The notes below the pieces were generated by a model that ran no database searches, was not told the DNA's origin, and saw nothing but the letters and a program-made list of their open reading frames with translations. The translations under genes and the position numbers were made by a program. Below, piece after piece: positions 1-64,000 of a stretch of DNA of 64,000 nucleotides. Each line of letters opens with the position of its first letter. Positions within the stretch are counted from its first letter, which is position 1. This stretch comes from an uncultured Allomuricauda sp. GTDB taxonomy: Bacteria > Bacteroidota > Bacteroidia > Flavobacteriales > Flavobacteriaceae. The DNA is taken from the NCBI RefSeq assembly GCF_937884665.1, contig NZ_CAKZYF010000055.1, forward strand, positions 1-64,000, written 5' to 3'.

Positions 1-156
1 ATCCACCTTTTTTGCCCCAAATCTTACCATGAACTTAACCTACTTATGCTATGGCAATACTAAAGTAGGTTTGCAGGTTACCTTATCGTTAAAAACCCGA
101 CAATAAGCACGTTTCATCGACGAAATGCACGCATGTGGTCATTGCGAATCAGTATG

Positions 157-2055
157 CTAATACGCTCTTTCGTTCTTGCCTTCATAAAAATTGATGAAAG
201 CTTTGTTTACAACCTTATTCCCTCCTGGAGTGGGGTAATCTCCGGTAAAATACCAATCGCCCAGATTTTTAGGACAGGCAGTATGTAAGCTATCGATACT
301 TTGATAAATAATATCCACCTTGGCTTTAATATCCGGAGGACTTAAAATATCCGCTATCTTTTGTGATACTTCATCCGAAGTGAAAGGTGCATAGAATTCT
401 TTGACATGGTTAACAACTTGGGCATCTTTGCAGCCTATTTGAAGAAGACATTTTTTATAGATTGCCTCAACCTGAGAGAGAGTACCCCTTTCTTCATGAA
501 GGGCCAGGGCCGCTTTAAAAGCAACAAAATCTTCCAATTTGGCCATATCTATACCATAACAATCAGGATAACGAATCTGGGGAGCGGACGATACCACTAC
601 TATTTTTTTGGGAGAGAGCCTATCCAGAATTTTCAAAATACTCTTCTTTAGTGTCGTACCGCGTACAATACTATCATCTATGATTACCAGGTTATCGTTT
701 GGTTTTACAGATCCGTAGGAGATATCATACACATGGGTTACTAGATCGTCCCGGCTACTATCTTGCGTAATGAAAGTCCTCAGCTTGGCATCTTTTATGG
801 CCACTTTTTCGATACGGGGCCTTACCTCTAGAATTTTTTTGAGCTTTTCACGGGTAATATTTTGTCCCAAGGAAAGTATTTGTTCTTCCTTTTTCCGGTT
901 CAGATAGTTTTGGGCCTCTTTTACCATACCCATAAAAGAAGTTTCCGCTGTATTGGGAATATAGGAAAAGACGGTATGGGCCAAATCTTGGTCTATGGCC
1001 TTGAGTATTTGTGGAAACACCAATTTCCCCAGCATTTTTCGCTCTTGATAAATCTCTTGGTCACTTCCCCTGGAAAAATAAATACGCTCAAAAGAACATG
1101 CTTTTCTTTCCGTGGGCGCTATTATTTCTTCGAGATGAACCTTTCCTTTTTTCTTGATGATAATGGCATGTCCAGGATCCAATTCCTTGACCGAATTGTA
1201 GGGAACGTTAAAAACGGTCTGTATGGCCGGTCTTTCTGAAGCAACCACAACAATTTCTTCATCTTTGTAAAAGTATGCAGGACGAATTCCGGCAGGGTCT
1301 CTAAAAACAAAGGCGTCCCCATGCCCCAAAAGACCGGCCATTGCATAACCGCCATCCCAGTTTTTGGAAGATTTCCTTAAAATCTTGGCTACATTGAGCC
1401 GTTTCGCGATTAAAGGGGAAGCCTCTCTTTTGTTATACCCTTCTTTTTTGATGTCCTTGTAAATTTTGGCCACCGCATCGTCCAGAAAGTGACCAATTTT
1501 TTCCATCACGGTAATCGTATCGGCCATCTCTTTGGGATGTTGCCCCAATTCGACCAAATTGCCGAACAACTCATTCACGTTGGTCATGTTAAAGTTACCA
1601 GCAACAATAAGGTTTCTGTGCATCCAATTGTTTTGTCGAAGAAACGGGTGTACGCTCTCAATACTGTTCTTGCCAAATGTTCCATAGCGAACATGCCCCA
1701 TTAAAAGCTCGCCGATATAGGGAATGTTACGTTTTTGGGCCTGGACATCGTCTTCAAACTCGGGATGTTTTTCAAGAACACTGTTGACGCGATCATTGAT
1801 TTGGGCAAAAATGTCTTGAATTGGCTGTTGTTGAGCAGAACGAACACGGCTCATATAACGCTCACCGGGGTTCATGTCCAGTTTTATACTGGCAAATCCA
1901 GCACCGTCCTGCCCTCGGTTGTGCTGTTTCTCCATCATGAGGTACATTTTGTTCACACCGTAGAAGGCCGTACCGTACTTTTCCTTGTAATACTCCAGGG
2001 GTTTGAGCAAACGGATAAGGGATATTCCGCATTCGTGCTTAATGGGATCGCTCAT
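157..2055 (-). CDS. purF: amidophosphoribosyltransferase (PurF-like; N-terminal Ntn glutamine amidotransferase and C-terminal PRTase)
   Basis: ORF 632 aa; CGI near the N-terminus, MEKQHNRGQDGAG, PRPP-binding-like VIIDDSIVRGTTLKKS. Confidence 0.9.
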   Translation of the reverse strand: MSDPIKHECGISLIRLLKPLEYYKEKYGTAFYGVNKMYLMMEKQHNRGQDGAGFASIKLDMNPGERYMSRVRSAQQQPIQDIFAQINDRVNSVLEKHPEFEDDVQAQKRNIPYIGELLMGHVRYGTFGKNSIESVHPFLRQNNWMHRNLIVAGNFNMTNVNELFGNLVELGQHPKEMADTITVMEKIGHFLDDAVAKIYKDIKKEGYNKREASPLIAKRLNVAKILRKSSKNWDGGYAMAGLLGHGDAFVFRDPAGIRPAYFYKDEEIVVVASERPAIQTVFNVPYNSVKELDPGHAIIIKKKGKVHLEEIIAPTERKACSFERIYFSRGSDQEIYQERKMLGKLVFPQILKAIDQDLAHTVFSYIPNTAETSFMGMVKEAQNYLNRKKEEQILSLGQNITREKLKKILEVRPRIEKVAIKDAKLRTFITQDSSRDDLVTHVYDISYGSVKPNDNLVIIDDSIVRGTTLKKSILKILDRLSPKKIVVVSSAPQIRYPDCYGIDMAKLEDFVAFKAALALHEERGTLSQVEAIYKKCLLQIGCKDAQVVNHVKEFYAPFTSDEVSQKIADILSPPDIKAKVDIIYQSIDSLHTACPKNLGDWYFTGDYPTPGGNKVVNKAFINFYEGKNERAY

Positions 2056-2065
2056 AAAAAAACCA

Positions 2066-2092
2066 AATAAAAAGCCCTGAATTTCTCAGGGC
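2066..2092 (-). terminator. Rho-independent terminator after the pfkB-family gene
   Basis: GCCCTGA-GAAAT-TCAGGGC perfect stem followed by TTTTTATTTGG on the minus strand, in the gap between 2098 and 2055. Confidence 0.7.
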
Positions 2093-2097
2093 CGTGT

Positions 2098-3030
2098 TTA
2101 TGTTAACTCAATATTGAATTGCGTCAATTCCTTGAACTGCAACAATCGCTTTTCTACCTCATCACTATTCAACTCCAACATGCGTTCCGTACCAAAACGT
2201 TCTACGCAAAAGGAAGCTAAATTGGATCCTTGTATTATCGCGTTTTTCATACTTTCGAATGAGATGTTCTCCACTTGGGCCAAATATCCGGAAAAACCTC
2301 CGGCAAAAGTATCTCCCGCCCCTGTTGGATCGAATACTTCTTCCAAAGGAAGAGCTGGAGCAAAAAAGATATTTTCTTTATGGAATAGAAGTGCCCCGTG
2401 CTCACCTTTTTTTATGACCACATATTTGGGACCCATTTCCTGGATTTTGGCCGCTGCCCTTACCAAGGAATGTTCCTTGGTGAGCTGACGTGCCTCTTCA
2501 TCATTTATGGTGATAACGTCAATTAATTTAATAACGTGTATCAATTCGTCCCATGTGTTATCCATCCAAAAATTCATGGTATCCAAAACGGTAAGTTTTG
2601 GTCGTTTCGCCATCTGTTCAATTACACGTAGTTGTATATTCGGATGGAGATTTCCCAACATAACCACATCAGCATCCTTAAAATCATCTGGTACAATGGG
2701 GTCAAATTCGGCCAAAGTGTTCAATTCCGTAACTAAAGTATCTCGAGAATTAAGGTCGTTGTGGTATTTTCCCTTCCAATAAAAGGTTTTCCCTCCTGGA
2801 ACGATATCAACACCCGAAATATCAATTTGTCTATCTTTTAAAATATCAAGGTACGCTTGCGGTAAATCTTCCCCTACCACAGAAACAACTCCTGCTTCCA
2901 CTTTAAACTGACTTGCTGCCAGACCGATAAATGTAGCGGCGCCTCCCAAAATCTTTCCCGTTTTCCCGAAAGGGGTCTCAATTTCGTCAAAAGCGATTGT
3001 GCCCACAATCAATAATTTGCCCATTTTCAA
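2098..3030 (-). CDS. PfkB-family sugar/nucleoside kinase
   Basis: ORF 310 aa; FDPTGAGDTFAGGF PfkB signature, N-terminal GGAATFIGLAAS. Confidence 0.9.
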   Translation of the reverse strand: MKMGKLLIVGTIAFDEIETPFGKTGKILGGAATFIGLAASQFKVEAGVVSVVGEDLPQAYLDILKDRQIDISGVDIVPGGKTFYWKGKYHNDLNSRDTLVTELNTLAEFDPIVPDDFKDADVVMLGNLHPNIQLRVIEQMAKRPKLTVLDTMNFWMDNTWDELIHVIKLIDVITINDEEARQLTKEHSLVRAAAKIQEMGPKYVVIKKGEHGALLFHKENIFFAPALPLEEVFDPTGAGDTFAGGFSGYLAQVENISFESMKNAIIQGSNLASFCVERFGTERMLELNSDEVEKRLLQFKELTQFNIELT

Positions 3031-3110
3031 AAATTTGCTGCAAATATACGGTTACCTACGGCATTTAGAACTAGGAAAGACATATTTGCAGAAGCTCGTC
3101 TTTTTTATCA

Positions 3111-3746
3111 TTATTTTCTTCCAAAATCTGCCGGTATTTCTCCCCAAGCCTTGGTCTCCCATTTCACCAACCTGGTGTTATAGGAATGATTTTTTAACCA
3201 TCCTTCTGCCCGGGCTATTAAACGGAACAACTCTTCATTCTTTTCGGTTTTTTTAAGTTTGGTCCCACACTTTTTTTTCTTTACCCACCCCATTGCTATT
3301 TTGGAGTCTGAATATAAAAAACGGTCACTTTTTTTGTTCTTCAAGAATGCAAGGCCATGCACAATGGCCAAAAATTCGCCAATATTATTGGTGCCTTGCT
3401 CAAAAGGGCCCTGTTTGAAAAGAACTTTTTTTGATTTGGTATCTACCCCTTGATATTCCATTTTTCCAGGATTTCCGCTGGAGGCCGCATCAACCGAAAT
3501 AGAGTTGAAATTAGGAGTCCCGATTCGGTCCAGGTCTTTTGCGGATAGGGGTTTCTTTTTGGTGCTTTTTCCTTTGTAGTCCTTATATTCCCCTTTGTAA
3601 GCCACTTTTGCTTCGATAAAATGGGGAAATGCCATGTACTGAGCACCTTTAAAACCTTCAATTTGTGCTTTGCAGTCATTCCAAGATTCATAAATCCCTG
3701 GTTTTTTACCCTTCCAGACGACGTAATACTTTTTAGTTTTCGCCAT
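3111..3746 (-). CDS. rnhA: ribonuclease H1 with N-terminal viroplasmin-like hybrid-binding domain
   Basis: ORF 211 aa; YYVVWKGKKPGIYESWNDCKAQIEGFKGAQY HBD and SVDAASSGNPG...NNIGEFLAI RNase H core. Confidence 0.9.
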   Translation of the reverse strand: MAKTKKYYVVWKGKKPGIYESWNDCKAQIEGFKGAQYMAFPHFIEAKVAYKGEYKDYKGKSTKKKPLSAKDLDRIGTPNFNSISVDAASSGNPGKMEYQGVDTKSKKVLFKQGPFEQGTNNIGEFLAIVHGLAFLKNKKSDRFLYSDSKIAMGWVKKKKCGTKLKKTEKNEELFRLIARAEGWLKNHSYNTRLVKWETKAWGEIPADFGRK

Positions 3747-4317
3747 TTTGAAGGTTTAGTAGTTTTTCGATGATCTTGGGAAAATGTTCATATTCAAGTT
3801 CGTGCACCTTTTGGGCTATGGTTTCCACACTGAAGGCGGGTTCGATCGTAACTTTGACCTGATGAATTATTGCTCCTTCGTCATAATTTTCATTTACATA
3901 ATGAATGGTGATTCCCGTCTCTTGCTCTCCGTTGTCCTTAACGGCTTGGTGAACCCGGTTTCCGTACATGCCTTTTCCACCATATTTGGGCAAAAGTGCT
4001 GGATGTAGGTTAATGATTTTTCCAGGGAAGGCGCGAACCATGTCCAAAGGTATTTTCCAAAGGAAACCTGCTAGCACGATCATATCCAAATCAAGTGCTT
4101 GTAATAGTCTGAGTACAGAGTCAGACCCAAAAAAGGCCTTTTTAGTAAAATAGAAAGCTGGGATGGATAATTCCTCAGCGCGATCCAGGACCTTTGCCAT
4201 TTTTTTATTGCTCAAAAAGGCCACTACCTTTACGGTTTCAATACCCTTAAAATAGGTAGTAATATGCTCTGCATTTGAACCGTTTCCTGAGGCGAGAACC
4301 GCTATTCGTTTAATCAA
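3733..4317 (-). CDS. purN: phosphoribosylglycinamide formyltransferase
   Basis: ORF 194 aa; IAVLASGNGSNAEHI, NLHPALLPKYGGKGMYG, ETGITIHYVNENYDEG. Confidence 0.93.
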   Translation of the reverse strand: MIKRIAVLASGNGSNAEHITTYFKGIETVKVVAFLSNKKMAKVLDRAEELSIPAFYFTKKAFFGSDSVLRLLQALDLDMIVLAGFLWKIPLDMVRAFPGKIINLHPALLPKYGGKGMYGNRVHQAVKDNGEQETGITIHYVNENYDEGAIIHQVKVTIEPAFSVETIAQKVHELEYEHFPKIIEKLLNLQNGEN

Positions 4318-4433
4318 AGTACAAACTGCTTTTAATTGATTATATTGAAAAGGCTAAAGTAACCTTCTCATTTGTAAGATGTTTGATTTGCGGACATTTT
4401 ATCGACAAATGGTGTATTTAATCCAAAGTTTTA

Positions 4434-4441
4434 TATTTTTG
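4434..4441 (+). promoter_or_regulatory. putative Bacteroidota -7 promoter element for acpP
   Basis: TATTTTTG matches TAnnTTTG, 33 bp upstream of the acpP ATG; no clear -33 TTG seen. Confidence 0.5.
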
Positions 4442-4473
4442 CCAACGATTTAAATTTTAAAACCAATATTATT

Positions 4474-4707
4474 ATGTCAGACATTGCATCAAGAGTTAAG
4501 GCTATCATCGTTGATAAACTAGGTGTTGATGAAAATGAAGTTGTTGCCGAGGCAAGCTTTACCAACGATTTAGGCGCGGATTCCTTGGACACCGTCGAGC
4601 TTATCATGGAGTTTGAAAAAGAATTTGACATTCAAATACCAGATGATCAAGCTGAAAATATTGCAACTGTAGGTCAAGCTATCAGCTACATAGAAGAAGC
4701 TAAATAA
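4474..4707 (+). CDS. acpP: acyl carrier protein
   Basis: ORF 77 aa; [25 protein letters not shown] phosphopantetheine site. Confidence 0.98.
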
Positions 4708-4733
4708 TTATATGATATTTTACCAAATCATGT

Positions 4734-4776
4734 AAATTATCCATGTGATAAATATCGCATGGATAATTTTTTTTTA
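4734..4776 (+). terminator. strong intrinsic terminator between acpP and fabF
   Basis: AAATTATCCATGtGATA / TATCgCATGGATAATTT, 17-bp stem with one wobble, followed by T-run. Confidence 0.8.
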
Positions 4777-4807
4777 ATTTAGGTATGTAAGGGTAAATCA
4801 AGGTTCA

Positions 4808-6058
4808 ATGCAGTTAAAGCGTGTAGTAGTTACTGGAATGGGTGCGTTGACCCCCATAGGTAACAATTTAAAAGCGTATTGGGAAGGACTAGAGAACGGC
4901 GTAAGCGGTTCGGCCCCGATAACTTATTTTGATACTGAAAAATTTAAGACAAAGTTCGCTTGCGAGCTCAAAGGATATAATCCCCAAGACTTTTTTGACA
5001 GAAAAGAAGCTCGAAAACTGGACCGTTTTGCGCAGTACGCCCTGGTTTCATCCGATGAGGCCATCGCGGATTCTGGGATTGATCTCGAACACTTGGACAA
5101 GTTCCGGGTGGGAGTGGTCTGGGGTGCGGGAATAGGTGGTTTGGAAACCTTTCAGAATGAAGTTATTGGATATGCGCAGGGAGACGGTACTCCAAGATTC
5201 AACCCGTTCTTTATCCCAAAAATGATTGCCGATATCGCCCCGGGGAACATTTCCATAAAGCATGGATTTATGGGTCCTAACTATACCACGGTATCTGCCT
5301 GTGCATCTTCTGCCAATGCACTGATAGATGCCCTAAATTACATCCGATTGGGTCATTGTGATGTTATTGTAACAGGAGGAAGTGAGGCCGCTGTGACCAT
5401 TGCCGGTATGGGAGGTTTCAATGCGATGCATGCGCTCTCCACACGAAATGATAGTCCTGAAACAGCATCTAGGCCTTTTGACGCTACAAGGGATGGTTTT
5501 GTCTTGGGTGAAGGGGCGGGAGCCCTCATTCTAGAGGAATATGAACATGCCAAAGCCCGTGGGGCTAAAATTTATGCCGAAGTCCTGGGAGGAGGTCTTT
5601 CAAGTGATGCGTACCATATGACCGCTCCTCATCCCGAAGGTATTGGGGTTGTTCGGGTAATGGAGAACTGCTTGGAGAACGCGGGGCTGAAACCTGAAGA
5701 TGTGGATGCCATAAACACACACGGAACATCCACCCCATTGGGAGATGTTGCAGAATTGAAGGCAATTTCAAAGGTCTTTGGAAATCACGCGCCGAACATC
5801 AACATCAATTCAACAAAATCCATGACAGGACATTTACTGGGGGCCGCTGGCGCCATTGAAGCTATTGCTTCAATTTTAGCTATCGAGCACAGTACGGTTC
5901 CACCAACCATAAACCATAGCGTTGTGGATGAAGAAATCGATGCCTCTCTCAATTTGACCCTGAACAAAGCCCAAAAGCGGGATGTAAACATAGCCATGAG
6001 CAATACCTTTGGTTTTGGGGGCCATAATGCTTGCGTGTTGTTCAAAAAAATAGGATAG
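4808..6058 (+). CDS. fabF: beta-ketoacyl-ACP synthase II
   Basis: ORF 416 aa; VSACASSANALIDA active-site Cys, NTHGTSTPLGD, KSMTGHLLGAAGAIE. Confidence 0.97.
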   Translation: MQLKRVVVTGMGALTPIGNNLKAYWEGLENGVSGSAPITYFDTEKFKTKFACELKGYNPQDFFDRKEARKLDRFAQYALVSSDEAIADSGIDLEHLDKFRVGVVWGAGIGGLETFQNEVIGYAQGDGTPRFNPFFIPKMIADIAPGNISIKHGFMGPNYTTVSACASSANALIDALNYIRLGHCDVIVTGGSEAAVTIAGMGGFNAMHALSTRNDSPETASRPFDATRDGFVLGEGAGALILEEYEHAKARGAKIYAEVLGGGLSSDAYHMTAPHPEGIGVVRVMENCLENAGLKPEDVDAINTHGTSTPLGDVAELKAISKVFGNHAPNININSTKSMTGHLLGAAGAIEAIASILAIEHSTVPPTINHSVVDEEIDASLNLTLNKAQKRDVNIAMSNTFGFGGHNACVLFKKIG

Positions 6059-6069
6059 AAAGCGATACG

Positions 6070-6813
6070 ATGAAATTAACGTCAAAAATATTCCATTCCC
6101 ATCCAAAAACGGATGGGGATTTTTTTTTGGCGATAAAACAAATTCTCGGGTTTAAACCGAAAAAATTGGAAATATACCGCAGGGCCTTTCTCCATAGGTC
6201 CATGAACCTGAAGGATGAAAAAGGCAATCCAAAAAACTACGAGAGGCTTGAATTTTTGGGAGACGCTATGCTCGGGACCATCATCTCAAAACATCTTTAT
6301 AAAGAAGTGCCCGAAGGAGATGAGGGGTATTTGACCAAAATGCGCTCCAAGGTAGTGAGCCGTAAACATTTGAACGAGCTCGGAAAAGATTTGGGATTGT
6401 TACAGCATGTAGAAAGCAGAATCCCAAAATCCCATTTTGGCGAAAACATCCATGGTAATGTGTTTGAAGCCCTGGTGGGGGCAATCTACCTGGATAGAGG
6501 ATACTCGTATTGTGAAAAGTTCATAAATGAACGGGTAATTCAACCCTACGTAGACATTGAGCAGTTGGAAGGTAAGGTAATTAGCTACAAAAGTCTGGTG
6601 ATAGAATGGTGCCAGAAGCAAAAGAAACCCTTTAACTATGAAGTTTACGAGGATACCGGAAATGATGAATACAAGCACTTTGCCGTAAAGTTGACCATTG
6701 GGAGCAAAATCATGGCCAAAGCACGGGCCACTTCCAAAAAAAAGGCAGAAGAAAAAGCATCAAAAAGAGCTTATTTTGCACTTCAAGGTCGTATGGGTCC
6801 TCAAGAGCATTAA
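6070..6813 (+). CDS. rnc: ribonuclease III
   Basis: NYERLEFLGDAMLG signature and C-terminal dsRBD; ORF opened at 6031 but MKLTSKIF start at 6070 is more likely. Confidence 0.95.
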   Translation: MKLTSKIFHSHPKTDGDFFLAIKQILGFKPKKLEIYRRAFLHRSMNLKDEKGNPKNYERLEFLGDAMLGTIISKHLYKEVPEGDEGYLTKMRSKVVSRKHLNELGKDLGLLQHVESRIPKSHFGENIHGNVFEALVGAIYLDRGYSYCEKFINERVIQPYVDIEQLEGKVISYKSLVIEWCQKQKKPFNYEVYEDTGNDEYKHFAVKLTIGSKIMAKARATSKKKAEEKASKRAYFALQGRMGPQEH

Positions 6814-6910
6814 AAAAACGCAAACTCAAACGTTTTCGTGAACTTTTCACTACCGTTGATTCCCAGATAGCTAGGCTGTAAAACGTATTAAGAGTATATT
6901 TACCGCTCGT

Positions 6911-7381
6911 GTGAAACGCATGTCAGCCACCTATAAAATATCAGAGGCTTATTATGAAAATGACTTTCAGCTAATTGCCATCCATAGTGGAATGGAAGAC
7001 TTTTCTTTGGCCTATTTCCTAAACCGAAATTGTAGTTTGTATTTAAGGCGAACCGAAAAAGACCTGCAAGGGGAACGTTCCGTAATGTTTTCCATATTTG
7101 ATTGGACGGATTTACAAACGGATAGTTATTGGGTGCTGTTTTCCAATATGTTTGAAGAAGAAGTTGGAATTTCCGAAGGGTTTTTCACAAATGATGTCTC
7201 AATAAGGACCAGTTTTTTAGTGCCAGAACAGAAAGAAGTGGATTATTTTCTGAAAATAGACTCAGAAAATAAATCGCTGGTTAAAAATACGGTCAAAGCG
7301 ATAAATGACCTGCCTCGGGTTGTAACTGCCTACGCTTTGGATACAACCAAATTAAAATCAACAAGCAACTTAATCTATTAA
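6911..7381 (+). CDS. IPExxxVDY family protein
   Basis: VPEQKEVDYFLKI motif; start may be 6920 (MSATYK); sits directly before pyk. Confidence 0.85.
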   Translation: MKRMSATYKISEAYYENDFQLIAIHSGMEDFSLAYFLNRNCSLYLRRTEKDLQGERSVMFSIFDWTDLQTDSYWVLFSNMFEEEVGISEGFFTNDVSIRTSFLVPEQKEVDYFLKIDSENKSLVKNTVKAINDLPRVVTAYALDTTKLKSTSNLIY

Positions 7382-8826
7382 TGATGCCAACAAGAAAAAA
7401 GACCAAGATTGTAGCAACACTTGGACCTGCCACCAGTAAAAAGGAAACCTTAAAGAAGATGATGTTGGCGGGAGTTGATGTGTTCCGAATCAATTTTTCC
7501 CATGCGGCGCATGATGATGTCGCAGAGCGTATCAGGATTATCAGGGAGCTCAATGAAGAGTTGGAGACCAACACCGCAATATTGGCTGATCTCCAAGGCC
7601 CCAAGTTACGGGTAGGTGTCATGGGAGGGGAGGTAGTAGTCTCCCCCGGCGATAGGGTTACGTTTGTTACTGGCGAACCCTTCGATGGCAATTCGGAACG
7701 TGTTTTTATGAACTATGCGAACTTTCCCTTGGATGTTAAGCCAGGAGAACGCGTGCTATTGGATGATGGAAAGCTGATTTTCGAAGTAAAGTCCACTAAC
7801 GGAAAAGATGAAGTACAGGCAGAAGTAATACAAGGCGGCCCCTTAAGGTCAAAAAAAGGAGTCAATTTACCTAATACGGACATTTCGCTTCCTGCATTGA
7901 CCGAAAAGGACATAGGCGACGCCGTATTTGCCATAACCCAGAAAGTGGATTGGATTGCTCTTTCTTTTGTAAGACATAGTCAAGATTTGATTGACCTTCA
8001 GAATCTTATCAACCAACATTCGGAACATAAAATTCCCATAGTTGCCAAAATTGAGAAACCAGAGGCTGTCAACAACATTGATAAAATTGTGGCGTATTGT
8101 GATGGGCTCATGGTTGCACGGGGCGATTTAGGTGTGGAAGTGCCCGCTCATGAAGTACCTCTAATCCAAAAGCAGCTGGTACTACGAGCTAAAAAGGCAA
8201 GAATACCGGTAATAATTGCCACACAAATGATGGAGACTATGATTACCAGCCTAACACCGACCCGTGCTGAGGTCAATGATGTCGCCAACTCCGTCATGGA
8301 TGGTGCGGACGCTGTGATGCTTTCGGGAGAGACATCCGTAGGTAATTATCCAATACAGGTTATTGAGAAAATGTCCAGTATTCTGGTTAGTGTAGAAGGT
8401 TCCAATCTTATCAATGTTCCGCAGACACCCCCACATATCAAGACTAAACGGTACATCACCAAGTCGGTATGCTATCATGCGGCACTGATGGCCAATGAAA
8501 TCCAAGCGAAAGCCATTTCTACACTTACCAATAGTGGGTATACTGCTTTTCAGATTTCTGCTTGGAGGCCCAGCGCACATATTTTGGTGTTTACTTCCAA
8601 TCGGCGAATTCTAAACCAACTTAATTTATTATGGGGAGTTAAAGCCTTTTTTTACGATAGGTATGTATCGACAGATGAGACCATTGAGGATGTAAACAAT
8701 ATTGCTTGTAAAAAGGGGTTCTTGGATGTCGGAGATATGCTTATCAGTCTGGCGGCCATGCCCATTAAAGATAAAGGAATGGTCAATACCTTACGAGTCA
8801 CTGAAATTGAGCACTGCCCAATTTGA
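7381..8826 (+). CDS. pyk: pyruvate kinase
   Basis: ORF 481 aa; TKIVATLGPATS, IVAKIEKPEAVNNID, ATQMMETMI, DGADAVMLSGETS. Confidence 0.97.
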   Translation: MMPTRKKTKIVATLGPATSKKETLKKMMLAGVDVFRINFSHAAHDDVAERIRIIRELNEELETNTAILADLQGPKLRVGVMGGEVVVSPGDRVTFVTGEPFDGNSERVFMNYANFPLDVKPGERVLLDDGKLIFEVKSTNGKDEVQAEVIQGGPLRSKKGVNLPNTDISLPALTEKDIGDAVFAITQKVDWIALSFVRHSQDLIDLQNLINQHSEHKIPIVAKIEKPEAVNNIDKIVAYCDGLMVARGDLGVEVPAHEVPLIQKQLVLRAKKARIPVIIATQMMETMITSLTPTRAEVNDVANSVMDGADAVMLSGETSVGNYPIQVIEKMSSILVSVEGSNLINVPQTPPHIKTKRYITKSVCYHAALMANEIQAKAISTLTNSGYTAFQISAWRPSAHILVFTSNRRILNQLNLLWGVKAFFYDRYVSTDETIEDVNNIACKKGFLDVGDMLISLAAMPIKDKGMVNTLRVTEIEHCPI

Positions 8827-8832
8827 CGAATT

Positions 8833-9384
8833 CTAAGCTACTTCCCTCTCAAAAGCGATGAAGTTGACAACCTTGCCTTTGGTATTAAAGATAGGCTGAC
8901 CTTTGATCCAACAATTGTAAGTGGTTCCGTTTTTACGGTAGTTGGTTATTGTAGCTTCAAAAGGGACCAAATCTTTAATCGCTTTTGAGATGTATTTAGA
9001 AGTATCCTGACATGTCTTTTCTCCTTGGAACATCTTAGGTTTTCTCCCAATGATTTCTTCCGGGGAATAACCGTTCATGGGAAATATATTTTGAGTAGCA
9101 TATACGATGTTCAACTGAGGATCAGTGACCACAACAACATGTTCCTTGTCCAAAATTTCATTTTTAAAAGAAACTGTACTTTTCCAGTTCTGTATTTTGG
9201 CCAGGGAATCAAGTCCGTTTACATCTTTAAGGCTTTTACATACCTTATTGAAATGTTGAGCGTATATATCGAGCGCGCTTAGAGGATAGCTGTTAATTTC
9301 CTGGCTACCGTAAAATTTGGAGAGCGCTTCATCGTAAAATTTGGTCTTTTCCATATTCAATACTATAAAAAGTTTGATTTCCAT
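8833..9384 (-). CDS. single PAS-domain protein
   Basis: VVTDPQLNIVYATQNIFPMNGYSPEEIIGRKPKMFQGEKT...NYRKNGTTYNCWIKGQPIFNTKGKVVNFIAFEREV; start possibly 9354 (MEKTKF). Confidence 0.8.
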   Translation of the reverse strand: MEIKLFIVLNMEKTKFYDEALSKFYGSQEINSYPLSALDIYAQHFNKVCKSLKDVNGLDSLAKIQNWKSTVSFKNEILDKEHVVVVTDPQLNIVYATQNIFPMNGYSPEEIIGRKPKMFQGEKTCQDTSKYISKAIKDLVPFEATITNYRKNGTTYNCWIKGQPIFNTKGKVVNFIAFEREVA

Positions 9385-9528
9385 AGAAATCTAAATAAAA
9401 CATTAACATTTCTGTTTAACCATTTAGACAAAAGAAGAGGTATAATCGATGTAAGTGTCAACAATAAATGGAGACAAACCATCATAAAATCAGGGTTTTA
9501 AGTAAGGTTAAACAAAACGGCACATGGC

Positions 9529-10377
9529 ATGTTATACGAATTTAAAGACTCAAAATTAGGCTCCATAATCGGTTTTACCGACAGAATCCAAACCAGTTTG
9601 GGGGACTTTTCGGTGACCGAGCATACCATTAAGTTCTTGTGGAATAGAAATAATAAACCTGTCAATTTTCATGTGGACAACGTTCCTGTTCACCTGGAGC
9701 CTGATCAGTTGACCACCGTTACCTATTTACATAAAGTTTCGTTTTCCAAAACAGGACTCCCATTGACCGGGATTCTCTTTAATAGGGAGTTTTACTGTAT
9801 ATCGGATCATGATAGCGAGGTATCTTGCAATGGAATTTTATTTTTTGGCACTCAGGACCTGCCCATCATCACCATAAAAGAAGAACAAAAACGAAAGTTT
9901 GGATTGTGGTATGAAGTTTTTACCGAAGAGTTTGCCACCCCGGATGCAATTCAAGGCGATATGCTCCAAATGCTCTTAAAAAGGTTGATAATCATGAGTA
10001 CTCGTTTGGCCAAAGAACAGCTCTTGGTAACGAATTTGGATAACGAACAAATTGATATCATCCGGAAGTTCAATTTTTTGGTGGACCTACATTATAAGAC
10101 AAAAAGAAAAGTGAGTGATTATGCCGAATTATTGTTCAAATCCCCGAAAACCCTTTCTAATCTGTTTGCCTTGTACAACCAAAAACCTCCGCAACAGATT
10201 ATCTTGGACCGTATCGCTTTGGAAGCCAAAAGGATGATGCACTTCACTGAAATGCAAAACCAAGAAATTGCGTATGAATTGGGCTTTAATGACCCTGCCC
10301 ATTTCAGTAGGTTTTTCAAAAAAATGACCCGTATGACCCCCTCAGAATATCGAAAAAACAAACAGATCACTACTTAA
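9529..10377 (+). CDS. AraC-family transcriptional regulator
   Basis: C-terminal EIAYELGFNDPAHFSRFFKKMTRMTPSEYRK HTH_18. Confidence 0.93.
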   Translation: MLYEFKDSKLGSIIGFTDRIQTSLGDFSVTEHTIKFLWNRNNKPVNFHVDNVPVHLEPDQLTTVTYLHKVSFSKTGLPLTGILFNREFYCISDHDSEVSCNGILFFGTQDLPIITIKEEQKRKFGLWYEVFTEEFATPDAIQGDMLQMLLKRLIIMSTRLAKEQLLVTNLDNEQIDIIRKFNFLVDLHYKTKRKVSDYAELLFKSPKTLSNLFALYNQKPPQQIILDRIALEAKRMMHFTEMQNQEIAYELGFNDPAHFSRFFKKMTRMTPSEYRKNKQITT

Positions 10378-10465
10378 GGGAAATTTAGGCAAGTTGTCGG
10401 GAAATTACTGCTAACACCCATCTGCCCATTCGCTGCATCTTTGTGCCGTACTAAAAAAAACAGAG

Positions 10466-10630
10466 ATGAAAGTAGCGGAAAAATCAGTTTTTACTTTAAA
10501 ATCAATTTTTGGGAGAACGGAGAAATCCAAAACCAATTCCGTTTTATCATCAACACCTTGTGAGCAAAGGCAACCTCACGATTTCTATTGTGATGCCGAA
10601 AAACCCTTTGTTTCAAGCATTCAATTTTAA
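10466..10630 (+). CDS. putative 54-aa small protein (below the ORF-track cutoff)
   Basis: ATG at 10466 to TAA at 10630: MKVAEKSVFTLKSIFGRTEKSKTNSVLSSTPCEQRQPHDFYCDAEKPFVSSIQF*; ends 28 bp before the next CDS. Confidence 0.5.
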   Translation: MKVAEKSVFTLKSIFGRTEKSKTNSVLSSTPCEQRQPHDFYCDAEKPFVSSIQF

Positions 10631-10658
10631 TAATAACACATCTAAAACAATTTGTACT

Positions 10659-11204
10659 ATGAGCAATTTTAATGTACCAAAACGAGAAGAAGTAAGTAGC
10701 AATAATCAAGCGTTATTCGACAATTTGGAAAAAGCGGTCGGTTTTGTTCCAAATCTGTATGCGACCTACGCACATTCAGAAAATGCTTTGGGAAACTACC
10801 TGACGTTCTCAAACGCAAAGACATCCTTGACCGCAAAACAAAAGGAAGTGGTGAATTTGGCAGTAAGCCAGGTAAATGAGTGTATATACTGTTTGTCCGC
10901 GCATACCGCGATAGGTAAATTGAACGGTTTCACAGATGATCAAATTTTGGAGCTGAGATCGGGAAGCGCTTCATTTGACACCAAATTGGATGCCTTGGCC
11001 AAATTGGCACGAAACATTACAGAGAATAGGGGTGCCACGGACGCCGCAGTTTTGGAAAACTTCTTTGAAGCAGGATGGACCAAGGAAAACTTGATAGACA
11101 CCATAGTTTTGGTAGGGGACAAGACCATTTCCAACTACATTCACAGCACGACCAAAGTACCGGTTGACTTTCCATTGGCCCAACCTTTAGAAGCAACGGT
11201 TTAA
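10659..11204 (+). CDS. carboxymuconolactone decarboxylase / AhpD-like family protein
   Basis: VNECIYCLSAHTAIGKLNG (CxxCxxxH); MSNFNVPKREEV start preferred over the 10509 ORF start. Confidence 0.88.
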   Translation: MSNFNVPKREEVSSNNQALFDNLEKAVGFVPNLYATYAHSENALGNYLTFSNAKTSLTAKQKEVVNLAVSQVNECIYCLSAHTAIGKLNGFTDDQILELRSGSASFDTKLDALAKLARNITENRGATDAAVLENFFEAGWTKENLIDTIVLVGDKTISNYIHSTTKVPVDFPLAQPLEATV

Positions 11205-11238
11205 CTTCTTTAAAACCGCAATTTTAAATTTTCGTTAT

Positions 11239-11628
11239 ATGAAAAATGTGATTTTATTATTTGCCCTTTTGTTTGGAGGATTTAGTGCAGTGGAAGCCCA
11301 AGATGCAATGAAGGATAAAATGGCAAAAACGATAGCTTTAGAGCAGACCATCGGAGAATTTACCCAAAAACAGATCACCGTTTCTGAAGGCACCTACGTT
11401 TTTGATATTTCAAATAATGGGGTTGGCCATGATGTAGGTTTCGTTTTGGTAAAGAAAGGTCTGGACATCAATAAGCCCGAGAACCATATTAAAACAGCTT
11501 ATGTTACCCAGCCTGTACAAACGGGAACTTCCCAAACTTCAAAACCCACATTACTGGAAAAAGGGGAGTATGTATACTTTTGTCCCTTGAATCCGACCTC
11601 TTCGGACAACACCTTGTTGGTACAATAA
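11239..11628 (+). CDS. secreted cupredoxin-like protein
   Basis: signal peptide; GTYVFDISNNGVGHDVGFVLVKKG ... YVYFCPLNPTSSDNTLLVQ. Confidence 0.75.
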   Translation: MKNVILLFALLFGGFSAVEAQDAMKDKMAKTIALEQTIGEFTQKQITVSEGTYVFDISNNGVGHDVGFVLVKKGLDINKPENHIKTAYVTQPVQTGTSQTSKPTLLEKGEYVYFCPLNPTSSDNTLLVQ

Positions 11629-11651
11629 GACGTAAGGATTTGTAGGTAAAT

Positions 11652-11683
11652 AAAGCGCGCTCGATTACGAGCGTGCTTTTTAA
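11652..11683. terminator. bidirectional intrinsic terminator between convergent cupredoxin and TetR genes
   Basis: AAAGCGCGCTCG-ATTA-CGAGCGTGCTTTTT hairpin. Confidence 0.7.
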
Positions 11684-12297
11684 GTTTTCAAATCCAAATG
11701 TGCGAAAAAAGAGGGGGCCGTACTTTTGGCCAAGTAAATGGGCCAAGCGTTTTTAAAGAGATTCGCTTCGGTTATTGCACTTTCGTAAAGAAGATAGATT
11801 CCCCCGGAAACCTGTTCAATTTCTGCTTTGGAAACATTGTGGACGTTATCCACAACCACCTCTCCCAAATAGAGCAGTAATTCCTTTTTTTGTTTTTGGA
11901 TGGCTAAAAAAATCCGCTCCTGCCGAGCCGATAATTCACCTAAGGTTTTGAGTGCCCAACACCCAAAAAATACATCTTCCCGGTATATATCCGTAAGATA
12001 GTCGAAGATGGCCAACAGTTGATTTTTTCCAATTTTTCTACGACTGACATATCCCTTAAGACCAGTTATAAAACCCTCGTGTCTTTGTGCCAAGTAAGCG
12101 ATACAGATATCTTCCTTGGATTTAAAGTGGCTATACAGCGTGGCTTTTGCAATGCTACATTTGCTGATAATTTCATTGATTCCCGTCGCATGGTACCCAT
12201 TGGCATAAAAAAGGTCCCCTGCGGTAGTAATGATATGTTGATGGATATTCTGCTTTTGCATCCCCGCAAAATAAGGAAGAAATAATGGCTTGGACAA
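11680..12297 (-). CDS. TetR/AcrR family transcriptional regulator
   Basis: ITTAGDLFYANGYHATGINEIISKCSIAKATLYSHFKSKEDI; start possibly 12261 (MQKQNIH). Confidence 0.92.
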   Translation of the reverse strand: MSKPLFLPYFAGMQKQNIHQHIITTAGDLFYANGYHATGINEIISKCSIAKATLYSHFKSKEDICIAYLAQRHEGFITGLKGYVSRRKIGKNQLLAIFDYLTDIYREDVFFGCWALKTLGELSARQERIFLAIQKQKKELLLYLGEVVVDNVHNVSKAEIEQVSGGIYLLYESAITEANLFKNAWPIYLAKSTAPSFFAHLDLKT

Positions 12298-12308
12298 TAT
12301 TGATATCC

Positions 12309-13421
12309 TTAGAAATCAAACCGAAGCTGCACCGAGACGGATTCACTGGTATCAGTTTCTGCTTTTTTGTCCTTTTCCGTGTTCAGGTTGGCGAGGGAAA
12401 TTCCCAAAAGGCGCACTGAATTTTCCAAAGGAGACTGATAAAGCAGTTCTTTTGCGGTTTCTAGAACAAGATTTTTATCAGCGACAAAATAGGGCAATGT
12501 TTTACTGCGGGTTTGCAAGCTAAAGTCGCTATACTTTATCTTTAAAGTAATTGTTTTTCCAGCAATCTTTGATTTTTGGAGCCGGCGTTCCAGCTCATTT
12601 GCAATATTTTCCAATTTTTCAAGCATAAATATTTCACTGCTCAAGTTTTCAGAAAATGTGCGTTCGGCTCCCACAGATTTTGGAATTCTGTGGGGTTTTA
12701 CTTCACTCTTGTGAATTCCGCGGACCACATGGTAGTAATACCTCCCGCTTTTGCCGAAGTGTTGGTCCAAAAATTCCAAAGACCTTTGCTTGAGGTCGTT
12801 TCCCGTAAAAATTCCAAGTTTATACATTTTCTCAGCTGTTACTTTGCCCACGCCATAGAATTTCCGAATTTCCAGATTCTCCAAAAATGAAACCACTTCT
12901 TCAGGGTTAATGGTTTTCTGTCCGTTGGGTTTGTTCATATCACTGGCCACTTTAGCAATGAACTTGTTGATGGAAATGCCCGCGGATGCCGTAAGTCCGG
13001 TTTTTTCCAAAATCTTTTTACGGATTTCTCGGGCAATAAGCGTGGCTGAAGGGTTCCCTTTTTTGTTCTCTGTAACGTCCAAATAGGCTTCATCTAAGGA
13101 AAGGGGTTCTACCAAATCGGTATATTCAAAAAAAATACTTCGTATTTGCAGGGAAACTTCCTTATATCTGTCGAACCGCGGTTTCACAAAAATCAGTTCC
13201 GGACAGTTTTTCTTGGCAATATAACCGGACATGGCACTTCGAACACCAAACTTACGGGCTTCATAACTGGCCGCTGAAACCACGCCCCTTTTGGAACCTC
13301 CTCCTACGGCAAGAGGTTTACCTTTGAGCTCGGGATTGTCATGTTGCTCAACGGAGGCATAAAACGCGTCCATATCTACATGAATGATTTTTCGTAAGGG
13401 AAAATCCAGCGCCACCCTCAA
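12309..13421 (-). CDS. dinB: DNA polymerase IV
   Basis: IHVDMDAFYASVEQ, SLDEAYLDVT, ASAGISINKFIAKVASD. Confidence 0.96.
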   Translation of the reverse strand: MRVALDFPLRKIIHVDMDAFYASVEQHDNPELKGKPLAVGGGSKRGVVSAASYEARKFGVRSAMSGYIAKKNCPELIFVKPRFDRYKEVSLQIRSIFFEYTDLVEPLSLDEAYLDVTENKKGNPSATLIAREIRKKILEKTGLTASAGISINKFIAKVASDMNKPNGQKTINPEEVVSFLENLEIRKFYGVGKVTAEKMYKLGIFTGNDLKQRSLEFLDQHFGKSGRYYYHVVRGIHKSEVKPHRIPKSVGAERTFSENLSSEIFMLEKLENIANELERRLQKSKIAGKTITLKIKYSDFSLQTRSKTLPYFVADKNLVLETAKELLYQSPLENSVRLLGISLANLNTEKDKKAETDTSESVSVQLRFDF

Positions 13422-13443
13422 ATTTATAGCTATATTTAATACA

Positions 13444-13917
13444 ATGCGAGATTTGGAAATTGAACGGAAGTTTTTGGTCTCTTCCGATGCTTATAAAAAA
13501 GAGGCATCTTCAAAAATCAAAATCGTTCAGGGTTTTTTGAACACACACCCAGAGCGGACCGTGCGCGTCCGTACCATGGGTGGAAGTGGGTTTTTGACCG
13601 TGAAAGGAAAATCGAATGCTTCTGGAACTTCACGTTTTGAATGGGAACGAGAGCTTACCGATAAGGAAGCGCTGGCACTGATGAAATTATGTGAACCGGG
13701 TACTATAGCGAAGTATCGCTATCGAATACATTTTGCGGATAAGATCTTTGAGGTTGATGAATTTTTGGAAGATAACCTAGGGCTTGTGCTTGCAGAAATA
13801 GAACTAAACCATGAAAACGAAGTCTTCAAAAGACCAAAGTGGCTCGGGGAAGAAGTGACCGGACAGGTCCAATATTACAATTCCAGTCTCACCCAAAAAC
13901 CTTTCAAAAAATGGTGA
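13444..13917 (+). CDS. CYTH domain protein (triphosphate tunnel metalloenzyme)
   Basis: MRDLEIERKFLV (ExExK) start inside the longer ORF 13384-13917. Confidence 0.92.
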   Translation: MRDLEIERKFLVSSDAYKKEASSKIKIVQGFLNTHPERTVRVRTMGGSGFLTVKGKSNASGTSRFEWERELTDKEALALMKLCEPGTIAKYRYRIHFADKIFEVDEFLEDNLGLVLAEIELNHENEVFKRPKWLGEEVTGQVQYYNSSLTQKPFKKW

Positions 13918-13921
13918 AATA

Positions 13922-15067
13922 TCAAGATGATTGGGCCTCAACAGGTTTGGGTATGTTCGGTTTTACCTTGGAATTGGTGACATTTTGAAGTGAAGTTTTT
14001 TTGGCGATTCCAGACACGACGGGGTAAATAAGACCAATCCCCAGTAAAATTCCACCAACTAGAAAAATGTTAATCGGGGAAACAAACAATGTTCCAGTGT
14101 TGAGAACTCCTAAAATTAGTACGGTGGACAAGGGAAATGACAAGGCCAATATATTTAGCGCCAAATCACTATCAAACGTTCTTTTCTGGTCGTCTTCCAA
14201 CTCAAGTGATTCTACCGTAGAGATATGTGCATAAGGCCAAAAACTGCAAGAGCTTAATCCAAATGCGAGTAATAGCAATATGGTTTCAAGTGAATTCAGC
14301 CCAATGGAAGCTACAAACAAGCCTCCCAAAATGAACACGAGGCCAGCACGTATACTTAGCATGGAAAATACCTGGAAAAATTGTTTCCTTTTGAATTTAA
14401 TACCTAGTCCAATGAACAAAAGCACTAAAGGAGTCATTATCAAACTCAATTTTTTAAGAATATCACCGAACAATACAGGTAAGGTATCCATGGTGAATCC
14501 CAGGGCCAACAATATGAGGGCTGCTCCGATAAACAGGTTGACAGGTTCTGAAACCAGCACCTTTGAAAGAGAAACAAGCTTACTGCCTTTCCTCTTTTTT
14601 ACATTCCGATGGCGGTAATGCCAATTCATCGCTACGATGTAAAGACCTATCAAGACAAATACTTTATTGCCCAAATCGGCCATGGCCACTTTGGCCAGGG
14701 CATTTTCTCCAAGAAACTCCAGGACAAATGGAAAACATGAAAGGCCTGGAGCCAAGGAAGGAATCAATAATCGCGCAGTTCTATACTCTGAGGTATCCCT
14801 TGCTATTCCTAAAAGCGGGAGCATAATAGGTGTAGCTAAAAACAATAGGATGTTCAAAACCAAGGCCATTATGGGAAGAAACAGCAGGTCCCACTCAACT
14901 TCAACACCCAATAATGCTATAAAAATTGTAGCTGGTAGCGCAAGATTCAGGATAATCTTTTTGATTCCATTTAGCTCTGCCTTGGATTTTATTTTTGTTT
15001 TTAGAAGAGCGCCAATAAGAATAAAGCAGACGAACGTAATCGTTTTGTACAAACCTGAATCCATCAA
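13922..15067 (-). CDS. AEC/auxin-efflux-like membrane permease
   Basis: 381 aa, ~10 hydrophobic segments, NLALPATIFIALLGVE. Confidence 0.6.
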   Translation of the reverse strand: MMDSGLYKTITFVCFILIGALLKTKIKSKAELNGIKKIILNLALPATIFIALLGVEVEWDLLFLPIMALVLNILLFLATPIMLPLLGIARDTSEYRTARLLIPSLAPGLSCFPFVLEFLGENALAKVAMADLGNKVFVLIGLYIVAMNWHYRHRNVKKRKGSKLVSLSKVLVSEPVNLFIGAALILLALGFTMDTLPVLFGDILKKLSLIMTPLVLLFIGLGIKFKRKQFFQVFSMLSIRAGLVFILGGLFVASIGLNSLETILLLLAFGLSSCSFWPYAHISTVESLELEDDQKRTFDSDLALNILALSFPLSTVLILGVLNTGTLFVSPINIFLVGGILLGIGLIYPVVSGIAKKTSLQNVTNSKVKPNIPKPVEAQSS

Positions 15068-15074
15068 CCTAACC

Positions 15075-16268
15075 TTATACTAAAACCTTGGAAACCGCTT
15101 CGGTGAAAAGCTTCATTTCGTCCATGGTTCCCATACTGACGCGGCACCAGTCCTTATCCATAAAATGAAATGCTCGGACGCCTACTTTGAGATCGGTCAT
15201 TTTTTCAAGGAAATCCTTTCCTTGCATTTCTATGGGGAAAATCATAAAACTTGTATGGGAAGGTACATATTCAAAACCCATGGAACCGAGACTCTCGTAG
15301 ACATATTCCCTACATGCTGAGTTTAGGTTACGGGATTTGTCCAAAAATTCGATATCATCCATCGCGGACATTGCGGCAAAGACCGATGGATACGAAATAC
15401 CCATTCCTCCACGGGTTATTTTCTGAATTTGACCTAAGGTTGATTCTTGACCCACGATATATCCGACACGTAGACCGGCCATACCGTGTATTTTGGAAAA
15501 AGTTCTGGCAATGATGACGTTTTTACCTTCATTTATCAACGATACCATACTCTTCTTTAAACCTTCGCCCATAAAGGCCAAATACGCTTCGTCCACAAAA
15601 ATTGGAACCTTTTCCGAAACCCTTGAACAAAAATCGATAAGCTCCTTGTGCTCAGTGATTGTTCCGGTGGGATTATTGGGGTTGCAGATATAAACCAACT
15701 TTGTTTCAGCGTCTACTGCAGCCTCCATAGCTTTTAGGTCATGGGACCAGTCTTTTTTAAGGGGAACCGGTTTCCAAGTGGCCCCAACGGATTCTGAAAC
15801 GCGGATTAAGGACATATATGCCGGGTCAGCAGAAACAACGTTTCCTCCTTTCATAAAAAGGACCATCGCGGTTTTTTCCAAAAGGTCTGAGGAACCGGGT
15901 CCCATCATAATATTATTTGAGGTTACACCTTCAAAATCAGCAATTTTGTCGATGAGTTGAAATAATTCTTTCCACGCATATCGATTTCCACCAGAGGCCG
16001 CCTTTTTAAAAGCTTCCAGAGCTTTGGGAGAAGGACCATAGGGATTTTCGTTGGCATTTAATTTCGCTGCCAAAGCTGGAAACTCCCGTCTATCTTGTAT
16101 CAAATACTCTTTGAAAAAAGGACTATAAACAGCATTGCCATTTACATCTAAAGAAAGCGGGGCCTTCAGGTTTTCCGAGTAACCCAAATAGGGGGTCGCA
16201 AGTATGCCTCCGGCCGTAATGGCGCCTGTTTTCAACCAGTCTCTTCTGGAAATTGTTTTGGTGGTCAT
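15075..16268 (-). CDS. class I/II PLP-dependent aminotransferase (HisC-like) with Tat-type signal
   Basis: N-terminal SRRDWLKTGAITAGG; ANENPYGPSPKALEA, YICNPNNPTG, ARTFSKIHGMAGLRVGY. Confidence 0.88.
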   Translation of the reverse strand: MTTKTISRRDWLKTGAITAGGILATPYLGYSENLKAPLSLDVNGNAVYSPFFKEYLIQDRREFPALAAKLNANENPYGPSPKALEAFKKAASGGNRYAWKELFQLIDKIADFEGVTSNNIMMGPGSSDLLEKTAMVLFMKGGNVVSADPAYMSLIRVSESVGATWKPVPLKKDWSHDLKAMEAAVDAETKLVYICNPNNPTGTITEHKELIDFCSRVSEKVPIFVDEAYLAFMGEGLKKSMVSLINEGKNVIIARTFSKIHGMAGLRVGYIVGQESTLGQIQKITRGGMGISYPSVFAAMSAMDDIEFLDKSRNLNSACREYVYESLGSMGFEYVPSHTSFMIFPIEMQGKDFLEKMTDLKVGVRAFHFMDKDWCRVSMGTMDEMKLFTEAVSKVLV

Positions 16269-16427
16269 AGGTGTTCTTTTTTAAATTAGCAATCACCTCT
16301 AAATTAATGGGTTAGGAGGTTTAATCCTATAACAATTCCATAAAAATTCCAGCCACAAAATAGTAATCTTTAAAAAAAGCCATTAAAAATTGCGCTTTGA
16401 TCAAGGATTATCGGGTTATTAAACAAA

Positions 16428-17447
<1,020 letters not shown>

Positions 17448-17829
17448 TGGTGATTGCTTTTTCAGCGGATAAAGGTAGCAAATTGTCCTTGAAAACTTAA
17501 GGGATAGGATAATGTAGAAAAAGTACGTTAAAGAGGGACCAAAGTAAGCTAAGGCTCATTTGAACGAAGCTCTAATTCAGGTCGACACTATCAGTAAAAA
17601 AAGTAATTCCAAAAATGATAAACGCAAAAATTACTCTAGAATAATGCGTGGTATTCTTGAGATAAAACAGAGTAAAATAAGCAGAATTATCGAGGCTGGG
17701 TCAAGGTTATAGCTTATGAAAATCCCGAATGATTTTCAGCAATGGCACTAAAAAAGTCAATGTTTTTCAGTTCCTACATGCTCCATCAACCGGTTCAAGA
17801 ACTGTTCTGACCTTTGGTCGGATTTTAGG

Positions 17830-17951
17830 GGCACTGAAAATGTCCCCAACGCCTTGGCCGAAAATCAATTTGGCGAAAACCCGGAATCAACGCAACCTAA
17901 AATCGTGGCGAAGGGATATTGTTCCCTAGAGGTTTTCCGTACCTGTTGGAG
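17830..17951 (-). pseudogene. beta-carbonic anhydrase remnant
   Basis: minus strand reads LQQVRKTSREQYPFATILGCVDSGFSP then, after a frameshift, KLIFGQGVGDIFSA; in-frame TAG just upstream, no intact ORF. Confidence 0.8.
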
Positions 17952-17986
17952 CTACTCCTTTTCCGTTTGCTTTTTTTACGAAACCT

Positions 17987-19660
17987 TTATTGCCCTCCTT
18001 CAGAAGTTCCCATGCTTAATTTGGAGTCGGTGCCACTTGTGCCTCTGTCGTCCATGTTATCATCGCTTGGAAGATTTTTGCTTAATTTGAAAAATTGGAT
18101 ATAGCTCTCAGGATTATCCACCACTCCTCGCTCAGAAATTAACTTGATGTTGATGTTTTTATTTCTGGCTTTTTCTGAAAAATCATCTAAAATTTCAATA
18201 ATGTCGTTGTCCAAATAGCGCGTTTTTCTCACGTCCAGTTCAAGTTGCGAGTTTTCAGGCAAACTATCGAGTTCTTTTAATATGGCCCCTTTATTGAAAA
18301 AAGTTACTTCTTCGGCCAGGGTCATCTTAATTTTATGAGCTCCATTGCTTCTATCCTCAATATGAAGGAAATGTGAGTTTTGATAGCTTTTGATCAAAAT
18401 GACCACAATCCCGACGCCAAGTCCTAGTCCAATGCCCACAAGTAAATCTGTAAAAACAATTCCCAATACCGTAACAATAAACGGGACGAATTGTTTCCAT
18501 CCTAAATTGAACATGGTTTTAAAAAGTTTGGGCTTGGCCAATTTATATCCCACAATAAAAAGAATGGCCGCCAAGACCGAAAGAGGTATCATATTTAGGA
18601 GTCGCGGGATAAGAATTACGGATATAAGCAAGAAAAAACCATGTATTATCGCCGATGCCTTGGTTCTTCCTCCAGATTGAATATTAGCGGAACTTCTAAC
18701 GATTACCTGAGTAACGGGCAATCCTCCCAAAAACCCAGAAACGGTATTCCCAATACCCTGTGCCATTAATTCCTTGTTGGTCGGGGTGGTCCTTTTGTAA
18801 GGATCTAACTTGTCCGTAGCTTCAACGCAAAGCAAGGTTTCCAGGCTGGCGACCAAGGCTATGGTGAACGCTGTTATCCAGACCTGTGTATTCCCAATTA
18901 CCGAGAAATTGGGAAAACTGAGCAAATTCCCCATAGTTTCAATACTTTCTGGTACGGGCACCTTTACTAAATGTTCTTCGGTAATGCCCCAGGTACTGTT
19001 GCCCTGGGTGAATACAAAATAAATGATACCAAGTATTACCGCTACCAAGGGACCTTGAACCAGTTTAAAAAACTTCCCCTTTTCTGACAGCACATTATTC
19101 CACAATATTAAAATAATCATGGCCACTATGGCAATTACGGTTGCGCCATTGCTAAAATTACCGCTGATAATCCCACTTATGGTATTAAAAATCTCTGTAA
19201 AGGTATTTTCGCCATCTATTTGAAAAAATGCAAAATCTCCTTCGGGATCTTTGTCATATCCAAAAAAATAAGGAATCTGTTTCAAGATGATGATGATACC
19301 TATTCCGGTCAACATTCCTTTTATTACCGAGGATGGAAAGTAATACGCAATAACGCCCGCTTTCAATATGCTGAAAAGAATTTGGATGAGCCCACCCAAA
19401 ACGACGGCTACTAGGAAATTTTCAAAACCGCCCAGCGTCCCGATGGCGGTCAGGACAATAGCCGCGAGACCCGCCGCCGGGCCACTAACCCCTATATGGG
19501 AACCGCTCAGCGAACCAACGAGGATTCCGCCGACGATTCCTGCAATCAGTCCGGAAAATAGGGGAGCACCGCTGGCAAGGGCTATTCCTAAACACAAGGG
19601 CAATGCCACAAAGAACACAACTATACTCGCAGGAAGGTCATTTTTGATATACTTGAACAT
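17987..19660 (-). CDS. SulP family inorganic anion (bicarbonate/sulfate) transporter with STAS domain
   Basis: ORF 557 aa; DLPASIVVFFVALPLCLGIALASGAPLFSGLIAGIVGG; C-terminal STAS-like LELDVRKTRYLDNDIIEILDDF. Confidence 0.93.
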   Translation of the reverse strand: MFKYIKNDLPASIVVFFVALPLCLGIALASGAPLFSGLIAGIVGGILVGSLSGSHIGVSGPAAGLAAIVLTAIGTLGGFENFLVAVVLGGLIQILFSILKAGVIAYYFPSSVIKGMLTGIGIIIILKQIPYFFGYDKDPEGDFAFFQIDGENTFTEIFNTISGIISGNFSNGATVIAIVAMIILILWNNVLSEKGKFFKLVQGPLVAVILGIIYFVFTQGNSTWGITEEHLVKVPVPESIETMGNLLSFPNFSVIGNTQVWITAFTIALVASLETLLCVEATDKLDPYKRTTPTNKELMAQGIGNTVSGFLGGLPVTQVIVRSSANIQSGGRTKASAIIHGFFLLISVILIPRLLNMIPLSVLAAILFIVGYKLAKPKLFKTMFNLGWKQFVPFIVTVLGIVFTDLLVGIGLGLGVGIVVILIKSYQNSHFLHIEDRSNGAHKIKMTLAEEVTFFNKGAILKELDSLPENSQLELDVRKTRYLDNDIIEILDDFSEKARNKNINIKLISERGVVDNPESYIQFFKLSKNLPSDDNMDDRGTSGTDSKLSMGTSEGGQ

Positions 19661-19740
19661 AATTTCATTTAGTTTGAGCCTCCCAGGTACATACTAGGAG
19701 GTGATGATAGATTTATTTAGAGGTAGGAAGATACTATTAC

Positions 19741-20043
19741 TTATGAAAGTCTTGGTGGGGGCAATAGAATATCTTCAATAAAATCGGAGTGGTACAATTC
19801 GTATTCTACATAAGAGTGAACTTGGAATTGAATTACCAAGGATTTGGATGGATAGGTGTTTTTCAAGAACATATCCTTTTCATCCCCTTGTTTTTCTGTT
19901 TCGTTTTCGTTGTTGTTCTCCTCTTCATTGGTATCCTTAAGCAAAACAATTTCATTGCTTTCATCCATAAGACTAAGAACGGATGGGGCCAATATGGAGG
20001 ATATGATGAACAATGCGAAAAAGGAAAAGATATAATTCCTCAA
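19741..20043 (-). CDS. small exported protein of unknown function upstream of SulP
   Basis: 100 aa with N-terminal hydrophobic helix, acidic/Asn linker and terminal DILLPPPRLS. Confidence 0.6.
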   Translation of the reverse strand: MRNYIFSFFALFIISSILAPSVLSLMDESNEIVLLKDTNEEENNNENETEKQGDEKDMFLKNTYPSKSLVIQFQVHSYVEYELYHSDFIEDILLPPPRLS

Positions 20044-20101
20044 AACCAGAAGATTTTCGACAAAAATAATAGTAAAGCTATCAATCTTTGTTAATTTTTG
20101 T

Positions 20102-20866
20102 CTAAAAATCTTTAAGAAGTTTGATATTCTCGTTTTTTATCCAGCCAGTTTGACCATCGGCAAGCCTTATTTTTTGCCACTCCTCCAAACTGTCCAGTAC
20201 GTTAACCTTGGTGCCTTCGTGCAAGATGAATATAGCTTCGCTTGTTGAGTTGGGTTCCGCGGTAATTTTAACTTCTTTGGCAAAGACTATGGCGGGATTA
20301 TCAGATGTATACTCTTGGTATTGCAAATAAGCCAGCAGAATAGCCAGTAGCCCCAACACCAATGCAAAAACACTGGTGATAAAGGCCATTCTCTTATGAG
20401 AGGCGTGGCGAAGAAAATAATAGGCCAAGTAACCCAATACAAAAAGCGCTATACACAAAACAGCGGTATAAGCCCATCCATCAAAAGAAAAAATGTTAAC
20501 GACAGAACGGTATGCTTTGGCGATTTCCGTCTGGGGCATTTCTTCTACCGCGTCCAGTCTCATGTTCTGGGCATATTTCAAATTGTTCTTTATTTCATTG
20601 TCGTACGGATTCAACAATAAGGCCTTTTCATAATAGTATATGCTTGGACCTATTGCATTCTGTTTATAATAGCAGTTGGCCAAGTTATAATACAAAGCGG
20701 CCGAATGCACGCCATTCTCCAAGATTTGCTCATAATTTTTAATGGCATCGGAGTATTCTCCCTTGTTGTAATGCTTGGTGGCCTGGGCAAACAATTGGCT
20801 ATTTTGTGAATGGGCCAGGTTAAAAAGCAAAAGTGCCGCAATCAGAACATATACCTTACGCATCAT
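20102..20866 (-). CDS. batE: BatE: TPR and SH3-domain aerotolerance-type protein
   Basis: TPR YNKGEYSDAIKNYEQILENG, two TM segments, C-terminal SH3-like VNVLDSLEEWQKIRLADGQTGWIKNENI. Confidence 0.85.
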   Translation of the reverse strand: MMRKVYVLIAALLLFNLAHSQNSQLFAQATKHYNKGEYSDAIKNYEQILENGVHSAALYYNLANCYYKQNAIGPSIYYYEKALLLNPYDNEIKNNLKYAQNMRLDAVEEMPQTEIAKAYRSVVNIFSFDGWAYTAVLCIALFVLGYLAYYFLRHASHKRMAFITSVFALVLGLLAILLAYLQYQEYTSDNPAIVFAKEVKITAEPNSTSEAIFILHEGTKVNVLDSLEEWQKIRLADGQTGWIKNENIKLLKDF

Positions 20867-22644
20867 AATTGTTTGTCCAATTTTGATATCACTTCGCTGG
20901 CCTTTTCATAATCCTGTTGCATCTGTACGTCCGAAAAGGGACTATATCTAGCCATTTCACAGTTGGTCAACAGGCTGATAAAACCTGAGATATCAGTATT
21001 TTCGACACCTTTATCTTCTAGAACTGAAGTAATTTTTTCCTTACTGAATTCTGATGTCTCTATTTTCAACTTTGCTTTTAAGTAGTTGTGCAATCCTTTT
21101 TCTAAAGCTACATAGAATGCCTCTTTATGTCCTAATTCCTTTTTGGCCGTTGAGAGATATTTTTTGGCCAATCTATTGGCTCGCTTTATTTTGTTTCCTT
21201 CCACATCACTGGCTATGGCTTCTCTTTTCTTGAAGGAAAAGACCGCAATAGGTATCAAAAGGACAGGTGCCAGAAGTAAGATGTAAAAAGTATTGGAGCC
21301 GAAAAAGTACTTCGTGCCAATTTTGGTCAGATTGGGTCTTAACTTTATAAAATGGAATTGTTTTCCTGTGGGGACTACCAACTGTTTATTGGTATTTGCG
21401 GCTATTGGCGTACTAATGCCACTGCCCGCGGGTCCTTCCAGTACCTCTATATTGATTTCCTCTGAATTCAAGGTCACATATTTGGAGGTCTTGGGGTTAA
21501 AATAACTGAAAGAAATACTGGGGATGGGATATTTTCCTCTGAAAGAAGGAACCACGGTGTAATTGTTGGTTACTTTACCTTCCATCCCGGAGATGTTCGT
21601 ACGGACATTCTCTTGGTATTCCGGTTCATATACCTCCAGCGCACTTGGTAATTCGGGTTCAGGTAGTTGAAACAATTTTAAATTTCCTTTTCCGGAAACC
21701 TCAACCCTTGCTTGTAATGATTCTGACGCATTTAGTTGTTTTTTACTGGAGGTTACCTTAAAGTCGAAATCGCCAACAGCACCGCCAAAATTTGCTGGTT
21801 TTCCAGCTTCAGGAAGCGCCTTGACCGATAGGGTTCTCCTACCGGCAGAAACAGTCTTACTGGTTTGGGTGTAAATCCGTCCTCCGAAAAAGTCCCTTCG
21901 GTTAGTAGGAACATCCACAAAAATTTCAACGGAGAGCGGTTCTATTTCTAAGTTTCCAGCTCTTTGCGGATAAAGGACCACTCTTTTTAATACCACATAG
22001 CGATAGGGTCTACCTCTATAGGTCCCGTTTTGGGCCGTATATTTCGTGACCGGAATGTCCTGGCTCCAAAAATTGTTGTATTTGGGACTATCCAAGGACC
22101 GATAGTTGGTCACATTGATATTGGGACTTACATAAAGTTTATATACCACGGTTACGGCTTCGTTGAGGTACGGATTGCCCTTGGATATTTCTGCGACCAA
22201 GTGCAGGTTTTCATCTACAACGTCATCAGCGGTTTTTTCACTATTGGGTTTGTCAACAGCTGCGGTCACCTCAACTGTTTTGGACAAGGTTTTATAGGTT
22301 TCCCCTGCAATTTCTATGGTTGCCTGTTTAATGGTGAATCTTCCACGTGCCGCAGGTACTAAAATGTAAGAATAGGTCTTTGAGAAGGTTCGCTTTCCAT
22401 TGATCCATGAAGATTTTATGGACTGTGATGGCCCCATCACGACCTTAAATCCGTCAAATGCTGGAGGGGTAAAATTATCTCCGTCTTTATTCATGGTAAA
22501 CTCTGCTCTTAAGCGTTCATTGATGCCAAGTTTTTCCTTACTCAATTTGAGTTCAAAAGAAACTTCCTCTTGGGCATGGACATCAGGAACTAGGAACCAT
22601 GTTAAAAAAAAAGTAGTTAAAAAAACACCCCATTTCATCATCAC
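20863..22644 (-). CDS. batD: BatD family protein
   Basis: 593 aa, signal peptide, oxygen-tolerance (BatD) beta-rich repeats, C-terminal TM. Confidence 0.88.
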   Translation of the reverse strand: MMMKWGVFLTTFFLTWFLVPDVHAQEEVSFELKLSKEKLGINERLRAEFTMNKDGDNFTPPAFDGFKVVMGPSQSIKSSWINGKRTFSKTYSYILVPAARGRFTIKQATIEIAGETYKTLSKTVEVTAAVDKPNSEKTADDVVDENLHLVAEISKGNPYLNEAVTVVYKLYVSPNINVTNYRSLDSPKYNNFWSQDIPVTKYTAQNGTYRGRPYRYVVLKRVVLYPQRAGNLEIEPLSVEIFVDVPTNRRDFFGGRIYTQTSKTVSAGRRTLSVKALPEAGKPANFGGAVGDFDFKVTSSKKQLNASESLQARVEVSGKGNLKLFQLPEPELPSALEVYEPEYQENVRTNISGMEGKVTNNYTVVPSFRGKYPIPSISFSYFNPKTSKYVTLNSEEINIEVLEGPAGSGISTPIAANTNKQLVVPTGKQFHFIKLRPNLTKIGTKYFFGSNTFYILLLAPVLLIPIAVFSFKKREAIASDVEGNKIKRANRLAKKYLSTAKKELGHKEAFYVALEKGLHNYLKAKLKIETSEFSKEKITSVLEDKGVENTDISGFISLLTNCEMARYSPFSDVQMQQDYEKASEVISKLDKQL

Positions 22645-23537
22645 CAGTCTTTCTCGTTCTTTATTTTTTTACCTTTTATTTTTTGGGCATCAATTTTTTC
22701 TTGCACCTTTTTTTCCTCATTCTGCATGGCTTCTAGCAAATTTTGAATTTGCTGTTTGGAGAGTTGATTCGGTCTGGGTTGCTGTTGCTGTTCATCCGGT
22801 TCATCACCTTCTCCGGGTTTTTGTTCTTGCTCTTTCTTTTTATCTCCTTCACCTTCCTGGTTTTCTTCGGGCTTGTTCTCTCCATTTTTTCCTTCATCAC
22901 CTTCATTCTTGTTTTCGTCTTGATCCTGCTCCCCTTCGTTGTCTTTATTATTGTCCCCTTTGTTGTCTTGATCCTGATTTTTATCCTTTTGGTCTTTTTG
23001 GTCCTGCTGGTCTTTATCGTCTTGGTTTTGGTCGTTTTGTTGCTCGTCCTGTTGCTTTTTTAGCATTTCTTTAGCTAGGGCCAGATTGTATCGGGTCTCA
23101 TCGTCTTTTGGATTGTTTCTTAGGGCTTCCTTATAGGCTTCTACCGCTTTTTCATATTCCTTGTTCCTCATGAAAACATTGCCCATGTTATGGTAGGACT
23201 TATGCTTGCCACCTTTGGAAGTAGCAGTTTCACCAGCTTGTTTATAACGCCCAAAGGCCTCGCCAAAACTTTCCCGATTATAGTAAGCATTACCCAAATT
23301 ATAAGGCGCTACAGCGTTTTTTTTGCTCTTGGAGATAGCCCGTCTATAGTCGGACTCAGCACCTGTGAAATCGTTGGCAGTCAATTCTTTATTGGCCTCC
23401 CAAGTTAGGTCTTTGGAGGTTTTTAGCGCCGTTCTTTCAGCTTTTTCCGATTCTTCTTCCTGAGCCCAAATGGAAAAACCACAGACCATAAATACTCCCC
23501 AAACTACGCTTAACTTCTTACCCATCATTATGTTCAT
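22641..23537 (-). CDS. batC: BatC: TPR protein with Q/D/E/K-rich low-complexity tail
   Basis: TPR YHNMGNVFMRNKEYEKAVEAYKEALRNNPKDDETRYNLALA; long DQQDQKDQKDKNQDQ tail. Confidence 0.85.
   Translation of the reverse strand: MNIMMGKKLSVVWGVFMVCGFSIWAQEEESEKAERTALKTSKDLTWEANKELTANDFTGAESDYRRAISKSKKNAVAPYNLGNAYYNRESFGEAFGRYKQAGETATSKGGKHKSYHNMGNVFMRNKEYEKAVEAYKEALRNNPKDDETRYNLALAKEMLKKQQDEQQNDQNQDDKDQQDQKDQKDKNQDQDNKGDNNKDNEGEQDQDENKNEGDEGKNGENKPEENQEGEGDKKKEQEQKPGEGDEPDEQQQQPRPNQLSKQQIQNLLEAMQNEEKKVQEKIDAQKIKGKKIKNEKDW
22760..23055. repeat. low-complexity coding tract in batC
   Basis: codons for D/Q/E/K/N/G only; strongly pyrimidine-rich on + strand. Confidence 0.8.
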
Positions 23538-24564
23538 TAAAGAGATTAAGTTTCTTTAACCACTTAGTTTTTCTATCGAGCAGGAAAATATCCAAAAATA
23601 AAAAGAATAGCCCGATTGCCAAGAACCACTGAAATTGGTCTTTGTATTCTGCAAACTGCTTGGCCTCAAATTCTTTTTTATCCATTTGGTCCAGTTGTTC
23701 TTTAATTGTCTCTACAGCTTTGTCCGTCTGGGAGCCGTCAATGAAGATTCCATTTCCTTCGTCTGCTATTTCGGAAAGCACTGTTTCGTTCAATCTGGTA
23801 ATGACCACTTCCCCCTGGTTATCCTTTTTCAGACTTTCCACTACACCATTTCTTTTCAAAGGAATTGGTACGCCTTTTGACTTTCCCACACCCAAAGTAA
23901 AAATGCGAATGCCATTTTGGGTGGCATTTTCCACAGCTTGTATTGTACTTTTTTCAGAATGGTCCTCCCCGTCAGAAACAATAAACAAGACCCGATTGGT
24001 CTGTTCATCGTCATCATAATAGGTACTGGCCAAATCAATAGCTGCATTTATAGCGGTTCCCTGTGAAGACAGCATATTGGTGTTCATGGCCTGTAAAAAC
24101 ATCTTTGCAGCACCGTAATCCGTGGTTATGGGCAGTTGGGGATACGCTTGTCCCGCGTATGCTATAATCCCTATTCTATCACTTGCCAGTTGATTGATAA
24201 TTTCAGACACTAGTCGCTTTGCCTTCTCCAATCGGTTTGGTGCAATATCTTCTGCGAGCATACTTTTGGAAACGTCAATGGCAAAAACAATATCAACTCC
24301 CTCTCTTTTTACAGTTTCCAGTTTGGTGCCAATTTTTGGATTGACCAGTCCCAAAATCAAAAACCCCAGTCCTGTCAAAAGGAACAATAACTTCAAGGTG
24401 GATTTGAACTGTGACTTGTCCGGGGCTAATTTTCTTAATAGTCTTGGGTCCGCAAACTGTTTTTGGGTTCTTCTTTTCCAAATTTGAAGAAAAAAGAAAG
24501 CTACCGCCATCACTGGGATGATGGCCAATAGGGAGAAATACATTTTTTCGTCAAATTGAATCAT
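23518..24564 (-). CDS. batB: BatB: VWA-domain membrane protein
   Basis: MIDAS DVSKSM; VWA; flanking TM helices. Confidence 0.9.
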   Translation of the reverse strand: MIQFDEKMYFSLLAIIPVMAVAFFFLQIWKRRTQKQFADPRLLRKLAPDKSQFKSTLKLLFLLTGLGFLILGLVNPKIGTKLETVKREGVDIVFAIDVSKSMLAEDIAPNRLEKAKRLVSEIINQLASDRIGIIAYAGQAYPQLPITTDYGAAKMFLQAMNTNMLSSQGTAINAAIDLASTYYDDDEQTNRVLFIVSDGEDHSEKSTIQAVENATQNGIRIFTLGVGKSKGVPIPLKRNGVVESLKKDNQGEVVITRLNETVLSEIADEGNGIFIDGSQTDKAVETIKEQLDQMDKKEFEAKQFAEYKDQFQWFLAIGLFFLFLDIFLLDRKTKWLKKLNLFNEHNDG

Positions 24565-24566
24565 AC

Positions 24567-25565
24567 CTAAATAAAACTTTTAAAAATGGAATTGCGAAGC
24601 CCCCATTCCATTAGGAGCAAAACTCCTGCCAGAAAAATAAGAGGTCGGTACTTTTCCTCGTACTTGTAATATTTGAACTCTTCTATTTCCGTTTTTTCCA
24701 ACTTATTTATTTCGTCGTAGATTTCTTCCAACTTTTCATTGTCCGTTGCCCTAAAATATTTACCGCCGGTCACGGAGGCGATTTCTTTGAGCAACTTCTC
24801 ATCGATTTCCACTTGCCGCATTCCATACCGGAAAGAACCGTCCCTGTTTATAGCGATAGGGGAAAGCGCGTTACCGTTGGTTCCAAGACCTATGGTGTAG
24901 GTCTTTATGCCAAATTCCACTGCCAGGTCCGAGGCGGTTTTAGGCTCTATAAATCCAGAGTTGTTTACCCCATCGGTGAGCAATATAATTACCTTACTTA
25001 TGGCTTTGCTCTCTTTAAGACGGTTTACAGAGGTGGCCAACCCCATACCAATTGCGGTACCATCTTCGAGTTCGCCGTATCTTATTTCCCGTAGGGCATT
25101 GAGGACAATGGATTTATCGCTCGTAATTGGGGTTTTGGTATAGCTCTCGCCGGCATAACCCACCAAACCGATTCTGTCATTAGGTCTTTTCTTGATAAAA
25201 TCCGCAGCTACTTCTTTCAAGGCTGACAAACGGTTTGGTTTAAGATCGCGCGCCAACATACTGGAAGAAACATCGATGGCCATGACAATATCAATTCCTT
25301 TCGTGGTCTTGGTACGCGTGGAAATGTCTTCGGTCTGTGGGCGGGCCAATGCAGTTATAATGGCAGCTAGCGCCAGTAGACGGAGCACAAACAGCAAGGA
25401 TCTTAATTTGGAGGCGATACTCTTAACGGTGAATCCTTTAATACTGGAAATTCGAAGCGAAGCCACTTCTTGCCTTCTTTTGAAAAGGTACCAAAGCAGA
25501 GCCAATGGTAGCAAAAGCAGCAACCAGAAAAACTGTGGATTGGCAAATTCTACATTCTTGAACAT
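24567..25565 (-). CDS. batA: BatA: VWA-domain membrane protein
   Basis: MIDAS AIDVSSSMLARDLKPNRL; ILLTDGVNNSGFIEP. Confidence 0.92.
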   Translation of the reverse strand: MFKNVEFANPQFFWLLLLLPLALLWYLFKRRQEVASLRISSIKGFTVKSIASKLRSLLFVLRLLALAAIITALARPQTEDISTRTKTTKGIDIVMAIDVSSSMLARDLKPNRLSALKEVAADFIKKRPNDRIGLVGYAGESYTKTPITSDKSIVLNALREIRYGELEDGTAIGMGLATSVNRLKESKAISKVIILLTDGVNNSGFIEPKTASDLAVEFGIKTYTIGLGTNGNALSPIAINRDGSFRYGMRQVEIDEKLLKEIASVTGGKYFRATDNEKLEEIYDEINKLEKTEIEEFKYYKYEEKYRPLIFLAGVLLLMEWGLRNSIFKSFI

Positions 25566-25568
25566 TCC

Positions 25569-27224
25569 TTACGCTTGTGTTTTAACATCCAAGGTTCTTA
25601 ATATGCGATCAACGATTTGTTCTGCATATTCGTCCCCATCTTCCCAGGTTATTATTACCTGTTGCATAAATCCCTTTCCTCCAAAAGAAAGAATATTGTA
25701 TTTCGCTTTTTTTGATTTGTTGTTTAAAGGATTTTTATAATTCCCAGAACCGTAGGTTTTTAACCCGCGGACTCCGGATTTGGTGGTAAACTCCTCTTGT
25801 TTTGTTATGATATTCCGTACTCCCAAGCTCTCAAAAGTGGATAAGGTCCCGGCCACAGCTGCCTCAAAATTGGGGTCTGTTTGTTCTTTATACGTTACGG
25901 AACTTGTCCCTACGGCAAAAAGGCCCATATAACTGCCATAGGTGAAGGTCTGCAGTTCTTTAACCAATTCCTGGGCCTCGGCGGGAAGATCTGTTTCTTT
26001 TCGGATTAAAACTTCTGGGGTCTCCAATTCTATGGGAGGGTAGCCGTATGAACTGAACACCCATTCGCCCTGTAGTAGCTCTTTGGTCGGGTATCCAAAC
26101 ACAGTGTCCTTTACTTGTTTTACACCGAAAAAGACCAAAGAAAAAGCGGTGCCCACGAAAATCAAACCTATAAAAATAGCAGCGGCCCAATATATTCTTT
26201 TTCGCTGTTTCTTTTTTGCCAGCTCTTCCAAATATTCTTCGTTCAAAAGAAGTTCTTCTTCGGTTGGTTCTGGAAGCGCGTCATGTGTTTTCACTACGAT
26301 TTCCTCTACGAGTTTGCGGTCCTGCTCCGCAACGGAAGTGGAGGGCTTGGAGCGGGCGAACTTTACCAAATCTGCAGTTTGGAGTATTTTTTGAAACTGC
26401 TTGATGGTACCCTCACCAAGTTGAAGCTCCCCTGAATCTTTGAGAAGTTCCAACTTGGTGATCAACTCATCCGTTGTGCTTTCCAAAGCCGTCACTTGAA
26501 CATCTTCTTCGAGGTACGAACGTACAATACCCGTTAATTCTGAATAATACTTTTTGTACTCATCTTGAATCAGGTATCTCGATTTCTCCAGTCGCTTTAG
26601 CTCAAGCATAGCACGGTCGTAAGGAGGAAGTAAAGCCTCTTTTTCTTCTTCGGTCAACGGCTTTTTCCGTAAAAAGAACCAATATACAAGCCCTCCGATA
26701 ATCAATAATGCCAGAACAATCCATAGTATCATCATCCAAATTTTGGCATAACTCCTTTCCACCTGAATCAGTGGTTTGATGTCATACATTTTTTGCTTCG
26801 TGGTATCTACGGCAACATCAGCAACTTTAATTTGGAAGGAATCTGTAAAAAAGGCCTGTTCATTAATGGCGATACGCTGTGGAGGAATGGTATAGGAACC
26901 ACTATCGAATTGTGTCAACGCATAAACGCGCTGTAATTTTACTTTATTCTTTTCTTTGAGGGTATCGGTAAGTAATGCCTCAACCGTTTCCAGTGGGGAG
27001 AAAGTCTGTCCCTCAGGAAAATGGACAATATTGATAGAGTCTGTCTCTACTGTTATTTTGTATTGTATTTGCTCCCCTATTTTTATGGAAGTGGTATCAA
27101 TTTCGGAAGATACTTTGGAGTCATTTTGGGAAAGTCCTAGAACAGGAAAAAAAACGAGACAAATTATCAAGCATTTTTTGGCGCTGCTTTTTTTAAGTTT
27201 CGACATGTATTTTTCCAACTTCAT
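25569..27224 (-). CDS. Bat-locus membrane protein with BatD-like N-terminus
   Basis: 551 aa, located between DUF58 and BatA genes; signal peptide, two internal TM segments; last 40 kb-side start may be 27206. Confidence 0.75.
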   Translation of the reverse strand: MKLEKYMSKLKKSSAKKCLIICLVFFPVLGLSQNDSKVSSEIDTTSIKIGEQIQYKITVETDSINIVHFPEGQTFSPLETVEALLTDTLKEKNKVKLQRVYALTQFDSGSYTIPPQRIAINEQAFFTDSFQIKVADVAVDTTKQKMYDIKPLIQVERSYAKIWMMILWIVLALLIIGGLVYWFFLRKKPLTEEEKEALLPPYDRAMLELKRLEKSRYLIQDEYKKYYSELTGIVRSYLEEDVQVTALESTTDELITKLELLKDSGELQLGEGTIKQFQKILQTADLVKFARSKPSTSVAEQDRKLVEEIVVKTHDALPEPTEEELLLNEEYLEELAKKKQRKRIYWAAAIFIGLIFVGTAFSLVFFGVKQVKDTVFGYPTKELLQGEWVFSSYGYPPIELETPEVLIRKETDLPAEAQELVKELQTFTYGSYMGLFAVGTSSVTYKEQTDPNFEAAVAGTLSTFESLGVRNIITKQEEFTTKSGVRGLKTYGSGNYKNPLNNKSKKAKYNILSFGGKGFMQQVIITWEDGDEYAEQIVDRILRTLDVKTQA

Positions 27225-28144
27225 TAGCCTCTTCTCTTAAAATAACCAAGTAATTTTTTCACATAGCTTTCATCAACTCTGCAATGGATGGCCCCTGAAC
27301 CGGATTTGGCAAATGCATTTGAAAAATAATCTACCTTTTCCTGGTGGAATCGACCGTAGGCATTTCGTACTTTTTTTGAACGTGTGTTTACGAGTTCCAG
27401 CAAACCCGTTTCTGCGTCCAACATTTGTACCATGCCAATATTGGGCATTGCCTGCTCTTTTTCATCATACACCCGAATACCGGTGACATCGTGTTTATTG
27501 CCCACAATACGCAATGTGGCATCGTAATCGTCTACAATGAAATCCGAAAGAAGAAACACGATAGCTTTTTTCTTCATTACATTGGTCAAAAACTTTAGCG
27601 CTTCTGTCACATTGGTTTCGCTACTTTTTGGGTTAAATTCCAAAAGCTCGCGGATAATGCGCAAAACATGACTTTTTCCCTTTTTCGGGGGGATAAACAA
27701 TTCCACCTCGTCCGAAAAGAGAATAAGACCGACTTTATCGTTGTTCTGCAAGGCTGAAAAAGCCAATGTGGCGGATATTTCGGTAATAACCTCTTTTTTG
27801 AACTGCTTTGCCGTGCCAAAAAGTTCGGAACCGCTTACGTCCACCATGAGCATCATGGTCAGTTCCCGTTCCTCTTCAAAGACTTTTACGAAGGGTTCAT
27901 TGTATCTGGCGGTGACGTTCCAATCGATGTTTCGGACATCATCCCCAAACTGATACTGGCGAACTTCACTGAACGTCATTCCCCTACCTTTAAAAGTAGA
28001 ATGGTATTCCCCACCAAAAATATGGTCGGACAACCGTCTTGTCTTAATCTCTATTTTCCGTACTTTTTTAAGTAGTTCTTTTGTATCCATGTGTTCAATT
28101 AACAATTTTACAATGATCAAATCCTTGCGGGGTTTTGGCCCCAT
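27224..28144 (-). CDS. DUF58 domain protein (VWA-like)
   Basis: EVRQYQFGDDVRNIDWNVTARYNEPFVKVFEEERELTMMLMVDVSGSE; likely start 28090 (MDTKELL). Confidence 0.93.
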   Translation of the reverse strand: MGPKPRKDLIIVKLLIEHMDTKELLKKVRKIEIKTRRLSDHIFGGEYHSTFKGRGMTFSEVRQYQFGDDVRNIDWNVTARYNEPFVKVFEEERELTMMLMVDVSGSELFGTAKQFKKEVITEISATLAFSALQNNDKVGLILFSDEVELFIPPKKGKSHVLRIIRELLEFNPKSSETNVTEALKFLTNVMKKKAIVFLLSDFIVDDYDATLRIVGNKHDVTGIRVYDEKEQAMPNIGMVQMLDAETGLLELVNTRSKKVRNAYGRFHQEKVDYFSNAFAKSGSGAIHCRVDESYVKKLLGYFKRRG

Positions 28145-28177
28145 TGGCTAATAGTCCATCGTTAATTACACATTGGA

Positions 28178-29182
28178 TTAAGGCACCTCCACTTCGTTGA
28201 CTTTCTTATTGATGATTTCCTCAGATGTCACATTTTCTGCCTCGGCTTCATAGGTTATGCCAATACGATGTCTCAGCACATCATGGACTACGGCTCTGAC
28301 ATCCTCAGGAACAACATATCCTCTTCGTTTTATAAAAGCATAGCACTTGGAAGCATTTGCCAAATTAATGCTTCCCCTGGGAGAAGCTCCAAAACTGATA
28401 AGGGGTTTTAGTTGGTCCAGGCTATATTTTTCTGGATACCGGGTGGCGAATATCAGGTCCAGAATGTATTTTTCAATTTTTTCATCCATGTAAACTTCAC
28501 GGACCGTCTGTTGTGCACTTAGAATCTGCTTCAAGGTAACCACGGGTCTTATGGGCTCTCCCGATGAACTCCGTAGATTTTGACGAATAATAAGTTGTTC
28601 TTCGTTCAGTTTTGGATAATCAATTACCGTTTTAAGCATAAAACGGTCCACCTGTGCTTCGGGCAAAGGGTAGGTTCCCTCTTGTTCCACTGGGTTTTGC
28701 GTGGCCATTACAAGAAAGGGAGCATCTAGTTTAAAGGTTTCATCGCCAATGGTCACCTGTTTTTCCTGCATAGCCTCTAAAAGTGCGGATTGAACTTTTG
28801 CCGGGGCACGGTTGATCTCATCGGCCAAGACAAAATTTGCGAAGATGGGTCCTTTTTTTATGGAAAAATCGTTTTCCTTGATGTTGTATATCAAAGTGCC
28901 CACTACATCTGCCGGCAGTAGGTCTGGGGTAAACTGGATTCTGCTGAAGCTTCCTTTTACCGCTTTGGCCAACGTATTGATAGCTAGCGTCTTGGCAAGA
29001 CCGGGAACTCCCTCAAGCAATATATGGCCTTGACCCAAAAGACCGATAAGCAAACGTTCTACCATATGCTTTTGACCTACGATGGCTTTGTTCATTTCGG
29101 AGGTGAGCATATCAATAAAAGCGCTCTCTTGTGCTATTTTTTCGTTCACAGCGCTAATATCAATAGTAGTGTTCTCTTCCAT
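28178..29182 (-). CDS. MoxR family AAA+ ATPase
   Basis: GHILLEGVPGLAKT, LLADEINRAPAKVQSALLEAMQE, MATQNPVEQEGTYPLPEAQ. Confidence 0.96.
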   Translation of the reverse strand: MEENTTIDISAVNEKIAQESAFIDMLTSEMNKAIVGQKHMVERLLIGLLGQGHILLEGVPGLAKTLAINTLAKAVKGSFSRIQFTPDLLPADVVGTLIYNIKENDFSIKKGPIFANFVLADEINRAPAKVQSALLEAMQEKQVTIGDETFKLDAPFLVMATQNPVEQEGTYPLPEAQVDRFMLKTVIDYPKLNEEQLIIRQNLRSSSGEPIRPVVTLKQILSAQQTVREVYMDEKIEKYILDLIFATRYPEKYSLDQLKPLISFGASPRGSINLANASKCYAFIKRRGYVVPEDVRAVVHDVLRHRIGITYEAEAENVTSEEIINKKVNEVEVP

Positions 29183-29448
29183 AAAGACTGTTATTGTAAT
29201 GGGTTAATGATAGCAATTTTTCTAAGGAATGCAAAATGAAAATTAATTTAAAAAGCGTCTGTTAATTAATGGTTAAAAAAAACCGCTCTCGCCTAGTTTT
29301 GGGAAGTATTTAAGGGTTTATTTTTATACTTTAACCTCATTTGAATTGGTGAAAAATCGTAGAAAATTTACCTAATGGAAACAGATTTGGATTAATGTAA
29401 AAACAATTTTTTGCGCTGGTTTGTGGGTAAATTTGGTAAAACTGGAAA

Positions 29449-30231
29449 ATGGATAAGAAAACGATATTGATTACGGGGGCCACCAGTGGAATTGGCAGGT
29501 CTACCGCCAACCTACTGGCAACTCAAGGATTTCATCTTATTTTATGTGGGCGTAGGCAAGAACGATTGGACGAGGTCCAGGCCGATTTGGGTTCCCAAAC
29601 CCAAGTTCATACTCTAAACTTTGACGTTCGCGAACGAAAAATGGTTTTTGATGCCATTGCGTCCCTTCCCAAAGACTTTGCGCGTATCGATGTGCTTATA
29701 AACAATGCGGGAAACGCCCATGGTCTTGACCCCATCGATGATGGCAATCTAGATGATTGGGATGCGATGTTGGACATCAATGTGAAAGGGCTTCTTTATG
29801 TATCCAAGGCCGTTCTTCCCCAAATGGTAACGCGAAAATCCGGACATATTATCAACATTGGATCCACAGCTGGAAAAGAAGTCTATCCCAAGGGTAATGT
29901 ATACTGTGCAAGCAAACATGCGGTTGATGCCATAAACCAGGGTATGCGTATCGATTTAAATGCCCACGGAATCCGAGTGGGTGCCATAAATCCGGGATTG
30001 GTGGAGACCGAATTTAGTCAAGTTCGCTTTAAAGGTGATGAAAACCGTGCTGAAAAGGTATATCAGGGATATCAACCTTTACGGCCCGAAGATATTGCAG
30101 AACTTATACTTTTTACCATTACGCGGCCCGGCCATGTAAACATTGCGGATTTAGTGGTTATGCCAACGGCACAGGCCAGTAGTACTCTCTTGAAAAAGGA
30201 TGCTGGGCATGAGTCCCGGGATAAAAGTTAG
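29449..30231 (+). CDS. SDR family NAD(P)-dependent oxidoreductase
   Basis: ITGATSGIGRSTA, INNAGNAHG, YCASKHAVDA. Confidence 0.94.
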   Translation: MDKKTILITGATSGIGRSTANLLATQGFHLILCGRRQERLDEVQADLGSQTQVHTLNFDVRERKMVFDAIASLPKDFARIDVLINNAGNAHGLDPIDDGNLDDWDAMLDINVKGLLYVSKAVLPQMVTRKSGHIINIGSTAGKEVYPKGNVYCASKHAVDAINQGMRIDLNAHGIRVGAINPGLVETEFSQVRFKGDENRAEKVYQGYQPLRPEDIAELILFTITRPGHVNIADLVVMPTAQASSTLLKKDAGHESRDKS

Positions 30232-30242
30232 CTAAGTAGAAA

Positions 30243-30623
30243 ATGAACGGTTTTGAAGATTTGGAAGCGTGGGTTCTTTCAGGAGAAATTTGCAATGAGA
30301 TTAGGATTTTTATGGAACCAACATCTCCAAACAAAGATTTTGGTCTCAAAAATCAGACGAACAATCCATCTGGGTCCATCATGGACAACATAGCTGAAGG
30401 CTATGAAAGAAATGGAAATCTTGAATTTATTCAGTTTCTGGGCATTGCAAAAGCTTCTTGTGGAGAACTTAGGGCACGACCATATCGATTTTTGGATAGC
30501 GCGCTCATTTCCCAAGAACAATTTGATGGGATTCTACCCAAAACCATTTTACTTGGCAAAAAGATAGGGACTTTTAGGTCTTATCTTAAAAAATCTGAAA
30601 GAAAAGGGTCGAAATCCGATTGA
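30243..30623 (+). CDS. four helix bundle protein (S23/IVP-like)
   Basis: FEDLEAWVLSGEICNEI...FGLKNQTNNPSGSIMDNIAEGYERNGNLEFIQFLGIAKASCGELRA. Confidence 0.85.
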   Translation: MNGFEDLEAWVLSGEICNEIRIFMEPTSPNKDFGLKNQTNNPSGSIMDNIAEGYERNGNLEFIQFLGIAKASCGELRARPYRFLDSALISQEQFDGILPKTILLGKKIGTFRSYLKKSERKGSKSD

Positions 30624-30663
30624 GAATGTACAGTACTCATAGCCCATATCACCTAACCCGAAG

Positions 30664-31194
30664 TTGCCTATTATGATAAATAAGCGCCTATTGGTAAAGA
30701 ATCTTTTGGCCCATAATGACGAGAATAGCTTTTATGATAAAAAAAGGTTCATATCGATAGGTGAAAAAGAAGGGAAAGCCAAATTTCTAAAGCACGTTTG
30801 TGCTTTGGCCAATAGTAATCCCAAGAACAACTCATTCATTGTCATAGGGGTTGAAGATGAGGACAATAAAATTGTGGGTGTCGATTTTTTTGATGATAGC
30901 CGTATTCAAAACTTGGTCAATGCCTATCTCAACAACCCCCCATTGATTTCCTATGAGAACATCCCTTTTCCCCATCTTCCAGAAGGTAAAGTAGTAGGTT
31001 TGGTCACCATAAAATCCAATGGAAGGGTATGCGCGCTCAGAAAAAATATTGGGAAATACTATGGTGGAACAGTTTTCTTTAGGGAAGGTAGTATAAGTTT
31101 GCCAAAAGCTTTTGATATCGAGCTCAAGGACATCAATTCTGAGGCCGTGGCCACCCTAGAGCAGCACGCCAGAAACAATAACGAACTGACCTAG
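30664..31194 (+). CDS. AlbA_2/Schlafen-like ATP-binding domain protein
   Basis: FLKHVCALANSNPKNNSFIVIGVEDEDNKIVGVD; start probably 30673 (MINKRL). Confidence 0.75.
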   Translation: MPIMINKRLLVKNLLAHNDENSFYDKKRFISIGEKEGKAKFLKHVCALANSNPKNNSFIVIGVEDEDNKIVGVDFFDDSRIQNLVNAYLNNPPLISYENIPFPHLPEGKVVGLVTIKSNGRVCALRKNIGKYYGGTVFFREGSISLPKAFDIELKDINSEAVATLEQHARNNNELT

Positions 31195-31203
31195 GCTGCT
31201 GTC

Positions 31204-31809
31204 ATGAATTATATGAACAGGAGGCATGCCGATTTGAGCAGTCATTACAAGGTCTTTAAAGAACAATTTGTGGTCTGTTGGGCGGGCAATGCCAAAAAAG
31301 TCAAGAACCAGACCTATTTTTCGAGAGTGGATATTGAGTTGATAAATGAACAGGTGAAATTGTTTTATTCTGCTTTGGATGAGATTACGATAGCTTACGA
31401 TGAGGACTCATTTTCCACATTGGAGTATGTACAATTGGGACTTGGGCCACAACAAAAATATTATCCCTTGGAAAAAATGGAAATTAGTTTTTCCGAAAAT
31501 GGGAAGTACACCATAAACAGCAAGCTTGTTTTTGAACCTCCCCAATACGATAAAAAGACCTTGTACCACGTCTTGAACGCGAACAATTCAATTTTAGTGA
31601 AATTGGAGAAGCAATTAGAACTGAACAAATCGGAAAAGAACGACCTAATAAGTTTGCCCGCAACTTATTTGATTTGCTATTTAAATGGTTTTGAAGAAGC
31701 CAAAGAGCAAATGGAGAAAGCTCGGCCATTATTGAAAAAGTCCGATAAGGAAGCCTACCAATCCCTTAAAGAATCGATTCGGATTTTACGAAAAGTAAGA
31801 TATAGCTAA
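31204..31809 (+). CDS. conserved hypothetical protein
   Basis: 201 aa intact ORF in the same strand block. Confidence 0.7.
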   Translation: MNYMNRRHADLSSHYKVFKEQFVVCWAGNAKKVKNQTYFSRVDIELINEQVKLFYSALDEITIAYDEDSFSTLEYVQLGLGPQQKYYPLEKMEISFSENGKYTINSKLVFEPPQYDKKTLYHVLNANNSILVKLEKQLELNKSEKNDLISLPATYLICYLNGFEEAKEQMEKARPLLKKSDKEAYQSLKESIRILRKVRYS

Positions 31810-33734
31810 GATTTTTTTAACCAAATGATTTGATAGGCATCTAACTGCAAAAGTCCACTTTTCAGTGAAATGGAATTCTCAGATACCAAATCTATCGGTT
31901 CACCTTTGGTAAAATACCCCAGCTTCATTATCCAGCTACCGTTCAGTACCTGGGGGTTTTCATCAAAATTGCAAAGAATGAGCATTCCATTCTTTTCCAT
32001 GGACGTGCGTTCAAAAACAAAAACATGTTCGTTTCCAGTGTTGTAAAGTTTGAGGTTGTTGGCATCGCTTAGAACCCGATGTTCTTTTCGTATGTGAATG
32101 AGTTTTTTGAGGGTTTTGAACAATTGGTACTGCGGAAGTTTCTTTTTGGAAAACCCATCAATGGTTTCCCAATCTTGATAGGGTCGGTTCACCCATCGGC
32201 TGTCCTCTTTTTTGTCCTCTTTTTCGAGAAAAGAATAATCGTTCAAGGTCCCAATTTCATCCCCTGCATAAAACATGGGGATGCCTCCAAAGGATAGAAT
32301 GATACCATGCAAAAGGACAATCTTGGCTATGGATTCCTTGATTCTAGAGGAATCCTTTTCGTCCAATGCTTTTTCCAGACCTAAAAGTGAAGCTGCACTT
32401 CCTGTTATCCTTCCATCTTCGGTTTTTGGATTGTACATGAACAGAAGCCCCTTGGCCGGGGACCAATCCAAACGCTGACAATAGTAATCCAAAAGGAACT
32501 TTCTGTGTTCATGGGGGCTCCATCCAATTTCTTGGATAAATTCATCTTCATAGCCCACACCTATATCGTCATGGCAGCGCACATAATTTAACCAGGTACA
32601 GTCTGCTGGTTTAATGGGTACATTTTCAAGGCTTTTGTACAGCAACCGTGTTTTTTTGGTAGCGATGGAGTTCCATAACAAGGCCATAAGGGAGGCGTTA
32701 TAGGCTATTTCACATTCGTTTCCATGTTGTATCCCTGTACCAAAGTACTTCACAATTTCCGTGGGCGCCACAATGGCCTCCGCTAAAAGAACCGTTCCCG
32801 GGGACACTACCTGAAGGCACATTCTGAAAAGACTGACCAAAGTATGTGCTTCAGGAAGATTTTGGGAAATAGTTCCTATTTTCTTCCACAAAAAGGCCAG
32901 CGCATCAAAACGGACTACGTCTACCCCGAGATTCACCAAATTGACCAATTGGGTGAGCATCTCCAAAAAAACCTTGGGATTGGTATAGTTCAAATCCCAT
33001 TGATAGCTATTAAAAACGGTCATCACCCATCTTTCCATCTCAGGGATATAGGTGTAATTACCAGGAGAAGTCTCTGGGAATACTTCCGGGAGTGTTCTTT
33101 CAAATGCTCTTGGAATGGCATCATCAGAATAGGTGTAATAGTATGCTTGGTATTTTTCATCCCCTTTCCTGGCTTTTTTGGCCCATGGGAATTCATCTGA
33201 GGTATGGTTGACCACAAAATCCAGCATCAGGTACATACCATTTTCCCTCAAGGTCTGAGTAAAGTTGAGCAAGTCTTTTTGTGAGCCGTATTGCTTGGCT
33301 ACCTGAGTGTAGCTATTTACGGCATAACCTCCGTCATTTTCGCCCTTTGGGCGGGTCATGATTGGCATTATATGCAAAAAGTTGATTCCGAGTTCCTGGA
33401 GGTAGGACAATTTTTCCCCCAGTCCTTTCAAATCTGCATTAAAATGCTCTACGTACAATTGCATCCCCACTATTTTTTCGGATTGGTACCAATTTCCGGA
33501 AAGCATGCGTTCCAGGTCCTGGTGCTTCAATTCTTTTGGGCGGGAATGGTACAGTTCTGGCAAAAGGCGCAATAAGCCATTAAAAGAAGACCCATGCTTT
33601 TCCTCCGGATATAGCGAAAAAAATAGATTTTGAATCAGGCTAAGATTGGTGGATAACCTCAAGTCAAATAGAGTCTCGGGAGTTTTATCGCTGGATTTTA
33701 AAGCCAGTAGTCGATGCAACGCCGCCTGATTCAT
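31806..33734 (-). CDS. amylosucrase / GH13 alpha-amylase family protein
   Basis: 642 aa; LMLDFVVNHTSDEF, GVDVVRFDALAFLW, LLAEAI, YVRCHDDIGVG, PMFYAGDEIGTLNDYSF. Confidence 0.88.
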   Translation of the reverse strand: MNQAALHRLLALKSSDKTPETLFDLRLSTNLSLIQNLFFSLYPEEKHGSSFNGLLRLLPELYHSRPKELKHQDLERMLSGNWYQSEKIVGMQLYVEHFNADLKGLGEKLSYLQELGINFLHIMPIMTRPKGENDGGYAVNSYTQVAKQYGSQKDLLNFTQTLRENGMYLMLDFVVNHTSDEFPWAKKARKGDEKYQAYYYTYSDDAIPRAFERTLPEVFPETSPGNYTYIPEMERWVMTVFNSYQWDLNYTNPKVFLEMLTQLVNLVNLGVDVVRFDALAFLWKKIGTISQNLPEAHTLVSLFRMCLQVVSPGTVLLAEAIVAPTEIVKYFGTGIQHGNECEIAYNASLMALLWNSIATKKTRLLYKSLENVPIKPADCTWLNYVRCHDDIGVGYEDEFIQEIGWSPHEHRKFLLDYYCQRLDWSPAKGLLFMYNPKTEDGRITGSAASLLGLEKALDEKDSSRIKESIAKIVLLHGIILSFGGIPMFYAGDEIGTLNDYSFLEKEDKKEDSRWVNRPYQDWETIDGFSKKKLPQYQLFKTLKKLIHIRKEHRVLSDANNLKLYNTGNEHVFVFERTSMEKNGMLILCNFDENPQVLNGSWIMKLGYFTKGEPIDLVSENSISLKSGLLQLDAYQIIWLKKS

Positions 33735-34678
33735 CAGTGTTCCAATTGGGATTGGGTGGGTAAAGCAGGTATCGCTCCAAAGGCGGTTGTGGTAATGGCT
33801 CCGGCACGGTTCGCTTTTTCTACCATTTTTAGGAGTAAAGTAGGGTCATTGACAACTTGATCATAGGAGTCGAGATGTGAAATCTGATTAAGGAGACAAC
33901 CAATGAATGCATCCCCTGCCCCAGTTGTATCAATTGCTTTGACCGAAATACTGGGTACAATTTGCCGGATTCCGCTACAACTTACCAGGGTACCTTGTTT
34001 GCCGAGCGTAATCGTTATCACTTTGGTGCCCACTTCATGTAGAACCTGACATGCGTCTTCCACTTTCAAGGTATTGGATAATAGCAATGCCTCTTCCTTA
34101 CTGAACTTGCAGAGGTGTGATTTCTCTATAAAGGGCATACATTTTTTTACAAACTGGGCCTCTCTGTCCTTCCAGAGGTCTCCCCGGAAATTAGGGTCAA
34201 AACTGATGAACATTTCTCGTGTAAGCCCGTCAAAAAGGTATTTACTGTACGCTTTTTCCAGTGAACCTCCCAATAATGCGGTGGCAGCGCCAAGATGGAG
34301 CATATTTCCAAAAAAGCTTTTTCGGAGCGAGGCGTCATAACAAAGCTCTTGATCAGCTCCCCGACTGAAGACAAAATCCCGTTCACCATCATCCGCTAGC
34401 GATACGAAAGCTAAAGTGGTAAACGTAGTACTCGTTTGAACGTGGCTTATATCGACCCCTTCATTTTTTAACGTGTCCAAAAGAAACTGGCCAAAAGGAT
34501 CGTTGCCTACACTTCCCACAAAAACTCCTTTACCACCTAATTTTGAAATAGCACAAGCTACATTTGCCGGCGCACCTCCAGCTTTTTTAGTGAAATGTGT
34601 GGCATTGGAAAGGTCGTTTCCCTGATTTTCGGCAACAAAATCAATAAGAAGTTCCCCAACACAGAATACTCTTTTCAT
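33734..34678 (-). CDS. PfkB-family fructokinase
   Basis: FCVGELLIDFV, GGAPANVACAISKLGG, AIDTTGAGDAFIGCLL. Confidence 0.9.
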   Translation of the reverse strand: MKRVFCVGELLIDFVAENQGNDLSNATHFTKKAGGAPANVACAISKLGGKGVFVGSVGNDPFGQFLLDTLKNEGVDISHVQTSTTFTTLAFVSLADDGERDFVFSRGADQELCYDASLRKSFFGNMLHLGAATALLGGSLEKAYSKYLFDGLTREMFISFDPNFRGDLWKDREAQFVKKCMPFIEKSHLCKFSKEEALLLSNTLKVEDACQVLHEVGTKVITITLGKQGTLVSCSGIRQIVPSISVKAIDTTGAGDAFIGCLLNQISHLDSYDQVVNDPTLLLKMVEKANRAGAITTTAFGAIPALPTQSQLEH

Positions 34679-34796
34679 ATCTGGTTCGGACTTTTAGTAA
34701 ATCTAAAGTAAGGAGCAAAAAGCCATGGTCCAAAATTTTATGGCTGTGGGCCAAAAAATACCGTTAAAAAAGGAGAAATGATTTCTTATCAAAAAG

Positions 34797-34830
34797 AAAA
34801 GAGCGACCGTTTTGGACTGGCCGCTCTTTT
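34797..34830. terminator. intrinsic terminator downstream of the giant T9SS gene
   Basis: AAAAGAGCGACC ... GGCCGCTCTTTT hairpin with flanking A/T runs. Confidence 0.7.
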
Positions 34831-34845
34831 GTACTAAAAAAGAAT

Positions 34846-37800
34846 TTATCGTCTAACGACTTTCTTTTGTGAAACTACATTGTCCCTTTCATCCCGAAGC
34901 TCAAGGATATAGATGCCCTGAGTGAGATTGGCAATACTGAAGGACTGCGTGCTGGAGGATTCAAAATCGAACACCAAATTAGAGCGTACCAACTGACCGA
35001 ACATGTTGAACACGGCACCAGTTAGTTTTCTGCTTGAACTACTTTTGTACCCAACATTTACAATGTCAGAAGAGGCATTGGGGAATACCTTAATTTCTGA
35101 TGAAAGGGTATTCTGAACATCAAAAGCGATAGTCCCAGTTGCAAGTAGATCGCCCTCTCCATCTCTTCCGGAAAACCCATTGGCTATAAGATTATTTGTG
35201 CCTAATGGAATATCGAAAGGTCTAAAATCACCTCTGCGATCTCCGCTTAAAGAATAGGGGACAAAGTTTTCGGTTCTAACTCCATTTTGACCGTTAAAAT
35301 CAAAAACGATGCTACCTACGTCTATACCTTCTGGTGTTGCCTCAATAGTAAAGTTTGAGGTTTCAAATTGTCCTAAATCGATGCTATCACCATCCTCGAT
35401 GATCGTAATAGTGGCATTCGTATCGGCATTTATCAAATTGAAGGATATCGCATTAAGCGAACGGGTCACCTCAAAAGAAATAGTACCCGTTGCAATCAAA
35501 TCACCTTGTCCACCTTTTTTAGAAAACCCATTGGCCGTTAGCTCATTTGTACCTAAAGGGATATCAAGGGGTCTAAAATCACCGTTTCTATCCCCGCTTA
35601 AGGAGTAAGGCTCAAAGTTTTCAGTTTGAAAAGCATCTTGACCATTAAAATTGAAAACTATACTTCCCACTGAAGTACCATCAACAAAGGCCTCAATGCT
35701 AAAGTCAGTGGTGTTGAATGTTCCCAAATCAATACTAGTACCGTCATCAATGACCGAAAGAATGGTATTTGTTTCCGCATCAATCAGGGCGAAGGTTATG
35801 GGCTGTAAAGTCCGTATTACTTCAAAATTGACCGTACTAGATAAACCGGAATCGCCATTTCCTTTTGTTTCGGTAAAAGGCGTAGCGGTAATTGTATTTA
35901 GCCCAAGAGGAATATTGACAGGTATGAAGTCTCCATTTCTATCTCCGTCCAGAGCATACGGGGCAAAGTTTTCCGTTTGAAATCCGTTCTCTCCGTTGAA
36001 GTCAAAAACGACACTCCCAATCGGAACTTCGCCGATGTTGGCGATAATGCTAAATTTAGCATCCAAAGGAAAATCTGCCAAGTCGATTACATCCCCTTCA
36101 ACCAATGGACCTATAGGTTCGTTGGTTTTCGCATCTACCAGAGTAAATCCAGTCACCCTTGGACCTTCCAGTACATTAAGCTCAAACAAGGTCGTGCTTC
36201 TTGTGATATCTGGCGAATTACTCGAAAGTCGAAGCTCATCAAAGAAAACCCCGGCTAGTAAATTTGACGCATCTAGACTTACATCAATAGTGGTTTCCCC
36301 TCCAGCCGGAACGACTCCGGACAATGGAGAAACATCAGAAATGAAAGGCGTCAAAGGTATTTCAGGAGCAATGAAGCGTAAAGCTAGACCATCCCTTACA
36401 TAAGCGGTATTAAAGGCAACTTGGGCACCATCGGAACCGTCTGCATTTTCTATCCCTATGGTGGCGTTTTCCAAGAAAATAGCGGAGGAAACGTCATCAT
36501 AATAGATGTCTATTGTACCGTCATCGAAGAGAATTACTTGAAATGTAACCGTTCCTGTTGGCGGTCCAGTTGTAAATGCCGGAACGTTGGTCCACTGCAC
36601 GATAACAAGATTAGAAAGGCCAAAAATATGGACGGAACCACCATTTTGTGGCTCCAGGTCTGTCCAAAGCGGTGCAATGATATTATTCGATCCATCATTT
36701 ACAGGAATTTGCCCATTGGTAAAATTGGGCGCTGTTGGAGGCTGGAATGATAATAATCCGTTAGCACTAACAAACAACTGCTCATAGGAAACACCGTAGA
36801 ATTCAAATGGGAACGGTAGTCCTAAACCAACCGTGGCGTCCCCAAAACCTCCGGCATCTACTAAAAATCCGGTAAGTTCAAATCCAGCTGAGGTTATATC
36901 AACAAAGTTGTTGACAGGTCCTCCTTCCTCATCACTATCAATCCAGGTATATCCAAACCCTAAATCGCGACCCATGCTTAGCTCAATGGAAGAACCTATG
37001 CGACTGTCTTCAAATCCTTTTTCCTGTATTGTCGGGAAACCTTCAAAGGGCAAAACTTCTGAAACCTGCATCGGGGTATTTGGGTCCGCCAATGCTGCCG
37101 CAACCGTAAATTCAGGAAAAGAGAAGACCAATGGGGACTCTCCATCATTTTTTAACGTAATGGACGTCTCCACCGTTTTGCCTTCTGAGACGGTATCGGC
37201 TACCTGCTCCGGTAAAACTGCGAAAGGACCTACTACACCGACACCATTGACAATCACTTCGACAACCTCAGCGCCCTCTGCATTACTATTTATCGAGAGA
37301 ATACCATTACTACTGCCCGTTGAGGTAGGTGCAAAGGTGACGGCAATCTGTAAATCATCCCCAGATTCCACAACACCAGTATCCGGAGAAACCGTAAAAT
37401 CAGGATTATCTGAAGTGATACTCGAAATATTTAGGTTGTCAATTCCAGTATTGCTTATCGTGAATGTCCGCTCATTGGACGCACCGATGAACACATCATT
37501 AAACAGCAATAGCTCATCTGAAATCTCTATTCCAGAGGTTTGACCTGAAACCTCAAAACTTGTGGCAACCAGTACAGCAGGATTCAGAGGGTCATTGCTG
37601 TCAATGGTAATGTCCGTCTCGTGGATGCCATTGGGAAGATTTGATCCATCAAGGCTCACACTTACTTCCAAAGATTCTCCAGGGGGCACCGTGCCCGTCC
37701 TTGGTGAAAGCTCTATGAAAGCTCCCGAGCCATCTGAAAGTGCCCTGGTCAAAAAAGCAAAGCCATCCAAATTCGTGTAAGTTTCCCCACCATCAGAACT

Positions 37801-40800
37801 AAAAGCGTAAGTATTGGGTCTGGTTGTTTCGATGGTATCGTCAGAACCCTGCGGGAAGTCAATACCTTGAGGATAGGAATGTACTACCCAGAATGAGTCT
37901 CCCACACTGAATTGCAGAGGAGTGTTGAGCGTTTCCAATACTACCGTGCCATTCGGACTATCACCGGTTACCACCTGTTCCAGTAGCAACTCGCCATCAG
38001 CAGGTGATGGACCTCCTGTGAATATCTGTAACAAAATGGCCACATCCGTCAAGCCTTCCGTTCTATAGGCATTTCGAACGGCTGTTAGGGCAAAATCCTG
38101 GTTCACTACATCAAACTGTATGGCCGTACTGATTCCGGGAGCACCGGCGCCAAGTCCTACAAAGCCCCCAGGGAACTGGACACCCGAATCGTAGAATATG
38201 GAATCGGTAATCGCTGTCGCATTTGCCAGTATACTCTTTTCCAATGTTACTTTTTGATAACCGGGACTTTTTACAGATTTAATTGTTCCTTTGAAATTAC
38301 TTCCCAAACCGTATTGGGTACGGTCGAGATTTTTCAGCAGTTCATCATTTAAAGAACCGTTTGCCGGGGTAAAGGTGGTAGGTCCGAAGGAAGTCGTGAA
38401 ATCCAAAGGACTCTCACCCGAGTTGGAAATGGTAAAAGAAGAATTCGCAACGGCCGGAACATCTATTTCTACATCAACCGCGGCGCTAATACTTTGTGGG
38501 TCAACACCTATGCTGGGTGGCGATATTACGTTGAGCGTAACAGGAATATCCAAGGACGGGGTATCTGGGTCGTTGCTATTCACAGTAATCACCGCATTTA
38601 CCGTTCCTGGTTCCAAAAGTCTTCCGTCAAAAGTTACCTGGGCGGTCAAAGATCCACCAAAGGGTACAACTCCAGAGATTGGAGCCACGGAAATGAAAAA
38701 GGCATCAGCGTCTCCATCCGTGACATCCAAATTATCAATATCGATAGAAGAACCTGTGACCGCCATATCGGATAATACAGCGACGTTATCAATGGAGTTT
38801 GCAAATGCCTCGCCGGAATACACAAGCTCTCCGTCAAAGAAGACCCTAAGACCGGAAGTATCCCTGTCGACAACGATGCGTACCTCAAAATAGCCCTCAG
38901 GAAGAGGGACATTGAGTGGTACAAAACCTCCAATTCCACCGTCAAGAATATCGATGGTACCATCCGCATTTATACGCAACCGGGTAACCACAGAGCCTTG
39001 AACCGTGTTTTGGGGAATGATTTCCCAACTAACCCCGCTTCCTTCTACGCTAACTTGGGCAGATAATACGGAGAAGGGTTGATTTCCTACGGTGAATGTT
39101 GGGGACAGTGCCAAGGGCGAGGCGGGTCTTGTTCCACCCAGGCCATCGGAAACACCTCTAAAGTGTTGGGTACCTTCGAACGCGTTGGCATTGGATACGA
39201 TCCAATTGTTTTCGAATCTACCAAACCATCCTCCCTGATCATTTATATCGCCTGGAATAAGATTCTCAAAATCTTCAGCAAAAAGGTCGGATACGATTTT
39301 GTTCACCGTACCATTGGTTGTTAGGAGATTTGCCAGGGAACCCGCTTTTGAAGCAGCATTGGAGACCTTTTGTTTGGTGAATCCGTTATCCTGCATATTT
39401 TGATGGGTCAAGTTCACCCTGCTCGTAAAGTTTGGTGTATCATTATCGCCCACGGAAATGCTAAAACTCAAATCATCATTACCAGGGTTGTCAATGATCA
39501 AATCCCTGGTTTCTACTTTGAACTGCTCTATAGTTTCAGAAAAACTCTCCGGATTGACGACCAGTATTGGTGCTTCAGTGCCATCCAATACTCTAAAATT
39601 AAAGGTGACATCATCCGAGACGGCAAATCCTTCGGCCGCAAAGATGATACTCTCTTGAGAAAGACCTGCGAGAACACCTTCCGTACTCAAATTAATGGCA
39701 ACGATGGCCGATTCGCCTGCCGCCAGTGTAAAATCAGAAGGAGTGGCAGAACGTACAATTTGCGCACCCAGCCCAGGAAAAGAGGTCAAATTTATAGGAC
39801 CATCAGAGGTATTGGTAATAGTAACTTCGCGGGTAGCGGTTTCCTCCACGTTTAATTCCACGTTAAAAATGGTGGTAGAAATATCAAAAGGAGGTTGTTC
39901 AGCAAGTACCCAACCCATATCCCTAAAATGTCCGCGTGTAATATCCCCAATATCAAAATTGGACTCCGCAGAACCTACTTGGGGAGACATCAAGGAGTTG
40001 GGATCTCCTGCTGGAAAGACCACTTCGTCCCAGTGGGCAATGCTCGAACCCCCTTGGAAGGGATTGGGTGCAAAGAGCTCCGGTAAAAACCCATTAAGTG
40101 CCTCTACAGCAAATTGACCATTGACAAAAACATCCCCACTGGTAAGGAAATTTCCTAGAGCTTCAGAGGGATTGGGGATATCCAAGACTGAGTTTTGCTG
40201 AGGGTCCACAATAAAGGTATCAAAAACGGTAGGGTCCCCGCCGTTGTTGATGCTCCCAATACCATTGGCATTAACATTGCCGCCATCAACAAAACCAAGA
40301 CCATGTCCAGCCTCGTGCAGTGCGACCGTTACGAAATCAAATTGTCCTGCCGGAGTATTCCCGTCAGTTCCAAAATACCAGGGTATGCCGTTGCCAATGT
40401 TGACTACAAGATCAAACTCCAAGTCTGGCGCTAAATCCTCTCCAGCCAACGAATTCGCAAGAGCAACAGGATAGAACACATCACTTTGCGGTGCTCCGGG
40501 AAAGTTACTGATAAAGGTTGTTGGACCAGCGGAGGCCAATACTCCAGCGCCAAGGTCTGCAAAATCTGCAAAAATCCGAATAGGCACGGGCGATACTATC
40601 TCTTCAGACCAAATATCCAAGGCAAACTGAAATGCTTCTTGAACTGCGGTGTTTCCTTGGGCTCCCGGTCCAAATGTAATCAGTAATTCGGCCGTAGCGG
40701 CTTTTTTTGTTGATGGTTGGGCCTTTCTCATGGCTTCCTTCATGGCCATCTGGCCCATGGCCATTCTAGAATTCTCGTCCTTGAACTTAGCTGGACATAC

Positions 40801-40950
40801 AACAACTTCTCCAGGTTTCCGCTGCATTTGTTGTGCATTGATAACTAAAATTGATCCGAAGAAGAATACGATCAGTAGTAAAGGCATGTATCGCTTGATG
40901 GATATGGAATTACCCAAAAAACGACCACACCTAGCGTAGTTTTTTTTCAT
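34846..40950 (-). CDS. 2034-aa secreted metalloprotease-like protein with choice-of-anchor/ASH-type repeats and T9SS type A C-terminal sorting domain
   Basis: signal peptide; HEAGHGLGFVDG metzincin-like motif; C-terminal KVFPNASSDIVNV...GIYILELRDERDNVVSQKKVVRR. Confidence 0.85.
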   Translation of the reverse strand: MKKNYARCGRFLGNSISIKRYMPLLLIVFFFGSILVINAQQMQRKPGEVVVCPAKFKDENSRMAMGQMAMKEAMRKAQPSTKKAATAELLITFGPGAQGNTAVQEAFQFALDIWSEEIVSPVPIRIFADFADLGAGVLASAGPTTFISNFPGAPQSDVFYPVALANSLAGEDLAPDLEFDLVVNIGNGIPWYFGTDGNTPAGQFDFVTVALHEAGHGLGFVDGGNVNANGIGSINNGGDPTVFDTFIVDPQQNSVLDIPNPSEALGNFLTSGDVFVNGQFAVEALNGFLPELFAPNPFQGGSSIAHWDEVVFPAGDPNSLMSPQVGSAESNFDIGDITRGHFRDMGWVLAEQPPFDISTTIFNVELNVEETATREVTITNTSDGPINLTSFPGLGAQIVRSATPSDFTLAAGESAIVAINLSTEGVLAGLSQESIIFAAEGFAVSDDVTFNFRVLDGTEAPILVVNPESFSETIEQFKVETRDLIIDNPGNDDLSFSISVGDNDTPNFTSRVNLTHQNMQDNGFTKQKVSNAASKAGSLANLLTTNGTVNKIVSDLFAEDFENLIPGDINDQGGWFGRFENNWIVSNANAFEGTQHFRGVSDGLGGTRPASPLALSPTFTVGNQPFSVLSAQVSVEGSGVSWEIIPQNTVQGSVVTRLRINADGTIDILDGGIGGFVPLNVPLPEGYFEVRIVVDRDTSGLRVFFDGELVYSGEAFANSIDNVAVLSDMAVTGSSIDIDNLDVTDGDADAFFISVAPISGVVPFGGSLTAQVTFDGRLLEPGTVNAVITVNSNDPDTPSLDIPVTLNVISPPSIGVDPQSISAAVDVEIDVPAVANSSFTISNSGESPLDFTTSFGPTTFTPANGSLNDELLKNLDRTQYGLGSNFKGTIKSVKSPGYQKVTLEKSILANATAITDSIFYDSGVQFPGGFVGLGAGAPGISTAIQFDVVNQDFALTAVRNAYRTEGLTDVAILLQIFTGGPSPADGELLLEQVVTGDSPNGTVVLETLNTPLQFSVGDSFWVVHSYPQGIDFPQGSDDTIETTRPNTYAFSSDGGETYTNLDGFAFLTRALSDGSGAFIELSPRTGTVPPGESLEVSVSLDGSNLPNGIHETDITIDSNDPLNPAVLVATSFEVSGQTSGIEISDELLLFNDVFIGASNERTFTISNTGIDNLNISSITSDNPDFTVSPDTGVVESGDDLQIAVTFAPTSTGSSNGILSINSNAEGAEVVEVIVNGVGVVGPFAVLPEQVADTVSEGKTVETSITLKNDGESPLVFSFPEFTVAAALADPNTPMQVSEVLPFEGFPTIQEKGFEDSRIGSSIELSMGRDLGFGYTWIDSDEEGGPVNNFVDITSAGFELTGFLVDAGGFGDATVGLGLPFPFEFYGVSYEQLFVSANGLLSFQPPTAPNFTNGQIPVNDGSNNIIAPLWTDLEPQNGGSVHIFGLSNLVIVQWTNVPAFTTGPPTGTVTFQVILFDDGTIDIYYDDVSSAIFLENATIGIENADGSDGAQVAFNTAYVRDGLALRFIAPEIPLTPFISDVSPLSGVVPAGGETTIDVSLDASNLLAGVFFDELRLSSNSPDITRSTTLFELNVLEGPRVTGFTLVDAKTNEPIGPLVEGDVIDLADFPLDAKFSIIANIGEVPIGSVVFDFNGENGFQTENFAPYALDGDRNGDFIPVNIPLGLNTITATPFTETKGNGDSGLSSTVNFEVIRTLQPITFALIDAETNTILSVIDDGTSIDLGTFNTTDFSIEAFVDGTSVGSIVFNFNGQDAFQTENFEPYSLSGDRNGDFRPLDIPLGTNELTANGFSKKGGQGDLIATGTISFEVTRSLNAISFNLINADTNATITIIEDGDSIDLGQFETSNFTIEATPEGIDVGSIVFDFNGQNGVRTENFVPYSLSGDRRGDFRPFDIPLGTNNLIANGFSGRDGEGDLLATGTIAFDVQNTLSSEIKVFPNASSDIVNVGYKSSSSRKLTGAVFNMFGQLVRSNLVFDFESSSTQSFSIANLTQGIYILELRDERDNVVSQKKVVRR
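35110..36190 (-). repeat. three tandem ~115-aa C-terminal domain repeats within the T9SS protein
   Basis: VTGFTLVDAKTN / ITFALIDAETN / ISFNLINADTN units, each with GS(I/V)VF(D/N)FNG..., Y(A/S)L(D/S)GDR(N/R)GDF and PLG(L/T)N. Confidence 0.85.
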
Positions 40951-40962
40951 TTTCGTGAGGTT
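40933..40962 (-). repeat. 30-bp perfect direct repeat, copy 1 (translation start of the giant gene)
   Basis: agcgtagttttttttcattttcgtgaggtt. Confidence 0.95.
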
Positions 40963-41007
40963 AAATCAATTATTATTTAAAAAAAGAAGACATTCAATCC
41001 CAAAGTA

Positions 41008-41106
41008 TTAGAAGGAATCGAAATGAAAATCCAATGGTGGGGAGTAACTTTGTTTACAGATAAATGGACCCCAGGGAGGGTTGAATTGAGCGTAGTTTTT
41101 TTTCAT
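41008..41106 (-). other. 32-codon upstream ORF (leader-like)
   Basis: MKKNYAQFNPPWGPFICKQSYSPPLDFHFDSF*; first 6 codons identical to the giant gene. Confidence 0.5.
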
Positions 41107-41118
41107 TTTCGTGAGGTT
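41089..41118 (-). repeat. 30-bp perfect direct repeat, copy 2
   Basis: agcgtagttttttttcattttcgtgaggtt, 156 bp from copy 1. Confidence 0.95.
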
Positions 41119-41129
41119 TGTATTAAAAT

Positions 41130-41137
41130 CAAACATA
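41130..41137 (-). promoter_or_regulatory. putative -7 promoter element for the leader ORF and giant gene
   Basis: minus strand TATGTTTG matches TAnnTTTG, 24 bp upstream of the leader ATG. Confidence 0.4.
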
Positions 41138-41456
41138 TTCCTTAATGAAGAATCTGAATTCCAGTAAGCAATTATTTGCTTAATTATTAAGTATTGTTTG
41201 ACAAGTATTGTCCTACAATATAAAATAAATTGTTAAAAAAATAAAGAACATGTTCTTATTATCGTTCAACGGTATCTACAAATTTGGAGGCTGCCTGATG
41301 GGGTAACTTGCTGAAATCAAACCACTACCTTGAAAGTAATTTTAATTTTTCCAGCCTGCGGTAGGAATATGCCACATAACCCAAAGAAGCAGTATCTTAA
41401 ATTATATTTTGAACCACAAACTCCAATAGTTATGTATACTTGTTAAAATTTTAGGG

Positions 41457-42182
41457 ATGCGTACATTGGTAATTGGGGATATTCACTCTGGACAAAGAGC
41501 GCTGGAACAACTTCTTGATAGAATCCAGATAACTTCACAAGATCATCTTGTTTTTTTAGGAGACTATGTGGATGCTTGGAGCACAGCGGTGGAAACCATT
41601 GATTTTTTGATCCAACTGAAGGACCAATTCAACTGCACGTTTATTCGGGGAAACCATGATGAGCTATGCCGGTCATGGTTGATGGACGGGAAAGAAAACC
41701 CGCAGTGGTTGGCCCATGGAGGTGCTGCAACCCGTGAATCTTATCTAAAAGCACCAAGACGTATTTGGGAAAGCCATCTCGAGTTTTATGCAGACCTACA
41801 GAACTATTTTTTGGATGAAAATAATCGACTTTATCTACATGCGGGCTTCACCAACTTAAAAGGGGTGGATTTTGAATATTTTGACGAACTTTTTTATTGG
41901 GACAGAACTCTTTGGGAGTTGGCCAGAGCAATTAATCCAAATTTAGAAGCCACCCATAAAGATTTTCCTAAAAGACTTACCCATTACAAGGAGATTTTTA
42001 TTGGGCATACTCCAATTTCAAAAACGAGTGTGGTCCCACCACAAAATGGGGCCAATGTATGGAATATTGATACTGGGGCAGCATTTAAAGGTTGCCTTAC
42101 GGCACTTGATGTTGGAACCAAGGTCTTTTGGCAAAGTGACCCGGTCCACAAACTATATCCGGGTGAAAAAGGTAGAAATTAG
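41457..42182 (+). CDS. serine/threonine-type calcineurin-like metallophosphatase
   Basis: GDIHSGQRALEQLL, FLGDYVDAW, FIRGNHDE, GHTPI. Confidence 0.93.
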   Translation: MRTLVIGDIHSGQRALEQLLDRIQITSQDHLVFLGDYVDAWSTAVETIDFLIQLKDQFNCTFIRGNHDELCRSWLMDGKENPQWLAHGGAATRESYLKAPRRIWESHLEFYADLQNYFLDENNRLYLHAGFTNLKGVDFEYFDELFYWDRTLWELARAINPNLEATHKDFPKRLTHYKEIFIGHTPISKTSVVPPQNGANVWNIDTGAAFKGCLTALDVGTKVFWQSDPVHKLYPGEKGRN

Positions 42183-42739
42183 AGTTTCCCTCCTTTATGT
42201 TCGTCCTGCCATTGGTTTAGCTCACTCCATTTACCTTCATACGCCATTTTAGCCTGTAAGGGCCATGAAGCTGGGTCATGGATGCGGTACCGCTCACCAC
42301 CAGAGTTAAGGACTTCTTGGCATTTTTCAACTGATGTTTCTGAAAGCGCTTTCCATGTTTTGATTTCAAAGTTGTGGAACAAGCCCTCAATTTTAGGTCC
42401 GATCCCTTCGACAATTTTTAGGTCATCTTGTTTTACGGTCTTACCAAAAGCTGCTTTTGCAGCTTTGGCATCAAACGGAATAACCACTGGAACCGTTCCC
42501 GGAGCCAATGCGCTTGCCTCTGAGGCTGGTTTCGCTTTCTGGGAAGCGCTCAGTTTCTGATGGCAAGCTTCCAGATCAGCGGTAAGTTTTGAATTCTTTT
42601 TTTCAAGCGTTTCAATATCCTCAGTACGGTCAATGACTGTGGAGGTATCGCTACCTTTTCCTATAAGATAGCCCAAAATTCCTGAAATAATTCCGACGAG
42701 GGCGGGAATTATCCAACACCAAATATTTAAACTGTCCAT
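42179..42739 (-). CDS. membrane-anchored helix-hairpin-helix protein
   Basis: N-terminal TM, coiled region, DDLKIVEGIGPKIEGLFHNFEIKTWKALSETS. Confidence 0.8.
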   Translation of the reverse strand: MDSLNIWCWIIPALVGIISGILGYLIGKGSDTSTVIDRTEDIETLEKKNSKLTADLEACHQKLSASQKAKPASEASALAPGTVPVVIPFDAKAAKAAFGKTVKQDDLKIVEGIGPKIEGLFHNFEIKTWKALSETSVEKCQEVLNSGGERYRIHDPASWPLQAKMAYEGKWSELNQWQDEHKGGKL

Positions 42740-42762
42740 CTATGTGATTTTATGTTAAGCGA

Positions 42763-43686
42763 TTAATTTAAAGTGACTACGGTTCTTCTGTTCTTTGCTC
42801 TACCTTCTTCGGTATCATTGGCCGCAATGGGCTTGTCGGGACCCATCGAGGAAGTATTTATTTTACTTGCTGATATGCCATTGTTTACCAAATAGGCCTT
42901 GGCGAATTCGGCACGCTCCAGTCCCAAACCAATGTTGGTCTCCCTATTTCCCGTATTGTCGGTATGTCCAACAACTTTACACTGGGCATCGGGGACTTTG
43001 TCCAAATACATCGAGATTGCAGCTATTTTCTGCCTTTGCGAAGTATTCAAATTAATTGACGCTTCGCCAGTACTAAAATAAAGTACAAGCGGATCGGAAG
43101 TAATCGTCTTATAAAGTGTAATAAGTTCTTCTTTTTCATTTTCCGATTTTTCCACAATGGAGAAGACAACAGGACCTTGGTAAACATCTCCGTTTGGGAC
43201 CATATTGTTCTTTAGTTCCCCGAGCGTATTTATTTGAGAAGAAGAAATTTGATTTAAGACCAAATGATTTTTGACAGAATTGGCCCTGGCGATGCCCAAG
43301 TTGGGAAATGCCGTGGTGTTTGTTTCGTCAGCGGTATAATAGCCCGTTATCTCAACCAGATTGTTGGGATTTTCAGCTAAAAATTCCTGTAATCTTGCTG
43401 TTCCTTCTTTAACTCCGACGGAGATGGGCATAAGCAAACTTGGGGATGCAGTTTTGAAATTGAAGTTTTCTTCAACACGGTACTCCAAGTTTTCCGCCTC
43501 CAACTTAAAGGGGTACGAAGTTCCTTGTTTTTCTAATTTTGAAGGTTGGGATTTTGTGGTTTTTGCCGTGGGCACCTCGTTTACTCCAGAGGTCATACAG
43601 CCACTACATAAATTTAGATAAAGTAGGGTGCCAAGAATAATGGTGGCAAGTATACCCAACACATAGGCGGTGCTTCTTGTCATCAT
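42763..43686 (-). CDS. OmpA-family protein
   Basis: VVGHTDNTGNRETNIGLGLERAEFAKAYLVNNGI...AKNRRTVV. Confidence 0.9.
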   Translation of the reverse strand: MMTRSTAYVLGILATIILGTLLYLNLCSGCMTSGVNEVPTAKTTKSQPSKLEKQGTSYPFKLEAENLEYRVEENFNFKTASPSLLMPISVGVKEGTARLQEFLAENPNNLVEITGYYTADETNTTAFPNLGIARANSVKNHLVLNQISSSQINTLGELKNNMVPNGDVYQGPVVFSIVEKSENEKEELITLYKTITSDPLVLYFSTGEASINLNTSQRQKIAAISMYLDKVPDAQCKVVGHTDNTGNRETNIGLGLERAEFAKAYLVNNGISASKINTSSMGPDKPIAANDTEEGRAKNRRTVVTLN

Positions 43687-43815
43687 AAGAGGGTTAGTGT
43701 TCTGACTTCTAAAATATTAAAAAATGTGCAAAACTTTGGTTGAAGCTTATGAAAAATGTAATCTGTAAGGATGAAGCAATCCCTTATGTCCCTAAAAACT
43801 GAAAAAATACCAATC

Positions 43816-43850
43816 ATACAGTTTTCGATACCACTGATACGAAACTGTAT
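43816..43850. repeat. intergenic inverted repeat
   Basis: ATACAGTTTtCG-ATACCACTGATA-CGAAACTGTAT, one bulge. Confidence 0.7.
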
Positions 43851-44017
43851 TCAGGTTTTGGGAATTAATGGGAATTTTAAACAAATATTAGGTAAGGGAC
43901 CCTATTTCTCCCGACAAAGTTCCGGCATTGAAATGGGGTTTTAATTTAAGTTTGAGTTAGTTAAGTTGGTTTTAAGGCCGTCAATTTTAGGTTCATCCGG
44001 GATTGGCGGTTTTGATT

Positions 44018-45571
44018 TTACAGGTCAAACTTGATTCCTTGTGCTAAAGGGAGTTTCGTGGTATAATTGATGGTATTGGTTTGACGTCTCATATAAACTT
44101 TCCAAGCGTCTGAACCGCTTTCCCTTCCGCCTCCTGTCTCTTTCTCTCCTCCGAAAGCTCCACCAATTTCAGCACCAGAGGTCCCGATGTTCACATTCGC
44201 GATACCGCAATCACTTCCGGCAACGGAAAGAAATGCTTCAGCTTCTCTCAAATTGTTTGTCATTATAGCGGAGGACAGTCCTTGCGCCACTCCATTTTGG
44301 ATGGAGATGGCATTTTCGACTTCGCCAGAATATTTCAAGAGATATAGAATGGGGGCAAACGTTTCCTCTTGAACAATGGCGAAAGAATTTTCAGCTTCTG
44401 CTATGGCCGGTTTTACGTAGCAGCCGCTTTCAAAACCATCCCCGGAGAGCACTCCACCTTCTACCATGACTTTGCCTCCCTGCATCTTGACTTTTTCCAA
44501 GGCGGAGCTGTACTTAGTTACCGCATCTTTATCGATCAGGGGACCCACATGATTGGTCTCGTCCAAAGGATTTCCAATTTTTAACTGCTCATAGGCAGCA
44601 ATAAGAGCTTGCTTTACTTGGTCATATATATTTTCATGTACGATCAACCTCCGTGTTGAGGTACATCGTTGTCCTGCTGTACCAACAGCTCCGAATACAG
44701 CTCCGATAACCGTCATTTTAATGTCGGCATCCGGAGTGACGATTATTGCATTGTTCCCACCAAGTTCTAATAGGGATTTTCCCAAGCGTGCGGCGAGGTT
44801 TAGGGCCACTATTTTGCCCATTCGCGTGGAACCTGTCGCAGATACCAACGGAATACGGGTATCATGGGTCATAAATTCTCCCACTTTATAGTTCCCGTTG
44901 ATGAGGCACGAAATTCCTTCAGGAAGCGTATTCTCCTTTAATACCTGGGCGATTATATTTTGGCTGGCTATTCCACAGAGCGGGGGTTTTTCAGAGGGTT
45001 TCCAAACACAAACATCTCCGCAGACCCAAGCCAATGCCGTATTCCAAGACCAAACCGCAACGGGAAAATTAAACGCTGAAATGACACCTACGATTCCTAG
45101 CGGATGGTACTGTTCATACATACGATGACCCGGTCTTTCCGAGTGCATGGTGAGACCGTGGAGTTGTCTGGAAAGTCCGACCGCAAAATCGCAGATATCA
45201 ATCATTTCCTGTACTTCCCCCAGACCTTCTTGATACGACTTTCCCATTTCGTAGGATACCAGTTTTCCGAGAGGTTCTTTAAGTTCACGAAGTTTTTCCC
45301 CAAACTGTCGGACAATCTCGCCACGTTGGGGTGCCGGCACTTTTCTCCAAAACTCAAATGCATCCATAGCCACCTGCATTACCTGTTCGTATTCTTCTCG
45401 GGTAGTTGTGGTCACTTTTCCGATACTTAGGCCGTCGACCGGGGAAAAAGACTTGATAAAATCCCCTGAACCGAAAGAATCCGAGCCTGTTGAGGTACCT
45501 TGATTTACCTCCTTGATTCCCAATTTTTCCAGGGCTTCACCTAAGCCAAAAGAAAGCGCAACAGTTGTCAT
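44018..45571 (-). CDS. ALDH7-type aldehyde dehydrogenase (AmaB/piperideine-6-carboxylate dehydrogenase-like)
   Basis: FNFPVAVWSWN, LELGGNNAIIV, GTAGQRCTSTRRL. Confidence 0.9.
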   Translation of the reverse strand: MTTVALSFGLGEALEKLGIKEVNQGTSTGSDSFGSGDFIKSFSPVDGLSIGKVTTTTREEYEQVMQVAMDAFEFWRKVPAPQRGEIVRQFGEKLRELKEPLGKLVSYEMGKSYQEGLGEVQEMIDICDFAVGLSRQLHGLTMHSERPGHRMYEQYHPLGIVGVISAFNFPVAVWSWNTALAWVCGDVCVWKPSEKPPLCGIASQNIIAQVLKENTLPEGISCLINGNYKVGEFMTHDTRIPLVSATGSTRMGKIVALNLAARLGKSLLELGGNNAIIVTPDADIKMTVIGAVFGAVGTAGQRCTSTRRLIVHENIYDQVKQALIAAYEQLKIGNPLDETNHVGPLIDKDAVTKYSSALEKVKMQGGKVMVEGGVLSGDGFESGCYVKPAIAEAENSFAIVQEETFAPILYLLKYSGEVENAISIQNGVAQGLSSAIMTNNLREAEAFLSVAGSDCGIANVNIGTSGAEIGGAFGGEKETGGGRESGSDAWKVYMRRQTNTINYTTKLPLAQGIKFDL

Positions 45572-45645
45572 ATTTATAACTTTTTGAAGATGTATCGTTA
45601 GATTTTTACAAAGCTACAAAGAAAGGATATTTTCTATAATGGAAA

Positions 45646-46026
45646 TTACTGGTAATAGGAGACTGTTAAAAATACAATGCCCAATAGGGCTGGAGTACCT
45701 TGGACGATAAATATCCTTTTTGAAACCGATAGGCCGCCGTAGATTCCTGCTATAAGGACACAAGCAAGAAAAAAGAGCGCAATATTGAACTGCCAAATTC
45801 GGTTTTCAATAAAAAGTGACCAAATCAAACCTGCGGCCAAAAATCCATTATAGAGCCCTTGGTTCGCGGCCAGCGTCTTGGTAGGTTCAAATAAGTCCTT
45901 TGGGAAACTGCGAAACACTTTTTTCCCCACCGTGGTCCAAACGAACATCTCCAGCCATAGAAAGTAGAGGTGCAATACCGCCACCAAACCGATAAAGATT
46001 TTTGAAAGTAAAAACATAAGATTCAA
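45646..46026 (-). CDS. DUF1304 family membrane protein
   Basis: 126 aa, LHLYFLWLEMFVWTTVGKKVF...NQGLYNGFLAAGLIW. Confidence 0.85.
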   Translation of the reverse strand: MNLMFLLSKIFIGLVAVLHLYFLWLEMFVWTTVGKKVFRSFPKDLFEPTKTLAANQGLYNGFLAAGLIWSLFIENRIWQFNIALFFLACVLIAGIYGGLSVSKRIFIVQGTPALLGIVFLTVSYYQ

Positions 46027-46562
46027 TCATCAGCGATAAAGCGTTCATCAACAGGCATGACCGTGCCACATTTCTCGCATGTTCTAAGCTCTTCTGAGCC
46101 ATAAAAGTGTTTGAAATGCCCCAAAAAGTCCTTTTCAATGTCGTGTAGCGTGAAATACGCTTCGTAAAGCTTGTGGTTACAATTATCGCAGAACCACAGA
46201 AGACCGTCGTCCACGTTCATTTGGCTCCGTTTTCTTTCCACTACTAAACCAATGGAGTCTTTGTGCCGCACAGGTGAATGCGGTATTTTGGCAGGATGAA
46301 GATACATGTCACCTGGCCCCAGTTTCATGGTTTTCTTCTGTCCTTCCTCCTGAATATGAACTTCTATATTGCCCTCTAGTTGATAAAAAAGTTCTTCTGT
46401 TTCGTTATAATGGTAATCTTTTCTTGCATTGGGTCCCGCCACTATCATTACAATGTAGTCTCCCGCTTCTTTATACAGATTTTTGTTTCCTACTGGGGGC
46501 TTGAGTATTTCCCTATTCGCTTCAACCCACTTGGTAAGATTAAAAGGTTCCCGAATTGCCAT
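46023..46562 (-). CDS. 3-hydroxyanthranilate 3,4-dioxygenase
   Basis: KDYHYNETEELFYQLEG cupin, C-terminal rubredoxin-like CDNC...CEKC; start MAIREPFNLTKW. Confidence 0.9.
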   Translation of the reverse strand: MAIREPFNLTKWVEANREILKPPVGNKNLYKEAGDYIVMIVAGPNARKDYHYNETEELFYQLEGNIEVHIQEEGQKKTMKLGPGDMYLHPAKIPHSPVRHKDSIGLVVERKRSQMNVDDGLLWFCDNCNHKLYEAYFTLHDIEKDFLGHFKHFYGSEELRTCEKCGTVMPVDERFIADD

Positions 46563-46650
46563 AGTCCAAATTTTTAGGAAAGTTATAAAAAAGACCTTTA
46601 GCAAACAGGTACTCTTTTGAAACACTTTACAAAGTGCATGGACCAAGCTG

Positions 46651-47163
46651 TTATTCTACCAAAAGGAAGATCTGTGTAAAATAAGGTCTCCCTTCCTTAT
46701 CCAAAACCACACTAAGGGCGGAATGGGTGTAGTTTTCCTCTAAAGTTGTTTTGTGTGATTCGCTCTGCATCCATCCATCCAATGCCTGTTGTGCGGAACT
46801 ATAGTGCCTTGCAATGTTTTCACCTATTTTACTGGCATCGGTCCTTGCAACGATAGCGGCCGCTCGGGAGTCAAAATGGTCATGACTGAGCTTGTTCTGG
46901 GCAATCATGTAGGTGTTGTGGTCTTCGGCAAAGGGATACGTTTCCGAACTGGGGAGAAGTACGTTGGTGCCAATGGACGCTCTATGCGCATTGATAAGTT
47001 CAAGTAGCTCATGCTCCATTTCCTTTGCGGATATCTGTACCTTACCATTTGCGTTGAGGTTCTCATTGATGATTTCCTGTTCTGGAGTGGCATCGGCTTT
47101 GCTACAAGTAATGAGTACAATAGCCAAAGATGCCGTAAAATAGGCAGCGCTCCACTTTTTCAT
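46651..47163 (-). CDS. CAP (SCP-like) domain secreted protein
   Basis: ELLELINAHRASIGTNVLLPSS, KIGENIARHYSSAQQALDGWMQSESHKTTLEENYTH. Confidence 0.9.
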   Translation of the reverse strand: MKKWSAAYFTASLAIVLITCSKADATPEQEIINENLNANGKVQISAKEMEHELLELINAHRASIGTNVLLPSSETYPFAEDHNTYMIAQNKLSHDHFDSRAAAIVARTDASKIGENIARHYSSAQQALDGWMQSESHKTTLEENYTHSALSVVLDKEGRPYFTQIFLLVE

Positions 47164-47353
47164 TTTCGGGGGTGTTCGTTAGTTTTCTCTTGTGCTCCTG
47201 CGCTAATCTAAAAGTGGAGCGTTCCCATCCCATAAAAAATCCATAACGGGCCTATTATATCCGATAATTTACAGCTAAGGAGAAGATTTTATACGATTAT
47301 TTGTTCCGTTGATGTAGCGTTAATCGATAAAATGCGCACGTAATGGAGAAAAA

Positions 47354-47863
47354 CTAAATTTCGAGCTCTTTGGAGGCTTCCTTTTCTTCGAGCACTAAAC
47401 TAAAAACCAAGGCCCCATTTTCTTTGACAGGTTCATAAAAAATGGAGGATTTTTTGGTTTCTTCATCCACAAAATTGAAGGAAGACGTCAACCGTTCAAA
47501 GAAAATGAGCAAAGCGCCCAGAATAATGGCAGTTTTCAATGCACCAAAAATACCTCCCGCAATCTTGTTCAGCAGCCCCAACATGGCAAAATCAGCGATT
47601 TTTGTCAAAAACCTCCCAGCAAAATGGATAGCCACAACGATTAGAAAAAAAGTGATCAAAAAGGCCGCGACCTTTACATAGGTTTCGGACCAATTTACCT
47701 TTTCGTTCAGATAGTCCCCGGCCAAATAAGAAAAGTGAATAGCCCCATAGATTCCAGCAATTAGTGCTATCAACGAAGCGATTTCTACAAAAAGTCCGTT
47801 TTTCAGACCTTTGTACAGACCCCATACCAAAAGAATACCAATAACTATATCCAAGAAGCTCAT
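47354..47863 (-). CDS. CvpA family protein
   Basis: FLDIVIGILLVWGLYKGLKNGLFVEIASLIALIAGIYGA. Confidence 0.88.
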   Translation of the reverse strand: MSFLDIVIGILLVWGLYKGLKNGLFVEIASLIALIAGIYGAIHFSYLAGDYLNEKVNWSETYVKVAAFLITFFLIVVAIHFAGRFLTKIADFAMLGLLNKIAGGIFGALKTAIILGALLIFFERLTSSFNFVDEETKKSSIFYEPVKENGALVFSLVLEEKEASKELEI

Positions 47864-47923
47864 CCGAGGGTTTTCGACAAATATAGAACTTTGGTTTGTA
47901 CCTTTACCGGACCAATTTGCAGT

Positions 47924-48280
47924 ATGGCCAGGGACGAAAAATTAAAAGAACGCTGGGATATTTTAGTCGAAAAATTATCCGCCAAGTTTTCGGATGGAGA
48001 CCCATTGGATTTGGATGGAATCATTTATTTGGTGGGAATACAGGAGCTTGGTAGTTTTCATCGGAGTTTTAAAAAAGATGAAAAAGTAAATCTGATGCAC
48101 ATTGGAATTTGTAGACTTTTGGAGCCCTACGGCTATTACGATTTTGATTTTTTTGATGAGGATGGATGGCCCCATTACAAAATTAAGGCTGAACTTCCCC
48201 CTTTAAAAGCCGGTGAGCAAGCTATTTTGATGAAGGAAGCTTTGGTGAATTACTTTCTTGAAAAAAGGTATATCGACTGA
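47924..48280 (+). CDS. conserved hypothetical protein
   Basis: MARDEKLKERWDILVEKLSAKF...; coupled to the next gene. Confidence 0.75.
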   Translation: MARDEKLKERWDILVEKLSAKFSDGDPLDLDGIIYLVGIQELGSFHRSFKKDEKVNLMHIGICRLLEPYGYYDFDFFDEDGWPHYKIKAELPPLKAGEQAILMKEALVNYFLEKRYID

Positions 48281-48594
48281 TGGAACTGAAACAACCTTAT
48301 TACGCTGTAATTTTTACCAATACCCGAACCGAAGGGGATGATGGATACGCCGAGATGGCCGAAGAAATGGAAAGATTGGCCAGGGAGCAACCTGGATTTC
48401 TGGGTTTTGAAAGTGCGCGATCTTCTTTGGGGATTTCCGTGAGCTACTGGAAAAACTTGGAATCCATTTCCCGATGGAGATCGAACATCGATCACAAGGT
48501 TGCTCAAGGAAAAGGGAAAACAACATGGTATTCTTGGTATAAAGTCAGGGTATGTACCGTTGATAGAGAATACGAGTTCACACGTCAGAGTTAA
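48280..48594 (+). CDS. antibiotic biosynthesis monooxygenase (ABM) family protein
   Basis: YYAVIFTNTRTEGDDGYAEMAEEMERLAREQPGFLGFESAR. Confidence 0.85.
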   Translation: MELKQPYYAVIFTNTRTEGDDGYAEMAEEMERLAREQPGFLGFESARSSLGISVSYWKNLESISRWRSNIDHKVAQGKGKTTWYSWYKVRVCTVDREYEFTRQS

Positions 48595-48617
48595 TGTTAT
48601 CTTAGATCAGCAAGTAG

Positions 48618-48631
48618 TGTAAACGTTTACA
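48618..48631. promoter_or_regulatory. perfect palindromic operator (LacI-family-like) upstream of glpD
   Basis: TGTAAACGTTTACA, 14-bp perfect palindrome. Confidence 0.7.
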
Positions 48632-48638
48632 TTTTATG

Positions 48639-48646
48639 TATTTTTG
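48639..48646 (+). promoter_or_regulatory. putative glpD -7 promoter element
   Basis: TATTTTTG matches TAnnTTTG, 20 bp before the ATG. Confidence 0.55.
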
Positions 48647-48665
48647 AAGTTCCATTTAATTAGTT

Positions 48666-50333
48666 ATGAAAGAGAGTATCAGATTTTCCAATTTGGAAAG
48701 GGGCCAAAAGATTCAGGATTTACAGAATGAAATCTTTGATTTGGTGGTCATTGGTGGAGGGATTACAGGGGGAGGAATTGCCCTGGACGCGGCATCTCGC
48801 GGGATGAAAGTAGCTTTGTTGGAAAAAGGGGATTTTGCTTCGGGCACCAGTAGCAAGTCCACTAAACTGATACATGGGGGACTGCGCTATTTAAAACAAT
48901 TTGATTTTTGGTTGGTAAAGGAAGTGGGGTCTGAGCGTGCCATTGTGCACAAATTGGCACCACATCTGGTGCTACCGGAAAAAATGTTACTTCCCTTAAT
49001 AGAGGGGGGTTCATACGGAAAATGGCTAACCTCCATCGGACTTAAGGTCTATGATATTTTGGCCCAGGTGACGGGAGATGACAAGCGGCAAATGCTGGAA
49101 AAAAAAGAGGCCATGAAATTGGAACCCCTTTTGCCAAAAAAAATTCTGAACGGCGCCGGTTATTATGCCGAGTACCGTACAGATGATGCCCGTTTGACGA
49201 TAGAGAACATCAAGACCAGTCTTCAACATGGGGCCAAAGCCTTGAACTATGCCAAGGTAGTTGACTTCTTGTACAACGATAACATCATTTCAGGAGTTAA
49301 GGTGAAAGACGAATTGGGCAAGGAGGAATTTGAAATAAAATCGAAGTACGTCATAAGCGCTGCGGGACCCTGGGTGGATGAACTGCGGAGCACCAACAAC
49401 TCCAAAAAAGGAAAGCGTCTCCACCTGACCAAAGGAGTCCATTTAGTATTCCCAAAAGATAAATTGCCCGTAAAACAGTCCGTCTATTTTGATATTCCTG
49501 ATGGACGCATGATGTTTGCCATTCCTCGGGGCAAGGTCACCTATGTGGGCACTACAGATACCAACTTCAATTTGGACAAAGATGAGGTCCGCACGGATGT
49601 AGCCGATGCAATCTACCTCATATCCGCTGTGAACAATATGTTCCCGGACATCAACTTGGAAATGGAGGATATTGTTTCGTCTTGGGCCGGGTTGAGACCC
49701 TTGATTCACGAAGAAGGAAAATCTGCTTCGGAATTATCCAGAAAAGATGAAATTTTTACTTCGGATACGGGTCTTGTCAGTATTGCCGGGGGAAAACTAA
49801 CAGGATATCGTAAAATGGCAGAACGTGTTGTAAATCGCATCGCCAAAAAAATGGAAGAAGAGTATGAAGTTACTTTTGAACCTTGTTCCACCGATAAAAT
49901 TCCACTTTGTGGCAACGACTTTAAAAAATACAAGCACGTTCAAAAATATATTGATGAGGTTTACGGTCGCATCAAGAAGGATGGTTTCTCTAAATACGAT
50001 GCATGGTATCTGGTCACCACTTATGGCAAACAGGCAGAAACGATTTTGGAAAATTATGCTTCTTTGGCAAACAAAGATGCATACACCAAAATGATTTGTG
50101 CGGAAGCCCAGTTTTCTATCGCTTTTGAAATGACTTCGAACCCTTTGGATTTCTTTATTAGGCGCACCGGTAGACTTTATTTTGATATTGATAGTGTCCG
50201 CGATTACTTAGAACCCGTTACAGAAGAATTCAAAAAGGCATACTGTTATGATGATGCCCAGATACTGGAATTCAATGAAATGATTCAAGAAGAATTGGAA
50301 TCCCATTCCAATTTTTCCCTGGAACGTATCTAA
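48666..50333 (+). CDS. glpD: glycerol-3-phosphate dehydrogenase/oxidase
   Basis: DLVVIGGGITGGGIALDAASRGMKVALLEKGDFASGTSSKSTKLIHGGLRYL. Confidence 0.95.
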   Translation: MKESIRFSNLERGQKIQDLQNEIFDLVVIGGGITGGGIALDAASRGMKVALLEKGDFASGTSSKSTKLIHGGLRYLKQFDFWLVKEVGSERAIVHKLAPHLVLPEKMLLPLIEGGSYGKWLTSIGLKVYDILAQVTGDDKRQMLEKKEAMKLEPLLPKKILNGAGYYAEYRTDDARLTIENIKTSLQHGAKALNYAKVVDFLYNDNIISGVKVKDELGKEEFEIKSKYVISAAGPWVDELRSTNNSKKGKRLHLTKGVHLVFPKDKLPVKQSVYFDIPDGRMMFAIPRGKVTYVGTTDTNFNLDKDEVRTDVADAIYLISAVNNMFPDINLEMEDIVSSWAGLRPLIHEEGKSASELSRKDEIFTSDTGLVSIAGGKLTGYRKMAERVVNRIAKKMEEEYEVTFEPCSTDKIPLCGNDFKKYKHVQKYIDEVYGRIKKDGFSKYDAWYLVTTYGKQAETILENYASLANKDAYTKMICAEAQFSIAFEMTSNPLDFFIRRTGRLYFDIDSVRDYLEPVTEEFKKAYCYDDAQILEFNEMIQEELESHSNFSLERI

Positions 50334-51658
50334 GAACGCATACCGGTCATCTCTTGGGCCCACTGGATTATTAAATTGACAGTCCCTGGATCCCACTTCC
50401 CAGGTTTGCCCTCAAAAGAGTCCTTGGCATTTTCATGAATGGTATTCCAATGGTCGAGCTTTGGATATTCATAAAGTAAATGGTCCTTGTGTCCATTCCG
50501 CTCCAATACTTCGATAATCATTTTATTGTCGAAGGAAGACATGATCCAATCGTTGGTCCCACGGAGAATACGAACGGGAACTTTTACCTTTTCCCATGCC
50601 CCTGCCAAATCAAAATCTTGGAGTTGTTGGTAATACGCCATGGGGCGGCCGTACATATGTTCTGGGTCATGGTAATTGTATTCGGCCAGTGCAGGATAGG
50701 TCTCGACCACTTCTTGATACGTCTTTTTCTCGATGAGCATTCCATGATACAAAGGAATGTAGTATCGGTTCATTTTTTTAACGATTTGGGATTCGTTGTT
50801 TCCCTTGAAAGATAAGATGCGTCGTTCAATTTCCAGCATGTGCTCATACCAAGTCTTAAAGAAAGTACCATCTGAAATTACTCCGGCCAAACCAAACTCG
50901 TTGGCCAAGAGCGGGGCCAGAGCACTTCCCATACTGGACCCGTACACAATAATGTTGGAAGTGTCAACATAGGGTTTCGCTTTTAGAAACCTGATAGCGC
51001 TGCGATATCCTTCCAGGTCCATTAAAAAACTGGATTGGCTACAATCCCCTTCACTATCTCCAACGCCGGGTTTTTCAATTCGCAGCACGATCATATTTGA
51101 CTTTTCCACGAGTTCTTTAATGGTTTTGCCCCAGTTGGTACCTCTTCGTCCTGAGTACGTTTCTATACTGGAACAGCTGAGACCACCTATCAAAACTACC
51201 GCTGGAAGTTTTCCGGATTTTTGTGGTTTGGTAATAATTATCCTTTGGGTAATGCCGAAAGTGCTGCTCACTTCTTCATAATAGGTGTCCAGTCCTTCGT
51301 GCTGCTCTTTCGCCAAGGGATCGAACAGTACATTTTCTTCCCTTGTTTTGGAGCCTCGCAGCACCTTTATTTTTGTTGTTTCCGACGCGCGCAATCCGTA
51401 GGTGATATCACTCCAAACATTTACGTCTTTGACCAACTCACCATTGACTTCAATAATAATGTCGCCAGATAAAAATCCTGCTTGGTCCAAAGGACTTCCA
51501 GGATCAATACTGCTAATTTCTGCTCCTGGAGTATCAGGTTTTGGGATATGTATATCAGCCTGCCACGAACTTCTTCGCCCTAATAGTTGCGCTTGTGTTG
51601 AAACCGAAATAGTACCAAGAATGGCAAGGAATGCCAAAGAGATTGTTTTTTGTGCCAT
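50330..51658 (-). CDS. exported PDZ-alpha/beta hydrolase fusion protein
   Basis: PDZ IDPGSPLDQAGFLSGDIIIEVNGELV; hydrolase GSSMGSALAPLLA, RGTNDWIMSS. Confidence 0.88.
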   Translation of the reverse strand: MAQKTISLAFLAILGTISVSTQAQLLGRRSSWQADIHIPKPDTPGAEISSIDPGSPLDQAGFLSGDIIIEVNGELVKDVNVWSDITYGLRASETTKIKVLRGSKTREENVLFDPLAKEQHEGLDTYYEEVSSTFGITQRIIITKPQKSGKLPAVVLIGGLSCSSIETYSGRRGTNWGKTIKELVEKSNMIVLRIEKPGVGDSEGDCSQSSFLMDLEGYRSAIRFLKAKPYVDTSNIIVYGSSMGSALAPLLANEFGLAGVISDGTFFKTWYEHMLEIERRILSFKGNNESQIVKKMNRYYIPLYHGMLIEKKTYQEVVETYPALAEYNYHDPEHMYGRPMAYYQQLQDFDLAGAWEKVKVPVRILRGTNDWIMSSFDNKMIIEVLERNGHKDHLLYEYPKLDHWNTIHENAKDSFEGKPGKWDPGTVNLIIQWAQEMTGMRS

Positions 51659-51779
51659 CTATTCGCTTTTAAAGAAGATTTAAAATTAGATTGGCTATTT
51701 TTAGACGAGGAGGATTTTATGTCTGTACTGCTATTTTTTATGTGAAAAGTACATGTATTATGATTTGAATTTTTGACAA

Positions 51780-52532
51780 ATGGGAAAGGTCAATGACTTC
51801 TATCTTTTTAACTCTAGAATTGCGACGCACGTTATTTTTTGGACAGCCTATTATGTGCTTTTTGGTCTCATTTGGGTAGGAGAAGAAGGGTATTTGGCTT
51901 CTTTTTATTTGGAGTTCGTTCTATTGCCCATACGTATTCTGGCGGTGTATTTAACGATTTATTTTTTGCTTCCGAAGTACTTGCTGGGAAAAAGGTATAT
52001 GCCATTTTTATTGGGTTATGCGATTGTACTGCTTTCCGGAGGAATTTTACAACGTGTGTTCATCCATTTATTTTACGAAAACCTGCTGTTGAATGATTCC
52101 GGCAACGGTCTTTTTAATAGTATGAAGTTGGTTAGGGCCATCGTACTGATAAATACGACCGCAATTTTGGTTCTCGCCCTCAAAATTTTTCAACTATGGG
52201 TAAAAGAATCTGAAAAAAACCAAAACTTGGAAAGTGAAATCTTGGAAGTACGATCCAGTAGAAGGACACATCGCATAGCTACCCAAGACATTTTATTTGT
52301 GGAAGGTTTGGGAAATTATGTTACCTATCATATGCTGGATGGGTCCAAAATAACAAGTTATGGAACGGTCAAGGCAGCGTTGGCACAACTGCCCGCTAAT
52401 TTTAGCCGAGTACATAAATCCTACATCGTCAACAAAAAGCACATCAAGTCTTATGACACCATGACCATTGATGTGAACAACAACGCCATACCCCGTGGAA
52501 AAAGTGTCTCCGACGAGGTCTTGAATCTTTAA
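51780..52532 (+). CDS. membrane-bound LytTR DNA-binding regulator
   Basis: 4 hydrophobic segments then LytTR IATQDILFVEGLGNYVTYHMLDGSKITSYGTVKAALAQLPANFSRVHKSYIVNKKHI. Confidence 0.9.
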   Translation: MGKVNDFYLFNSRIATHVIFWTAYYVLFGLIWVGEEGYLASFYLEFVLLPIRILAVYLTIYFLLPKYLLGKRYMPFLLGYAIVLLSGGILQRVFIHLFYENLLLNDSGNGLFNSMKLVRAIVLINTTAILVLALKIFQLWVKESEKNQNLESEILEVRSSRRTHRIATQDILFVEGLGNYVTYHMLDGSKITSYGTVKAALAQLPANFSRVHKSYIVNKKHIKSYDTMTIDVNNNAIPRGKSVSDEVLNL

Positions 52533-52729
52533 GTCGGTCTAGATTTTTACCATAGACTATCCTTGACCGCCATTTACAAATAATACCAGAGCAAATCTTT
52601 TTTGCATTATACGGGTTAAAAGCTAAACCTCAAGATTTCATCAATACAATTGAGAATATCTGATAATCAAAAAGTTATGATTTTGGCACAATGCTTGGTT
52701 TGTATGATTTAAATCAAAAGACTGGTATT

Positions 52730-53653
52730 ATGGGAAATGGAAAACTACTACTTGGATTATTGCTGATAAGTTTCTTGGCGACATCCTGTTACACCGAAGT
52801 GATTATAGAGGACGAATTTATTACGGAATCGCCCGTTAATACCGCCCTGGTATTGGAATCTTACGACTTATGGTATGTTGATATCAATGCAAGTCGTGGT
52901 AACGGAGAAGTTCCCTTTCTTCAGCGCGCATTTACCATTTCCTTTGATAGAGGGATTGTCTATGTAAATAACAATCTAGCGGGAATTGGGAAAACCGGTA
53001 ACGGTCTGGGTATTGATGTGGGCACGTATGGCACCTTGAATGGGGCCGTGGAAATAGACCACGATATTGATAGGCTTTGGTTATTGGAGGTTTTGGCCGT
53101 TAATAGCAACACTATTGAGCTTTACGACCCCAACTCCAATACCTTTTATTTACTAAGGGGATATCAAAGGAACAATTTTGATTATGATTTGGTTTTTTAT
53201 GACAACATCAATTATTTCTTACAGGAGTATGAAGTTTGGGAAAAAACATTCACCGGTGAAGTAGGGGCGATAAACGATTTTGATCAAGAGAACTACCTCC
53301 AGTTTTTATCAGGTGGGGGTCAGGGGGGATTTCGTTCTTCTGTTGATAACCTAGGATTGCCATTGGCGGAACTGGTCTGGGACTATGAAGGGATTTACGA
53401 AGTTTTTGATGTAGAAGGAGATACCACCCTAAAAACTTTAACATTGGATTACGATTTCCTGGGCAATGATTATTTTGAGCTGTACGTTATTAATGATAGT
53501 ACCATAGAGCTGTATCACGTTTCCAGTGGTACAATCTATGAGTTCACAGGAAGAGGATTTGTGCAGTACCTGAAGGCAAATCCAAAGACGGGAAAAAAAC
53601 GTGAAAAAGTTAAAAAGTCCATAATGAACGTAAAACGTCAACGTAAAATGTAA
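52730..53653 (+). CDS. lipoprotein of unknown function
   Basis: lipobox-like LISFLATSCYTE; MGNGKLL start preferred over 52691. Confidence 0.75.
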   Translation: MGNGKLLLGLLLISFLATSCYTEVIIEDEFITESPVNTALVLESYDLWYVDINASRGNGEVPFLQRAFTISFDRGIVYVNNNLAGIGKTGNGLGIDVGTYGTLNGAVEIDHDIDRLWLLEVLAVNSNTIELYDPNSNTFYLLRGYQRNNFDYDLVFYDNINYFLQEYEVWEKTFTGEVGAINDFDQENYLQFLSGGGQGGFRSSVDNLGLPLAELVWDYEGIYEVFDVEGDTTLKTLTLDYDFLGNDYFELYVINDSTIELYHVSSGTIYEFTGRGFVQYLKANPKTGKKREKVKKSIMNVKRQRKM

Positions 53654-53711
53654 GGACAAAATATAGTGTTCGACTATATAAACAAGTTTTTTGGTTGGTT
53701 ATTTAGTTAAA

Positions 53712-53748
53712 AATCGCCTCAAGTGCTAGCTTGGGGCGGTTTTTTTTG
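53712..53748 (+). terminator. intrinsic terminator after the lipoprotein gene
   Basis: CGCCTCAAG-TGCTAG-CTTGGGGCG followed by TTTTTTTT. Confidence 0.8.
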
Positions 53749-53845
53749 AATAATCTCCTTTATCCGTCAAGGGTGCTCCAATTTCGTAATTCTTGAGATT
53801 GTACACCAAAAACCAAAGATTAATCCTATTTTTGCCGGCTTCAAA

Positions 53846-55396
53846 ATGGCGGCAATGAAAAAATACCTGAATCTTTTCGACTTTTCACAAAAAGTAAACT
53901 ATCGCACGGAGGTTTTATCCGGGATTACCGTGGCCCTGGCCCTCGTACCCGAAGCAATTGCCTTTGCCTTTATTGCAGGCTTATCTCCTTTAACAGGTCT
54001 TTATGCAGCTTTTGTGATGGGTTTGGTAACCTCAATTTTAGGTGGCAGACCTGGCATGATTTCTGGGGCTACGGGAGCCGTCGCAGTGGTTATTGTCAGT
54101 CTTGCTAAGGACTATGGTGTGGAATATGTTTTCGCTGCTGTCATCTTGGCCGGCATGCTACAGGTTGCCGCAGGTTTTCTTCGCATGGGAAAACTTATGC
54201 GATTGGTACCGCACCCGGTCATTTTCGGTTTTGTGAACGGTTTGGCCATTATCATATTCATGTCGCAACTGGATCAGTTTAAAACCCAAGATGGGAGCTG
54301 GCTGAGCGGAGGCACTCTCTACATTTTTATGGGATTGGTCCTATTGACCATGTCAGTCATCTGGGGACTGCCCAAATTAAGTAAGGTCGTTCCCGCTTCG
54401 CTCGTGGCCATACTTTTAGTGTTTGGACTTGTGTTTTTCTTCAATGTGGAAACCAGAACAATAGGGGATATCGCATCCATCCAGGGAGGGTTTCCTCCAT
54501 TTCATATCCCGGACGTACCCTTTACGTTAAAAACACTCCAAATCATTTTTCCCTATGCCGCTATCGTTGCAGGTGTTGGACTAATTGAAAGCTTACTGAC
54601 TTTGAACATTGTGGATGAAATTACGGAAACACGAGGTAGGGGAAATAAGGAAGCCGTGGCCCAAGGGACCGCCAACATCCTTTCCGGATTGTTTTCGGGG
54701 ATGGGGGGTTGCGCGATGATAGGTCAAAGCCTTATCAATACTTCCAATGGGGCCAGGGCCAGATTATCCGGCATTGTAGCTTCGTTAATGTTGTTGGCTT
54801 TTGTGATGTTTGGTTCTGATCTTATCGAAAAAGTGCCTATGGCTGCCTTAACGGGACTGATGATCATGGTCGCATTGGGAACCTTCGAATGGGCCAGTCT
54901 CCGTGTTTTTAAACGTATGCCCAAGTCCGATGTTCTGGTCATGGTATTGGTCACTTTGGTGACCGTATTCCTTCACAATTTGGCGCTTGCCGTTTTGGTG
55001 GGGGTTATTATCTCGGCACTGGTCTTTGCCTGGGACAACGCCATTCGGATTCGGGCAAGAAAATATGTGGACGGATCCGGTATCAAACACTACGAGATAT
55101 ATGGACCCTTGTTCTTTGGTAGCACTACCCTATTTTCCGAAAAATTCGATGTGTTGAACGACCCTTCAGAGGTGGTCATCGACTTTGAAGAAAGTAGGGT
55201 CGTGGACATGTCTGCAATTGAAGCGGTCAATAAAATCACGGAACGGTACAAAAAGGTGGGCAAAAAAGTCCATTTAAAACATTTAAGTCGAGATTGTAGG
55301 CGTTTGTTGAAAAACGCAGATGATATCATCGAGGTCAATGTAATCGAAGACCCGACCTATAAGGTCGCTGTTGATAAAATTTGGCCGTACAAATAA
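53846..55396 (+). CDS. SulP family inorganic anion transporter with STAS domain
   Basis: EVLSGITVALALVPEAIAFAFIAGLSPLTGLYAAFVMGLVTSILGGRPGMISGATGA; STAS VIDFEESRVVDMSAIEAVNKI. Confidence 0.95.
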   Translation: MAAMKKYLNLFDFSQKVNYRTEVLSGITVALALVPEAIAFAFIAGLSPLTGLYAAFVMGLVTSILGGRPGMISGATGAVAVVIVSLAKDYGVEYVFAAVILAGMLQVAAGFLRMGKLMRLVPHPVIFGFVNGLAIIIFMSQLDQFKTQDGSWLSGGTLYIFMGLVLLTMSVIWGLPKLSKVVPASLVAILLVFGLVFFFNVETRTIGDIASIQGGFPPFHIPDVPFTLKTLQIIFPYAAIVAGVGLIESLLTLNIVDEITETRGRGNKEAVAQGTANILSGLFSGMGGCAMIGQSLINTSNGARARLSGIVASLMLLAFVMFGSDLIEKVPMAALTGLMIMVALGTFEWASLRVFKRMPKSDVLVMVLVTLVTVFLHNLALAVLVGVIISALVFAWDNAIRIRARKYVDGSGIKHYEIYGPLFFGSTTLFSEKFDVLNDPSEVVIDFEESRVVDMSAIEAVNKITERYKKVGKKVHLKHLSRDCRRLLKNADDIIEVNVIEDPTYKVAVDKIWPYK

Positions 55397-55405
55397 AGGT
55401 CATGT

Positions 55406-55993
55406 CTATTCGCTGACTGTTCCTCTAAAAACACTCACCTTGGGATTGATAGGGTTTCCCGTTGTTCTTCGCATTAAGGTGATCTGTCCTGTATGGTAGA
55501 TACAATCGGAGAGCATGCCATTCACCATGTTCCAATAGGGAAAAGAGGATTGCTTATCTCCGCGTTGAAAAACAACCACGAAATCTTCAAAGTCTTTCGC
55601 TTGTTTCCCAGCGATGGTTTCACTGGCGGCTTTCAAATTTTCCAGGGTCATTTTGCGTAGTTGTTCATAGGGATATCCCGAAAAATCGGTTGGTCGGACA
55701 TTTGGGGTTGCCGACGGGGCATTTAGGATCATTTCGGACATACCATAAATATGCTGCAACGTTTCTAAAACAGTCCTGGATTCTTCTGTAGGCCGATAAG
55801 CCAAGTCTTTGGGGGTCAATCCTTCCGTGGCCCAATGGTAACGAAAGCCCAAACCATCTATCATTCGAGAAACCAGATTTCCGGGACTGTAATCCGCCGG
55901 ATACTCCGGGATTTCCCGAAAGGGTAGTTCTTGTGATTTCATAGTGATTGAAAAAAATAAAACAAGGAGGACAATGGGTAACTTTTGTATCAT
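55406..55993 (-). CDS. exported DinB-superfamily protein
   Basis: signal peptide; WATEGLTPKDLAYRPTEESRTVLETLQHIYGMSEMIL...CIYHTGQITLMRR. Confidence 0.75.
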   Translation of the reverse strand: MIQKLPIVLLVLFFSITMKSQELPFREIPEYPADYSPGNLVSRMIDGLGFRYHWATEGLTPKDLAYRPTEESRTVLETLQHIYGMSEMILNAPSATPNVRPTDFSGYPYEQLRKMTLENLKAASETIAGKQAKDFEDFVVVFQRGDKQSSFPYWNMVNGMLSDCIYHTGQITLMRRTTGNPINPKVSVFRGTVSE

Positions 55994-56722
55994 CTAATGC
56001 AATTTTCGTGGACTCCAAACTTCATAGATAGGTTTTCCTCTGCTACTTTCCCCGGAATGGTGCCAGTTGCCCTCTTTTATCTTAAAATCAAAAGAAAGAC
56101 TGGCTCCTACCCTGGAATTGTCCTTCGAGAAAAAATCAATGTTTTCTGTATATTTTCCATTTTCCGTGGTATACGTGCCACCTCCCGTACCCATAAATTG
56201 TTGGGTCTCGGTGTTGTAAGCAATCCATTGAAAACGCGTTCCAGAAAGAATTTTCATGGTTTTTCGAGGTCGATCGGTATCCCTCTGCTGTATTTTCCCA
56301 TCCCGCATTCTTCCTGAAATCAACCAGGCTCCTGATAATTTTCCTGGAGTTCCATCATCAATTTGGGTCCAAATCGTATCTCCCATGCGAATTTGATTAT
56401 CCACGAATTGGTATGCTTCCTTACGGCTTGTACCAACGCGGCTCGGATCAAAAGAAGCGAATTCATAAGTGCAGTCCAGGTTATTGTTCTGTACTTTGCA
56501 AGTACCGCCCCAAGTACCCATGAACGCTCCTGTTTCTTTCTCAAAAAATGCCTCTGCAATATGTCCATCAGAAATAATGATGACATGATGTATGTTGATA
56601 CCTTTTTCATTCTTTAGAGAAGTTTCCCATGCCCCTTCCGGCGATTGGGATCGCAAGATGGCCCACCCAAAAAGTAGGGCAAACATCCATATACAGGGTT
56701 TAATTACTGAAATCATCGGCAT
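55994..56722 (-). CDS. secreted protein with duplicated lipocalin-like domain
   Basis: two internal copies: ETGAFMGTWGGTCKV...DPSRVGTS and ETQQFMGTGGGTYTT...DNSRVGAS. Confidence 0.75.
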   Translation of the reverse strand: MPMISVIKPCIWMFALLFGWAILRSQSPEGAWETSLKNEKGINIHHVIIISDGHIAEAFFEKETGAFMGTWGGTCKVQNNNLDCTYEFASFDPSRVGTSRKEAYQFVDNQIRMGDTIWTQIDDGTPGKLSGAWLISGRMRDGKIQQRDTDRPRKTMKILSGTRFQWIAYNTETQQFMGTGGGTYTTENGKYTENIDFFSKDNSRVGASLSFDFKIKEGNWHHSGESSRGKPIYEVWSPRKLH

Positions 56723-57980
56723 AGCGGGTGTTACCTTCCAAATCCTTTAAATATACATAATCCAAAGACCCACTTCCTGTGAATGTGAAAATTAATCCCA
56801 TAATATCGCCTTGTGCCCCTGTAAATTGGTTTTCTAAACACAAAGTATCATTGATATAAAATTGTACGATATTGTTGTTACTTATGATTTTTAAATGTTG
56901 CCATTCATCCATATTGGCCCCCAGTAAAGAGAAATCGTTCTCAGAACCCATAAAAAAGTTATCGCCCAATTTTAAGTTGAGATTGCTTTCACATCCTTTG
57001 TCTATGATTCCAACCCAAGACGCGTCTTTTTCATCGATCCATTTTACTTCCAAAAAGGGACAGGTTAGGTTTTTCGTGTTTTCGAAGCGAACTTTGGTTT
57101 CCAAAACAAAGGCATCGCTTGCCAATCCCTTAAAGTCACGTACGTTGAAGTAGGATAAGATCAAATTTTGGTTCAGGCCAAAGCCAAGTGCTTCACGCGT
57201 AGTGTTCTGAAGTGTTAATTTTCCATCGGATTGGATTTCCGGGGTAGCGGCATATTTCGGAATTTGCTGCATAGGGTTCGATTTTGCGGTCGCGAGCCAA
57301 CCATTCGTTTGAATGTGAATCCGCTCTTTTTGGATAATACTGTCATTGGCGATTAATCTGGCCCAATGGAATCCCGGGTAATAATAAATTTGGGAAAAGG
57401 TTTTCTTTTGGGGGTCAATCCGGAATTTGTGCATTGGATTCCAAGAGCGTTGGATAAAAAAACTGTCGGCCTTGGTCTGGGTGAGGTCATACGAAAAAAT
57501 GACAGAATTGGGGACATTAAAGGCAACGGTCTTATTTGCCGAAAAAACAACATCTTTAGGGACTTCCATTTCTGGTTCGCCACGGATCAACGAAATCAAA
57601 AAATACATCAAAACAATTGTGCCCAACACGGCAACTACCGGAATTATTTTCGTAAATCGATTGGATTGGGCAACAGTTTTATAGGGTTTTTGGATTTTTG
57701 AAAGTTGTTCACGTCGATAACTGTTCCAGTTTTCATGACCAAGTAAGGAAACCAAGGCATTTAATGTGCTGATATGTGGTAAGCTGGAATATTCATTTTT
57801 CCAAAGCCGTTTCATCGTGGACAAACTGATTTGAATGTTTTTTTTCTCGTCCATAAGGTCAATGAGATACTGCAAATCACGTTGGCCCAGAGCAGTATTT
57901 GAACCTACCTTATCTGGAAAATAGCGCTTTTCAATGTCTTGTAAACACTGGTTTACATGTGCTCTATCATGGGATATCAT
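56700..57980 (-). CDS. transmembrane protein with cytosolic HTH-like N-terminus and extracytoplasmic ConA/LamG-like domain
   Basis: SLSTMKRLWKNEYSSLPHISTLNALVSLLGHENWNSYRRE, single TM VVAVLGTIVLMYFLISLI, C-terminal WQHLKIISNNNIVQFYINDTLCLENQ. Confidence 0.7.
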   Translation of the reverse strand: MISHDRAHVNQCLQDIEKRYFPDKVGSNTALGQRDLQYLIDLMDEKKNIQISLSTMKRLWKNEYSSLPHISTLNALVSLLGHENWNSYRREQLSKIQKPYKTVAQSNRFTKIIPVVAVLGTIVLMYFLISLIRGEPEMEVPKDVVFSANKTVAFNVPNSVIFSYDLTQTKADSFFIQRSWNPMHKFRIDPQKKTFSQIYYYPGFHWARLIANDSIIQKERIHIQTNGWLATAKSNPMQQIPKYAATPEIQSDGKLTLQNTTREALGFGLNQNLILSYFNVRDFKGLASDAFVLETKVRFENTKNLTCPFLEVKWIDEKDASWVGIIDKGCESNLNLKLGDNFFMGSENDFSLLGANMDEWQHLKIISNNNIVQFYINDTLCLENQFTGAQGDIMGLIFTFTGSGSLDYVYLKDLEGNTRYADDFSN

Positions 57981-58081
57981 GACCGTATATATTTTTAATT
58001 GGACGCGTTTTGAATCTTAAATAAACGGTTTTTGGTGGTTTGTTACAGTGTTGATGTTCGGATTTTTGACAAAAAACAAAA

Positions 58082-59215
58082 ATGGATGCTCAAAAGATAA
58101 AATCAAAACTAGTATTTACAGTGACGTTGGTGTTGATTCTGAATCAGATGGTACTTGGCCAAGCCGTCCCATTTATCTCTGAAAACTGGAGAATAATTGA
58201 CAACGAAAACAACCAAAATTTAGATTTTCATACCACAACCTATAAGGGAGAAAATGCATTGCGACTGGGGAGGCACAAAATAGCTCGGTTGGAAGGCAAG
58301 ACCTACGAAAATTTTGTATTGGAGGTTGATATTGCCGGAAAGGCAATGCCAGGTATTGGTTTCCATGCATCAGACTTATGGGACTACGAATTTCTGTATT
58401 GTCGCGTATTTTCTGGAGGAAAAACGGATGCCCTTCAGTATGCCCCGGTCTATAACGGCGCTTTGCCCTGGCAGCTATATAACGCACCCAATTACGAGAC
58501 TATGGCAGTATTTGAACCCAAAGAATGGTTTCACCTAAAGATAGAGGTATATGGAAATCTTATGCGCGTATTTGTTGGAGAAGACGATGAACCGGAAATG
58601 GAAGTTGCACTTTTACAAAAAGAGGCGGAGAAAGGGGCAATATTTTTAAAGACCAGTTTTGCTGAAGCCTATTTTGCAAACCTGCGTATAAATCGTTTGG
58701 ATGTTCCTTTTTCCATACGTAATGAAGAAAAGTTACAGCAGTTCTTGACCGATTGGGAAATTTCCGAACAACTACAAGGGAACCTATATAGCCAGAGACA
58801 GTTCTACCAATGGTTCAACCAAGCCAAAGAGGCGCATACATGGAAAGTCATCAAAGCAGCAAAAAATGGCATTGTCAATTTGGCGCAATATTTTGATCAC
58901 CCCAAGGAATCTGTTTTTGCCCGAACAAACATTCCAGCTTCAGAAGCTAAAAAGGTCACTTTGGCTTTTGATTATACCCAAGTTTTATTAATTGTGTTGA
59001 ATGACCAAGTATTATTTTTTGGACGCGAACTGGATTCGGACAATTTTATGCGGATGATGGATGGAGAACAAAAGATAGACTTATCACTCAAAAAGGGAGA
59101 TAATACGTTGGTCTTCTGGATACGGTCCGATGATGAATGGCAAGAAGCCAACCCCCGTTATCTCGGTAGGAAACAGGCGATGAATTGGGGATTTATTGCC
59201 AAGGTTGAGGAGTAG
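58082..59215 (+). CDS. secreted DUF1080/ConA-like domain protein
   Basis: signal peptide; NFVLEVDIAGKAMPGIGFHASDLWDYEFLYCRVFSGG...WFHLKIEVYGNLMRVFVGEDDEPEMEV. Confidence 0.75.
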   Translation: MDAQKIKSKLVFTVTLVLILNQMVLGQAVPFISENWRIIDNENNQNLDFHTTTYKGENALRLGRHKIARLEGKTYENFVLEVDIAGKAMPGIGFHASDLWDYEFLYCRVFSGGKTDALQYAPVYNGALPWQLYNAPNYETMAVFEPKEWFHLKIEVYGNLMRVFVGEDDEPEMEVALLQKEAEKGAIFLKTSFAEAYFANLRINRLDVPFSIRNEEKLQQFLTDWEISEQLQGNLYSQRQFYQWFNQAKEAHTWKVIKAAKNGIVNLAQYFDHPKESVFARTNIPASEAKKVTLAFDYTQVLLIVLNDQVLFFGRELDSDNFMRMMDGEQKIDLSLKKGDNTLVFWIRSDDEWQEANPRYLGRKQAMNWGFIAKVEE

Positions 59216-59343
59216 CCCTTTTTTAGACCGAAAAACCATCGTACGATTTAAAAACCGAGTAGCATTTAAAAGGCCATTATGAAGTAAGATTGATTAATTT
59301 CCCGTAATTTTCCTGTTTAAATTAGTACACAGAAAAAAACATT

Positions 59344-59847
59344 ATGAAAAAATCGATTTTTTTGCTTCTAGCTTCGTTTTTGATGGTCATTATAGGTTGT
59401 GGTGAGAAAAAGACGGAAAAAAAGGAGGAGGGTTTCCAAGTAAACCGCGCCAAGAAGGAAGAAAAAAAGGAAGTTGATGAAAATGTAATTTCACTTTCAT
59501 CCAATGATTTGATGCAGTTTGACAAATCTGAACTTAAAGTAAAGGCGGGAAAAAAGGTTACACTTACCTTGAGACATACCGGAGAAATGGACAAAATGGT
59601 AATGGGTCATAATTTTGTCCTTTTGGAGGCGGGTACGGATGTTGGCGAGTTTGCTGCTGATGCAGCTGTTGCCAGGGAATCAGAGTATATCCCAGAAAGT
59701 GACGCCATCCTGGCCTACACGAAGTTGATAGGTGGTGGTGAGGTAACAAGCATCACTTTTGATCCCCCTGCTCCGGGCACTTATGATTTTATTTGCAGCT
59801 TTCCAGGACATTATGGAATCATGAACGGGAAGTTCATTGTAGAGTAA
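59344..59847 (+). CDS. azurin-like lipoprotein (type 1 copper)
   Basis: lipobox MVIIGCGE; MGHNFVLLEAG and CSFPGHYGIMNGKF copper ligands. Confidence 0.92.
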   Translation: MKKSIFLLLASFLMVIIGCGEKKTEKKEEGFQVNRAKKEEKKEVDENVISLSSNDLMQFDKSELKVKAGKKVTLTLRHTGEMDKMVMGHNFVLLEAGTDVGEFAADAAVARESEYIPESDAILAYTKLIGGGEVTSITFDPPAPGTYDFICSFPGHYGIMNGKFIVE

Positions 59848-59877
59848 TTTTACCTTGATTTTATGTTGGGTTAGGAT

Positions 59878-60846
59878 TTAGGGCTTTACGTCTTCAAAGA
59901 ACTGTAGGGCTCTCTGCTCGCTGTAGCTTATGTTGTTTCTACCCCAAAATCCTACATGACCTCCAAAATTTGGTGTTTCTAGAAAGAGCTTTCGGTTTTT
60001 TTCCGCTTCTTTATAAGGATAACAACTGTCGCCCAAAAAGGAATCATCCTTCGCGTTGATAATCATTGCGGGGACTGATATGGTCTTGAGATATTGGAGA
60101 GAACTACATTTGGTATAATAATCCAGGGCATCTTTAAAGTTATGGGCCTTACTGGTATAGATATCGTCAAAGTCTTTTAGCGTCTTTATGGATGTAATAT
60201 CTGTATCGGTGATCTTTTCCGGGAATAACTTCTGTTTTTGACGAAGTTTTTTTAAGAGGTGTTTTTTAAATCGTTTGGCGTATAGGATGTTTTTACGGGA
60301 AAGCAATTGTTTACAGGACGAATGAAGATCACAAGGTACCGAGACTGCGACGGCAGCTTGGATTTTTTTGGGTAGGGTAGGTCGTTCTCCCAAATATTTC
60401 AAGATTAGGTTGCCTCCCAAACTAAATCCCTTGAGGTAAATAGAGCGATATCTTTTTTGTTCCAAAATATGTTGGATAACTTCATCTAAATCTTCTGTTG
60501 CACCCGAATGATACGAACGAAACAGTATATTGGGTTCGCCACTACACCCCCGAAGGTTAATAGAACACGCATCAAATCCACTTAAATTGAACAGTTTGGC
60601 ACTCCCCGTAATATATGGACGTTGGGCGGTACCTTCCAATCCATGAAGTAGAATGACCAGTCTGTCCGTTTGTTTATTTGTGTAGCTCCAATCCAGATCC
60701 AAAAAATCGGTATCGGATAAGATCAGCCGCTCCCTTTTCTGTGCCAAATTGTTGACCTGCCTCACCAAGCCAGCATAGATGGTAGAAAAGTGTCCGTTTT
60801 TAAAGAGAAGTGGGGGATCGTACGTTGATTTCACTATGGGCATCAA
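59878..60846 (-). CDS. YheT-family alpha/beta hydrolase
   Basis: LVILLHGLEGTAQRPYI, NLRGCSGEPN, LKGFSLGGNLILKYLGE. Confidence 0.9.
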   Translation of the reverse strand: MMPIVKSTYDPPLLFKNGHFSTIYAGLVRQVNNLAQKRERLILSDTDFLDLDWSYTNKQTDRLVILLHGLEGTAQRPYITGSAKLFNLSGFDACSINLRGCSGEPNILFRSYHSGATEDLDEVIQHILEQKRYRSIYLKGFSLGGNLILKYLGERPTLPKKIQAAVAVSVPCDLHSSCKQLLSRKNILYAKRFKKHLLKKLRQKQKLFPEKITDTDITSIKTLKDFDDIYTSKAHNFKDALDYYTKCSSLQYLKTISVPAMIINAKDDSFLGDSCYPYKEAEKNRKLFLETPNFGGHVGFWGRNNISYSEQRALQFFEDVKP

Positions 60847-61844
60847 TACAGGATATTATGCTTGGGGTTTACTTTTTCGGGCAAATCGGTCTCATCTAGC
60901 ATATCTCTTAAATCGATTTCAATAGTGCGGCATAAGGCGGTCATGGGCACATCGTTTATCCTTCCTTCAAATGGGTCTTCACTATTGCTGCCCACTTTTT
61001 CCATGGTAGAGAATATCCATGAAATCAAAATGGAGAAAAATATCATTAGACCAATGTACCACCACGAATTATCACCTTCCAAAGCAGTAAGTTGTTTTTC
61101 AAAAACATTTAAAAGCCCTAAGGGCAGGAGCAATAAAAAAATCCAGGTGAAAATTGTACTGAAATATGCATATTGCCTAGGGAACGGTGTATTTTTGATA
61201 CGCTCGCACTTCCCTTGTAAATTGTAAAACTCTTCCAGGGAATGGTGCATGAGAAGTTTATCAAATTCTGTAATCTTCTGTTTCTCCAGCAACTGTTTCA
61301 GATGAGCACCTTGGTTTTTGACCAAGTGCGTGGCCACATTTCGACGGTTTTCCAAGTCGTCAACTTCTTCAGGACGCAATAATTGGTCCATGCCCATACA
61401 TACCGGATTTCGTTCCCCGTGTCTATCAAATAAACGCTCAACCGCTCTATTTTCTTTAATGGAAAAGCTAGTAGGTTGTCTAAGTTGGACACGTAGGGCG
61501 TTGAGCCATGCGATATGCCGATAAATCAATGTAACCTGTGCATCCCGGTCCTCCTTTACCAAACTGAGCACTTGATTTGCCCAAGTACGTGAGTAATTCA
61601 CTATCCCACCCCATATTTTTCGAGCTTCCCAAAAACGATCATAGCTTTGACTGTTTTTAAAGCCCACGTAAAAGGCTACCGCAATTCCTATGACCGAGAT
61701 GGGTTGAAACGGAATATCAATGTGTTTCCAGTCCCAGTAGTGGTACAGCAAAAAAATAAGGCTTGCGTAGAGGGTAAAAAAAATGAGATTTTTCCAACCA
61801 AAACGCAAGATAAGCGTCCAGCTGATATTTCTTTTGATATACAT
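60843..61844 (-). CDS. bestrophin family ion channel
   Basis: FYVGFKNSQSYDRFWEARKIWGGIVNYSRTWANQVL. Confidence 0.93.
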   Translation of the reverse strand: MYIKRNISWTLILRFGWKNLIFFTLYASLIFLLYHYWDWKHIDIPFQPISVIGIAVAFYVGFKNSQSYDRFWEARKIWGGIVNYSRTWANQVLSLVKEDRDAQVTLIYRHIAWLNALRVQLRQPTSFSIKENRAVERLFDRHGERNPVCMGMDQLLRPEEVDDLENRRNVATHLVKNQGAHLKQLLEKQKITEFDKLLMHHSLEEFYNLQGKCERIKNTPFPRQYAYFSTIFTWIFLLLLPLGLLNVFEKQLTALEGDNSWWYIGLMIFFSILISWIFSTMEKVGSNSEDPFEGRINDVPMTALCRTIEIDLRDMLDETDLPEKVNPKHNILY

Positions 61845-62034
61845 AGATGGTGATTCGTATTTAAAAATACTTAAATCTATAATTATTTGTCTTTTATGTA
61901 AAAAATGAATCTCAAGTTTGTCGTATTTTTAAGGGAATGGTGTGTTGGAGACGATTATAGTTTACCACGATTCAATTTTTAGCTTGGATTTTCCCAAAAC
62001 CGGAATCACATAGTAGTTTTAAATACCAATAAAA

Positions 62035-63690
62035 ATGAAAGACCCACGTTTTCCAGAACTTACTTCTAGACAAATAACCATTTTAAAAGGATATGGTGCG
62101 CTGGAGAGTCATCCGCCGGAAACGCGTGTTTTCGCATTGGGGGATTTGCAATATGATTTTTTTGTGGTGCTGGATGGGGAAGTCTCCATTGAAGATCCCT
62201 ATAATGAAAATAAGGTAATCGTTGCCCATAAAAAAAATGAGTTTACAGGGGACAGTGGGATGCTTTCCAACCGCGGAGCCCAGTTTCATGCCATTACCAA
62301 AGGAAACACCTGCCTTCTGAGAATTACGCCTAAAAGACTCAAGGAAGCTATAGCCAAACATAGTGATATCAGCGATGTGCTCTTGAATGCATTTTTGTTG
62401 CGACAGGAAACGGTACTATCTGAATTCACTGGCGGGATTATGTTACTCGGGTCGGGCAACTCCAAAGAGACCTATGCAATTCGTGATTTTATGGATAAAA
62501 ATCATATCTGGTATAATTTTTTGGACATCGATATCTCCAAAAGGGCATTGGAACTCCTAAATAACTTTAACCTTACGGAAAGTGACCTCCCTATTTTAAT
62601 AAACAGTGAGGCCAAAGTATGCCAAAACCCATCTTTGGAACAAGTGGCCCGTTATTCAGGGGTACTCATGGATTTTGAGGACAAGGTTTTTGATTTGCTT
62701 GTGATCGGTGCGGGACCCGCTGGTCTGGCAGGCAGTGTATATGCAGCCTCAGAAGGATTAAGTGTGGTGACCATAGATAGTAAAGCACCAGGGGGTCAAG
62801 CAGGGAAAAGCTCAAAAATAGAGAATTATTTGGGGTTCCCCACTGGGATTTCGGGTAGTGATTTAGCGAATAAAGCTTATGTGCAGGCCCAAAAGTTTGG
62901 ATGTAACATTTCCATTCCCCACGAGGCAGAGCGGGTGGAACACACCGGCATGCATTTTATTTTGTACGCTTCCAATGAAAAAGTTATCAAGGCCAAAGCT
63001 ATCATGGCCGCAACCGGTGCCAGCTATAGAAGTCTTCCCATTGAGAATATTGAAAAATTTGAAGGGAGCGGGGTATACTATTCCGCCACAGGAATGAATG
63101 CTTCAGCCTGTAAAAATGAGTTGGTTGGTGTGGTAGGAGGGGGAAACTCCGCCGGACAAGCCGCACTTTTTCTTGCAGACCATGCCAAAGAAGTACATGT
63201 TATTTTGAGGGGTAACGATTTAGGTGCCAAAATGAGTGATTATCTGGTACAGCGGATAGAGGCTTCGGAGAATATTTTTGTCCATTTGGGGACACAGGTC
63301 AAGGAACTGCATGGACAATATCATTTGGAATGGTTGGTATTGGAAAACACTGACGGGACAAGAACGCAAAAAGAAATCACCAACTTGTTCACGTTTATTG
63401 GTGCAAGGCCGTGTACAGACTGGTTAAAAGGTTTGGTGGCAACGGACGAAAAAGGGTTTATTTGCACAGGACCAGGAATAAAGGAAGAAAGTCTTTTCAA
63501 ATGTTCTATTTATTCTGGAAGGAAACCTCAATCTTTGGAGACCAGTATCCCAGGATTTTTTGCCGTAGGTGATGTACGAAAAGGTTCGGTAAAACGTGTA
63601 GCGTCCGCAGTTGGGGAAGGGAGTATGTGTGTAAGCCAAGTGCACCAATTCCTGGATGATTTAAAAAAAGTTCAAATGGTGGAAACATGA
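62035..63690 (+). CDS. cyclic nucleotide-binding-domain / thioredoxin-reductase-like FAD oxidoreductase
   Basis: N-terminal cNMP-like domain; DLLVIGAGPAGLAGSVYAASEGLSVVTIDSKAPGGQAGKSSKIENYLGFPTGISG; VVGGGNSAGQAALFLA. Confidence 0.9.
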   Translation: MKDPRFPELTSRQITILKGYGALESHPPETRVFALGDLQYDFFVVLDGEVSIEDPYNENKVIVAHKKNEFTGDSGMLSNRGAQFHAITKGNTCLLRITPKRLKEAIAKHSDISDVLLNAFLLRQETVLSEFTGGIMLLGSGNSKETYAIRDFMDKNHIWYNFLDIDISKRALELLNNFNLTESDLPILINSEAKVCQNPSLEQVARYSGVLMDFEDKVFDLLVIGAGPAGLAGSVYAASEGLSVVTIDSKAPGGQAGKSSKIENYLGFPTGISGSDLANKAYVQAQKFGCNISIPHEAERVEHTGMHFILYASNEKVIKAKAIMAATGASYRSLPIENIEKFEGSGVYYSATGMNASACKNELVGVVGGGNSAGQAALFLADHAKEVHVILRGNDLGAKMSDYLVQRIEASENIFVHLGTQVKELHGQYHLEWLVLENTDGTRTQKEITNLFTFIGARPCTDWLKGLVATDEKGFICTGPGIKEESLFKCSIYSGRKPQSLETSIPGFFAVGDVRKGSVKRVASAVGEGSMCVSQVHQFLDDLKKVQMVET

Positions 63691-63725
63691 CCTACTGGAG
63701 TATCTACTTCGGATAGGTCTCCAGT
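63690..63725. terminator. hairpin between convergent genes, overlapping the stop of the downstream gene
   Basis: CTACTGGAG ... CTCCAGTAG perfect 9-bp arms followed by tcggtttt. Confidence 0.6.
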
Positions 63726-64000
63726 AGTCGGTTTTGTTTTTGAATGGCTTCCTTAAATTCCAACTTTAAGCTTTCTACCAAATCTAGAACGGACAGCACA
63801 TTTTGTATGGTAGTGACTCCTTGCCCTGCGGACCAGATGGTCTTCCACGCCTTGGCTTCGGTATCCAGTTCTTTTCCAAAATCGACTTTATGGCCCTTTT
63901 TTAAATCCTCCTCAGAAATACCTGCAGCTTGCAGGCTAGCTGCCAAAAAATTGGCATGTACCCCAGAAATTGCGGCAGTGTAGACTACATCGCTGGCTCC
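63704..64000 (-). CDS. nitronate monooxygenase (partial, runs off window end)
   Basis: open frame to window end reading GASDVVYTAAISGVHANFLAASLQAAGISEEDL. Confidence 0.8.
   Translation of the reverse strand, partial: GASDVVYTAAISGVHANFLAASLQAAGISEEDLKKGHKVDFGKELDTEAKAWKTIWSAGQGVTTIQNVLSVLDLVESLKLEFKEAIQKQNRLLETYPK

Follow-up and report, generated by a model that had tools for sequence, protein, structure and literature searches.

What has become of the beta-type carbonic anhydrase (CA) gene whose fragments lie beside an intact SulP-family transporter gene in an uncultured Allomuricauda sp., and what could have allowed its loss? The DNA analysed (hereafter, the window) is a stretch of 64,000 nucleotides representing contig C55 of a draft genome of 4.2 Mb that is assigned to the Flagellimonas/Allomuricauda genus and consists of 216 contigs (96.9% complete, with 4.2% estimated contamination). 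Its nearest relatives are Flagellimonas meridianipacifica DSM 25027 (G022) and the uncultured Allomuricauda isolate 29 (G068). In both, the block reads SulP1, beta-CA (208 aa), SulP2 (619 aa) and pheS, and SulP1 overlaps the CA gene by 14 coding bases (17 counting the stop codon). In the window the same flanking genes are found in the same order, with SulP1 92-93% and pheS 91% identical to those of the relatives, but the CA is broken and SulP2 is absent, so that the intact SulP1 is followed by CA relics (18063 to about 17729, minus strand) and then by pheS (Table 1). An intact beta-CA adjoins SulP1 in all 29 loci read in the closest congeners, and among 80 Flavobacteriaceae-type SulP1 loci from named genomes, 75 have an intact CA downstream. 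Among the five exceptions, two end mid-CA at a contig edge, one has a SulP1-SulP2 interval without CA on a contig that stops shortly after, and two have no CA in the DNA examined, one of them being a short contig. We consider it almost certain that the locus is a pseudogene of a SulP-linked cytoplasmic beta-CA, which would have decayed together with SulP2 under selection relaxed by redundancy.

Table 1. Features of the SulP1-pheS interval, in window coordinates
Feature	Position	Strand	Basis or location
SulP1, 557-aa SulP-family anion transporter, intact	17987..19660	-	PF00916, E=4.6e-60
beta-CA relic, former codons 1-79	17830..18063	-	nucleotide alignment and orthologue profile
Lesion: TAA	18018-18016	-	codons 1-79 part
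Lesion: 2-base deletion	near 17977	-	codons 1-79 part
Lesion: TAG	17954-17952	-	codons 1-79 part
Lesion: 1-base deletion	near 17882	-	codons 1-79 part
Lesion: in-frame deletion of ~162 bp, about codons 80-133	between 17830 and 17829	-	
Weaker beta-CA remnant, former codons ~135-167	17729..17829	-	profile, 8.1 bits; 60% nucleotide identity
Lesion: TGA	17769-17767	-	downstream remnant
Lesion: 1-base gap	within 17729..17829	-	downstream remnant
AT-rich DNA (~210 bases) at the former site of SulP2 and of the CA 3' end	17515..17728		
pheS, downstream edge of the deletion	16428..17447	-	91% identical to G022/G068 pheS; synteny

Both fragments quoted in a preliminary description of this DNA are found on the minus strand, LQQVRKTSREQYPFATILGCVDSGFSP in one frame and KLIFGQGVGDIFSA in another, and the in-frame TAG and the frameshift mentioned there are among the lesions of Table 1 (the latter being the 1-base deletion near 17882). 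The first part of the gene had been overlooked because it lies inside the SulP1 open reading frame (ORF), where the former CA start is the ATG at 18063. Read frame by frame, the relic gives MITWTTEAQVAPTPN, a stop and AWELLKEGNKGFVKK, then LQQVRKTSREQYPFATILGCVDS and finally RVFAKLIFGQGVGDIFSA, and its 5' part (MITWTTEAQVAPTPN, stop, AWELLKEGNKGFVKK) corresponds to MITQTKETQAALTPNAAWELLKEGNKRFVEKK. Directly after 17830, the remnant KIRPKVRTVLEPVDGACRN continues in the same frame up to a stop, covering codons ~135 to 154-160, and KNIDFFSAIAENH, in a different frame, covers codons 155-167. Altogether, three nonsense codons, three small gaps that shift the frame and two or more larger losses can be counted in the relic, which lacks the ~208-codon ORF of a working beta-CA.

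The His and Cys zinc ligands (HxxC; GHTSCGA in orthologues) have gone with deleted codons ~80-133, which accounts for the missing C-terminal zinc motif that had been noted before. Programmed frameshifting was considered as a means of rescuing the CA and is ruled out by the deletion of these ligands. Of the CxDxR motif (zinc Cys and Asp-Arg dyad), Cys and Asp can still be read together, and Arg appears only after a shift of frame, owing to a 1-base deletion between them. A Gly had been proposed to replace the Arg of the catalytic dyad; the 1-base deletion beside the Arg codon is probably the better explanation, as the shifted frame reads R-V-F-A-K-L-I-F, versus R-V-S-A-E-L-I-F.

The assignment to the SulP-linked CA is supported at several levels. 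Former codons 1-79 (18063 to 17830) share 76% nucleotide identity with G068 and 72% with G022, and their alignment with G068 contains two gaps only (of 2 and 1 bases). Against a profile made from 62 CA orthologues, the whole relic region scores 43.3 bits, compared with 4.9 for the best of 500 dinucleotide shuffles, and the joined fragment matches beta-CAs in the PDB (E about 4e-4). The evidence is weaker for the downstream remnant alone, which scores 8.1 bits against 7.8 for the best shuffle (0 of 500 as good). The generic Pfam model PF00484, suggested earlier as a check, stays below threshold on the short fragments, whereas the orthologue profile and the PDB matches do reveal the family. Standard annotation can consequently miss such a relic, its start being hidden in the extended SulP1 ORF and the rest being invisible to Pfam. 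Taken with the collinear alignment to the SulP-CA locus of close relatives, where the CA is intact, the 43-bit match and the congener loci bear out the original view that a decayed beta-CA stands beside SulP.

As the relic and its lesions are known from a single assembly, it must be asked whether the assembly simply collapsed or mis-joined a normal CA-SulP2 block; the fragmentation and estimated contamination of this draft genome make such errors conceivable. Between the relic and G068, differences affect 17% of first, 15% of second and 40% of third codon positions. The corresponding values for SulP1 in the same genome pair are 9%, 2% and 54%, and those for codons 1-79 of the intact CA, compared between G068 and G022, are 4%, 1% and 44%. 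Differences at second positions are thus enriched in the relic (12/79 vs 13/537 in SulP1; Fisher p about 1e-5). Codon constraint has been lost in the relic and kept in SulP1, which makes sequencing error very unlikely. Additionally, there are at least six separate lesions together with scattered first- and second-position substitutions, beyond what one misjoin would produce; SulP1 and pheS are intact on either side, with the expected identity and synteny; and neither an intact SulP-linked CA nor SulP2 was found on any other contig. That the nearest genomes, and the gene order, are identical for the two flanks speaks against a chimeric contig. We therefore give very little credence to an assembly or sequencing error. 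With an intact syntenic orthologue in relatives, no intact copy of its own in the genome and loss of coding constraint, the locus has the properties of a unitary pseudogene. The third positions of the relic differ no more than those of SulP1, which suggests that the CA was probably constrained along much of the branch and died afterwards.

The loss was not restricted to the CA. A search of the genome's own contigs found no SulP2 orthologue; the best match, which could have represented a relocated copy, consists of two pieces of a 569-aa frame that share 46-56% identity with SulP2, and was rejected as an orthologue. No similarity to CA or SulP2 was detected in the AT-rich DNA that occupies the deletion site, and the profile search found no SulP2 remnants in 17448-17725 (131 of 500 shuffles were as good). 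Elsewhere in the genus, this DNA has short AT-rich matches only, and the last ~75 bases before pheS match the region upstream of this gene in the relatives.

SulP1, a member of the SulP family whose closest solved structure is 6ki1 (its best match in the PDB), is a putative bicarbonate transporter of the BicA type. SulP-family transporters have been linked with CAs (Felce and Saier 2004, as cited in PMC10219603). In G022 and G068 the protein ends at residue 539, and its stop codon sits within the CA gene. In the window, this ancestral stop has become sense codons, so that the ORF extends for ~18 codons up to a TAA at 17989-17987. The resulting C-terminal tail, DRGTSGTDSKLSMGTSEGGQ (17987-18045), is out of frame with the former CA. 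As an otherwise conserved transporter now reads into the relic, it could be imagined that the overprinted tail, or the leftover DNA, acts as a functional element. We find this highly improbable, as the tail arises from the loss of a stop codon, is missing from G022 and G068 and is known from a single genome. Separately, the window contains a second intact SulP-family transporter of another subfamily (516 aa, 53846-55396), with no beta-CA beside it.

The preliminary description proposed that the lineage had lost its anhydrase and kept the transporter. This holds insofar as the CA is dead and SulP1 is intact, but SulP2 was lost too and other CAs remain, as the recommended search of the rest of the genome revealed. 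The SulP-linked CA is the sole PF00484 gene in most of 73 genomes of the genus. Here, PF00484 is represented in the genome by a single gene, located on contig C1 and not of the SulP-linked type, which encodes a protein of 261 aa with a lipoprotein-type signal (PS51257 pattern) that is predicted to be exported. Adjoining it there is a gene for an LCIB-type CA (PF18599; 160 bits vs a curated cut-off of 25), whose product aligns with PtLCIB4 (5b5y) and 6kfs across the Cys/His/Cys motifs and is, on this basis, a candidate CA. A second LCIB-type gene (C1:25403-26113) is 60% identical to the first, and a gamma-CA-like protein of 170 aa is encoded on contig C137. Neither the LCIB genes nor the gamma-CA-like gene is disrupted, and none of them has a lipoprotein signal. 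No alpha-CA match above cut-off was found in the genome, and the DabA system for bicarbonate uptake is absent from the four genomes searched, this one included. The exported beta-CA and the first LCIB gene belong to a cluster (C1 2838-17246) that also contains a second succinate dehydrogenase/fumarate reductase-like set and Usp-like and V-type ATPase-like genes, identified from translations, with a Pfam scan for the iron-sulphur subunit only. The syntenic counterpart of this cluster in G022 has no beta-CA. Its LCIB gene is 87% identical, so that the LCIB gene probably predates the loss of the SulP-linked CA.

These observations can be arranged in a scheme in which compensation by the other CAs and the order of events are both inferred. 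In the relatives, SulP1 (likely taking up HCO3-), the overlapping CA (which would maintain the cytoplasmic CO2/HCO3- balance) and SulP2 form one block. The presence of the LCIB-type, gamma-like and exported beta-CAs would have relaxed selection on it. The CA would then have acquired nonsense and frameshift mutations and, through the ~162-bp deletion, lost its His and Cys zinc ligands; a bigger loss would have claimed SulP2 in its entirety along with the 3' end of the CA. SulP1 remained under selection, and mutation of its stop codon inside the CA would have given rise to the short out-of-frame tail. Compensation is, however, opposed by the fact that G022 has two LCIB genes and yet an intact SulP-linked CA. 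Alternatively, the lineage might live at high CO2 and have dispensed with a cytoplasmic beta-CA altogether, the other CAs being no substitutes for it. The loss of CAs in high-CO2 niches has been argued for Proteobacteria (PMC3364446), and the succinate dehydrogenase/fumarate reductase-like set and V-type ATPase-like genes of the C1 cluster could suit a low-oxygen, CO2-rich niche. Nevertheless, a predicted cytoplasmic CA activity may persist through the LCIB and gamma-CA-like genes, and we regard this alternative as rather unlikely, retaining decay under redundancy as the preferred reading.

CA pseudogenes at conserved loci have already been described in other bacteria. For instance, CA genes that are frameshifted or absent from their conserved locus are known in Proteobacteria such as Bartonella quintana and Actinobacillus pleuropneumoniae JL03, and Helicobacter felis retains a CA at another locus (PMC3364446). 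These cases resemble the window in that a conserved position is occupied by an intact CA in related strains and by a remnant, or by no CA, in the strain concerned, and H. felis also has a CA elsewhere; by contrast, the CA of the window was paired with SulP, one SulP was lost with it and the remaining CAs include LCIB-type proteins. Similarly, CAII is defective in Brucella ovis and B. abortus (PMC6126018), so that in this genus, too, a CA has been inactivated by mutation in some lineages, although a CO2-dependent phenotype was shown there and the relic of the window is known from sequence alone. The locus described here is a well-resolved example of the death of a CA gene, from a genus whose members usually have the SulP-linked beta-CA as their sole beta-CA, and a possible replacement by LCIB-type proteins is its only mildly novel angle.

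LCIB-type CAs are mainly known from algae and are rare in Flavobacteriaceae, and the relic points to a possible swap of one CA class for another. It is conceivable from the sequences, if somewhat doubtful, that the LCIB-type CAs took over the housekeeping role of the SulP-linked beta-CA and let the latter die. In the family, 5 of 251 sampled genomes (about 2%) contain PF18599; in the genus, 10 of 73 genomes encode a relative of the LCIB protein. The housekeeping beta-CA is missing in three of 14 LCIB genomes with PF00484 data (G056, G244 and the genome under study, G000), compared with one of 82 genomes without LCIB (G062, which is 71% complete). The association (Fisher p 0.009, or 0.018 without two doubtful genomes) is a lead and not a result, since the test was post hoc, counted G000 in and did not control for relatedness, with only 19 of the genomes without LCIB coming from outside the genus. 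The status of G056 (94% complete assembly) is doubtful: its contig C159 begins part-way through SulP2, and neither SulP1 nor a SulP-linked CA was found in the assembly, but with a contig break at the locus a loss and an assembly gap look alike. G244, which belongs to another genus of the same family and is 99% complete, has an LCIB-type CA and no PF00484 beta-CA, and is the sole such case among the 23 family genomes searched outside the genus.
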